Below the pieces are notes generated by a model that did no database searches, was not told where the DNA came from, and worked only from the letters and a program-made list of their open reading frames with translations. Source: Halobacterium bonnevillei (lineage in GTDB: Archaea; Halobacteriota; Halobacteria; Halobacteriales; Halobacteriaceae). Taken from it: a DNA stretch of 34,466 bases. A program made the translations under genes and the position numbers. The stretch is from the NCBI RefSeq assembly GCF_009831555.1, contig NZ_WUUU01000002.1:54430-88895 (forward strand). The letters are read 5' to 3'. The first letter of the stretch is position 1. Every line of letters starts with the position of its first letter. This document shows positions 1 to 34,466 of this stretch, one piece after another.

Positions 1-765
1 AAGACCTCCCGAGACGTCTCCGCGTTCCGGCCGGGGGCGCTGCTCGATAACGATCCGGACGACGATATTCTCGTGATGGTCTGGCACCGGGACAACGAGG
101 ATGCGCTGATTCTGCTGGGTTGGGAGCGTACCGAGACACTGAAATCCAAGGTCCGAACTCAGGAGGAGTACTCGGGCGAAGAGCCGGAGAAGCTCGCGCA
201 TCTCGCGACGCGCCCGATGAACGAACTGCACGACCTCGGGCCCAATACGGCGCATTTGAACCAGAAGCCAGAGAACCCGTTCAAGCCGGGTGACCGTGTC
301 GTCAAAGCTGAGGACGAAGACGCGTCTGTCGCTGTCGTTGTAGAGATTCTGCCGCCCGAGAAAAACGCCACCCTGTACGGCCAAGAGTTGGAGGTCGAGA
401 CGGTGAGCGTCGCCTTCCCCAGCGCCCTCGACGACGGTCCCGGTGACTGGCGGACAATCCATCCAGCCAAGCTTTCTTCGTATTGCGCCGACCAAGACAT
501 CAAACTCTACTCGTACAAGCAAGAGAATCTGAGGTACGCCGACCATCCCTTCACTACCGGCGACTACGTCATCAAGCCTGACTACAAGGACCCTGACCTA
601 GCCATTGTCACCAGTGTCGAAAACGAAGAAGTGACCGTCGTTTTCGAGCATTTGATTGAAAAGGACTACTTGCAGCCCCGGCGACTCGAAGAAGTCTGCG
701 AGAAGCACGACCTCAGCCAGTACTCGTTCAAATCCGAGGAAATGGCGTTTCAATCACAGCACTGA
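1..765 (+). CDS. C-terminal part of unknown protein with tandem duplicated domain (5' truncated by window)
   Basis: The frame is open from base 1 to the TGA at 763-765, so the start lies outside the window and 254 codons are visible. I do not recognise a named family. The visible part contains two tandem copies of a roughly 80-residue unit, beginning near bases 274 and 544. Each opens with an N/H-P-F-x-x-G-D-x-V-x-K motif, continues with a beta-rich stretch (VAVVVEI, then LAIVTSV), and ends with a helix followed by a (L/Q)YS(Y/F)K motif. This looks like a small beta-barrel repeat of the KOW or Tudor sort, which is inference only. The protein is acidic, as expected for a haloarchaeon. The internal GTG and ATG at 73-78 are possible starts but are not needed, because the frame is open further upstream. 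Confidence 0.75.
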   Translation, partial: KTSRDVSAFRPGALLDNDPDDDILVMVWHRDNEDALILLGWERTETLKSKVRTQEEYSGEEPEKLAHLATRPMNELHDLGPNTAHLNQKPENPFKPGDRVVKAEDEDASVAVVVEILPPEKNATLYGQELEVETVSVAFPSALDDGPGDWRTIHPAKLSSYCADQDIKLYSYKQENLRYADHPFTTGDYVIKPDYKDPDLAIVTSVENEEVTVVFEHLIEKDYLQPRRLEEVCEKHDLSQYSFKSEEMAFQSQH

Positions 766-869
766 CGCCTGGCCGTCGGTACGAGTGCTTCATGTGTTAG
801 AGTTCCGTGAAGATTAGATTGACAGCCCACTCGTAATCTTTTCCGGTTGATGTTTCCAACGAACAGGGT

Positions 870-1166
870 ATGATTAGACCGCTTGAAGATATACCGGGCT
901 ACATCGAACAAGAGGTTCGGGACAGGATAGCCGCCGGCGTCGACGGGAGCACCCTAATTGTAGACGAGACGGAAGAAGAGTTCCTCGTGGCCTATTCGGG
1001 TTTCACCCGGACTCTCCGGGAGAAGTACGAAGAGCACTGTGAAAAGCGCGGTGAGGATGCTATCAGAGTCTACCAGTTGGCGCGAGAGGGGGCAGGGTAT
1101 CAACTTAGTCGGTACGAGAGCGCGGATGGAAAGAACGCTGAGGAAGTCTGGATAGAGAGCGTTTAG
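870..1166 (+). CDS. Small hypothetical protein, 98 aa
   Basis: ATG at 870 opens a 98-codon frame ending at TAG 1164-1166. The product is acidic, soluble and has no signal peptide or membrane segment. It looks like an alpha/beta fold: a strand (STLIVDET), then 'EEEFLVAYSGF', then helices rich in charged residues. I do not recognise the family. An A/T-rich patch (TAATCTTTT) lies about 30 bases before the ATG, which fits leaderless expression. The gene stands alone between the truncated gene and the small membrane ORF. Composition resembles real haloarchaeal coding sequence, and the antisense frame is less convincing. Confidence 0.6.
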   Translation: MIRPLEDIPGYIEQEVRDRIAAGVDGSTLIVDETEEEFLVAYSGFTRTLREKYEEHCEKRGEDAIRVYQLAREGAGYQLSRYESADGKNAEEVWIESV

Positions 1167-1273
1167 AGGAACCGCCACCTCCGATGCGAATAGTGGGAAG
1201 ATTCAAATAATTGCCTTCTCTTCTGGGAGATAGACCGCAGACGGCTCAATGAACTAGCAAGCAGGCGTGAATC

Positions 1274-1501
1274 ATGGCACTTTCGGGGTTCGATTCCCCG
1301 GGGGGAAGTGGTCTAGCCGGGCTAAAGAGTAGCGCTCGAAATCTAGTTCATCAGACCATGTTAGGAATAATAACCGCTGGACTATCAGGAGTCGTCTTCG
1401 CAAACGCCGGCGTGGCGCTTCCGGTCACCCTAGCGCTCATCGCGTACATTGGATTCTCCCAAAGAACGTTCTTCCCCTCACCTTTGCCCGGTACGCAATG
1501 A
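1274..1501 (+). CDS. Small putative membrane protein, 75 aa
   Basis: ATG at 1274, stop at 1499-1501. Residues about 28-44 and 47-63 are hydrophobic (MLGIITAGLSGVVFA, then a VALPVTLALIAYIG-like segment), so two short membrane helices are likely. The first 25 residues are Gly/Ser-rich, and their DNA coincides with a tRNA T-arm-like hairpin at 1278-1310. The 5' end may therefore derive from something other than a protein gene. No family is recognised. It could be a spurious frame, but the clean hydrophobic pattern favours a real small protein. A possible TATA-like patch (CAAATAATT) lies at about 1205. Confidence 0.4.
   Translation: MALSGFDSPGGSGLAGLKSSARNLVHQTMLGIITAGLSGVVFANAGVALPVTLALIAYIGFSQRTFFPSPLPGTQ
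1278..1310. repeat. tRNA T-arm-like hairpin
   Basis: The sequence CGGGG-TTCGATT-CCCCG forms a perfect stem with a loop that matches the tRNA T-loop consensus. The outer arms CACTT (1278-1282) and AAGTG (1306-1310) are also complementary. No complete tRNA cloverleaf can be built around it. It may be a relic of a tRNA 3' end, as left by tRNA-targeting integrases, or simply a hairpin. Its T-arm differs from that of the tRNA-Arg in this window. Confidence 0.35.
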
Positions 1502-1645
1502 GATACATCTCTAAGGATTCCCTCGTCAAAAGGCTCTTACCTATCTCCCGGAACCTTGAGTCGGGTAGACACACTTCCAAGTGCGTGGTTTCTGTTTCAA
1601 TAGCATCCAGCAAGTTCTAAACCCGTGTCGTGATAGAGTGATAGC

Positions 1646-3208
1646 ATGGCTGCAGAAAACGAGGATCTTCGCTACTACGCCGATGGTGAGAACCTCGATT
1701 TGGACACTCTCGAATCTCATCTCTGGGAGGCGGCAGACATCCTCCGTGGGAGTATTGACGCGGCGGACTACAAGAACTACATTTTCGGACTGCTCTTCCT
1801 GAAGCGCATCAACGACCGCTTCGACGAGGAAACCGAGGAGATCGTTGAGAAGCACGACGTCGACGAGGAGACGGTACGCGACGACCGCGACCTCCACGAG
1901 GAGTTCTGGGTGCCCGAGCGCGCTCGCTGGGACCACATCACCGCCCAGAGTTCCGACATCGGCGCGACCCTGAATAAGGCCCTCGAAGCCGTCGAGGACG
2001 AGAACGACGCCATCGCTGACCGCGTCCTCACGACGGTCGACTACAACGACAAGGAGCGCCTCGCAGACTCGACCCTCGAGGAGCTCGTCACGCACTTCGA
2101 CAAGCACCGCTACCGGAACGCGGATCTTGACGACCCCGACATCTTCGGCCGGGCCTACGAGTATCTCATCCGGCAGTTCGCCGACGACGCCGGGAAGAAG
2201 GGCGGCGAGTTCTACACGCCCCGGGAGGTCGTCCAGCTCCTCGTCGAGTGCGTCGACCCCGAACCCGGCGACCGCGTCTACGACCCCGCCTGTGGCTCCG
2301 CCGGGATGCTCATCTACTCCGCCCAGCACGTCGACGAGGAGGGTGGCGACCGCGACGACGTCTCGCTGTACGGCCAGGAGAAGAACCTGAACACGTGGGC
2401 CATCGGCCAGATGAACGTCCTCCTCCACGAACTCCAGGACGCGACCATCGAGAAGGGCGACACCATCACCAGCCCGAAGTTCGTCACCGAACACGACGAA
2501 CTGGAAGTCTTCGACCGCGTCGTCGCAAACCCGCCGTGGAACCAGAAGAAGTGGAGCAAGGAGTGGGTGCAGGAGAACGAGCCCTACAACCGGTTCGAGT
2601 ACGGGCTCCCGCCATCGAACCGGGGCGACTATGCATGGATTCAGCTTATGCTCGCCTCCTTGAGCGAGAACGGGAAAGCAGGCATTGTAATGGATAACGG
2701 CGTACTGTTCAGGTCCCGTTCGGAGAAGAGTATTCGAAAGCCAATTCTGGAAAATGACCTTCTTGAAGCAGTTATCGCACTCCCCGAGAACCTGTTCTAC
2801 AATACATCTTCACCAGGATGCATACTGATTCTGAACAAAGATAAACCAGAGAATCGGGAAGGTAAAGTCCAGTTCATTCATGCCGAGGAACAAATTCTCC
2901 GGACATCTGGCGTAAATATCTACGACGAACGTTCTAACCAGAACAAGCTGACAAAAAGTGGTGTGGAATACATTGCGGAGACACACAACCAAGGGAGAGA
3001 AGAGGAACATCATAGCCGCTTTGTCAACATTGGCGAGATTGAGGAAAACAACTGGAATTTAAATATATCTAGGTATGTTGACACCACATCCAATGCGTCG
3101 GACATAGATCTCAAAAACCTCATGAGAGATGTACAAGAGTTAGAGGATGAGAGAAAGCAGGCTACAGAACGAGCTTTCCGCGTTCTTGAAGACCTAAAAT
3201 TCGACTAG
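1646..3208 (+). CDS. hsdM: Type I restriction-modification system, DNA methyltransferase subunit HsdM
   Basis: This 520-residue protein is an N6-adenine methyltransferase that joins HsdS to methylate the host recognition site and joins HsdR for restriction. The N-terminal helical HsdM_N domain spans about residues 20-160. The SAM-binding motif I (DPACGSAG) begins at Asp213 and the catalytic motif IV N-P-P-W is at 295-298. A conserved 'GGEFYTPREVV' precedes motif I. ATG at 1646 is chosen because the N-terminus fits the family. It is the first gene of an M-S-R operon, with hsdS starting one base after its stop. Base composition falls sharply near base 2640, so the last third and hsdS are A/T-richer than the first two thirds. 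Confidence 0.96.
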   Translation: MAAENEDLRYYADGENLDLDTLESHLWEAADILRGSIDAADYKNYIFGLLFLKRINDRFDEETEEIVEKHDVDEETVRDDRDLHEEFWVPERARWDHITAQSSDIGATLNKALEAVEDENDAIADRVLTTVDYNDKERLADSTLEELVTHFDKHRYRNADLDDPDIFGRAYEYLIRQFADDAGKKGGEFYTPREVVQLLVECVDPEPGDRVYDPACGSAGMLIYSAQHVDEEGGDRDDVSLYGQEKNLNTWAIGQMNVLLHELQDATIEKGDTITSPKFVTEHDELEVFDRVVANPPWNQKKWSKEWVQENEPYNRFEYGLPPSNRGDYAWIQLMLASLSENGKAGIVMDNGVLFRSRSEKSIRKPILENDLLEAVIALPENLFYNTSSPGCILILNKDKPENREGKVQFIHAEEQILRTSGVNIYDERSNQNKLTKSGVEYIAETHNQGREEEHHSRFVNIGEIEENNWNLNISRYVDTTSNASDIDLKNLMRDVQELEDERKQATERAFRVLEDLKFD

Positions 3209-3209
3209 T

Positions 3210-4457
3210 ATGACCTCAAAAAATCCACGGGTCCCCAACGTTCCTTCAGACTGGTCCACCGTCCCGATAGGTGAGGTAGCGGACAAGATACCCGGCAAAA
3301 AGCCAAATGTTGTCAGTGACGAGCCACAGGCTGGGCTAAAAAAATATGTTACTGCTGAGGCTTACGAAGGGAGTATAACGTCATATGCAGACCCAGAAAC
3401 CGGGAATCTCTGCAATAGTTCCGACGTGGTCCTCGTTTGGGACGGAAGCGTTGGAAAGGTGCTTAGCGGTGTAGAAGGTGTGCTTGGTTCCACCATGGCC
3501 GCCCTCCGATTTGATGAGGAAATGATGGACCCCCGATTCGCGTATTTCTACCTCTATGAGAAGCAGGAACTAATATCATCACTCGCAGAAGGCACCACAA
3601 TTCTCCACTTGCCACGTGACTTTCTGGAGATTTTCGAAATCCCCCGACCACCACTATCAGAACAGAGGGAGATTGTGCGTTTATTGACTGACTTAGAAGG
3701 CGTTCGTAACAGTACCGGAACGATAAGGTCGGAAACGGAGGAGTTGAAACGAGGAACAATTAATCGCCTTCTCGAGAACGGTGTTAAAGACCACGACCAG
3801 AAGCAAGTTCGAATTGGTCCGCGAATGGAGAAAATACCCGAGGAATGGGACCTCAGAACCGTAGACGAAATAGCTATTAGCGGGAAGGCAGGGTTAAGAG
3901 GCGGTCCCCCTGGTGGGAAAATCAAGAAGGAGGTCCGAACAACCACTGGGTACAAGATATATGTTCAAGAGAACATAATCGAGCGGAATTTTGAAAAACG
4001 ATCCGATTATCTACCTGAAGAGAAGTACCAAGATCTCAAATCGGCGGCTGCCAAACCCGGCGATATCCTAATCACCACCGAAGGATCGATCGGTAGAGCA
4101 GCAGTTCTCCCAGAAAAGGCAGAAGAGGGGATTGTGAATAACCACCTTGCTCGACTTCGTGTCGACACAGATCAGTACCACCCCGAATATATAGCTGAGG
4201 TAATAGATTCTTCTGACCTTGTCAGGTCACAAATAGAGTCGCTAAGCAATAACTCTGGCCGCCCTGGATTGAATTTAAAAATACTAAAGGAGTTTCAAAT
4301 TCCTGTTCCTAACATAGAGGAACAAACTGATATTATAGAGGTTTTGGGCGCCTATGATTCAAAAGTACGGTCTGAGTCAAAGTTCCTAGATGCTGTGTCA
4401 AAATTGGAGGAGGGAGTTCGGGGAAAAATCGTTACAGGTGAAGTACGGTTCAAGTAA
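3210..4457 (+). CDS. hsdS: Type I restriction-modification system, specificity subunit HsdS
   Basis: This 415-residue protein provides DNA sequence recognition for the type I complex. It has the usual two-fold layout. The first half opens with 'VPSDWSTVPIGEVA' (about residue 10) and the second with 'IPEEWDLRTVDEIA' (about residue 207). Each is a target-recognition domain followed by a conserved helix marked by 'LSEQREIVRLL' near 150 and 'IEEQTDIIEVL' near 370. The two halves would read the two parts of a bipartite site. The gene follows hsdM after one base, and its TAA overlaps the hsdR ATG by one base. Its low GC relative to hsdR suggests the specificity module was exchanged by recombination. 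Confidence 0.95.
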   Translation: MTSKNPRVPNVPSDWSTVPIGEVADKIPGKKPNVVSDEPQAGLKKYVTAEAYEGSITSYADPETGNLCNSSDVVLVWDGSVGKVLSGVEGVLGSTMAALRFDEEMMDPRFAYFYLYEKQELISSLAEGTTILHLPRDFLEIFEIPRPPLSEQREIVRLLTDLEGVRNSTGTIRSETEELKRGTINRLLENGVKDHDQKQVRIGPRMEKIPEEWDLRTVDEIAISGKAGLRGGPPGGKIKKEVRTTTGYKIYVQENIIERNFEKRSDYLPEEKYQDLKSAAAKPGDILITTEGSIGRAAVLPEKAEEGIVNNHLARLRVDTDQYHPEYIAEVIDSSDLVRSQIESLSNNSGRPGLNLKILKEFQIPVPNIEEQTDIIEVLGAYDSKVRSESKFLDAVSKLEEGVRGKIVTGEVRFK

Positions 4458-7429
4458 TGTCAAACGAGTACACAGAGGTTGAGGAGCCCGCTCTCGATAC
4501 CCTCCAAACACTAGGATGGGAGGTCGTTGACCAACAGCGAAGAAACTGGGAGGACCCCAGGGAGACGCTGTCCTCGGCCGTACTCGAGAATCGGCTCCGA
4601 GATGCCGTCGAACGCCTGAACCCCTGGCTCTCCGAGAACAACCTCAACACGGTCGTGCGCGAGATTCAGCAGGTCGCTGGGACAAGCACAATGGCCGAGA
4701 ACGAGCAAATCCATGAAAAGCTCGTCAACCATACGTCCGTAAAACAGGACGAAGGCTACGGCACGAAACACCAGACCGTTCAGTACATCGATTATGAGAA
4801 CCCCGAGAACAACGACTTCCTCGCCGTCAATCAGTTCCCCGTAGAGGGAGACATCGAGACGATCAAGCCGGATGTCGTCCTGTTCGTCAACGGCATTCCC
4901 CTCGGCGTTATCGAGTGCAAGGCTCCGACCGCTGGCGAGCCAAAGAGCGAGGCGCTCGAACAACTCCAGCGCTACCAGAACAAACGCACGAAGACTGGAA
5001 GCGAGGGCGCCGAAGAGCTGTTCCGGTACAACCAGTTCTCGGTCGCGACGTGGTACGAAGGCGCGGTGATGGGCACGTACGGCACGCCCAAGAACCAGTA
5101 CAAGCCCTGGCGAGACCCGTACCCGGCCGAGGACGACGAGCTCGCAGACCTATACGACGTCGGCTACGTCTCTCCGCAACACCGGATGCTGTACGCGCTG
5201 TTCCAGCCAGAGCGGCTCCTTGAACAGCTCCGGCACTTCACGGTCTTCGAGACCAAGCAGAGCGGGACCCTCAAAATGGTCGCGCGCTACCAGCAGTACC
5301 GCGCCGTCCACAAAGCTCTAGAGCGCATCGAGAAGCGTAGCCAGCGCGAAGCGCAAGGCGGTGTCATCTGGCACACTCAGGGCTCCGGGAAGTCGCTCAC
5401 GATGCTCTTCCTGGGCCTCAAGCTCCGGCAGGAGAAACCGAACCCGACGCTACTGCTCGTAACCGACCGAACCGCGCTCGACGAGCAGATTCATGCGACC
5501 TTCGAGCGGTGTGGGTTCCCCAACCCAAAGCGGGCGGACTCGAAGGAAGAGCTCCACGAGATGCTGAGCAGCCACGCCGGTGAGACGATCACGACGCTCA
5601 TCCAGAAGTTCCAGCTCGACGACGACGAGGAGGGCGACTTCCCTGTTCTCTCGCGCGACGATGACATCTACGTGATGGTCGACGAAGCCCACCGCACCCA
5701 GTACAAACACCTCGCGAACAACATGCGGACGGCGCTCCCCAACGCATTCTACATCGGCTTCACGGGGACGCCAATCGAGAAAGACGACCGCGACACCCGC
5801 CGCACCTTCGGGAACTACGTCGACACGTACACCATCGACCAGTCGCTCGAAGACGACACCACCGTCGAAATCCTCTACCAGGGCCGGCTCGCGGAGATCC
5901 ATCTCGAAGGCCAGAACCTCGACCGCATCTTCGACCGCGTGTTCGCGGACTACACCGAGGAGGAGAAAGCCGAAATCAAGAAGCGCTACGCTCGCGAGCA
6001 AGACCTCGCCGAAGCCGAGTCACGCGTCGAAGAGGTCGCACTCGACATCATCGAGCACTACGAGAACGAGATCGCGGACCCGTTCAAGGGGATGGTCGTC
6101 ACGACCAGCAAGGAGGCCGCCGTCCGGTACAAGGAGAAACTCGACGAATTAAACGGCCCCGAGTCCCGCGTCATCATCTCGAAGGGGCACAACGACCCCG
6201 AGCACATCAAGCAGTGGACGCCGACTGACAGCGATATCTCAGACTACAAAGACTCGTTCGTCGACCCTGACGGCGAAGTCGAGTTGCTCGTCGTCTGTGA
6301 CATGCTGCTCACCGGCTTCGACGCACCCGTCGCCCAGGTGATGTACCTCGACAAGCCCCTGAAGGAGCACAACCTCCTCCAGGCGATTGCACGCGTCAAC
6401 CGTCCATTCGAGGGCAAGAACCACGGCCTCATCGTCGACTACTACGGCGTCTCCAGCGACCTCCGAGAGGCGCTGGCGATGTTCTCCGAGGACGAGGTCA
6501 AACACGCCATGGTGCCACTGGAGGACAAGAAGCCGGAACTCGAAGCAGCACATCGGAAAGCCACCGCGTTCTTCGAGGACATTTACGAAACCGAGGCGTG
6601 CCTCCAGACGCTCGAGGACGAGGACACCCGCATCGAGTTCAAGAACGCGTACAAGCGGTTCTCCCAGCTGATGGACATCGTCCTCCCCAATCCGATGGCG
6701 AATCCGTACAAGGACGATCTCAACCAGCTCAGCGAGATTTTCGCCCGAGCGAAACAACGCTACCGCGACGACTCGATGGACCTTGAGGGTACAGGTGAGA
6801 AAGTCCGTGAAGTCATCCAGAAACACATTCGCTCACAAGGCATCGACGTGCTGAACGAAGACCCTGTCTCGGTGATGGACGCAGAAGCGTTCGACCCGGA
6901 CATTGAAGGCCTAGAGAGCGACGAAGCCCGGGCAAGCGAAATGCAGCACGCCATCAAGCACGAAATCTCTGTTCGCTACGACGAGGACCCCGTACAGTAT
7001 CAGTCGCTTCAGGAACGCGTTGAGGAGCTAATAGAGCAGTACAAGGAGAAACGCTTGAGCGACCGCGAGGTCGTCGAGGAACTCCACGACCTGCTCGAAG
7101 AGATGCGGTCCCGCGACAAGCAGGCGCGAGCAAAGGGACTGGAGGATGCGACAGAGCTGTCCTTCTACCACGCACTCGAGGACGTGCTGCACGCCGAGGA
7201 CGCCGAAACCGACCAGCAGGAACTGGTCGAGCTCACCGGTGCCATTCTCGCCGAAGTCGAGGACGTTGTCGATGTCGTGGAGTGGCAGGAGAAGGTCGGC
7301 GTGCAGTCGAAGCTCCGGAAGAAAGTGAAACTCCAGTTGCTACAATCGGACGTGGAGATGACCGACGACGAGCGGACCGAGCTCACAAACCGCATCGTGG
7401 AGCTTGCTCGTGCCCACTACCAGCCATGA
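4457..7429 (+). CDS. hsdR: Type I restriction-modification system, endonuclease/translocase subunit HsdR
   Basis: This 990-residue motor and nuclease subunit translocates DNA with ATP and cuts unmodified DNA. The N-terminal PD-(D/E)XK nuclease is visible as Asp139 followed by Glu153-Cys-Lys155 (IECKAPT). The superfamily 2 helicase core has Walker A G309-S-G-K-S313, the DEAH box at 409-412, motif III in 'GFTGTP', and motif VI in 'QAIARVNRPF'. The C-terminal region (about 800-990) is helical and highly charged, as in HsdR subunits that dock on HsdM. The start ATG overlaps the hsdS stop (TAATG), and the last four bases overlap the next gene (ATGA). Full length, with no sign of disruption. Confidence 0.96.
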   Translation: MSNEYTEVEEPALDTLQTLGWEVVDQQRRNWEDPRETLSSAVLENRLRDAVERLNPWLSENNLNTVVREIQQVAGTSTMAENEQIHEKLVNHTSVKQDEGYGTKHQTVQYIDYENPENNDFLAVNQFPVEGDIETIKPDVVLFVNGIPLGVIECKAPTAGEPKSEALEQLQRYQNKRTKTGSEGAEELFRYNQFSVATWYEGAVMGTYGTPKNQYKPWRDPYPAEDDELADLYDVGYVSPQHRMLYALFQPERLLEQLRHFTVFETKQSGTLKMVARYQQYRAVHKALERIEKRSQREAQGGVIWHTQGSGKSLTMLFLGLKLRQEKPNPTLLLVTDRTALDEQIHATFERCGFPNPKRADSKEELHEMLSSHAGETITTLIQKFQLDDDEEGDFPVLSRDDDIYVMVDEAHRTQYKHLANNMRTALPNAFYIGFTGTPIEKDDRDTRRTFGNYVDTYTIDQSLEDDTTVEILYQGRLAEIHLEGQNLDRIFDRVFADYTEEEKAEIKKRYAREQDLAEAESRVEEVALDIIEHYENEIADPFKGMVVTTSKEAAVRYKEKLDELNGPESRVIISKGHNDPEHIKQWTPTDSDISDYKDSFVDPDGEVELLVVCDMLLTGFDAPVAQVMYLDKPLKEHNLLQAIARVNRPFEGKNHGLIVDYYGVSSDLREALAMFSEDEVKHAMVPLEDKKPELEAAHRKATAFFEDIYETEACLQTLEDEDTRIEFKNAYKRFSQLMDIVLPNPMANPYKDDLNQLSEIFARAKQRYRDDSMDLEGTGEKVREVIQKHIRSQGIDVLNEDPVSVMDAEAFDPDIEGLESDEARASEMQHAIKHEISVRYDEDPVQYQSLQERVEELIEQYKEKRLSDREVVEELHDLLEEMRSRDKQARAKGLEDATELSFYHALEDVLHAEDAETDQQELVELTGAILAEVEDVVDVVEWQEKVGVQSKLRKKVKLQLLQSDVEMTDDERTELTNRIVELARAHYQP

Positions 7430-8142
7430 ACCAGTATCACATCGGACAGACCGTTGTCCCGTACGAAATCGAGTGGAGTACGGACCGGGAGACCATCGGC
7501 CTCTCGATGGACGGCTCGATGGAATTGACGGTTCGCGCACCGGTGTCCGCAACTATCAACGACGTCGAAGCTGTCCTCGAGGACAAGCAACAGTGGGTTC
7601 TCGAAACGCTCTACGGGCTCGCCGAACAGGAAGACCCGCCACTCGACAAGGAGTATCTGAGTGGCGAGAAACTTCTCTACAATGGCCGCCGGTACCGGCT
7701 GAAAGTCTGGGAGGAAGATATTGTAGAGCCGACGCTGGAGTTCACTGGCTCGAAGTTCATGTTACGTGTGCCATCGGACGAATCAGCGACAAGAACGCGA
7801 AAGCGGCAAACGGTGGTCGACTGGTACGTCGAGAAGGCTCGCGACGAATTGCCGACGAGAGCGAACGAATACATGCAGAAGCTCGGAATCGGTGATATCG
7901 AGATCGATGTTCGGTCGCTAAATCGTCGCTGGGGTGAGTACCAAGAGGGTCAGGTGTCGCTTCACTGGCGGCTCGTGTTGGCCCCGCGGAAGATCCAGGA
8001 CTACGTCGTGGCCCACGAACTGGCGCATTTCCGGCACGACCAGCACTCAGACGCCTTCTGGAACACTGTCGGGACGTTGGTGCCTGATTATCGAGATCGA
8101 CGCGAGTGGCTGCGGGTGAACGGCGGTCAACTGCGCGTGTAA
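7426..8142 (+). CDS. YgjP-like (M48/DUF45-type) zinc metallopeptidase family protein
   Basis: The 238-residue protein carries the zinc-binding signature H197-E-L-A-H201 with a likely third ligand, His207, in 'HSDAFW', as in YgjP/WSS1-like metal-dependent hydrolases. The motif 'VRSLNRRWGEYQEG' before it is also typical. The ATG at 7426 overlaps the hsdR stop by four bases, which argues for translational coupling. An in-frame upstream extension into hsdR is possible but unlikely. Genes of this family are known to accompany hsdR in many type I loci, although their role there is not settled. I infer a role in processing or turnover linked to the restriction complex. Confidence 0.85.
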   Translation: MNQYHIGQTVVPYEIEWSTDRETIGLSMDGSMELTVRAPVSATINDVEAVLEDKQQWVLETLYGLAEQEDPPLDKEYLSGEKLLYNGRRYRLKVWEEDIVEPTLEFTGSKFMLRVPSDESATRTRKRQTVVDWYVEKARDELPTRANEYMQKLGIGDIEIDVRSLNRRWGEYQEGQVSLHWRLVLAPRKIQDYVVAHELAHFRHDQHSDAFWNTVGTLVPDYRDRREWLRVNGGQLRV

Positions 8143-8244
8143 GTATAAATTTCTGCTCTGGCAGTATTATTCACTGGCTGGCGATTAGTTCGTTATTAGG
8201 TTTTGAAGAACGAGTTTTATTGCCTATCCAACTAATCCTTTATT

Positions 8245-8475
8245 ATGGCGCTTGGCTCCACGCTGAGCGGAGATGTCATAGGGAGTTCAGATGCACCGGC
8301 GGAAAGCGGGGAGTATATACTTACATCTGACGCTCAGGTGGACGAACTCCGTTCTGAGATCTGGCGGACACTGAGGCGTGAGAAAGGCGACCTTCCTTGG
8401 GCGGACGTCGCTTTCGCGCTGAGTCTTGTTCAATATGAACTAATGCATCACGCAGACGAGCTCGAATCCGAATAG
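8245..8475 (+). CDS. Small hypothetical protein, 76 aa
   Basis: ATG 8245 to TAG 8473-8475. A TTTTATT patch at about 8215-8221 lies near the expected TATA distance for a leaderless transcript. The N-terminal third is Gly/Ser-rich and probably disordered. The C-terminal part has helical segments (DELRSEIWRTLRREK, WADVAFALSLVQYELM). No family is recognised. It lies between the restriction operon and the solitary nuclease and reads in the same direction as both, so it may belong with the nuclease. Confidence 0.5.
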   Translation: MALGSTLSGDVIGSSDAPAESGEYILTSDAQVDELRSEIWRTLRREKGDLPWADVAFALSLVQYELMHHADELESE

Positions 8476-8575
8476 GCCTCGATTCACTGAAAATCAATCG
8501 ATCTGTATCGGGTGTTCCAACTAAACCCTGGCAAGGCCAGGGACTACTATATTCACTCGGGTACTGGTTCTCAAT

Positions 8576-9421
8576 ATGAGCCTTACGAGTTTCCTCAAGA
8601 ACGACCCAGAGCTACGTATTCTCATCGACCAGACCTTCGAGAGGCCAGAGATACACACTCAGTTCGAGCGGCGGGCCGAGCCGCAAACTTCCAATTACAC
8701 TCTCATCGGGACTGCCTTTGACTACGTCCTCCGATTCCACCTAGAACGACACTACGAGGGCGTGGATTCACGACCGTGGGTAGCTCAACAAGGCGTTACA
8801 TTCGGAGAATTTGGCTACGAAGACGAGGAAATCGACACGGATCGACCACTCCAAGAGATTCTGGCCGATGCTCAGGACCTCCATCACGAGTATCTTGAAA
8901 CGGGTGAAATGACCGACGACTTATTAGCGGCGACTCTGGACCTTGCTAGGCTCGATTGGATTTACCGGTCCGGACGGATCTCAGATGATTTCGGTCAAGC
9001 CAGCGAAGGCGATATCAAGGATCTACGTCGTCTCTATCAGATAATCCCAGAAAGTGAGTTCACTGGAGCCGATACGGTTCTCCTGAATCCAACCTTCGGA
9101 TCAGCTTCCAGATTGGTAAATGGAGCCGACGCGGATCTCGTCCTCGACGGCTCCCTCATAGACATTAAAACTGTAAAAGACCCCGATCTAAAAGCAAGTT
9201 ACTGGCGACAGCTTGTCGGATACGCGGTGTTAGCCGATATTGCAGCAGACGAATTAGAACCTATGCCTGAATTCTCGAGTCTAGGAATCTACTTTTCGCG
9301 GCACGGGGAACTTTGGCAGACTTCCGCAGAACGAATCTATGACCACGAAAAGTATGAGGAGTTCAAAGATTGGTTCCAAGAGGAAGCAGAGGAACACTTC
9401 TCTGGGACAATCCCCGAATGA
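8576..9421 (+). CDS. RecB/Cas4-like PD-(D/E)XK nuclease family protein
   Basis: The 281-residue protein has a recognisable PD-(D/E)XK core near its C-terminus: Asp187 in 'ADADLVLDG', then Asp196-Ile-Lys198 in 'LIDIKTVKD', followed by 'RQLVGYAVLAD'. The trailing Gln and Tyr are characteristic of the RecB/Cas4/AddB nuclease family. The N-terminal 170 residues are mostly helical and match no domain I can name. The A/T box CTACTATATTC at about 8544-8554 suggests its own leaderless promoter. There is no helicase, Cas gene or methyltransferase beside it, so it is a solitary nuclease in a defence-type neighbourhood. DNA cleavage is inferred from the motif only. Confidence 0.7.
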   Translation: MSLTSFLKNDPELRILIDQTFERPEIHTQFERRAEPQTSNYTLIGTAFDYVLRFHLERHYEGVDSRPWVAQQGVTFGEFGYEDEEIDTDRPLQEILADAQDLHHEYLETGEMTDDLLAATLDLARLDWIYRSGRISDDFGQASEGDIKDLRRLYQIIPESEFTGADTVLLNPTFGSASRLVNGADADLVLDGSLIDIKTVKDPDLKASYWRQLVGYAVLADIAADELEPMPEFSSLGIYFSRHGELWQTSAERIYDHEKYEEFKDWFQEEAEEHFSGTIPE

Positions 9422-9944
9422 CGATATCACCTAGTCTGGTCGGGGATGGAACGCCCTTCCTGTGAACAACCTTGTACCGTGACCGACGAGAGTTCTAAAG
9501 CTGAGCGGGTTCTGTAAGTCTGCGGGGAAACCGACGACGATCATGTAGAGAGTGGCGGAACATCTCAGAACCTTCTAGTCGTTCTCGAAACTCTACTGGC
9601 GTTCGCGGTACGTGGCCCTCAATTTCCCCATATGCGAGGAGCTATCAGTACGCCGGATAAACGACCGCCACGCAGAGTGGAAGAAAAACCGATCCAGTAG
9701 TATTCTGAATCGGAAGGAATCAATATGTATTATCGTCCATTTAATAATCTTCGTGCAGCATACCAATGACACCGAGTCGATTAGATAAGGCCGACGATAC
9801 CAATGTTCGGATGGCACTATTCTGAGAGTACCGGTGAACTCAGGGAGCATCGACTGCTTCTTCAGTGGGAGTTACTACTGTAGAAAATCATCGTGAAAAA
9901 AGCCCACATTTTTACGCCTATCGGACACCACTGTTTGTGAGTAG
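9422..9944. other. Intergenic region, 523 bases, no convincing gene
   Basis: No frame here has coding character on either strand. A forward open stretch at about 9583-9783 can be read without an ATG start, but it drifts into low-complexity hydrophobic sequence. It looks like decayed coding DNA. The last 50 bases contain an A/T-rich tract (ACATTTTTACG, about 9906-9916) that probably serves as promoter of the following nuclease gene. Confidence 0.5.
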
Positions 9945-10871
9945 ATGCCAATTCGTCAACGCCGCCCTTTCATAGATACATTCGTGGAGGACTTTCAAGA
10001 GTCACTCCTATCCTCACCGATACAACTGGCTGACGTAATCCCATGGGAAAAGATAGAATCGGCCGTCGAGACTAAGGCCGATACATTACCCGTCATTGAG
10101 GATGAAAACGACCCAGAGGAGTTCTTACTTCAGGAATTTGTACGTGATGGCCAGGCCAGGCACCGATGTGAGATTCTTTTCGAATTGCTTCGGTTTCGAA
10201 ATAAAAGGCTGGTATCTCGAGAGGCTACCTGGGAACTTACGAAGCTTGACTTTTCTGACTTAGATTCAATACCAGAAGAGCAGTTTGCAGCAAATCTCGA
10301 GGAAACTGGCGCTCATCGTATTCTACAATCCAGAGAAAGGATAGAGGGACATATTGAACAATACGAGATCAATCGGTACAGCCAAAGCCATCACCGTGCT
10401 GACGCATATTTTGAGCACCAAGTTGTGGAGACACTACGCGAGATTGCCTCAGAAGTAGCACCATCAACTAGTCTTGTCTCTGAGGAAAGACTTCGTATGC
10501 CCGGCGATAATAATAGCAGAGCATTTGACCTTATCCTGTACAAAAATGACCAACCACAAGTCGTCTTTGAAATAAGTTATTTCCAAGGACCAGGCTCGAG
10601 ACCATCTGAGCTGAGTCGGTCTTTTGACCGGCTCTCTACGAAACTTCGGAATCAGGGGATTGAGTTCGTCTGGATAACTGATGGCGATGGCTGGGTGGAG
10701 ATGGAAAACGTCCTCGAAGAGGCGTACAAGAATATTGTCGATATATACAGTTATGAACAGATGAAAGATTTACTTGAAGAAGACATCCAAGAATTCCTCC
10801 GAAATGGACCAGCTGTGAGTGAGGACTACGTTGACTTGAATCCGAACACGAATCTTCAAGACTTCGAGTAG
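9945..10871 (+). CDS. DpnII/MboI-like PD-(D/E)XK restriction endonuclease, solitary
   Basis: 308 residues. The C-terminal half carries the features of DpnII/MboI-type restriction enzymes: Asp195 in 'RAFDLILY', Glu209 in 'VVFEISYF', then 'GPGSRPSELSRSF' and 'FVWITDGDGW'. These match the order D, E-x-(N/S), G-rich, S/T-x2-Y/F and W-I-T-D-G-x-G-W known from that family. Ser211 stands where a Lys or Asn is usual. The N-terminal 180 residues are helical. No DNA methyltransferase is encoded beside it, unlike in a normal type II system. The next gene starts 8 bases downstream with a good ribosome site, so the two form an operon. Recognition site and activity cannot be read from the sequence. Confidence 0.75.
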   Translation: MPIRQRRPFIDTFVEDFQESLLSSPIQLADVIPWEKIESAVETKADTLPVIEDENDPEEFLLQEFVRDGQARHRCEILFELLRFRNKRLVSREATWELTKLDFSDLDSIPEEQFAANLEETGAHRILQSRERIEGHIEQYEINRYSQSHHRADAYFEHQVVETLREIASEVAPSTSLVSEERLRMPGDNNSRAFDLILYKNDQPQVVFEISYFQGPGSRPSELSRSFDRLSTKLRNQGIEFVWITDGDGWVEMENVLEEAYKNIVDIYSYEQMKDLLEEDIQEFLRNGPAVSEDYVDLNPNTNLQDFE

Positions 10872-10879
10872 GAGACATA

Positions 10880-12799
10880 ATGATGGAAGATGACTTCGAT
10901 GCCGCTATTCGCGGTCATCGATACACTATGTTCGCATTCGTCGTCGTGTCTCTTCTCACTTACTTAATTTTCTGGTTGCCAAGTCTCGATATCGGCGCGT
11001 CTTCGCAGACGACTCGAGCATTGTTGAATTCATTGGCTATTGCTCAGTCGAGCGCTCTTGCTATCGTGGCATCGGTCACATTGTTGAATGTTCAGTTGGT
11101 GGCTGATAGGTATTCGACAGAGGTGGTTAAATCCGCACTGCGGTCATCGCCGTTCAAACCGGTACTGTCTGTATTCATAGCCTCGATTGCGTTCGATCTA
11201 ATTCTGGTTTACAACATTATACATCATAGCGCGGCGTGGTTTACTCTCGCAGTGGTAGTTGCAGCATCTTGGGCCGCCTTCAACGCAATAGTGTTGTACA
11301 GATTCGTTTTCAATAGCGTCGGTGTATTGACGCCAAGCAGTCTGATTACCGCAATCACGAATTATGATCCATCGGAATTTGCAGAAAGGACAAATCCAAT
11401 TGAAAACAGTCCTGATGAAGGCAAACAATCCACGAATACTAGTCAGGAAGAGCCACTCTACCATCTTTACGTCATAATCTCGAGCTCGGTTGGAAGAATC
11501 GACATTCATATCGTCCAGAAGGGGTTACGGGAACTCCACTCCGTACTTAAAGAGACGATTGAAGATTTAGAGGAGTCAGACGGAGAGCAGTTGTGCCAGA
11601 ATGCTTTCCGGTATTATTATCCTCGAGTCGTGGAACAATGTCTCGAGAACGGAAAAATCAAGCAGGCTGAACGCGCGTTGCGCGATTTAGAGGATCTCCT
11701 GGAAATGCTCGAAACTGAGGTCGACGGCTGGAATGCCGCCCACTTCGCCGGTATTCAGGGTTTGTTTACAATACGAGATAAAACGTCAGACGAAGCGTTC
11801 CTCGAATATGAGACGATTCCTACTCGATTAGAACAATGTACTGTGTCGTATTGGAATCCCACCCGGTTACAGTATATACTTAATCGTGTCAAAGTCGAAG
11901 TTGACCAAACAGGAAACCAACAACTGTACCAAAATTTGATTTTGCAAACTCATACAGACATTATAGAACGTGGACAAAAGGTACGTAGCGATTCAAAGTC
12001 AGATCTGGTGGATCTCTGGGAAACAAAAATGGAGGACATTCTTTCAACTGCTGTCCGTAATCATCAGAACTCTGATTCAACGACATCACGACATTTTCTT
12101 GAAATTTGGCCCCAAATGTATCAGCGAAATATGACGCACTTATCGTCTCACCGAGAATGGTTGATAACGGTAATTTTCGAATTGGCAGTGTTTCACGGGG
12201 CTCATCATGAAGGAGAATATGACACAGCAAGAGATGCTCTGGTGAATACCCTTAGGGGAGCACAACCAGAGCACACGCAGGAGCGCATTGAAACCCTCCG
12301 AGGGCTTGATAAGAGGCCACCGCGAAAACGAAGTGAACTCTCAATTATTGATGATGTGGCTGACGAAGAGGAGCAGGCTGAGACAGCATTTCGGCACAAC
12401 AAACTCGCGAAAAACCTGGTCTCTGAGGCGGTTGAGGTGTATCGAAAACAGGTCTGGAATACAGACAAAGCGATTGAATACATTCGTACTCAACCAGGTA
12501 TCGTAGACGATTGCATTGACGGTCATCGTTTCATTGACTCCGCGGCTGATGCGGAGTACTCGTTGATTTCAGATCCAGCAACCTCCGACGGCCAGGTTAT
12601 CAAGCTCGTTGTTGCTGATGAGATTAATAGCGACTTGGTAAATTCCTTGCCACGTGATGGAGTTGCCCGCTTTGTTTGTGTAGGGCCACTCGTAACCGGT
12701 AGCTTCGGGGCCCCCGATCTTGATACGGTTGAACGAAGCTTACCTGAGTTACGACCGCCAGAACAGGCCTCTATCTACGACTATTACGATTGGACCTAA
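10880..12799 (+). CDS. DUF2254-like four-helix membrane protein with large cytoplasmic tail
   Basis: 639 residues, starting at ATG 10880 after a GGAG ribosome site. Four hydrophobic segments lie at about residues 15-34, 50-73, 94-113 and 120-143. The second runs into 'SVTLLNVQLVADRYS', which resembles the conserved segment of DUF2254 membrane proteins. From about residue 195 the protein is soluble, helical and rich in Glu, suggesting a helical-repeat tail in the cytoplasm. A final alpha/beta segment (about 570-625) ends in an acidic tail. It lies 8 bases after the DpnII-like nuclease and is probably co-expressed with it. I infer a membrane-acting partner or effector. DUF2254 proteins have no well-established function. 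Confidence 0.7.
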   Translation: MMEDDFDAAIRGHRYTMFAFVVVSLLTYLIFWLPSLDIGASSQTTRALLNSLAIAQSSALAIVASVTLLNVQLVADRYSTEVVKSALRSSPFKPVLSVFIASIAFDLILVYNIIHHSAAWFTLAVVVAASWAAFNAIVLYRFVFNSVGVLTPSSLITAITNYDPSEFAERTNPIENSPDEGKQSTNTSQEEPLYHLYVIISSSVGRIDIHIVQKGLRELHSVLKETIEDLEESDGEQLCQNAFRYYYPRVVEQCLENGKIKQAERALRDLEDLLEMLETEVDGWNAAHFAGIQGLFTIRDKTSDEAFLEYETIPTRLEQCTVSYWNPTRLQYILNRVKVEVDQTGNQQLYQNLILQTHTDIIERGQKVRSDSKSDLVDLWETKMEDILSTAVRNHQNSDSTTSRHFLEIWPQMYQRNMTHLSSHREWLITVIFELAVFHGAHHEGEYDTARDALVNTLRGAQPEHTQERIETLRGLDKRPPRKRSELSIIDDVADEEEQAETAFRHNKLAKNLVSEAVEVYRKQVWNTDKAIEYIRTQPGIVDDCIDGHRFIDSAADAEYSLISDPATSDGQVIKLVVADEINSDLVNSLPRDGVARFVCVGPLVTGSFGAPDLDTVERSLPELRPPEQASIYDYYDWT

Positions 12800-12804
12800 C
12801 CGAC

Positions 12805-13215
12805 CTACTTGAACCGCTGCGGATTCGATATGCGGGCAACCGTACAGTTGGTCCCTCCCTGGAGTTGATCCAAGCGAAGAGTGGTTCCGTCAACGAGGAA
12901 GAGGACCCATATTTCGCATATATTCCCGCACCGATGACAGTGGCCAATAGGGGCGTAAGAATAGGAATGTACTGAACCGTCACCAGTGTGTTCGCCCTCT
13001 GTGCCCCGTACTACCACGGTTTCCCCACAAGATAAACAGGCAGCGGCCGAAATTACTTCTTGGACGTCTATACTACTGTGGTTTTGGACGGTTGTCATTC
13101 CACTAATGGGTAGATATTCGCGCCCTCCTGATCGCCCCAAGACAACACCACGCGATTCAGGAGGAGACTCCTGAGCCGCGTCGGTGAAGTCCGAGAGCTC
13201 CGCATTGTCCGCCAT
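12805..13215 (-). CDS. Zinc-ribbon hypothetical protein, 136 aa
   Basis: The frame runs leftward from ATG at 13213-13215 to a stop at 12805-12807 and converges with the membrane-protein gene. Two CxxC pairs, C60/C63 and C93/C96, about 30 residues apart, form a plausible zinc ribbon. The region between them is rich in Gly, His and Ser. The first 38 residues look disordered, and Met40 is a possible alternative start. A TTTAAT box at 13241-13246 lies about 28 bases upstream of the ATG, as expected for a leaderless haloarchaeal gene, and this supports the longer start. The role is unknown: transcription factor, RNA-binding protein or small regulator are all possible. Confidence 0.55.
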   Translation of the reverse strand: MADNAELSDFTDAAQESPPESRGVVLGRSGGREYLPISGMTTVQNHSSIDVQEVISAAACLSCGETVVVRGTEGEHTGDGSVHSYSYAPIGHCHRCGNICEIWVLFLVDGTTLRLDQLQGGTNCTVARISNPQRFK

Positions 13216-13626
13216 GGTGTGAATCTATCTCTAGTTCACCAATTAAATGTATGCAGAGGGTGATGGAATGACAACTTTCTTCCGACACTGTACCGACGCT
13301 AAGCGACCCGGACTGATTAACTGTCGATTTCTCTACGACCATGTACACCGCGGCGTGCGTCCCGGAAACACAATCAGGACGAGCTGTTGGTATGAGGACT
13401 GGGTCGGCTGTTCGCCGAATTCCTGTTCGGCCTCCTGAATCGTCCCGATACAATCCGCTCCCGAATACTAGCGGCGGTGCTGCTGCTCGGCGTAGAAGGA
13501 GTTGAGTGGTGTCGTCCAGGACCCGCAGCGGGCGATAAACGTGCAGTAGGACGGACTGGTATCGAGGCTATAAACTCCCAAGGTCAGCGCGTGCCATAGT
13601 TAGTCCAGTACGGAGAGTTTCGGCGT

Positions 13627-13704
13627 CTAGTCGTGTTTCCGGAGGTTGCCATCCTGGCGGGTCGACTCTTTGAAAGCCTGGATCGGGGTTCGTGGAATCT
13701 CACG
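13627..13704 (-). pseudogene. Possible C-terminal gene remnant
   Basis: Reading leftward from a stop at about 13702-13704 there are some 25 codons of protein-like sequence ending at TAG 13627-13629. They include 'REIPRTPIQAFKEST' and a charged C-terminus. No start or upstream domain remains. It could be the end of a transposase or another mobile-element gene, but I cannot assign a family. Confidence 0.25.
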
Positions 13705-13924
13705 CTATACGTTTTGGTCCGTTTTAATTCTGTTTGAGATTTGGCTGTAATTCCCAAATAAAGGAGTTCTTCCCCACAGTTCGAGTATCAATCAGTTTGG
13801 ATTGGAAAAACAGGCTAACATAGAAGTTTCCGGGTATATCTATGGTCGAAATCTTGAATCATAGACTTCGTCCCAAACCATTTTACCCCGCCTCCGTATC
13901 TTGTATCTCACGAACCGCACGATG

Positions 13925-13990
13925 GCGACGACCCCCGTGCGCAGAGCGTACGGGCGCAGATTCCCAACGGGGAATCGCCTTATATACGCC
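13925..13990 (-). promoter_or_regulatory. Orphan promoter with inverted repeats beside tRNA-Arg
   Basis: On the minus strand a strong TATA box (GTATATAAGG, 13987-13978) is followed by the perfect inverted repeat GATTCCC-N4-GGGAATC (13959-13976), then by a 9-pair hairpin with an AGA/TCT loop (13933-13953). Downstream there is only a GGAGG-preceded ATG at 13881-13879 that runs into a stop after 13 codons. The set looks like the regulated start of a gene whose body has been removed, or a small structured RNA. Confidence 0.4.
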
Positions 13991-14030
13991 TCGACGCCGT
14001 CTGTTGAATCCGGACCGCCCGAAAATGGAG

Positions 14031-14103
14031 CGGGCGCGAAGGGATTTGAACCCCTGACATCTTGGTCCGGAACCAAGTGCTCTGTCCGCTGAGCTACGCG
14101 CCC
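14031..14103 (-). tRNA. tRNA-Arg (anticodon CCG)
   Basis: A full cloverleaf can be drawn on the minus strand. The acceptor stem is GGGCGCG/CGCGCCC with discriminator G, and the D-arm has GCTC/GAGC. The anticodon stem is CTTGG/CCAAG with loop TTCCGGA, giving anticodon CCG (reads codon CGG). The T-arm has loop TTCAAAT. CCA is not encoded, and there is no intron. It marks the edge between the low-GC accessory region and the GC-rich core, and tRNA genes are common integration targets. Confidence 0.97.
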
Positions 14104-14127
14104 TCGCGTCCACGTAGCGGAGGCGTC

Positions 14128-14135
14128 GGTATAAC
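14128..14135 (-). promoter_or_regulatory. TATA box of tRNA-Arg
   Basis: GTTATACC on the minus strand, about 25-32 bases upstream of the tRNA 5' end. This is the expected position for an archaeal TBP site. Confidence 0.6.
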
Positions 14136-14155
14136 GGTTGTGAGTCGGCGCAGAG

Positions 14156-15610
14156 TCAGGCGGCGTCGGGGTCGTCGGCGACGTCGGCTTCGTCGACGAC
14201 GTCCTCGTCCGGCTCCTCGCCGGCGTCGACGATGGCTTCCTTCCAGGTGCCGCGCGTGAACCAGGCGGCGGCGACGATGGCGCCGGTGATGTTCCCGAGC
14301 GCCATCCCGACCCAGATGCCGGTGGCGCCCCAGCCGAGCACGAACGCGAACAGGTAGACGGTGGGGACGCGACCGAGCCACAGCGTCACCATCGAGATGA
14401 CCATCGCGGTCTTCGTGTTGCCGGCGCCGCGGAACGCCCCCAGGAGGACCTGGAGGATGCCGATGAAGACGAATTCGACGGCGCGAATGCGGACGTACGT
14501 CGACCCGTAGTCGATGATCGCGGCGGCGTTCTCAGCGCCCGGGCTGAGGAACACGGCGACGACGGGCCGCGGGAAGATGGCGGCGAGGACGGCGATGACG
14601 AGAAGGACGCCGGCTGCGAACTTCGCGGCGAGCCACACTGCGTCCTCGGCGCGGTCGAGGTTCGCGGCGCCGAGGTTCTGGCCGACCATCGTGTTGGTGG
14701 CGCGGCCGAGACCCATCGCGGGCAGGAATACGAGAGAGATGAGGCGGTTGCCGAGGCCGAACGCGCCGACGACGGCGGGCGGGAACGACGCCACCATGGC
14801 GGTGAGGGTGATCATCGCGAGCGCGCTCGTGGACTGTTCGGCAGCGCTCGGCGTGCCGACGCGCACGATCCTCGAAATCATCGAGACGTCGGGGACGAAC
14901 TGCGGCAGGGAGACGTCCGGCCCGGCGCTCGTGAAGAACAGGACGTAGACGCCGATGACGGCGGCGACGAATCGCGCGAAGATGGTGGCGATGGCGGCGC
15001 CCGCGATTCCCATCTCGGGGAACACCCACCAGCCGAAGATGAGGAACGGGTCGAGGACGACGTTGAGGGCGACGCTGACGAACATGACGCGCATCGGCGT
15101 CTTCGTGTTGCCGTACCCCCGCATCAGCGACGAGAACACGAAGAACCCGAACAGCGCTGGCATCCCGAGGAAGAACACCTCCATGTACTCGGCGGCGAGC
15201 GGGATGACGACGGCCGCGGTCTCGGCGTCCGCGGGCAGCAACGCGAGCATGTCGCCCGTGACGAGGTGGCCGACGACGCCGAGCACGGCGGACATCGAGA
15301 CCACGAAGCCCATCGTTTGTGCGGCGACTTTGCCCGCCGACCCTTCGCTGTCGGCGCCCGTGAACTGCGCGACGAGAATCGACCCGGCGGTCGTGAACCC
15401 GCCGCCGACGGAGATGATGAAGAACACGAGCGGGAACGCGAGGCTGATGGCGGCGACGGCGTTCCCGGACAGCTGGCCGAGCCAGAACGTGTCCGCGAGG
15501 TTGTACGCCACCTGGAGGAGCTGGATGACGATAATCGGCCACGCGAGCGTGATCATCGGGCCCGCGAGGTCGCCGTCCGTGATACTGCTGGCGGAGCGGG
15601 GTTCGGGCAC
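14156..15610 (-). CDS. MATE family multidrug/Na+ (or H+) antiporter
   Basis: About 484 residues with roughly 12 membrane helices in two related halves. This is the MATE (DinF/NorM-like) pattern of cation-coupled export of organic cations and drugs. Family features include an N-terminal 'ITLAWPIIVIQLLQVAYNLADTFWLG' region (split here: helix 1 begins ITLAWP) and 'NVVLDPFLIFG' in helix 5. 'MVGQNLGAAN' and 'GAFRGAGNTKTAM' lie in the second half. The C-terminal tail is acidic. I prefer the GTG at 15610, which follows a GGAGGG ribosome site with suitable spacing and has an A/T box about 30 bases upstream. A TTG at 15622 would add four residues. The substrate cannot be read. Confidence 0.93.
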   Translation of the reverse strand: MPEPRSASSITDGDLAGPMITLAWPIIVIQLLQVAYNLADTFWLGQLSGNAVAAISLAFPLVFFIISVGGGFTTAGSILVAQFTGADSEGSAGKVAAQTMGFVVSMSAVLGVVGHLVTGDMLALLPADAETAAVVIPLAAEYMEVFFLGMPALFGFFVFSSLMRGYGNTKTPMRVMFVSVALNVVLDPFLIFGWWVFPEMGIAGAAIATIFARFVAAVIGVYVLFFTSAGPDVSLPQFVPDVSMISRIVRVGTPSAAEQSTSALAMITLTAMVASFPPAVVGAFGLGNRLISLVFLPAMGLGRATNTMVGQNLGAANLDRAEDAVWLAAKFAAGVLLVIAVLAAIFPRPVVAVFLSPGAENAAAIIDYGSTYVRIRAVEFVFIGILQVLLGAFRGAGNTKTAMVISMVTLWLGRVPTVYLFAFVLGWGATGIWVGMALGNITGAIVAAAWFTRGTWKEAIVDAGEEPDEDVVDEADVADDPDAA

Positions 15611-15730
15611 TACACCCTCCAACGACGCATCGGGGTTTCAAAACTCCGACTTCCGGAAAGCCGGCAAACCGTGCGGATTGCCGGCTGACACCAGGGGCAG
15701 GTGCGCCAGGAACAGCCGTCCACGAGGTGG

Positions 15731-15776
15731 ATCGAACTCAGGTGCGAGAACGAATCGAACTCAGGTGCGAGAACGA
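15731..15776. repeat. Tandem 23-bp direct repeat, two copies
   Basis: Two exact back-to-back copies of a 23-base unit (15731-15753 and 15754-15776, each starting ATCGAACTCAGG) lie between the MATE and ferredoxin genes. No function is evident; it is probably a slippage duplication. Confidence 0.85.
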
Positions 15777-15819
15777 ATCAGAGCCGCGTGCGAGTGAGCG
15801 TCGCGTACGTCCGCAGGCG

Positions 15820-16401
15820 TTACGGCGTCTCGTTCGTCTCGACGGAGAACTCCGTCGTCGGGTAGGCGGTGCACGTCAGCATGTAGCCTTTCTCCATCTC
15901 GTCGTCGCTGAGCGTCTCGTTGTTCGAGTGGCGGACGTACTCGTGGGCGTCCTCGCCGCTGGCGACGCGGCCGCCACAGGAGAGGCACTGGCCCTGCCGG
16001 CACGCGTAGGGAAGGTCCCAGCCCTGTTCCTCGCCGGCGTCGAGGATGTTCTCGTTGTTCGCGACCTCGATCGTTTCGCCCTCCTTCACGAACTCGATCT
16101 CGTAGTACTCGACGTCGTCCTCGGGGATGGCGTCCGGGTCGAAGCCGGCGTCTTCCTCCTCGCTGTCCTCGAGTTCGCCTTCGGCACCGCCGGCCGCGAC
16201 CGCGCCAGCGCCGCCGCCACCGCCGATCGAGCGGTTGTACGGCTCCGGAAAGTCGGTCTCCGGAACCGTCGCCGCGCGTTGTTCGAGGACGTCCTGTGCG
16301 ATGTCCTCGGGGACGGGCTTCGAGGTGCCTTTCAGGAAGTGGAGCCCGACGATCGTGAGCGCCATCCCGAGGCCGAGCACCAGCCCCAGTGTGTTCACCA
16401 T
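15820..16401 (-). CDS. Membrane-anchored plant-type 2Fe-2S ferredoxin
   Basis: 193 residues. The C-terminal half is a plant-type ferredoxin with cluster ligands C134, C139, C142 and, further on, C177 ('YACRQGQCLSCGG' and 'MLTCTAYP'). It carries electrons to an unidentified partner. The N-terminus (about 3-23) is one hydrophobic helix, so the protein is probably tethered to the membrane. A Gly-rich and then very acidic linker (about 60-95) connects the two parts. The start is the Met at 16399-16401, because the hydrophobic helix begins there and an A/T patch lies about 27 bases upstream. Longer in-frame extension to the right overlaps the divergent PfpI-like gene and is rejected. Confidence 0.9.
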   Translation of the reverse strand: MVNTLGLVLGLGMALTIVGLHFLKGTSKPVPEDIAQDVLEQRAATVPETDFPEPYNRSIGGGGGAGAVAAGGAEGELEDSEEEDAGFDPDAIPEDDVEYYEIEFVKEGETIEVANNENILDAGEEQGWDLPYACRQGQCLSCGGRVASGEDAHEYVRHSNNETLSDDEMEKGYMLTCTAYPTTEFSVETNETP

Positions 16402-16563
16402 GTGCCGCGGTACGGAGACGGTGCTTAACAGTATTGTGATTGCACGCAGCGACGGCCGAGTCGGCCGACGGCCACGCGTTTGACGAGGCGCCACCGGACC
16501 GAGCCGCGGCGAACATTCGCGGATGGCGAACGCGTTTTGAGGGGACGGCGCGAACGCTGCGGC

Positions 16564-17145
16564 ATGGACGTCGCGATTCTGCTCTACGAGGGGTTCGACG
16601 AACTCGACGCGATCGGACCCTACGAGGTGTTCCGGACGGCCGCGGAGTTCGGCGCGGACGTCGACGCCACCCTGCGGACGCTCGTACCCAGCGAACAGGT
16701 CACCGCGAGCCACGGCCTCCGCGTCGAACCCGACGACGTGCTCATCGGGACGCCGGACCTCGTGGTCGTCCCCGGCGGCGGGTGGAACGACCGCGCGGAG
16801 ACCGGGACGTGGGCCGAATACCGGGACGGCCAGCTCCCCGACCGCCTCGCGACCCTGCACGACGGCGGCGCGGTCGTCGCGTCGGTCTGCACGGGCGCGA
16901 TGCTGCTCGCGGACGCCGGCCTGCTGGACGGCCGGCCCGCGACCACTCACGACGGCGCGAAAGCCGACCTCCGCGAGTACGACGTCGACGTGCGCGACGA
17001 CCGCTACGTGGACGACGGCACGATTCTCACGGCCGGCGGCGTCACGTCGGGCATCGACCTCGCGCTCCACGTGGTGGAACGCGAGTGCTCGCCGGGCGTC
17101 GCCGAGCGCGTCAGCGACGAACTCGAGTACGACACGCCGTACTGA
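16564..17145 (+). CDS. DJ-1/PfpI family protein
   Basis: 193 residues with the class I glutamine-amidotransferase-like fold of the DJ-1/PfpI superfamily. 'LLYEGFDELDAIGPYEVF' near the N-terminus is typical of the isonitrile hydratase and AraC-like ThiJ subgroup. The nucleophile elbow is 'ASVCTGA' with Cys109, and 'TTHDGA' (His129, Asp130) follows at the usual place. Related enzymes act as hydratases, glyoxalases or chaperones, so the reaction here is not certain. ATG 16564 is chosen because the family begins with this strand. It is divergent from the ferredoxin gene. Confidence 0.88.
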   Translation: MDVAILLYEGFDELDAIGPYEVFRTAAEFGADVDATLRTLVPSEQVTASHGLRVEPDDVLIGTPDLVVVPGGGWNDRAETGTWAEYRDGQLPDRLATLHDGGAVVASVCTGAMLLADAGLLDGRPATTHDGAKADLREYDVDVRDDRYVDDGTILTAGGVTSGIDLALHVVERECSPGVAERVSDELEYDTPY

Positions 17146-17157
17146 GCTGCGACCGCG

Positions 17158-18072
17158 CTACGCGTCGTCTCTTCGCGCGACTTCGTGTCTCCCGAAGCCG
17201 TACCGCAGCCGGTTCGCGAGGCGCCGCGAGAACCGGCCCTCGCCGTCGCCGGTCGCGCGCGAATTGAAGCGCTCGGACAGCGCCTGGTAGATGAGGGGCA
17301 GCGGGACTTCCTGTTCGAGGCCCTCCTGGACCGTCCAGGTGCCCGTCGACCCGCCGGCGACGTGGTCCGCGACGTCCCCGAGGTCGCTGCCCTCCTCGCG
17401 GAACGCCTCCTCGCAGAGCTCGAGCAGCCACGACCGGATGACGGCGCCGTTGTTCCACGTGCGCGCGACGGCCTCCAGGTCGAGGTCGTAGCGGCCGTCG
17501 TGGAGGAGTTCGAAGCCCTCGCCGTACGCCTGCATGAGCGCGTACTCGACGCCGTTGTGGACCATCTTCACGTAGTGGCCGGCGCCCGCGGGCCCCATGC
17601 GGTCGTGGCCGTCCGGCCCGGTTGCGACGGCGTCGAAGACGGGCGCGAGTTCGTCGTACGCCCACTCGGGGCCACCGACCATCAGCGAGAAGCCGTTCTC
17701 CGCGCTCGCCGGCCCGCCGGACGTCCCGCAGTCCAGGTACGCGAACTCGCGTTCGCTGGCGCGCCGCGTGGAGTCCTCGAAGTGGCTGTTCCCGCCGTCG
17801 ACGACGACGGCCTCGCTCCCCAGGTGGGGCGCGAGTTCGTCGAGCGCGGCGTCCACGGGGTCGCCCGCAGGCACCATCAGCCAGACGCGCTCGTCGTCGC
17901 CGAGTTCGTCGGCGACCGCTGGAATCGAGTCGACCGCAGTGGCGCCGGCGTCGCCGGCGTCCGCGCGGGCGTCCGCGTCGATGTCGAACGCCACGACGTC
18001 GTGACCGCCGTCCAGACACCGGTCGACGACGATGCGGCCCATCCGCCCGAGACCGATAACACCGAGTTCCAT
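17158..18072 (-). CDS. gnd: 6-phosphogluconate dehydrogenase, decarboxylating (short form)
   Basis: 304 residues, the length of the short single-domain-core form. It oxidises 6-phosphogluconate to ribulose 5-phosphate and CO2, the route by which haloarchaea make pentose phosphates. The Rossmann motif G-x-G-x-M-G lies at residues 7-12, followed by 'AFDID', whose Asp suggests NAD+ preference (inference). The substrate loop 'LDCGTSGGPASAENG' starts near 113. The catalytic helix 'YVKMVHNGVEYALMQAYGEG' carries Lys169 and Asn173. The start is the Met at 18070-18072, just before the first strand. It converges with the PfpI-like gene, with 12 bases between. Confidence 0.95.
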   Translation of the reverse strand: MELGVIGLGRMGRIVVDRCLDGGHDVVAFDIDADARADAGDAGATAVDSIPAVADELGDDERVWLMVPAGDPVDAALDELAPHLGSEAVVVDGGNSHFEDSTRRASEREFAYLDCGTSGGPASAENGFSLMVGGPEWAYDELAPVFDAVATGPDGHDRMGPAGAGHYVKMVHNGVEYALMQAYGEGFELLHDGRYDLDLEAVARTWNNGAVIRSWLLELCEEAFREEGSDLGDVADHVAGGSTGTWTVQEGLEQEVPLPLIYQALSERFNSRATGDGEGRFSRRLANRLRYGFGRHEVARRDDA

Positions 18073-18143
18073 ACAGGAAACACCCGGCACCAGTACGTAG
18101 TGGTTGTGATTAGCGTGGCCCGGCAGCGCGAGACTACGTCCGC

Positions 18144-18646
18144 GTGACCGATCCCGCGACCGCAAGCCTTCAGTCCGAACGAAAGCGACACCAGCGTCTG
18201 CGTACGCTCCCGCTGGTGGTCAGCATCGTCGCCCCGAACGACGGTGCACTCGTCTTCCTGCTGGATCTCGCCGTACCGACGTGGAGGCTGATTCTCGGCG
18301 GCTCGCTCGCGCTCACCGCGACGATGTTCGGCGTCCTGACTGTTACCGTCGACGACAACGCGCCGCCGTCGCGAGGGGACTGGCGGAGGAGCTCGCGACA
18401 CGCCGGGAACGCGTCGACGCGCTGGAGGCGCAGTCAAGCGCCCCGCCCCCTCACGGTTCAGGGGTCGTCGCCGAGCTACACGGTGTGGAGTCGAGGACGT
18501 CCGTGCGAGCGGCCGCGGAACTGCTCCGAACGCAGTTCGACGGTGCTGGTCCCGGCGTCGACAACGCTGTCGCGACGGGAGGTGTATTCGCGAGTGACGC
18601 TCCGAAGGGAGAACAGTGCCTCAGGGAGGGACGCGCTCCCGGGCGG
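18144..18646 (+). pseudogene. Possible degraded membrane/coiled-coil protein gene
   Basis: An ATG at 18144 opens a frame with two hydrophobic segments (about residues 22-45 and 48-68, for example LVVSIVAPNDGALVFLL). Near base 18370 this frame turns into Arg/Ser-rich shadow sequence, while a neighbouring frame becomes protein-like with a coiled-coil stretch (RGLAEELATRRERVDALEAQ). That is what a small indel in a membrane plus coiled-coil protein would look like. A second switch may occur near 18560. No family is recognised, and the whole may be non-coding. Confidence 0.3.
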
Positions 18647-18859
18647 TCACTTCGTGGTGTCGATGCCAGCGGCCTCGTTGATGGGGCACTTCTGAGTCGT
18701 CCCCGTCACGAAAAGGATGGCGCCCACGATGAGTGCGACGGCGCCGGCCGCGGCGCCGGCCGCCCAGTACCCCGCCAGCGCGGCGATACCAGCGATGGCC
18801 AGTATGACACCGATGACGATGCGTCCGGTGCGGTCGATGCCGCCGACGTTCTTGTCCAT
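18647..18859 (-). CDS. DUF2892 (YgaP-like) small membrane protein
   Basis: 70 residues. The N-terminus 'MDKNVGGIDRTGRIVIG' is the hallmark of the DUF2892 family (M-x2-N-V-G-x2-D-R-x2-R), followed by two membrane helices (about 14-31 and 33-53). A short tail has Cys58 in 'TGTTQKCPINEAAG', a 'CP' motif common in this family. The Met before 'DKNVG' is preferred to an upstream one because the family starts there. The protein is thought to be an inner-membrane component of unknown role, in some bacteria fused to rhodanese. Confidence 0.85.
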   Translation of the reverse strand: MDKNVGGIDRTGRIVIGVILAIAGIAALAGYWAAGAAAGAVALIVGAILFVTGTTQKCPINEAAGIDTTK

Positions 18860-19020
18860 ACGTTTGCCTCCAGTGATTAGTCGGTTCTCTGTGTCAATAA
18901 TACTCACGTACATTGCGGGTCAAACGAACCACAACTGCGAACGGGCGGCCTTGCGGCCAAAACTGCGATTGAGGGAGCCGTTGTGGGGTAGTCACGCGCG
19001 CTTCGAGTAGCCGCCACCAG

Positions 19021-19782
19021 TCAGGGAATCGTCTGCAGGAACTGGTCCGGGTCGTCGTGGAAGCAATCGCCGACCACGACGGCGTCCGCGCCCGCGTCCA
19101 GAATCTCTCGGGTCTGGCGGCGCGTCCGGATGCCGCCTCCGTAGAGGAGCGCGGTGTCGTCGAGGTATTTCGCGGCTGCCTCGACGTCCCTTGGGCCGCC
19201 GTAAGTGCCGGAGTACTCGAGGTAGAAAATCGGGAACCCGTAGAACGACTCGGTCGCGAGCGCGGCGCCCGCAACCTCCTCCGCGCTGTACGTGGTGTCG
19301 ACCCCGGAAACCGCTGCAGCCTTCGAGTCGAGGTTCTGAATCACGTAGCCTTCGCCGACCAGTTTCTCGGCGACGTCAGTGACCGCCTGGCGGCCGCGGT
19401 CGGCAATCAGATCGCCGACGATCGGCAGTCCAGTCCCGAGGGCGTCGTCTGGTTTGCTTCCGACTTCGGTGAAGAAGTCGACGTGTTTCGCGACGAAGTT
19501 CTCGCGGTCGCCGTTGTACACGGCGGGAATCGACAGGTAGTCCACGGCGTCGAGCGTGTCGCCGGAGACGTGGCTAGCGCTGTACGGCTCCTGGAAGACC
19601 GGTGTTCCGGGGACGCTGTCTCGGATGTGTTCGACGGCGGTAGACGAGTTCTCGGCCGTGACGCCGTCCGAGCCGCCGACGATTACGAGATCCGTATGGT
19701 CGAGAACATCGCTGTCTTCGGGGAGAGGTTCCGCTGGGTCGACTTTCGTTACGTGGGCAATGTCGTCCCAGTCGATGGGCAT
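19021..19782 (-). CDS. Phosphoglycerol geranylgeranyltransferase (GGGP synthase)/PcrB family protein
   Basis: About 253 residues, a TIM-barrel prenyltransferase. The family makes the first ether bond of archaeal lipids by joining glycerol-1-phosphate to geranylgeranyl diphosphate. Visible motifs are 'HVTKVDP' at the N-terminus, 'LVIVGGSDGVT', 'FPIFYLEYSGTYGG' and the phosphate-binding 'LLYGGGIRTRRQ', then 'DAGADAVVVGD'. I prefer the ATG at 19780-19782, next to the conserved N-terminus; an in-frame Met 12 codons upstream is also possible. Haloarchaea often have more than one paralogue, so it may not be the main enzyme. It stands alone. Confidence 0.85.
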   Translation of the reverse strand: MPIDWDDIAHVTKVDPAEPLPEDSDVLDHTDLVIVGGSDGVTAENSSTAVEHIRDSVPGTPVFQEPYSASHVSGDTLDAVDYLSIPAVYNGDRENFVAKHVDFFTEVGSKPDDALGTGLPIVGDLIADRGRQAVTDVAEKLVGEGYVIQNLDSKAAAVSGVDTTYSAEEVAGAALATESFYGFPIFYLEYSGTYGGPRDVEAAAKYLDDTALLYGGGIRTRRQTREILDAGADAVVVGDCFHDDPDQFLQTIP

Positions 19783-19909
19783 ACCGGCGTCGTTTCGCAG
19801 GGGGAGTATTGAGTCCACCGGAACCGAGAACCGCGCCGGGAGCCGCCGCTGGTGGCCCGGGCGTTTCAGAGACGGACAGCCGTTCAGCGTCGTGTTCTGG
19901 ACGTGCAGG

Positions 19910-20760
19910 CTACTCGAGCGCCCGCCGCGGCACGATTCGGGGCTCGTCGTCGTCGGCGTCGAAGGAGACGGCGGCGTCGACGTCGAAGACGTCCGCGAGC
20001 AGTTCCTCGGTGACCACGTCCTCCGGCGCCCCCCAGTCGTAGACGCCGCCGTCGTCGAGCGCGACGAGGTAGTCCGCGAACCGCGCGGCCTGCTGGAGGT
20101 CGTGGAGGACGACGCAGACGGTGACGCCGCGCTCCTCGTTGAGCGTGCGGACGACCTCCATCACCCGCAGCTGGTGGTGGAGGTCGAGGTACGTGGTGGG
20201 TTCGTCGAGCAGGAGGACGTCGGTGTCCTGGGCGAGCGTCATCGCGACGAACGCGAGTTGCTTCTGGCCGCCGGAGAGCTCCGAGAGCGGCGTCTCGCGG
20301 AGCGCCTCGACGCCCGCGAGGTCGATGGCGCGGTCGATGCCGCGTGGTCGTCGGCGTTCAGCGCGTCGAGGAAGCCGCGGTGGGGGTAGCGGCCGTGGGT
20401 CACGAGGTCTTCGACCGTGAGACCGCCGGGCGCGTCGTTCTCCTGGTCGAGCAGGCCGAGTTCCAGCGCGAGTTCCTTGGCGGAGCGCTCCTGGACGCGG
20501 CGGCCGTGCAGCAGGACGGTGCCCGCTTCGGGCGCGAGTTCCGCCGAGAGCCCCTTCAGGACCGTTGACTTCCCCGAGCCGTTCGGGCCGACGAGCGCGG
20601 TGACTTCCCCGTCGGGGACGACGAGGTCCTCGCAGTCGACGACGACGTCGTCGCCGTACGCGAGTTCGAGGTCAGTCGCGAACAGCGCGGCGTCCTCGAC
20701 GGGGTCCTCGGGCGTGAACGTCACGGGGTCGTCGCTGTCGATGAGTGGGATGCGGGCCAT
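19910..20760 (-). pseudogene. ABC transporter ATP-binding protein (FepC/BtuD type), frameshifted
   Basis: Reading leftward from ATG 20758-20760, the first part (to about base 20345) has Walker A 'GPNGSGKST' and 'LLDQENDAPGGLTVEDLVTHGRY' (split motif: Q-loop LLDQE). After that the reading continues in another frame with the signature 'LSGGQKQLAF', Walker B 'VLLLDEP' and the H-loop 'VLHDLQQ'. The total is 851 bases, one short of 284 codons, so restoring a single missing base near 20341-20346 gives an intact protein. It would energise uptake by the neighbouring FecCD permease, whose stop is one base upstream of this start. It may be a real frameshift or a sequencing error in a G/C run. Confidence 0.88.
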
Positions 20761-20761
20761 G

Positions 20762-21883
20762 TTAGAACTCGTTGAAGGATTCTGTGCGGCGGAGCAACAG
20801 CAGGAAGTACGGGCCGCCGACGAGGCCGGTGACCACGCCGACCGGGACCTGGGCACCGCCGAGGCCGAGGCGCGCGACCACGTCCGCGACGACGACCAGC
20901 GCCGGTCCGGCGAACAGGCAGCCGACGAGCAGCTGGCGGTAGTCGCTGCCGACCATGGTGCGGACGGCGTGGGGCACGACGAGGCCGACGAACCCGACGA
21001 GGCCGGCGACGGCGACGGCGGCCGCGGTGGCGAGGATGGCGAGCGCGGAGAGCGCGAACCGCATGGTCTCCACGCGCATGCCGAGCGCGCGGGCGCGCCG
21101 CTCGCCGAGCAGGAGGACGTCCAGCTGGCGCGCCGCGACCAGCGCGGCCGGCACGACGAGCAGCGTCGGGACGGTGACGAGCCTGAACTCGCCCCAGCCG
21201 ACGCCAGTCAGCGACCCCGCGAGCCAGGAGACGGCGGTGCGCATCGCCCCGTTGGAGTCGATGAAGTAGAACACGCCGGTCTGGAGGCTGTTGAAGATGG
21301 TGCCGACGACGACGCCAGCGAGGACGAGGCGGACCGGGGTGGTTCCGCCGCGCCACGCGACGGCGTACACGAGCAGGAACGCGGCAGTCCCGCCGACGGC
21401 GGCGGCCAGCGGCAGGAAGTACGTGCCCAGCGAGGACACGATGACGAGGACGACGGCGAAGCCGGCGCCCGAGGAGACGCCGAGGATGTAGGGGCTGGCG
21501 AGTTCGTTGCGCGTGATGGCCTGGAAGACGGCGCCGGCGACGGCGAGGTTCGCGCCGACGAAGACGCCGACGGCGACCCGGGGCAACCGCATCGTCCAAA
21601 CGACGGCGGTGGCGTCCGACAGCGTGGAGAGGTCGGCCGCGACGCCGAGGCGCCCCGCGAGACCGTCACCGAGGACGATGGTCGCGAGAATCTCGGGGTT
21701 CGTCCAGACGGCGCGGTCGAACAGCGCGCGCCAGACGGTCTCGAACGGCATCTGGTAGGCGCCGTACCGGATCTGTACGAGCGCGGCCAGCAGGACGACG
21801 GCGGTGCTGGTCGTGACGATGGAGGCGAGCGTGGCGTCGAGGTCCGGGAGCAGGGCGTCGCGAACGCGGTACTGTCGTGACAT
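20762..21883 (-). CDS. FecCD/BtuC family ABC transporter permease
   Basis: 373 residues with about ten membrane helices. This is the permease type that imports iron-siderophores, heme or cobalamin. Typical motifs are 'LPRVAVGVFVGANLAVAGAVFQ' (split; begins LPRVAVG), 'LASPYILGVSSGAGF', 'SWLAGSLTGVGWGE' and 'GFVGLVVPHAVR'. The ATG is at 21881-21883. The ATPase gene follows after one base, and the binding-protein gene lies 131 bases upstream. A TTTAGG-N4-CCTAAG palindrome and an A/T box about 75-100 bases upstream suggest a separate iron-responsive promoter for permease and ATPase. Confidence 0.94.
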   Translation of the reverse strand: MSRQYRVRDALLPDLDATLASIVTTSTAVVLLAALVQIRYGAYQMPFETVWRALFDRAVWTNPEILATIVLGDGLAGRLGVAADLSTLSDATAVVWTMRLPRVAVGVFVGANLAVAGAVFQAITRNELASPYILGVSSGAGFAVVLVIVSSLGTYFLPLAAAVGGTAAFLLVYAVAWRGGTTPVRLVLAGVVVGTIFNSLQTGVFYFIDSNGAMRTAVSWLAGSLTGVGWGEFRLVTVPTLLVVPAALVAARQLDVLLLGERRARALGMRVETMRFALSALAILATAAAVAVAGLVGFVGLVVPHAVRTMVGSDYRQLLVGCLFAGPALVVVADVVARLGLGGAQVPVGVVTGLVGGPYFLLLLRRTESFNEF

Positions 21884-21956
21884 CGGTTGGGTGGGGCGCG
21901 CGCGGACCGAGGACGCGGTGCCGTCGGTCGGGGCGCGAGTCGAACTGCGCTTGTTC

Positions 21957-21972
21957 TTTAGGGCGGCCTAAG
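21957..21972. promoter_or_regulatory. DtxR-like operator before the permease gene
   Basis: TTTAGG-GCGG-CCTAAG, an inverted repeat with a 4-base spacer, just downstream of a TATA-like CTTTTCAACT (minus strand, 21984-21975). The core is the reverse complement of the operator at 23194-23209. Position and shape fit repression by an iron-dependent DtxR/SirR/Idr-type regulator, as known in haloarchaea. Confidence 0.65.
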
Positions 21973-22014
21973 AGTTGAAAAGCGTTCCGTCTACGGCGCA
22001 GCGGAACGGTGGCG

Positions 22015-23187
22015 TCAGGACGTGATGATTGACGCCAGTTCGCCGCGGTCGAACAGGTCCCCGGAGAACGACTCGGGGTAGAGTTCGGTGGCGAACCGCT
22101 CGGTCAGGAACAGGTGCTGGATGGGGCCCATGAAGATGGGGCCGCCCCGGTAGACGTCGCCGTTCTCGACGGCGGTGATGCGACTGGCGGTGTCGTGGTC
22201 CTGCATGAACGAGAGCACGGTGGTCTCGAACTCCTCGGGGGTCTTGGCCTCGTGGCCCCGCACGAACAGCACTTCGGGGTCAAGTTCCAGCAGCGTCTCA
22301 TAGTCGATTTTCGAGCGCTGGCTCTCGGAGAGCGCCTCGACGTCGGAGTTCGCGATGGCGTCCCGGACGTTCAGGTCGTGGAAGGACTTCTTGTTCGCGC
22401 CCTCGCCGCTGAGGTGGTACGGGGAGAACTCCGTAGGCTGGTTGCTGCCGCCCCAGACGAGTGCGCCGCGCGGCCCCTCACTGGGGACGTCCGCGGCGAT
22501 GCGGTCGACGACGTCGTCGTGGTAGGACTTGAACGCCTCGTAGCGCTCCTGCTCCTGGACGACCTGCGAGACCTTCTCGAAGGCCTCGTAGAGCGTGTAG
22601 TAGTCGTAGTCGTGCCAGGCGTCCGTGCGCCGGAAGATGGTGTTGCCGAGGAACGGCGCGGCGCGCTCCTCGAGGAATTCGACGTCCTCGCTGCTCAGTT
22701 CGAAGACGTTCGTCAGCCAGTTGGGGTCGACGAGGAAGAGGTCTGGGTCGAGGTTCAGCAGCGTCTCGCGGGAGATGCCCTGCTCGATGAGGTCGACCAT
22801 CTCGGACTCGTCGGCGTCGACGCCGTCGAGTTCGTCGTAGACGTGGCTGTGGAACCTGCCCTTCTGTCCGACGGAGGCGATGGCGTCGCTGTGGCCGAGC
22901 GCGACGAGCATGTCGGCGTACCCGGGCATGTAGACGGCGATGTCCTGGGGGACGCTGTCGAATTCGACCTCGCCGGTCGGCGTCATGGAGACCGAGTACG
23001 ACCCGGTTTCGGTGGTCGTCTCGTCGTCACTGGTTTCGGCCGCGGTCGTCGTCGTGTCGGCCGCGGCGGTGGTCTCGGTCGGTGCTTCGGTGGTGGCGTC
23101 GCCGCCCTCGTTCGGGCTGGCGCAGCCGGCGAACAGTCCTGCGAGCGCGGCGGCGCTGCCGGCTTTGATGAATCTGCGTCGTCGCAT
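22015..23187 (-). CDS. ABC transporter substrate-binding lipoprotein (iron-siderophore/heme/cobalamin class)
   Basis: 390 residues. The N-terminus has a run of arginines (MRRRRF), a hydrophobic stretch and the lipobox LFAGC, so it is exported (possibly by Tat) and lipid-anchored on the cell surface. A Thr/Glu-rich linker (about 25-60) is followed by a two-lobed helical-backbone binding domain ('IAVYMPGYADMLVALG', 'LLNLDPDLFLVDP', 'LLELDPEVLFVRG'). This is the cluster A fold used for siderophores, heme and vitamin B12. It is first in the import cluster, with the permease and ATPase following on the same strand. An operator lies between its TATA box and start. Confidence 0.93.
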   Translation of the reverse strand: MRRRRFIKAGSAAALAGLFAGCASPNEGGDATTEAPTETTAAADTTTTAAETSDDETTTETGSYSVSMTPTGEVEFDSVPQDIAVYMPGYADMLVALGHSDAIASVGQKGRFHSHVYDELDGVDADESEMVDLIEQGISRETLLNLDPDLFLVDPNWLTNVFELSSEDVEFLEERAAPFLGNTIFRRTDAWHDYDYYTLYEAFEKVSQVVQEQERYEAFKSYHDDVVDRIAADVPSEGPRGALVWGGSNQPTEFSPYHLSGEGANKKSFHDLNVRDAIANSDVEALSESQRSKIDYETLLELDPEVLFVRGHEAKTPEEFETTVLSFMQDHDTASRITAVENGDVYRGGPIFMGPIQHLFLTERFATELYPESFSGDLFDRGELASIITS

Positions 23188-23193
23188 ACCTGA

Positions 23194-23209
23194 TTTAGGC
23201 CGCCCTAAA
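23194..23209. promoter_or_regulatory. DtxR-like operator before the binding-protein gene
   Basis: Perfect inverted repeat TTTAGG-N4-CCTAAA. On the minus strand it lies between the TATA box (CTTATATTC, 23219-23211) and the ATG at 23187, so it covers the expected transcription start. It nearly equals the site at 21957-21972. An iron-responsive repressor is the likely ligand. Confidence 0.7.
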
Positions 23210-23237
23210 GAATATAAGCGCTCCGATTTTTCGGCGT

Positions 23238-23249
23238 GCCTAAACCTAA
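23238..23249. promoter_or_regulatory. Additional DtxR-type half-sites
   Basis: GCCTAAACCTAA holds two tandem CCTAA half-sites, as in the right part of the DtxR-family consensus, about 30 bases beyond the binding-protein TATA box. The left half is not conserved. It may help a regulator bind cooperatively. Confidence 0.4.
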
Positions 23250-23350
23250 TCTATGCGACAGGCTACGCCCGCCACCGACTCGGCGGCGAGCGAACACCGC
23301 GTCTGAGTTGCCGTACCACGCCCCGAGAACCGGTCACGGAGGACGGGAAC

Positions 23351-23357
23351 CTTTAAC
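23351..23357 (+). promoter_or_regulatory. TATA box upstream of the valS leader
   Basis: CTTTAAC lies about 25-30 bases before the ATG at 23382, so transcription would start at or next to that ATG. Confidence 0.45.
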
Positions 23358-23381
23358 ATCGCGCCACCGCTCTCCTCAGGT

Positions 23382-23414
23382 ATGCGCGTCGAGCCCGCGG
23401 TAGTACGTGTGTAA
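23382..23414 (+). CDS. Valine-rich 10-codon leader ORF before valS
   Basis: ATG 23382 to TAA 23412-23414 encodes MRVEPAVVRV: four valines (codons GTC, GTA, GTA, GTG) in ten residues. It sits about 25-30 bases after a TATA box, so it would be the first codon of a leaderless transcript. The valyl-tRNA synthetase ATG follows 72 bases after its stop. The match between peptide content and downstream enzyme suggests charged-tRNA(Val)-dependent regulation. This may be chance. Confidence 0.35.
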   Translation: MRVEPAVVRV

Positions 23415-23486
23415 GTTCTGTTCTCGCGACCAGCGCCGCGACCCGAACACGCAGCCACGAGACCGCACTCGACGACCCACTCAGCT

Positions 23487-26174
23487 ATGACGAACATTCC
23501 GGACAGCTACGACCCCGACCGCATCGAATCCAACTGGCAGGACGAGTGGCAGGACAGCGACGTCTACGAATTCGACCCCAGCGACTCCGACACCCAGTAC
23601 GTCATCGACACGCCGCCGCCGTACCCCTCCGGGAACCTCCACCTCGGGCACGGCCTCGGCTGGTCGTACATCGACTTCAGCGCGCGGTTCCACCGACTCC
23701 AGGGCGACGCCGTCCTCTTCCCACAGGGCTGGGACTGCCACGGCCTCCCGACGGAAGTGAAAGTCGAGGAAGTCAACGACATCCACCGCACGGACGTCTC
23801 CAACGAGGAGTTCCGCGACCTCTGCGTCGAGTGGACGAACGCCCGCATCGAGGAGATGAAACAGACGATGCGGGAGCTCGGGTTCTCCCAGGACTGGAGC
23901 GCCGAGTACCGCACCATGGACCCCGAGTACTGGGGCCAGACCCAGGAGTCGTTCGTCGAGATGGCCGACGACGACATGGTCTACCGCGACGAACACCCCG
24001 TGAACTGGTGTCCGCGCTGCGAGACCGCCATCGCGGATGCGGAAGTCGAGAACGTCGACCGGAGCGGGACGCTGTACTACGTCACCTTCGAGGGGGTCGG
24101 CAACGACGACATCGAGATCGCGACGACGCGCCCCGAGTTGCTCGCGGCCTGCGTCGGGATGGCCGTCGACCCCGACGACGAGCGGTTCGCGGACCGCGTC
24201 GGCGACACGTTCGAAGTCCCGCTGTTCGGCCAGGAGGTCGAACTCGTCGCAGACGACGACGTCGACCCCGAGTTCGGGACGGGCGCCGTGATGATCTGTA
24301 CGTTCGGCGACAAGCAGGACGTCGACTGGTGGGCCGAGTACGACTTCGACCTGCGACCGGTGTTCACCGAGGACGGCCACCTCAACGAGAACGCCGGCGA
24401 GTTCGAGGGACTGTCAATCGACGACGCCAAGGACGAGATCGCGGACGCCCTCGACGACGAGGGCGTTCTCGTCGACTCGGAGCCGACCGAGCAGAGCGTC
24501 GGCGCGTGCTGGCGCTGCGACACCCCCATCGAGATCCTCTCCAAGGAGCAGTGGTTCGTCGAGGTCGACCAGGACCTCATCCTCGAGAAGGCCGACGACG
24601 TCGAGTGGATCCCCGAGCACATGCACGACCGTCTGGTCGACTGGACGGAGAGCATGGAGTGGGACTGGGTCATCTCCCGGCAGCGCGTGTTCGCCACGCC
24701 GATTCCCGCCTGGGAGTGCCGCGACTGCGGGTACTGGCACATCGCGTCGGCGGCCGAGTGTCCCGTGGACCCCAACGAGGAGTCCCCTGCCGTGGGCGAG
24801 TGCCCCGAGTGCGGCAGCGGCGCGACTCCGGAGGAGTCGCGTGGTGCAGGCGGTGAAGCCGCCGAAACGAACTGGCGCGGCGAGACCGACGTCATGGACA
24901 CGTGGATGGACTCCTCCATCACGCCGCTGCACATCTCCGGGTGGCCCCAGGACATCGACCTCGACGACTTCGAACCCGTCGACCTGCGGCCGCAGGGCCA
25001 CGACATCATCAGGACGTGGGCGTTCTACACGCTCCTGCGGACGGGCGCGCTCACCGACGAGAAGCCGTGGGACGACATCCTCGTCAACGGCATGGTGTTC
25101 GGCCCGGACGGCAACAAGATGTCCAAGAGCCGCGGGAACGTGGTCGAACCCGACGAAGCCATCGAGGAGTACTCCGCGGACGCCGTCCGCCAGGCGCTGG
25201 CGCTGGGCGGCCGCCCGGGCAGCGACGTCCAGTTCCAGTGGAAGGAGGTCAAGTCCGCGTCGCGGTTCCTCACGAAGCTCTGGAACATCGTGAAGTTCGC
25301 GGGCGGCCACTTCGACGAGGACACGCCGGACATCGCCGACCCCGCCTACCGGGACGCCGACCGCTGGATCCTCTCGGAGCTCACGCGGGTCGCCGACGAA
25401 GTCGAGGCCGAGATGGAGGCCTACCGGTTCGACGCGGCGCTGCGCCGCCTGCGCGAGTTCGCGTGGGAGGACCTCGCTGACGACTACGTCGAACTGGTGA
25501 AGGGGCGCCTGTACAACGGCCGGCCGGGCGAGCGGGCCGCCGCCGAGAAGACGCTCTACACCGCGGTCACCTCGGTCGTCCGGATGCTGTCCGTGTTCAG
25601 CCCGCACGTCACCGAGGAGATCTGGCAGCACCTCCCGGGCACCGAGGGCAGCGTCCACAACGCCGCGTGGCCGGACCCCGACTACCTCGACGAGGACGCG
25701 GAGGTCGCAGGCCGCCACATCGCGGAGACGGCCAGCGAGGTCCGCGCGTGGAAGTCCGAGAGCGGCATGCCGCTCAACGAGGACCTCGACCGCGTCGAGC
25801 TCTACTTCGAACCCGGCCAGAACGGCAAGCTGGACACCTACGACCTCAGCGAGACGGTCAACGCCCCCATCAAGCTCGTGGAGGGCCGGCCGGACGTCGA
25901 ACTCGTGCCCGTGGACGTCGACGGCGACGAGTCCGAGATCGGGCCGGAGTTCCGGAGCGAAGCGGGCGCGGTGCTGCAGGGCATCGAGGCCGCCGACCCC
26001 GCCGAGATCCAGGCGCAGATCCACTCCGGGGACACCGTCACCGTCGAAGCCGCCGGCGAGTCCTACGACCTCGACGCCGACTGGCTGAGCGTCGACGAGG
26101 AGTACCGCGCGGAGTCCGGCGAGGAAGTCACCGTCCTCGAGGCGTCGTTCGGCACCATCCTCATCTACGAGTAG
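23487..26174 (+). CDS. valS: Valyl-tRNA synthetase
   Basis: 895 residues, class I aminoacyl-tRNA synthetase that charges tRNA(Val). The HIGH motif is H52-L-G-H55 in '[14 protein letters not shown]', and the KMSKS loop is at 544-548. '[16 protein letters not shown]' is typical of ValRS. An editing domain (CP1) lies between the two, with '[18 protein letters not shown]' carrying its conserved T-T-R-P-E. Cys pairs 'CPRC', 'CWRC', 'CRDC' and 'CPEC' are likely zinc knuckles. The anticodon-binding helical domain (about 640-800) precedes a C-terminal region. ATG 23487 is the first good start. The upstream leader ORF is described separately. Confidence 0.97.
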
Positions 26175-26276
26175 CGCGGCCGTCTCGCCGCCGTCGGTGC
26201 ACGCCCGGGCCGCCGCGCCCGGAGTCGCGGTTCCGGAATCGAGGTGCTTTTTCTCGGTGCTGTGCGAAGTGACGCT

Positions 26277-27374
26277 ATGGACCCCCGGATCGAGGACCAC
26301 GCCGAAGTGCTGGTGGACTGGAGTGCGCGCGTCGACGAGGGCGACAACGTCGTCCTCTCGGTCGGGCCGGACGCCCACGAACTCGGCGTCGCGGTCGCCG
26401 AGACGGTCGGCGAGCGCGGCGCGAACCTCCACGTCTCGTACTCGTCGCGCGAAGTGGGGCGCGCGTACCAGCTCGCCCACGGTGACGACTTCGACGAGGA
26501 CCCAGCACACGAACTCGCGCTCTACGAGAACGCCGACGTCGTCCTCTCGATCGGCGGCAGCCGGAACCCCAGCGAGGGCGCGGACGTCCCCACAGAGATC
26601 CGGAAGGCGTACTCGAAGGCACGCCAGGGCGTCCGGGAAGCGCGCCTGGACGCCGACTGGGTGTCGACCGTGCACCCGACGCGGTCGCTCGCCCAGCAGG
26701 CGAACATGTCCTTCGCCGAGTACCAGGCGTTCGCGTACGACGCCATCCTCCGCGACTGGGAGTCCCTCGCCGACGAGATGGCGAACATGAAAGACGTGCT
26801 CGACGACGGCAGCGAGGTGCGCATCGTGAAAGAACAGACCGACCTCACGATGTCCATCGAGAACCGGGTCGCCGTGAACTCCGCGGCGTCGGTCGCCTAC
26901 GACTCCCACAATCTCCCGTCCGGCGAGGTGTTCACCGCGCCCCACGCCACCGAAGGCGAGGTGTACTTCGACGTCCCGATGACGATCCGCGGCGAGCGCG
27001 TCCAGGACGTCCACCTGACCTTCGAGGACGGCGAGGTCGTCGACTATTCGGCGGGCCAGAACGAGGCCGTCGTCGGCGACATCCTGGACACCGACGAGGG
27101 CGCGCGCCGCCTCGGCGAACTCGGCATCGGGATGAACCGCGGCATCGACCAGTTCACGGACAACATCCTCTTCGACGAGAAGATGGGCGACACCGTCCAC
27201 CTCGCGGTCGGGCGCGCGTACGAGTCGAACTACCCCGAGGGCCACGAGGACGAGGCCAACGACTCGGCCGTCCACGTGGACATGATCACGGACGTGAGCG
27301 GGGACTCGTTCATCGAGGTCGACGGGACGGTCGTACAGCGCAACGGCACGTTCCGGTGGGAAGACGGCTTCTAG
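26277..27374 (+). CDS. Aminopeptidase, peptidase family M29 (AmpS/AmpT-like)
   Basis: 365 residues, the usual length for M29 metallo-aminopeptidases that remove N-terminal residues from peptides in the cytoplasm. The metal-ligand and catalytic residues can be followed in the C-terminal half: Glu in 'HATEGEVYFD', Glu in 'ILFDEKMGDTVHLAVGRAY' with its His and Tyr, and His and Asp in 'SAVHVDMI'. The N-terminal domain (about 1-200) is the alpha/beta part. ATG 26277 is chosen because a CTTTTTCTC box lies about 27 bases upstream. It follows valS by about 100 bases but seems to have its own promoter. Confidence 0.93.
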   Translation: MDPRIEDHAEVLVDWSARVDEGDNVVLSVGPDAHELGVAVAETVGERGANLHVSYSSREVGRAYQLAHGDDFDEDPAHELALYENADVVLSIGGSRNPSEGADVPTEIRKAYSKARQGVREARLDADWVSTVHPTRSLAQQANMSFAEYQAFAYDAILRDWESLADEMANMKDVLDDGSEVRIVKEQTDLTMSIENRVAVNSAASVAYDSHNLPSGEVFTAPHATEGEVYFDVPMTIRGERVQDVHLTFEDGEVVDYSAGQNEAVVGDILDTDEGARRLGELGIGMNRGIDQFTDNILFDEKMGDTVHLAVGRAYESNYPEGHEDEANDSAVHVDMITDVSGDSFIEVDGTVVQRNGTFRWEDGF

Positions 27375-27618
27375 GCGGTGAAGGCGACTCGCTGCCGGCG
27401 AGTTCGCCCCCGCCTGCCCGGTGCGATTCGCGTCCGCGACGACGGTCACGACGCCCACGCGCTACCGGACGAACCGCATCGGGCTCGGCCCTAGCGGCTA
27501 CGAGGCCCCCGCTTCCTGCGAGTCGCCGGCTCGCTGCAGTTGCTGCTCGCCGTCGGTGTTGCGGTCGGCAGCGCGGTCAGCGCGTGCGTCTGACGTCCCT
27601 GGTGCGTCGTCGCCGACG

Positions 27619-28074
27619 CTACGCGTCGTCACCGGACTGCGGTCCGCCGCCGGCCTGTGCTTCCTCGGCGTCGCCCCACCCGCCCGCGTCGACGACTTCG
27701 AAGAGCTTCCCCCAGTTCTCGTCCGCGGGGAGCTGGTCGCGGAGCTGTCGGAAGTCCGACGCCGGCACCTGCGTCTCGACGAAGTCGACGACGACCTGCG
27801 CGTGGTAGGCGGCGTCCGAGCGGTCGGTGCCCTCGATCTCGCTGACCCGGGCGACGAACTCCCGCCAGTCGAATCGCTGGCCGTGTTCGTCGACGGGCCC
27901 GGTGAGGTACCACTTGATCTCCATCGGGAGGGAGGCGGCGAGGTCGGCGGCGTTCCCCTCCGGAATGCGCTGTCCGAGTGTCGACAGCGTTGCGCGAATC
28001 GCGCGGACCGTTTCGCCGGTGTCGGAGAACTCGAGCCGGTGCTGGAGTTCGCCGGTGAACTCGTCGAAGTTCAT
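27619..28074 (-). CDS. DUF2267 family protein
   Basis: 151 residues starting at the ATG 28072-28074, with a TTATGCG box about 28 bases upstream. The sequence 'MNFDEFTGELQHRLEF', 'ATLSTLGQRIPEGNAADLAASLP' (begins ATLSTLG) and 'FVARVSEIEG' is the DUF2267 pattern: two all-helical repeats of about 60 residues. The C-terminal 20 residues are Gly/Ala-rich and acidic. Function is unknown. It converges with the aminopeptidase gene across about 240 bases that contain nothing I can identify. Confidence 0.88.
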   Translation of the reverse strand: MNFDEFTGELQHRLEFSDTGETVRAIRATLSTLGQRIPEGNAADLAASLPMEIKWYLTGPVDEHGQRFDWREFVARVSEIEGTDRSDAAYHAQVVVDFVETQVPASDFRQLRDQLPADENWGKLFEVVDAGGWGDAEEAQAGGGPQSGDDA

Positions 28075-28212
28075 GTCTGGACCTACGACTCGACCGCGCA
28101 TAATGGTATGGTGCGTGAAACGTATCCCGGGCGGCTTCCACAGACGTCCGCGAGCGCGTCGACGTCGTCTCGCTGCCAGAATCAGTGCGGAGCCGCCGCT
28201 GGCCGAGTGTAG

Positions 28213-28617
28213 TGAGCTCGAGGGGAGTAAGCCCCCTTCTGTTCGGCCCGGCATTCGGCTGAGCGTCCGCGCGGCCCCTCTCGGGTGGTTCGGGCTACCT
28301 CGCGCGCACGGACTTGCACCGGCGGGGATTAGCCGTTCCATCGGTCCCCTCCCGTCTGCGTGGCGAAGCCACGCTGGCTCGCGGCTGGCGCCGTTCGCCT
28401 GTCACGCGACCGTCCGTCGGTCGGTCACGCCCTCGGCGGGTTAGCTTCCTTCCCTTCCGGGTCGGGTCGCACGCCTCATCGGTCGAGGAGGGACGTGTCG
28501 TCTCTGTTCCAGTGCCGGCGGTCTCCCGCCCCGGACTTGCGTCCGGCCGCCCGCCCGAACGGGTGGGGGGACTTTCCTCATGCCTCACGGCACGGGAGCC
28601 GGGCTCCCTCTGCTCGA
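28213..28617 (-). ncRNA. rnpB: RNase P RNA (archaeal type A)
   Basis: Read on the minus strand, the start region has CR-I (GAGGAAAGTCC), the middle has 'GGAACGGCTAATCCCC' and 'GGTGCAAGTCC' as in CR-IV, and the end has 'ACAGAAGGGGGCTTACTC', the CR-V element forming P4. Near the ends, GAGC...GAGGG pairs with CCCTC...GCTC to close P1. Length is about 405 nt, in the range of haloarchaeal RNase P RNAs. A CCTTAACGCC box at about 28640-28648 suits its promoter. Exact ends are approximate. It processes tRNA 5' leaders. Protein-like frames across it are shadows. Confidence 0.93.
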
Positions 28618-29185
28618 TTCTGTCTACGCACGCGGCGGCGTTAAGGGGTTCGGTTAGCCCGACGCCGCTGCTGGGGCCGGTCCGGTACCGTTGCCCCCTG
28701 GGGGTTCCTCCCCGGCGGCGGGCCCGGTAGGCTGACCTTACCTCCGGACTCGTTTGGTCGCACGCCCGGCGAGAATCTGGCCGGCTTCGAATCCACCTGG
28801 AAAATGACTGGAATCCCGTCGAGTGGAGACCGAGTCTGGTCCGCGAGCCCCCTGAGTCCGTTCGCGGATCCGACCGGTTCGGTTCAGCACCGAACCGGAT
28901 ACGACCCAGTCGCAGGCCGAATGCCAACGACCACGTCACCGATAGTGGTCGGGTGTCGACCGGCGATCGCGGTTCCTCGAACCGCCTGTCGACGACCGCG
29001 CACCAGTATTCAATCTTGTGGCCGCCGGAATAATCCAGGTTTCGTATCATTTCTGGAGTTGTATCCAGCAGCACCGCTTCGCTATCTGCCGAATCCGACG
29101 TGACACAAGGCTGTATAGATAACCTTCACGATTCTCGACGGTGGAGGGAAGACTTCAAGTTAATCCTCGGCGTATAGGTACTCGT
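28618..29185. other. Unassigned region upstream of rnpB
   Basis: About 570 bases without a convincing gene. Next to the rnpB promoter, about 28670-28735 is very GC-rich and full of short inverted repeats (CCCCCTGGGGG, CCGGCGGCGGG). Further right, a leftward frame at about 28800-29074 reads in places like protein (RNLDYSGGHKIEYWC) but runs into rnpB and lacks a good end. I could not fit it to SRP RNA, 5S RNA or a tRNA. The right end has an AAGTTAATCC box for the AMMECR1 gene. Confidence 0.5.
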
Positions 29186-29821
29186 ATGGCCGAGGCCCAG
29201 TCAGTAGTACTTTCCTTCGAAGACGGCGCTCGGACCGTTGAACTGGCACGCGAATCCGTCGAGGCATTCGTCCGAAACGGCCAGCGAGAACAACCGGGCA
29301 GCATGCGGGACGCGTTCTACAACCGAACCAGCGCGTTCGTGCGACTCGAGTCCACGAACGGACGCGGGGCACTGCGGGGGTGTGCGGGCGCCCAGGAGTC
29401 GGCCCGCGATCTCGGGAACCGCAGCCAGCAGCTCGGCCACGCCATCGTCGAGGCGTCTATCAAGGCCGCCTCCGAGGCGTCGTGTGGCTCGGAGGTCGAG
29501 CCGGCGGAGCTCCCGAACCTCCGCGTCTCCGTCTGCACCGTTTCGAATCTCGTGCTGACGGACAACCCGGTCGAGGACATCGAACTCGGCGTCCACGGCG
29601 TCGCAATCGACGGCGACGGCAAGCACGGGTGGATGTACCCGACACTGCCAGTCGAGAACAACTGGAGCGTCTTCGAGTACCTCGACCGCACCTGCCGGAA
29701 GGCAGGCCTGCCGAACGGCGCGTGGGAGGACGACGACGTGATGGTCACCCTCTTCGAGGGCCAGGTGTTCCGGGAGACCGACGAGGACGCCGAAGAACCA
29801 GTCGAAGAACTCACCGCGTAA
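29186..29821 (+). CDS. AMMECR1 domain protein
   Basis: 211 residues. The AMMECR1 signature L-R-G-C is at 63-66 (GALRGCAGAQ), with 'ASIKAASEA', 'LPNLRVSVCTVSNL', 'GVHGVAIDGDGKHGWMYPTLP' (begins GVHGVAID) and 'LDRTCRKAGLP' in family order. Archaeal members are single-domain cytoplasmic proteins of unknown function; a nucleic-acid-related role has been proposed. ATG 29186 is preferred over an in-frame upstream start because of an AAGTTAATCC box about 27 bases before it. Confidence 0.92.
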   Translation: MAEAQSVVLSFEDGARTVELARESVEAFVRNGQREQPGSMRDAFYNRTSAFVRLESTNGRGALRGCAGAQESARDLGNRSQQLGHAIVEASIKAASEASCGSEVEPAELPNLRVSVCTVSNLVLTDNPVEDIELGVHGVAIDGDGKHGWMYPTLPVENNWSVFEYLDRTCRKAGLPNGAWEDDDVMVTLFEGQVFRETDEDAEEPVEELTA

Positions 29822-29958
29822 CCGCCAGTCGACGCCGTCGTCGAACGGCCCGGTTCTAGCTGCCGTCCGCTACTGTCTCGTAGCCGCGCGCGGGTCCTGA
29901 GTGGACCCGCTGGCGCCGCGCAGGAGAACCCACCTCGACGGCGAGCCCGCCGCCCGCG

Positions 29959-31113
29959 CTACGCGTCGTCCGTCCGGAAGCCGACGCGGTCGGCGTCGTC
30001 GAGCGCGCGGTCCGCGGCGTCCTCGATGCGAAAGGACTGCACCAGTTCGCCGTCCCGCAACAGAGGGTCGAACAGCGACGTGCCGCCCGTCGGCCCGGGC
30101 CGCGAGGACAGGGCGACGTGGTGGCCGCCGTCCCGGGTCCGGTAGACGTCCTTCTTCCCGGAGAGTTTGCCGCGCTTGGCCGCGGGTTCGCCCTCGACTG
30201 CCACGATGTCCAGCGCGAAGTCCACGGGGTCGGCGTTCGAGACGTGACCGCCGACGCCGAAGCCGTCAGCGACGTCCCGGAGCTCTCGGAGATCCGTGGG
30301 GCCGAGGCCGCCCGAGAGGAAGATGTCGACGTCCCCGCGGTCCCGGGCGTCGAGCTCCCAGCGGACCTCCCGCACGATGTGCCGGAAGTCGCCCCGCCGC
30401 GACCCCGTGGTGTCGAGGCGGACGCTGTCCAGGTCGTCGCCGAGCGCCTCGACGGCGCGGATGACCTCGTCCTTCTCGTCGCTGTAGGTGTCGCAGAGCG
30501 CGACTCGCGGTACGTCCTCGGCGACGGCGTCGTCGAACGCCCGCCACCCCGCCTCCTGGTTGCCGCGCCCGAAGCAGATGAGCAGCGCGTGCGGCATCGT
30601 CCCGCCGGCCTCCCGGCCGATGACGTCGCCGGCCGCGACGTGCGAGAACCCGTCGAGACCGCCGACGAGCGCGGAGCGCTCGACCATCGCTGCGAGGGAG
30701 GGATGGACGTGGCGCGCGCCGAAGCTCAGCACCTGTGAGTCGGGGGCGGCCCGCCGGACCTCCAGGGCGGCGGTCGCGACCCCGGACGCGTGCGAGAGGA
30801 ACCCCAGAAGCGACGTCTCGTAGCGCGCGAAGTCCCGGTAGTTGCCCTCGATGCGGAGCACGGGGCCGCCGTCGAACAGCGTTCCCTCCGGGATTGCGTC
30901 GACGTCCACGGGCAGGCCCGCGAGCAGGTGGGCGGCGTCCTTGACGCCCGCGAGCAGTTCGAACTCGCCGGTGGGGAACTGGTCGGCGGTCACCTCCGCG
31001 ACCACGTGTGGGTTCTTCCCGGCGTGCTCGAGTGTGGTCTCGGTGCGGTCGAAGTACGCGTCGGTCGCACGACCCTCCTCGATGGCGTCGGGCGGAACGA
31101 TGTCGAACGTCAC
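29959..31113 (-). CDS. pncB: Nicotinate phosphoribosyltransferase
   Basis: 384 residues. It converts nicotinate and PRPP to nicotinate mononucleotide in NAD salvage. Motifs include 'FGARHVHP' (131-138), 'GTMPHALL', 'VALCDTYSDEKDE' and a phosphate loop 'FLSGGLGPTDL' with 'GVGGHVSNADP' after it, as in the NaPRTase/QPRTase superfamily. The start is a GTG at 31111-31113. There is no Met codon in the conserved N-terminus 'FDIVPPDAIEEGRATDAYF', so GTG is the only reasonable start. It is separate from, but close to, a nicotinamidase-like gene at 32929, and the two would act in sequence. Confidence 0.94.
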   Translation of the reverse strand: MTFDIVPPDAIEEGRATDAYFDRTETTLEHAGKNPHVVAEVTADQFPTGEFELLAGVKDAAHLLAGLPVDVDAIPEGTLFDGGPVLRIEGNYRDFARYETSLLGFLSHASGVATAALEVRRAAPDSQVLSFGARHVHPSLAAMVERSALVGGLDGFSHVAAGDVIGREAGGTMPHALLICFGRGNQEAGWRAFDDAVAEDVPRVALCDTYSDEKDEVIRAVEALGDDLDSVRLDTTGSRRGDFRHIVREVRWELDARDRGDVDIFLSGGLGPTDLRELRDVADGFGVGGHVSNADPVDFALDIVAVEGEPAAKRGKLSGKKDVYRTRDGGHHVALSSRPGPTGGTSLFDPLLRDGELVQSFRIEDAADRALDDADRVGFRTDDA

Positions 31114-31281
31114 CGCGCGACCACCCGTCCGGCAGCACGCGTGCGTCGATGTCGGAGCGCCTGCATGCGTCGGGCTACTCCCGCCCGAGCGAAAAAGACC
31201 ACGGGTCTCCTCGCTGCACCGAATCGGACCGCCGCGACCCCCTGTTACCGCTGAGTCACGGCGACCCGCCGCGACCCGGCG

Positions 31282-32742
31282 TTAGTCCTGGTGGACGTCG
31301 TCGAGCTCGTCGACGGTCGGCGCGTTCACGATGGTGACGGTGTCGCCGGAGACGGTGACGCGGAACGCGTCCGCGAACTCGCTCTCCTCCTCGGGGATGC
31401 GCCAGACGCCGTCACTGCGCTGTTCGGCGCCCCAGTACTGGAGGACCTGCCGGTACGTCGTCGCGAACTCCTCGGCGTCCCGCTCGGAGTCCCAGGCGAG
31501 GCGCCACGTGTACGCGGTCTGGTCGCCGTTCTCGTACACCCAGAGCTGCTCGCCGTCCCAGCCCTCGACCGGCTGGGTGGCGTAGTTGAACGGCGAACTC
31601 CGCACGACGTTGCCGTTCTCGTCGAGGTTCAGCGGATTGATGACGTAGTCCTGGGAGTGGCGGTCCTGCTCGTAGGCCGGGTAGCCGAACATCGCCGTGA
31701 GGCCGCCGACGCCGACTTCGCCGTACTCGGCGCGGCCGTCGACGGTGACGCGATTCCAGTCGTCGGTCGAGCGGTCAGGGAGCGTGACGTCAGTCGGCTG
31801 GTCGGAGCCGTACTTCTGCGGCTCGGAGACCTGCTCGGAGGACGCCGGCGGGTCGTCGTAGACGGCTTCGACGGCCGCCCAGCCGCCGCCCTCGTAGACG
31901 TGCTCGACGAAGTTCGCGCCCGCGCTGTACGGGAAGTACTTCATGATGTAGACGCCGAGGTGGAGGTCACCGCCGCCCCCGCCACCGCCGGACTCGGGGC
32001 TCGCGCACTCCCACGCTGCGCCGCACTTCTCGCTGTACGTGTTGTCGAGGAAGCTCGCTTCGCCCTCGATGAGGCCGTTGTGCGCGTTCGCCTTGTCCCG
32101 GGTCGGCGACGAGAAGTTCGCGTCGAAGTTCCGGAACTGGAGCGCGTGCATCAGTTCGTGGCCGAGCGTGTTCTCGTCGATGGTCGGCGTCTCGGACTCG
32201 GAGATGACGACGATGCGGTCGTCCTTGGGCGTGTAGAACCCGAGGACGTTCGACCCGCGGTTGGACTCCTGAACGGAGATGGAGTCGTCGGTCTCGCCGA
32301 TGAGGAACATCGCCTCGAATTTCACGTTGTCGAACGTCTGGAGCTCGGGGCTGGTGTCCCCGGAGTCGGCGTACTCGTCCTGGTAGGTGTCACGGGAGAT
32401 GACGTCCACGGACACCGGCTCCTCGAACTCGATGCCGCGGATCTGCTCGACGCGGGCCATCGAGCGGTTGATGACCTGATTCCGTTCGGACTGATTGAGG
32501 CCGTCCGATACGGTCACTGGCAGCGACTCGTTGTGCCAGTAGCCGCCTTCCCACCCGAGTCTGTCGGTCTCGGGGTCGGCGTAGTCGAAGTCGTCCGTGT
32601 CACCGGTCTGGGTGTCGTCCGGCGCCTCCGTGGTGTTCAGGGCGGTGGTGGTGCCGTCGGCGTCGCTGGTCGTCGCGGGCGACTGACAGCCCGCGAGTGC
32701 GACCAGCACGACGAGCGCGACGGCGAGCATGCGGCGTGCCAT
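31282..32742 (-). CDS. Hvo_1808-like surface lipoprotein with HExxH motif
   Basis: 486 residues. The signal sequence ends in the lipobox LALAGC-like 'VALAGC' with Cys19, then a Thr/Asp-rich linker, so the protein should be anchored outside the membrane. His195-Glu-x2-His199 (HELMHALQ) with Glu227 or Glu229 in 'EGEAS' downstream is a zinc-metallopeptidase (gluzincin-like) pattern. A poly-Gly stretch of seven residues occurs in the middle. The whole resembles the haloarchaeal Hvo_1808 family of surface proteins. The Met at 32740-32742 is chosen because it directly precedes the signal peptide, with a GATTTTTACG box about 30 bases upstream. The substrate is unknown. Confidence 0.87.
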   Translation of the reverse strand: MARRMLAVALVVLVALAGCQSPATTSDADGTTTALNTTEAPDDTQTGDTDDFDYADPETDRLGWEGGYWHNESLPVTVSDGLNQSERNQVINRSMARVEQIRGIEFEEPVSVDVISRDTYQDEYADSGDTSPELQTFDNVKFEAMFLIGETDDSISVQESNRGSNVLGFYTPKDDRIVVISESETPTIDENTLGHELMHALQFRNFDANFSSPTRDKANAHNGLIEGEASFLDNTYSEKCGAAWECASPESGGGGGGGDLHLGVYIMKYFPYSAGANFVEHVYEGGGWAAVEAVYDDPPASSEQVSEPQKYGSDQPTDVTLPDRSTDDWNRVTVDGRAEYGEVGVGGLTAMFGYPAYEQDRHSQDYVINPLNLDENGNVVRSSPFNYATQPVEGWDGEQLWVYENGDQTAYTWRLAWDSERDAEEFATTYRQVLQYWGAEQRSDGVWRIPEEESEFADAFRVTVSGDTVTIVNAPTVDELDDVHQD

Positions 32743-32928
32743 TGGTCGTGGTTCAGGTTCGAGCACGTAAAAATCCGCGCACGTTCACACGCACCGAGAC
32801 GACGCGGCTGCTCGAAGGCGCGAGGCACCGACCGCAACGCCCTGCGGCGCGAGGGAGAATCCGCACCGCTCGAGGGCCGTAGCGACCCCCGCAAAACGGC
32901 TTAGTGCGTCGACACTGACCACGCACAC

Positions 32929-33501
32929 ATGGAACTCGACGCCGACAGCACCGCGGTCGTCGTGGTAGACATGCAGAACGGGTTCTGCCACCCGGAGGGC
33001 AGCCTGTACGCACCGGCCAGCGAGGGCGCCCTCGACCCCGTGACCGACCTGGTGTCGCGGGCGCGAGACAGCGACGCGAGCGTCGTCTACACACGCGACG
33101 TCCACCCGCCCGGTCAGTTCGAGGACACCCACTACTACGACGAGTTCGACCGGTGGGGCGAACACGTCGTGGAGGGCAGCTGGGACGCCCAGCTGCACGA
33201 CGACCTCGACGTCCGCGAGGACGACCACGTCGTCGAGAAGCACACGTACGACGCGTTCTACCGGACGGACCTGGAGGGCTATCTGGACGCCCACGGAATC
33301 CGCGACCTCGTCATCTGCGGGACGCTGGCGAACGTCTGCGTCCTCCACACCGCCGGGAGCGCCGGCCTCCGGGACTACCGGCCCGTCCTGGTCGAGGACG
33401 CCGTGGGGTTCATCGAGGACGAGCATCGCGAGTACGCCCTCGAGCACGCCGAGTGGCTGTTCGGCGAGCGCGCGTCCCTCGCGGACGTGTCCTTTGCGTA
33501 G
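32929..33501 (+). CDS. Nicotinamidase/isochorismatase family cysteine hydrolase
   Basis: 190 residues with the catalytic triad Asp14 (VVVDMQNGF), Lys104 (VVEKHTYDAF) and Cys137 (TLANVCVLHTA), including the cis-peptide region before the Cys. 'HYYDEFDRWGEHVVEGSWDAQL' (begins HYYDEFD) resembles the nicotinamidase metal and substrate region. Family members hydrolyse nicotinamide, isochorismate or other amides. Nicotinamidase is favoured because nicotinate phosphoribosyltransferase is nearby. ATG 32929 has a GCTTAG box about 30 bases upstream. Divergent from the surface lipoprotein. Confidence 0.9.
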   Translation: MELDADSTAVVVVDMQNGFCHPEGSLYAPASEGALDPVTDLVSRARDSDASVVYTRDVHPPGQFEDTHYYDEFDRWGEHVVEGSWDAQLHDDLDVREDDHVVEKHTYDAFYRTDLEGYLDAHGIRDLVICGTLANVCVLHTAGSAGLRDYRPVLVEDAVGFIEDEHREYALEHAEWLFGERASLADVSFA

Positions 33502-33529
33502 TAGCGGCTGATACCGCCCGAAAACCGCC

Positions 33530-34392
33530 TTATTCGACGCCGACAGCGACGGAGTCGCCGACAGCGATGTCGTGGTCGGGCGCGACGAGTTTCACGCCGA
33601 GGCGGTCGACGCCGAGCCACAGCGACAGGCCGTGAATCGCCTCGCCGTTCGCCGTCACGGTGCGGTCGCGCCACGCGACTGTGCGGTCGCCGGTGCGGTC
33701 GCCGACGGTCGCCCCGAGAACCGAGACCGTATCGCCCCGTCGGGCGTCGCGCCGGCGTGGTCGACGGCGGCTGTCGGAATCGCGCCGCCGCCCGAGTAGT
33801 GCGGGAAGCCGCCGTCGAGGACCGCGCCGCCGTCAGTGGCGACGCCCGCGAACCCGCCACCCGGGTCCGGGTGTTCCGGTGCGTCCAGGAGCGCGTACGT
33901 CTCGCCGGTCTCCACGACGGTGCCAGTGCCGTCCCAGGGAACGGGTTCGACCGCGGGAGCGAGTTCGAGCGGGAGCGACCCGGACGCACGGACCGGGTTC
34001 TGGTCGGGGGCGCGGAAGCCGAGGTGGAGGTGGTTGGCGACCCACGGTGCGAAAAAGCCCGACCGAATCATCTCCCCCAGGTCGTCGCCGACCGCGACCG
34101 AGTCGCCGGATTCGACGACCGGGTCGACGTGGAGGATGCGCGCGAGGTGGTCGCCGGTGTCGACGACGACCAGGTGGTCCTCGTCGGCGGCGTACGGTTT
34201 CGACGGGCAGCGGACGGTGCGCGTGTCGACGACCTCGCCGGCGACGGGGCTCGGAGCGTGCGTCGCGCGGCCGGAGCCGTCACCGTCGGGATAGAGGTCG
34301 ACCGCGCAGCCCGCGTCGTGGGCGGGGTACGGCGAATTGTAGAGGGAGACGCGCGGGTAGCGCGCGAGCACGTCGCCGTCCAGCGTGACCAT
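33530..34392 (-). pseudogene. Peptidase M23-like haloarchaeal protein, frameshifted near C-terminus
   Basis: From ATG 34390-34392 the first 215 or so residues are intact: 'SPYPAHDAGCAVDLYPDG', 'APSPVAGEVVDTRTV', 'HLVVVDTGDHLARILHVDP' and 'VANHLHLGFRAPDQ' resemble the M23/lysostaphin-like beta fold with His-x-Asp and His-x-His-type ligands. Near base 33741 the frame shifts. The other frame continues as 'DTVSVLGATVGDRTGDRTVA' and ends 'VAVGDSVAVGVE' at the TAA 33530-33532. The 863 bases are one short of 288 codons, so one missing base explains it. Archaea lack peptidoglycan, so the fold may have another use. Real lesion or sequencing error cannot be told apart here. Confidence 0.7.
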
Positions 34393-34411
34393 GTCCCGTG
34401 ATTCGGACCGT

Positions 34412-34422
34412 GAGAATTTACC
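34412..34422. promoter_or_regulatory. Shared A/T box between divergent genes
   Basis: GAGAATTTACC sits about 25-30 bases from both the ATG of the leftward M23-like gene (34392) and the ATG of the rightward gene (34445). It may serve as TATA element for one or both. Confidence 0.4.
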
Positions 34423-34444
34423 GCCGTCGGTCGAACGGGGAGGT

Positions 34445-34466
34445 ATGCGCGTGCTCCGCGGGCGAC
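34445..34466 (+). CDS. Start of an unidentified gene (truncated by window end)
   Basis: An ATG at 34445 opens a frame (MRVLRGR...) that runs off the window end after 7 codons. The A/T box about 27 bases upstream supports a real start. Seven residues do not identify a family; a lipoate-ligase-like protein is a weak guess from the N-terminus. Confidence 0.35.

Follow-up and report, generated by a model that had tools for sequence, protein, structure and literature searches.

Halobacterium bonnevillei carries, in the window analysed here (the whole stretch of DNA under study, 34,466 nucleotides, G000:C2:54430-88895), an ABC importer whose binding-protein gene and permease gene are each preceded by the same short palindrome. 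The locus therefore raises the questions of which regulator acts on the two promoters, whether the two transcription units are controlled together or apart, and what the importer carries. We consider it highly probable that three sites, O1 to O3 (Table 1), are operators of a DtxR-family repressor on a ferric-siderophore ABC importer with two co-regulated promoters. In this explanation we infer the identity of the repressor, its metal, the transcription start sites, the cooperation of O1 and O2, and the substrate.

Table 1. Positions of operators, promoter elements and importer genes in the window, and neighbours of exact boxes away from clear iron genes
Feature	Position	Strand	Remarks
O1, proximal operator TTAGGN4CCTAA	23195..23208		binding-protein promoter, between TATA box and ATG; exact
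O2, distal operator TTAGGN4CCGAA	23230..23243	- (reading)	5' of TATA box, 35 bp from O1; one mismatch
O3, operator TTAGGN4CCTAA	21958..21971		permease promoter; exact
TATA-like box TTATAT	23212..23217	-	binding-protein promoter; good match; O2 and O1 on either side
TATA-like box TTTTCAA	21975..21981	-	permease promoter; weak yet conserved; conserved ACGGAACG upstream
Substrate-binding lipoprotein (FhuD-like), Peripla_BP_2	22015..23187	-	
FecCD-type permease	20762..21883	-	
ATPase gene, 5' part	20239..20760	-	frame broken in assembly; signature motif in another frame
Exact box, contig C52			CopD-like, just under Pfam cut-off
Exact box, contig C79			Gluconate_2-dh3
Exact box, contig C13			no gene

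Probable operator sites at the two importer promoters

The first-pass annotation had described TTTAGG-N4-CCTAAR palindromes before both the binding protein and the permease, and both are exact in the window, reading TTTAGGGCGGCCTAAG at 21957-21972 and TTTAGGCCGCCCTAAA at 23194-23209. The inverted relative orientation ascribed to them comes down to the spacer N4, which is GCGG or CCGC depending on the strand that is read; the palindromes have no real orientation. A TATA-like box had also been placed before each palindrome, which holds well at the binding-protein gene and less well at the permease gene, where the box is weak, though conserved; the distance from TATA to O3 is about the same as that from TATA to O1. 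The half-sites reported at 23238-23249 proved to be of two kinds. CCTAA at 23239-23243 belongs, as an arm, to a third palindrome of conserved position, O2, which reads TTAGGCACGCCGAA on the minus strand, whereas the outer CCTAA at 23245-23249 was not supported, being present in 0/20 other aligned pairs, and is probably incidental.

O1 lies 7 nt upstream of the ATG of the binding-protein gene, and O3 lies 74 nt upstream of that of the permease gene. Since the centre of the binding-protein TATA box is about 27 nt upstream of the ATG, the corresponding transcript would be leaderless, and the permease message would have a leader of about 67 nt if its start also lay about 27 nt from TATA. The 14-bp single-dimer consensus TTAGGNNNNCCTAA, proposed for IdeR/DtxR in the available text of PMC8464063, is matched exactly by O1 and O3 and with one mismatch by O2. 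The 19-bp two-dimer consensus TTAGGTTAGSCTAACCTAA is absent, with no in-register extra TTAGG or CCTAA at O1 or O3, and each of these is thus more readily seen as a one-dimer site than as a classical 19-bp box. In this respect the window motif equals the 14-bp consensus of the actinobacterial IdeR/DtxR operators, of which the usual form is the 19-bp element bound by two dimers, whereas the sites here are 14 bp long and stand single or paired, 34-36 bp apart, across TATA. A Fur-type box was set aside, as the motif is the DtxR consensus. An Rfam search of 21800-23600 gave no match up to E = 1.

When iron is plentiful, an Fe(II)-loaded repressor of the DtxR family (known as FerR or Idr in work on haloarchaea) would bind each TTAGG-N4-CCTAA as one dimer. 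The dimer on O1, between TATA and the leaderless start, would block RNA polymerase, and a second dimer on O2, 3.3 helical turns from O1 and upstream of TATA, would either raise occupancy or deny access to TBP/TFB. The positions of O1 and O3 fit a block of polymerase recruitment as cited for MDR1 of Archaeoglobus fulgidus, a metal-dependent repressor which is said to act in this way (PMC4158304, PMC2995911). MDR1 resembles the present case as an archaeal metal-dependent repressor and is likened here by its described action, not by its operators; the available text of these two papers does not mention an O2-like site beyond TATA.

Conservation of the paired sites

Among ten Halobacterium orthologues (the window and L053-L061), O1 is found with at most one mismatch in all ten (window included), and O2 at exactly 35 bp in nine; in H. 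salinarum (L059) O1 has one mismatch and O2 is lost. Conservation within this set is 1.00 and 0.92 for the two arms of O1, 0.57 for its N4 and 0.51 for the upstream flank. After L046-L049 and L052 had been set aside as duplicates, because their match length and identity equal those of L055, L057, L058, L059 and the window, a wider comparison covered 32 loci with relatives of the binding protein. A pair spaced 34-36 bp was detected by script in 21 of these loci (35 bp in 15, 36 bp in five, 34 bp in one), in all of which the ATG follows 4-8 nt past O1. Four further pairs at 35-36 bp (L051, L070, L072, L079), missed by the script owing to its gene-start anchoring, were seen by eye and bring the total to 25/32. 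O1 occurs alone in L064, L067, L068 and L077, and neither site is present in L066 and L073. Since O2 is lost in H. salinarum and several relatives have O1 only or no box, O2 is not essential.

An alternative is that only O1 and O3 work, and that O2 is a piece of core promoter, an extended BRE (CCGAAAAA), which resembles a degraded box by chance. The distal arm of O2 is indeed CCGAA and not CCTAA in 8/9 Halobacterium orthologues and merges into a conserved A-rich stretch, and H. salinarum retains CGAAAAA without the TTAGG arm. However, conservation extends to both arms of O2 (0.92 and 0.96 in the ten orthologues) and is lower in N4 (0.62), and a perfect CCTAA distal arm stands at the same spacing in many pairs elsewhere. 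We therefore regard a chance resemblance as unlikely and prefer to read O2 as a second operator.

The probable permease promoter

The permease gene lies directly downstream of the binding-protein gene in 18/32 loci. An exact permease box is found between the two genes in 15 of these tandem loci and is missing from the other three (L055, L059, L060), in which the intergenic gap is 7-13 nt; as the box is missing solely where the gap is this short, it appears to accompany the room for a second promoter. In the seven Halobacterium orthologues with a permease site, both arms of O3 are fully conserved (1.00 and 1.00), compared with 0.75 for N4 and 0.60 for the leader. In the same seven, TTTTCAA and the bases upstream of it have mean conservations of 0.87 and 0.95, and ACGGAACGCTTTT precedes O3 in six, L053 being different.

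The permease and ATPase genes could nevertheless be transcribed by readthrough from the binding-protein promoter, in which case the permease box would drive no promoter and would be a relic or a roadblock. The weak TATA box of the permease gene speaks for this possibility, as does the predicted leader of about 67 nt, a length that is unusual in haloarchaea, and three relatives including H. salinarum manage without a permease site. The TATA-like box and the bases upstream of it have, on the other hand, been kept alongside the box, in contrast to the less conserved leader, and in the 18 tandem loci the box is gone only where the entire intergenic stretch is gone. Readthrough as the sole source of the permease message consequently seems improbable to us, and we favor a permease-ATPase unit with its own promoter, on which a single site would occupy the same place after TATA. 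A separate promoter had been thought to let the permease and ATPase be set apart from the binding protein. As the same box is found at both promoters, however, both units should respond together.

Exact boxes in the genome

The genome under study is a draft of 362 contigs with a completeness of 92%. The exact 14-mer TTAGGN4CCTAA occurs at nine places in it, compared with one for the reversed control, while with one mismatch allowed there are 24 places vs 28 for the control, which is background; the enrichment is thus confined to exact sites. In the window itself, six strand matches (three places) were obtained with up to two mismatches, a number reached by 3 of 100 shuffles. One-mismatch boxes were rejected as a class as regulon members given these counts. 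Three of them lie within a stretch of C60 that reads to us like ribosomal RNA, and the one that precedes a sufC-like gene (C11) is no more than a suggestive candidate for the regulon. A genome-wide search for the box near iron genes had been proposed as a check, and in it exact copies were enriched, with 6/9 at importer loci that we read as iron-type, and one-mismatch boxes stood at background level.

The six importer sites, which by our reading belong to iron-type ABC importers, comprise two in the window, one on C55 and three on C49. On C55 the exact box precedes a second lipoprotein gene in the same twin layout as in the window. Its product is 45% identical to the window binding protein over residues 2-248 and gave in Pfam a weak TAT signal alone and no Peripla_BP_2 match; as the similarity ends at residue 248 but the frame continues, the assembly seems to carry a frameshift in the 3' part of the gene. 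The gene lies at L012:3755-4858 (G000:C55), with its boxes 36 bp apart. On C49, two of the three exact boxes precede an RGP-type gene and one precedes the next gene (SBP_bac), after which permease and ATPase frames follow. The curated models nearest to this SBP are for phosphonate and thiamine, and it falls far below their cut-offs, so that C49 may be called iron-type only by inference. The RGP-like (reversibly glycosylated polypeptide) gene ahead of the SBP importer, L009:1024-2232, has its two boxes 29 bp apart, and pairs with a 15-bp gap as at C49 were also found in eight other genomes of the genus.

The three remaining exact boxes, on C52, C79 and C13 (Table 1), are located away from clear iron genes. 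The C13 box (L010:4993-5006; G000:C13:21492-21505) is perfect and immediately follows a TATA-like ATATTTTT. Nothing downstream of it makes a convincing protein gene, and it faces a convergent frame which we read as cobalamin adenosyltransferase-like; an iron-responsive small RNA is possible at this place.

The proposed link to iron and the DtxR-family regulators

The proposal that both transcription units are repressed in response to iron is upheld as the best reading of the locus, with a repressor and a metal that are both deduced, by the match of the motif to the IdeR/DtxR consensus, the conserved arms, and the company of importer and siderophore genes. At G012:C8 of H. salinarum, and likewise at G004:C3, the gene behind a pair of boxes encodes a class-III aminotransferase, and two IucA/IucC matches lie no more than about 10 kb away. 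Moreover, a pair lies upstream of a DtxR-family gene in G019 and G006, and a single box in G024. Among ten DtxR-family loci, which were hand-picked mostly from the lower-scoring group and are not a random sample, three have a close upstream box, two a box about 1 kb off and five none.

Five frames of the genome under study score above the PF01325 cut-off. The DtxR-family protein on C135 has the HTH (DNA-binding), dimerisation and FeoA domains all present, and the weakest of the five frames, on C7 (26.1 bits), reads to us like an Lrp/AsnC protein. No exact box was found near any DtxR-family gene of this genome. Co-occurrence ties the motif to no one DtxR paralogue, as DtxR-family genes are present in 26/26 genomes of the family, including G002, which is without TTTAGGN4CCTAAA.

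A haloarchaeal FerR/DtxR iron regulon acting on fhu genes is attributed to Leyn and Rodionov (2015) in the available text of PMC11349517, and the importer resembles this system in that fhu genes of Haloferax volcanii are said there to stand behind the ferR regulon signal and to be induced by iron starvation. According to the same text, the FhuG2 permease of Haloferax volcanii rises 12.7-fold upon iron starvation, and 5/11 FhuD proteins rise 4.5-8-fold in low iron, with 6/11 not going past 4-fold. In the same source, IucC in Haloferax is down 10.4-fold in low iron, which is called counter-intuitive, while IucA from the same operon is up 3.8-fold; thus, simple iron repression does not account for the behavior of every siderophore gene. 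The DtxR-family iron regulators named in the available text of PMC11349517, Idr1/Idr2 of H. salinarum and Idr, SirR and TroR of Hfx. volcanii, come from related haloarchaea and are likened here at the family level, not orthologue by orthologue.

Several DtxR-family proteins are present in the genome and any of them might be the binder, so that the boxes might also belong to a manganese-responsive paralogue of the SirR/MntR type and the importer might answer manganese and not iron. We consider this very unlikely, because the boxes precede FecCD/Peripla_BP_2 importers and siderophore genes linked to IucA/IucC, and because, in the available text of PMC11349517, FhuG2 and 5/11 FhuD proteins of Haloferax rise in low iron. 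Iron remains the metal to which we would assign the repressor.

In summary, the best reading is that the control system is already known, that the importer joins a known regulon, and that the twin layout is its less familiar part. A transporter that might pass as a vitamin B12 importer is hereby placed in an iron regulon, with a testable operator at each promoter.

The importer and its substrate

The genes follow the order of FhuDGC, namely Peripla_BP_2 lipoprotein, FecCD permease and ATPase, the last being read from its Walker and signature motifs. The ATPase gene (window ~19900-20760, minus strand) is split over two frames, and the relatives L046, L047 and L049 have a single frame with both motifs; the break may be either a sequencing error or a true pseudogene.

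The permease scores below the curated BtuC cut-offs, with 218.6 bits vs 461 for NF007081 and 205.7 vs 334 for NF003001. As it also falls below the curated Fhu and Fec cut-offs, the cut-off test names no substrate. A BtuF-named entry does not appear among the matches listed for the binding protein (50 Foldseek and 50 VIA rows), which by itself proves nothing. Cobalamin is nevertheless disfavored as a substrate by the missed BtuC cut-offs together with the company of the boxes. The earlier preference for iron or heme rather than cobalamin is in agreement with these misses, and within it siderophore iron is likelier than heme.

The structural model of the binding protein, built from 20 sequences, has a mean pLDDT of 78. 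YfiY with ferric schizokinen is the first of the best 50 Foldseek matches, followed by HtsA, CeuE, FhuD and PiaA among others, and siderophore binders make up most of the best matches. Among the best 50 VIA matches, a Veillonella binder and HtsA lead with Z of about 21, a molybdate binder follows at 20, and proteins that bind heme lie at 18-19. A siderophore is our best guess for the substrate, as far as such a model can suggest one. No IucA/IucC match was found in the genome under study (completeness 92%), and the importer would accordingly serve foreign siderophores.

The absence of an IucA/IucC match could also be taken to mean that the importer carries heme or another iron chelate and not a siderophore, the more so since heme-binding proteins align with Z values near the best one. 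It is, however, siderophore binders that head the best 50 Foldseek matches, and the same boxes adjoin siderophore synthesis genes in relatives; in addition, foreign siderophores are usable without synthesis of one's own. Heme or another chelate thus appears to us an unlikely alternative to a ferric siderophore.

Paired boxes across the family and the order

The layout seen in the window (gap 19-23 bp) was matched in 16/26 genomes of the family and in 0 controls, and gaps of 4-34 bp in 19/26. The 43 distinct pairs of the family fall into few classes, with a gap of 20-22 bp in 33, of 15 bp in nine and of 12 bp in one, and no other gap; the gap-15 pair of the genome under study sits before the RGP-type gene. 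At the level of the order, a pair was found in 222/293 genomes, a count that covers gaps of 4-34 bp jointly and not 20-22 bp alone, and every control cell was zero. Among the at least 82 distinct pairs listed, 60 have a gap of 20-24 bp, 21 of 6-7 bp and one of 12 bp, the listed order-level pairs weighing heavily toward few families. Many pairs are related by descent, and the counts are thus not independent.

A sample of order-level loci, of which 24/25 were parsed (L154 dropping out) and L158 gave no downstream frame, indicates what follows such pairs. Of 13 loci with a gap of 20-22 bp, ten lie before signal-peptide lipoprotein-like frames, two before aminotransferase-like frames and one before none, with Pfam applied to some only. 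Ten loci with a gap of 6-7 bp precede small, similar frames, one of which was scanned and is a DUF7552 protein, and one locus with a gap of 12 bp precedes a MoeA-like frame. In L165, the pair stands between what we read as a diverging lipoprotein gene and a FecCD-like permease gene. A 148-aa DUF7552 protein, perhaps metal related, is encoded behind boxes 20-21 bp apart at L149:1538-1981 and like loci.

These distributions bring up a more general reading, which in our view is about evenly balanced between right and wrong, of a standard haloarchaeal 'clamp' for strong iron repression, in which two single-dimer DtxR sites fixed 34-36 bp apart would flank TATA and together close a leaderless promoter; weaker units, the permease of the window among them, would have one site, and a second class, 20-21 bp apart, would serve other genes. 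No mention of DtxR sites paired on either side of TATA was found in a limited literature search that lacked the main haloarchaeal regulon papers, and no priority is claimed. The loci with two sites, with one site, and with the permease site kept or lost constitute a natural series for studying how an archaeal promoter may be repressed through single-dimer DtxR sites.

A leader frame before valS

Beyond O2, a 10-codon frame, MRVEPAVVRV (23382-23414, plus strand), precedes valS (23487-26174, plus strand) and has a TATA-like box about 30 nt upstream. It looks like a candidate valine-sensing leader peptide, acting by ribosome stalling, in an archaeon; a literature search for a valS leader peptide returned nothing. 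The pattern of this frame was matched in 20/293 genomes of the order, all within the family, with no control match, and variants beginning with MSV or MCV occur in three other family genomes (L060/L093, L061, L076). The leader comprises 9-11 codons of the form MRV..VVR. and ends about 60-80 nt before the valyl-tRNA synthetase gene. In 20/20 cases valS is downstream, starting 93-114 nt past the leader ATG, and the codons GTA GTA CGT are present in all, as the pattern partly demands. GTA makes up 8% of the valine codons across ten window frames, and valS has none.
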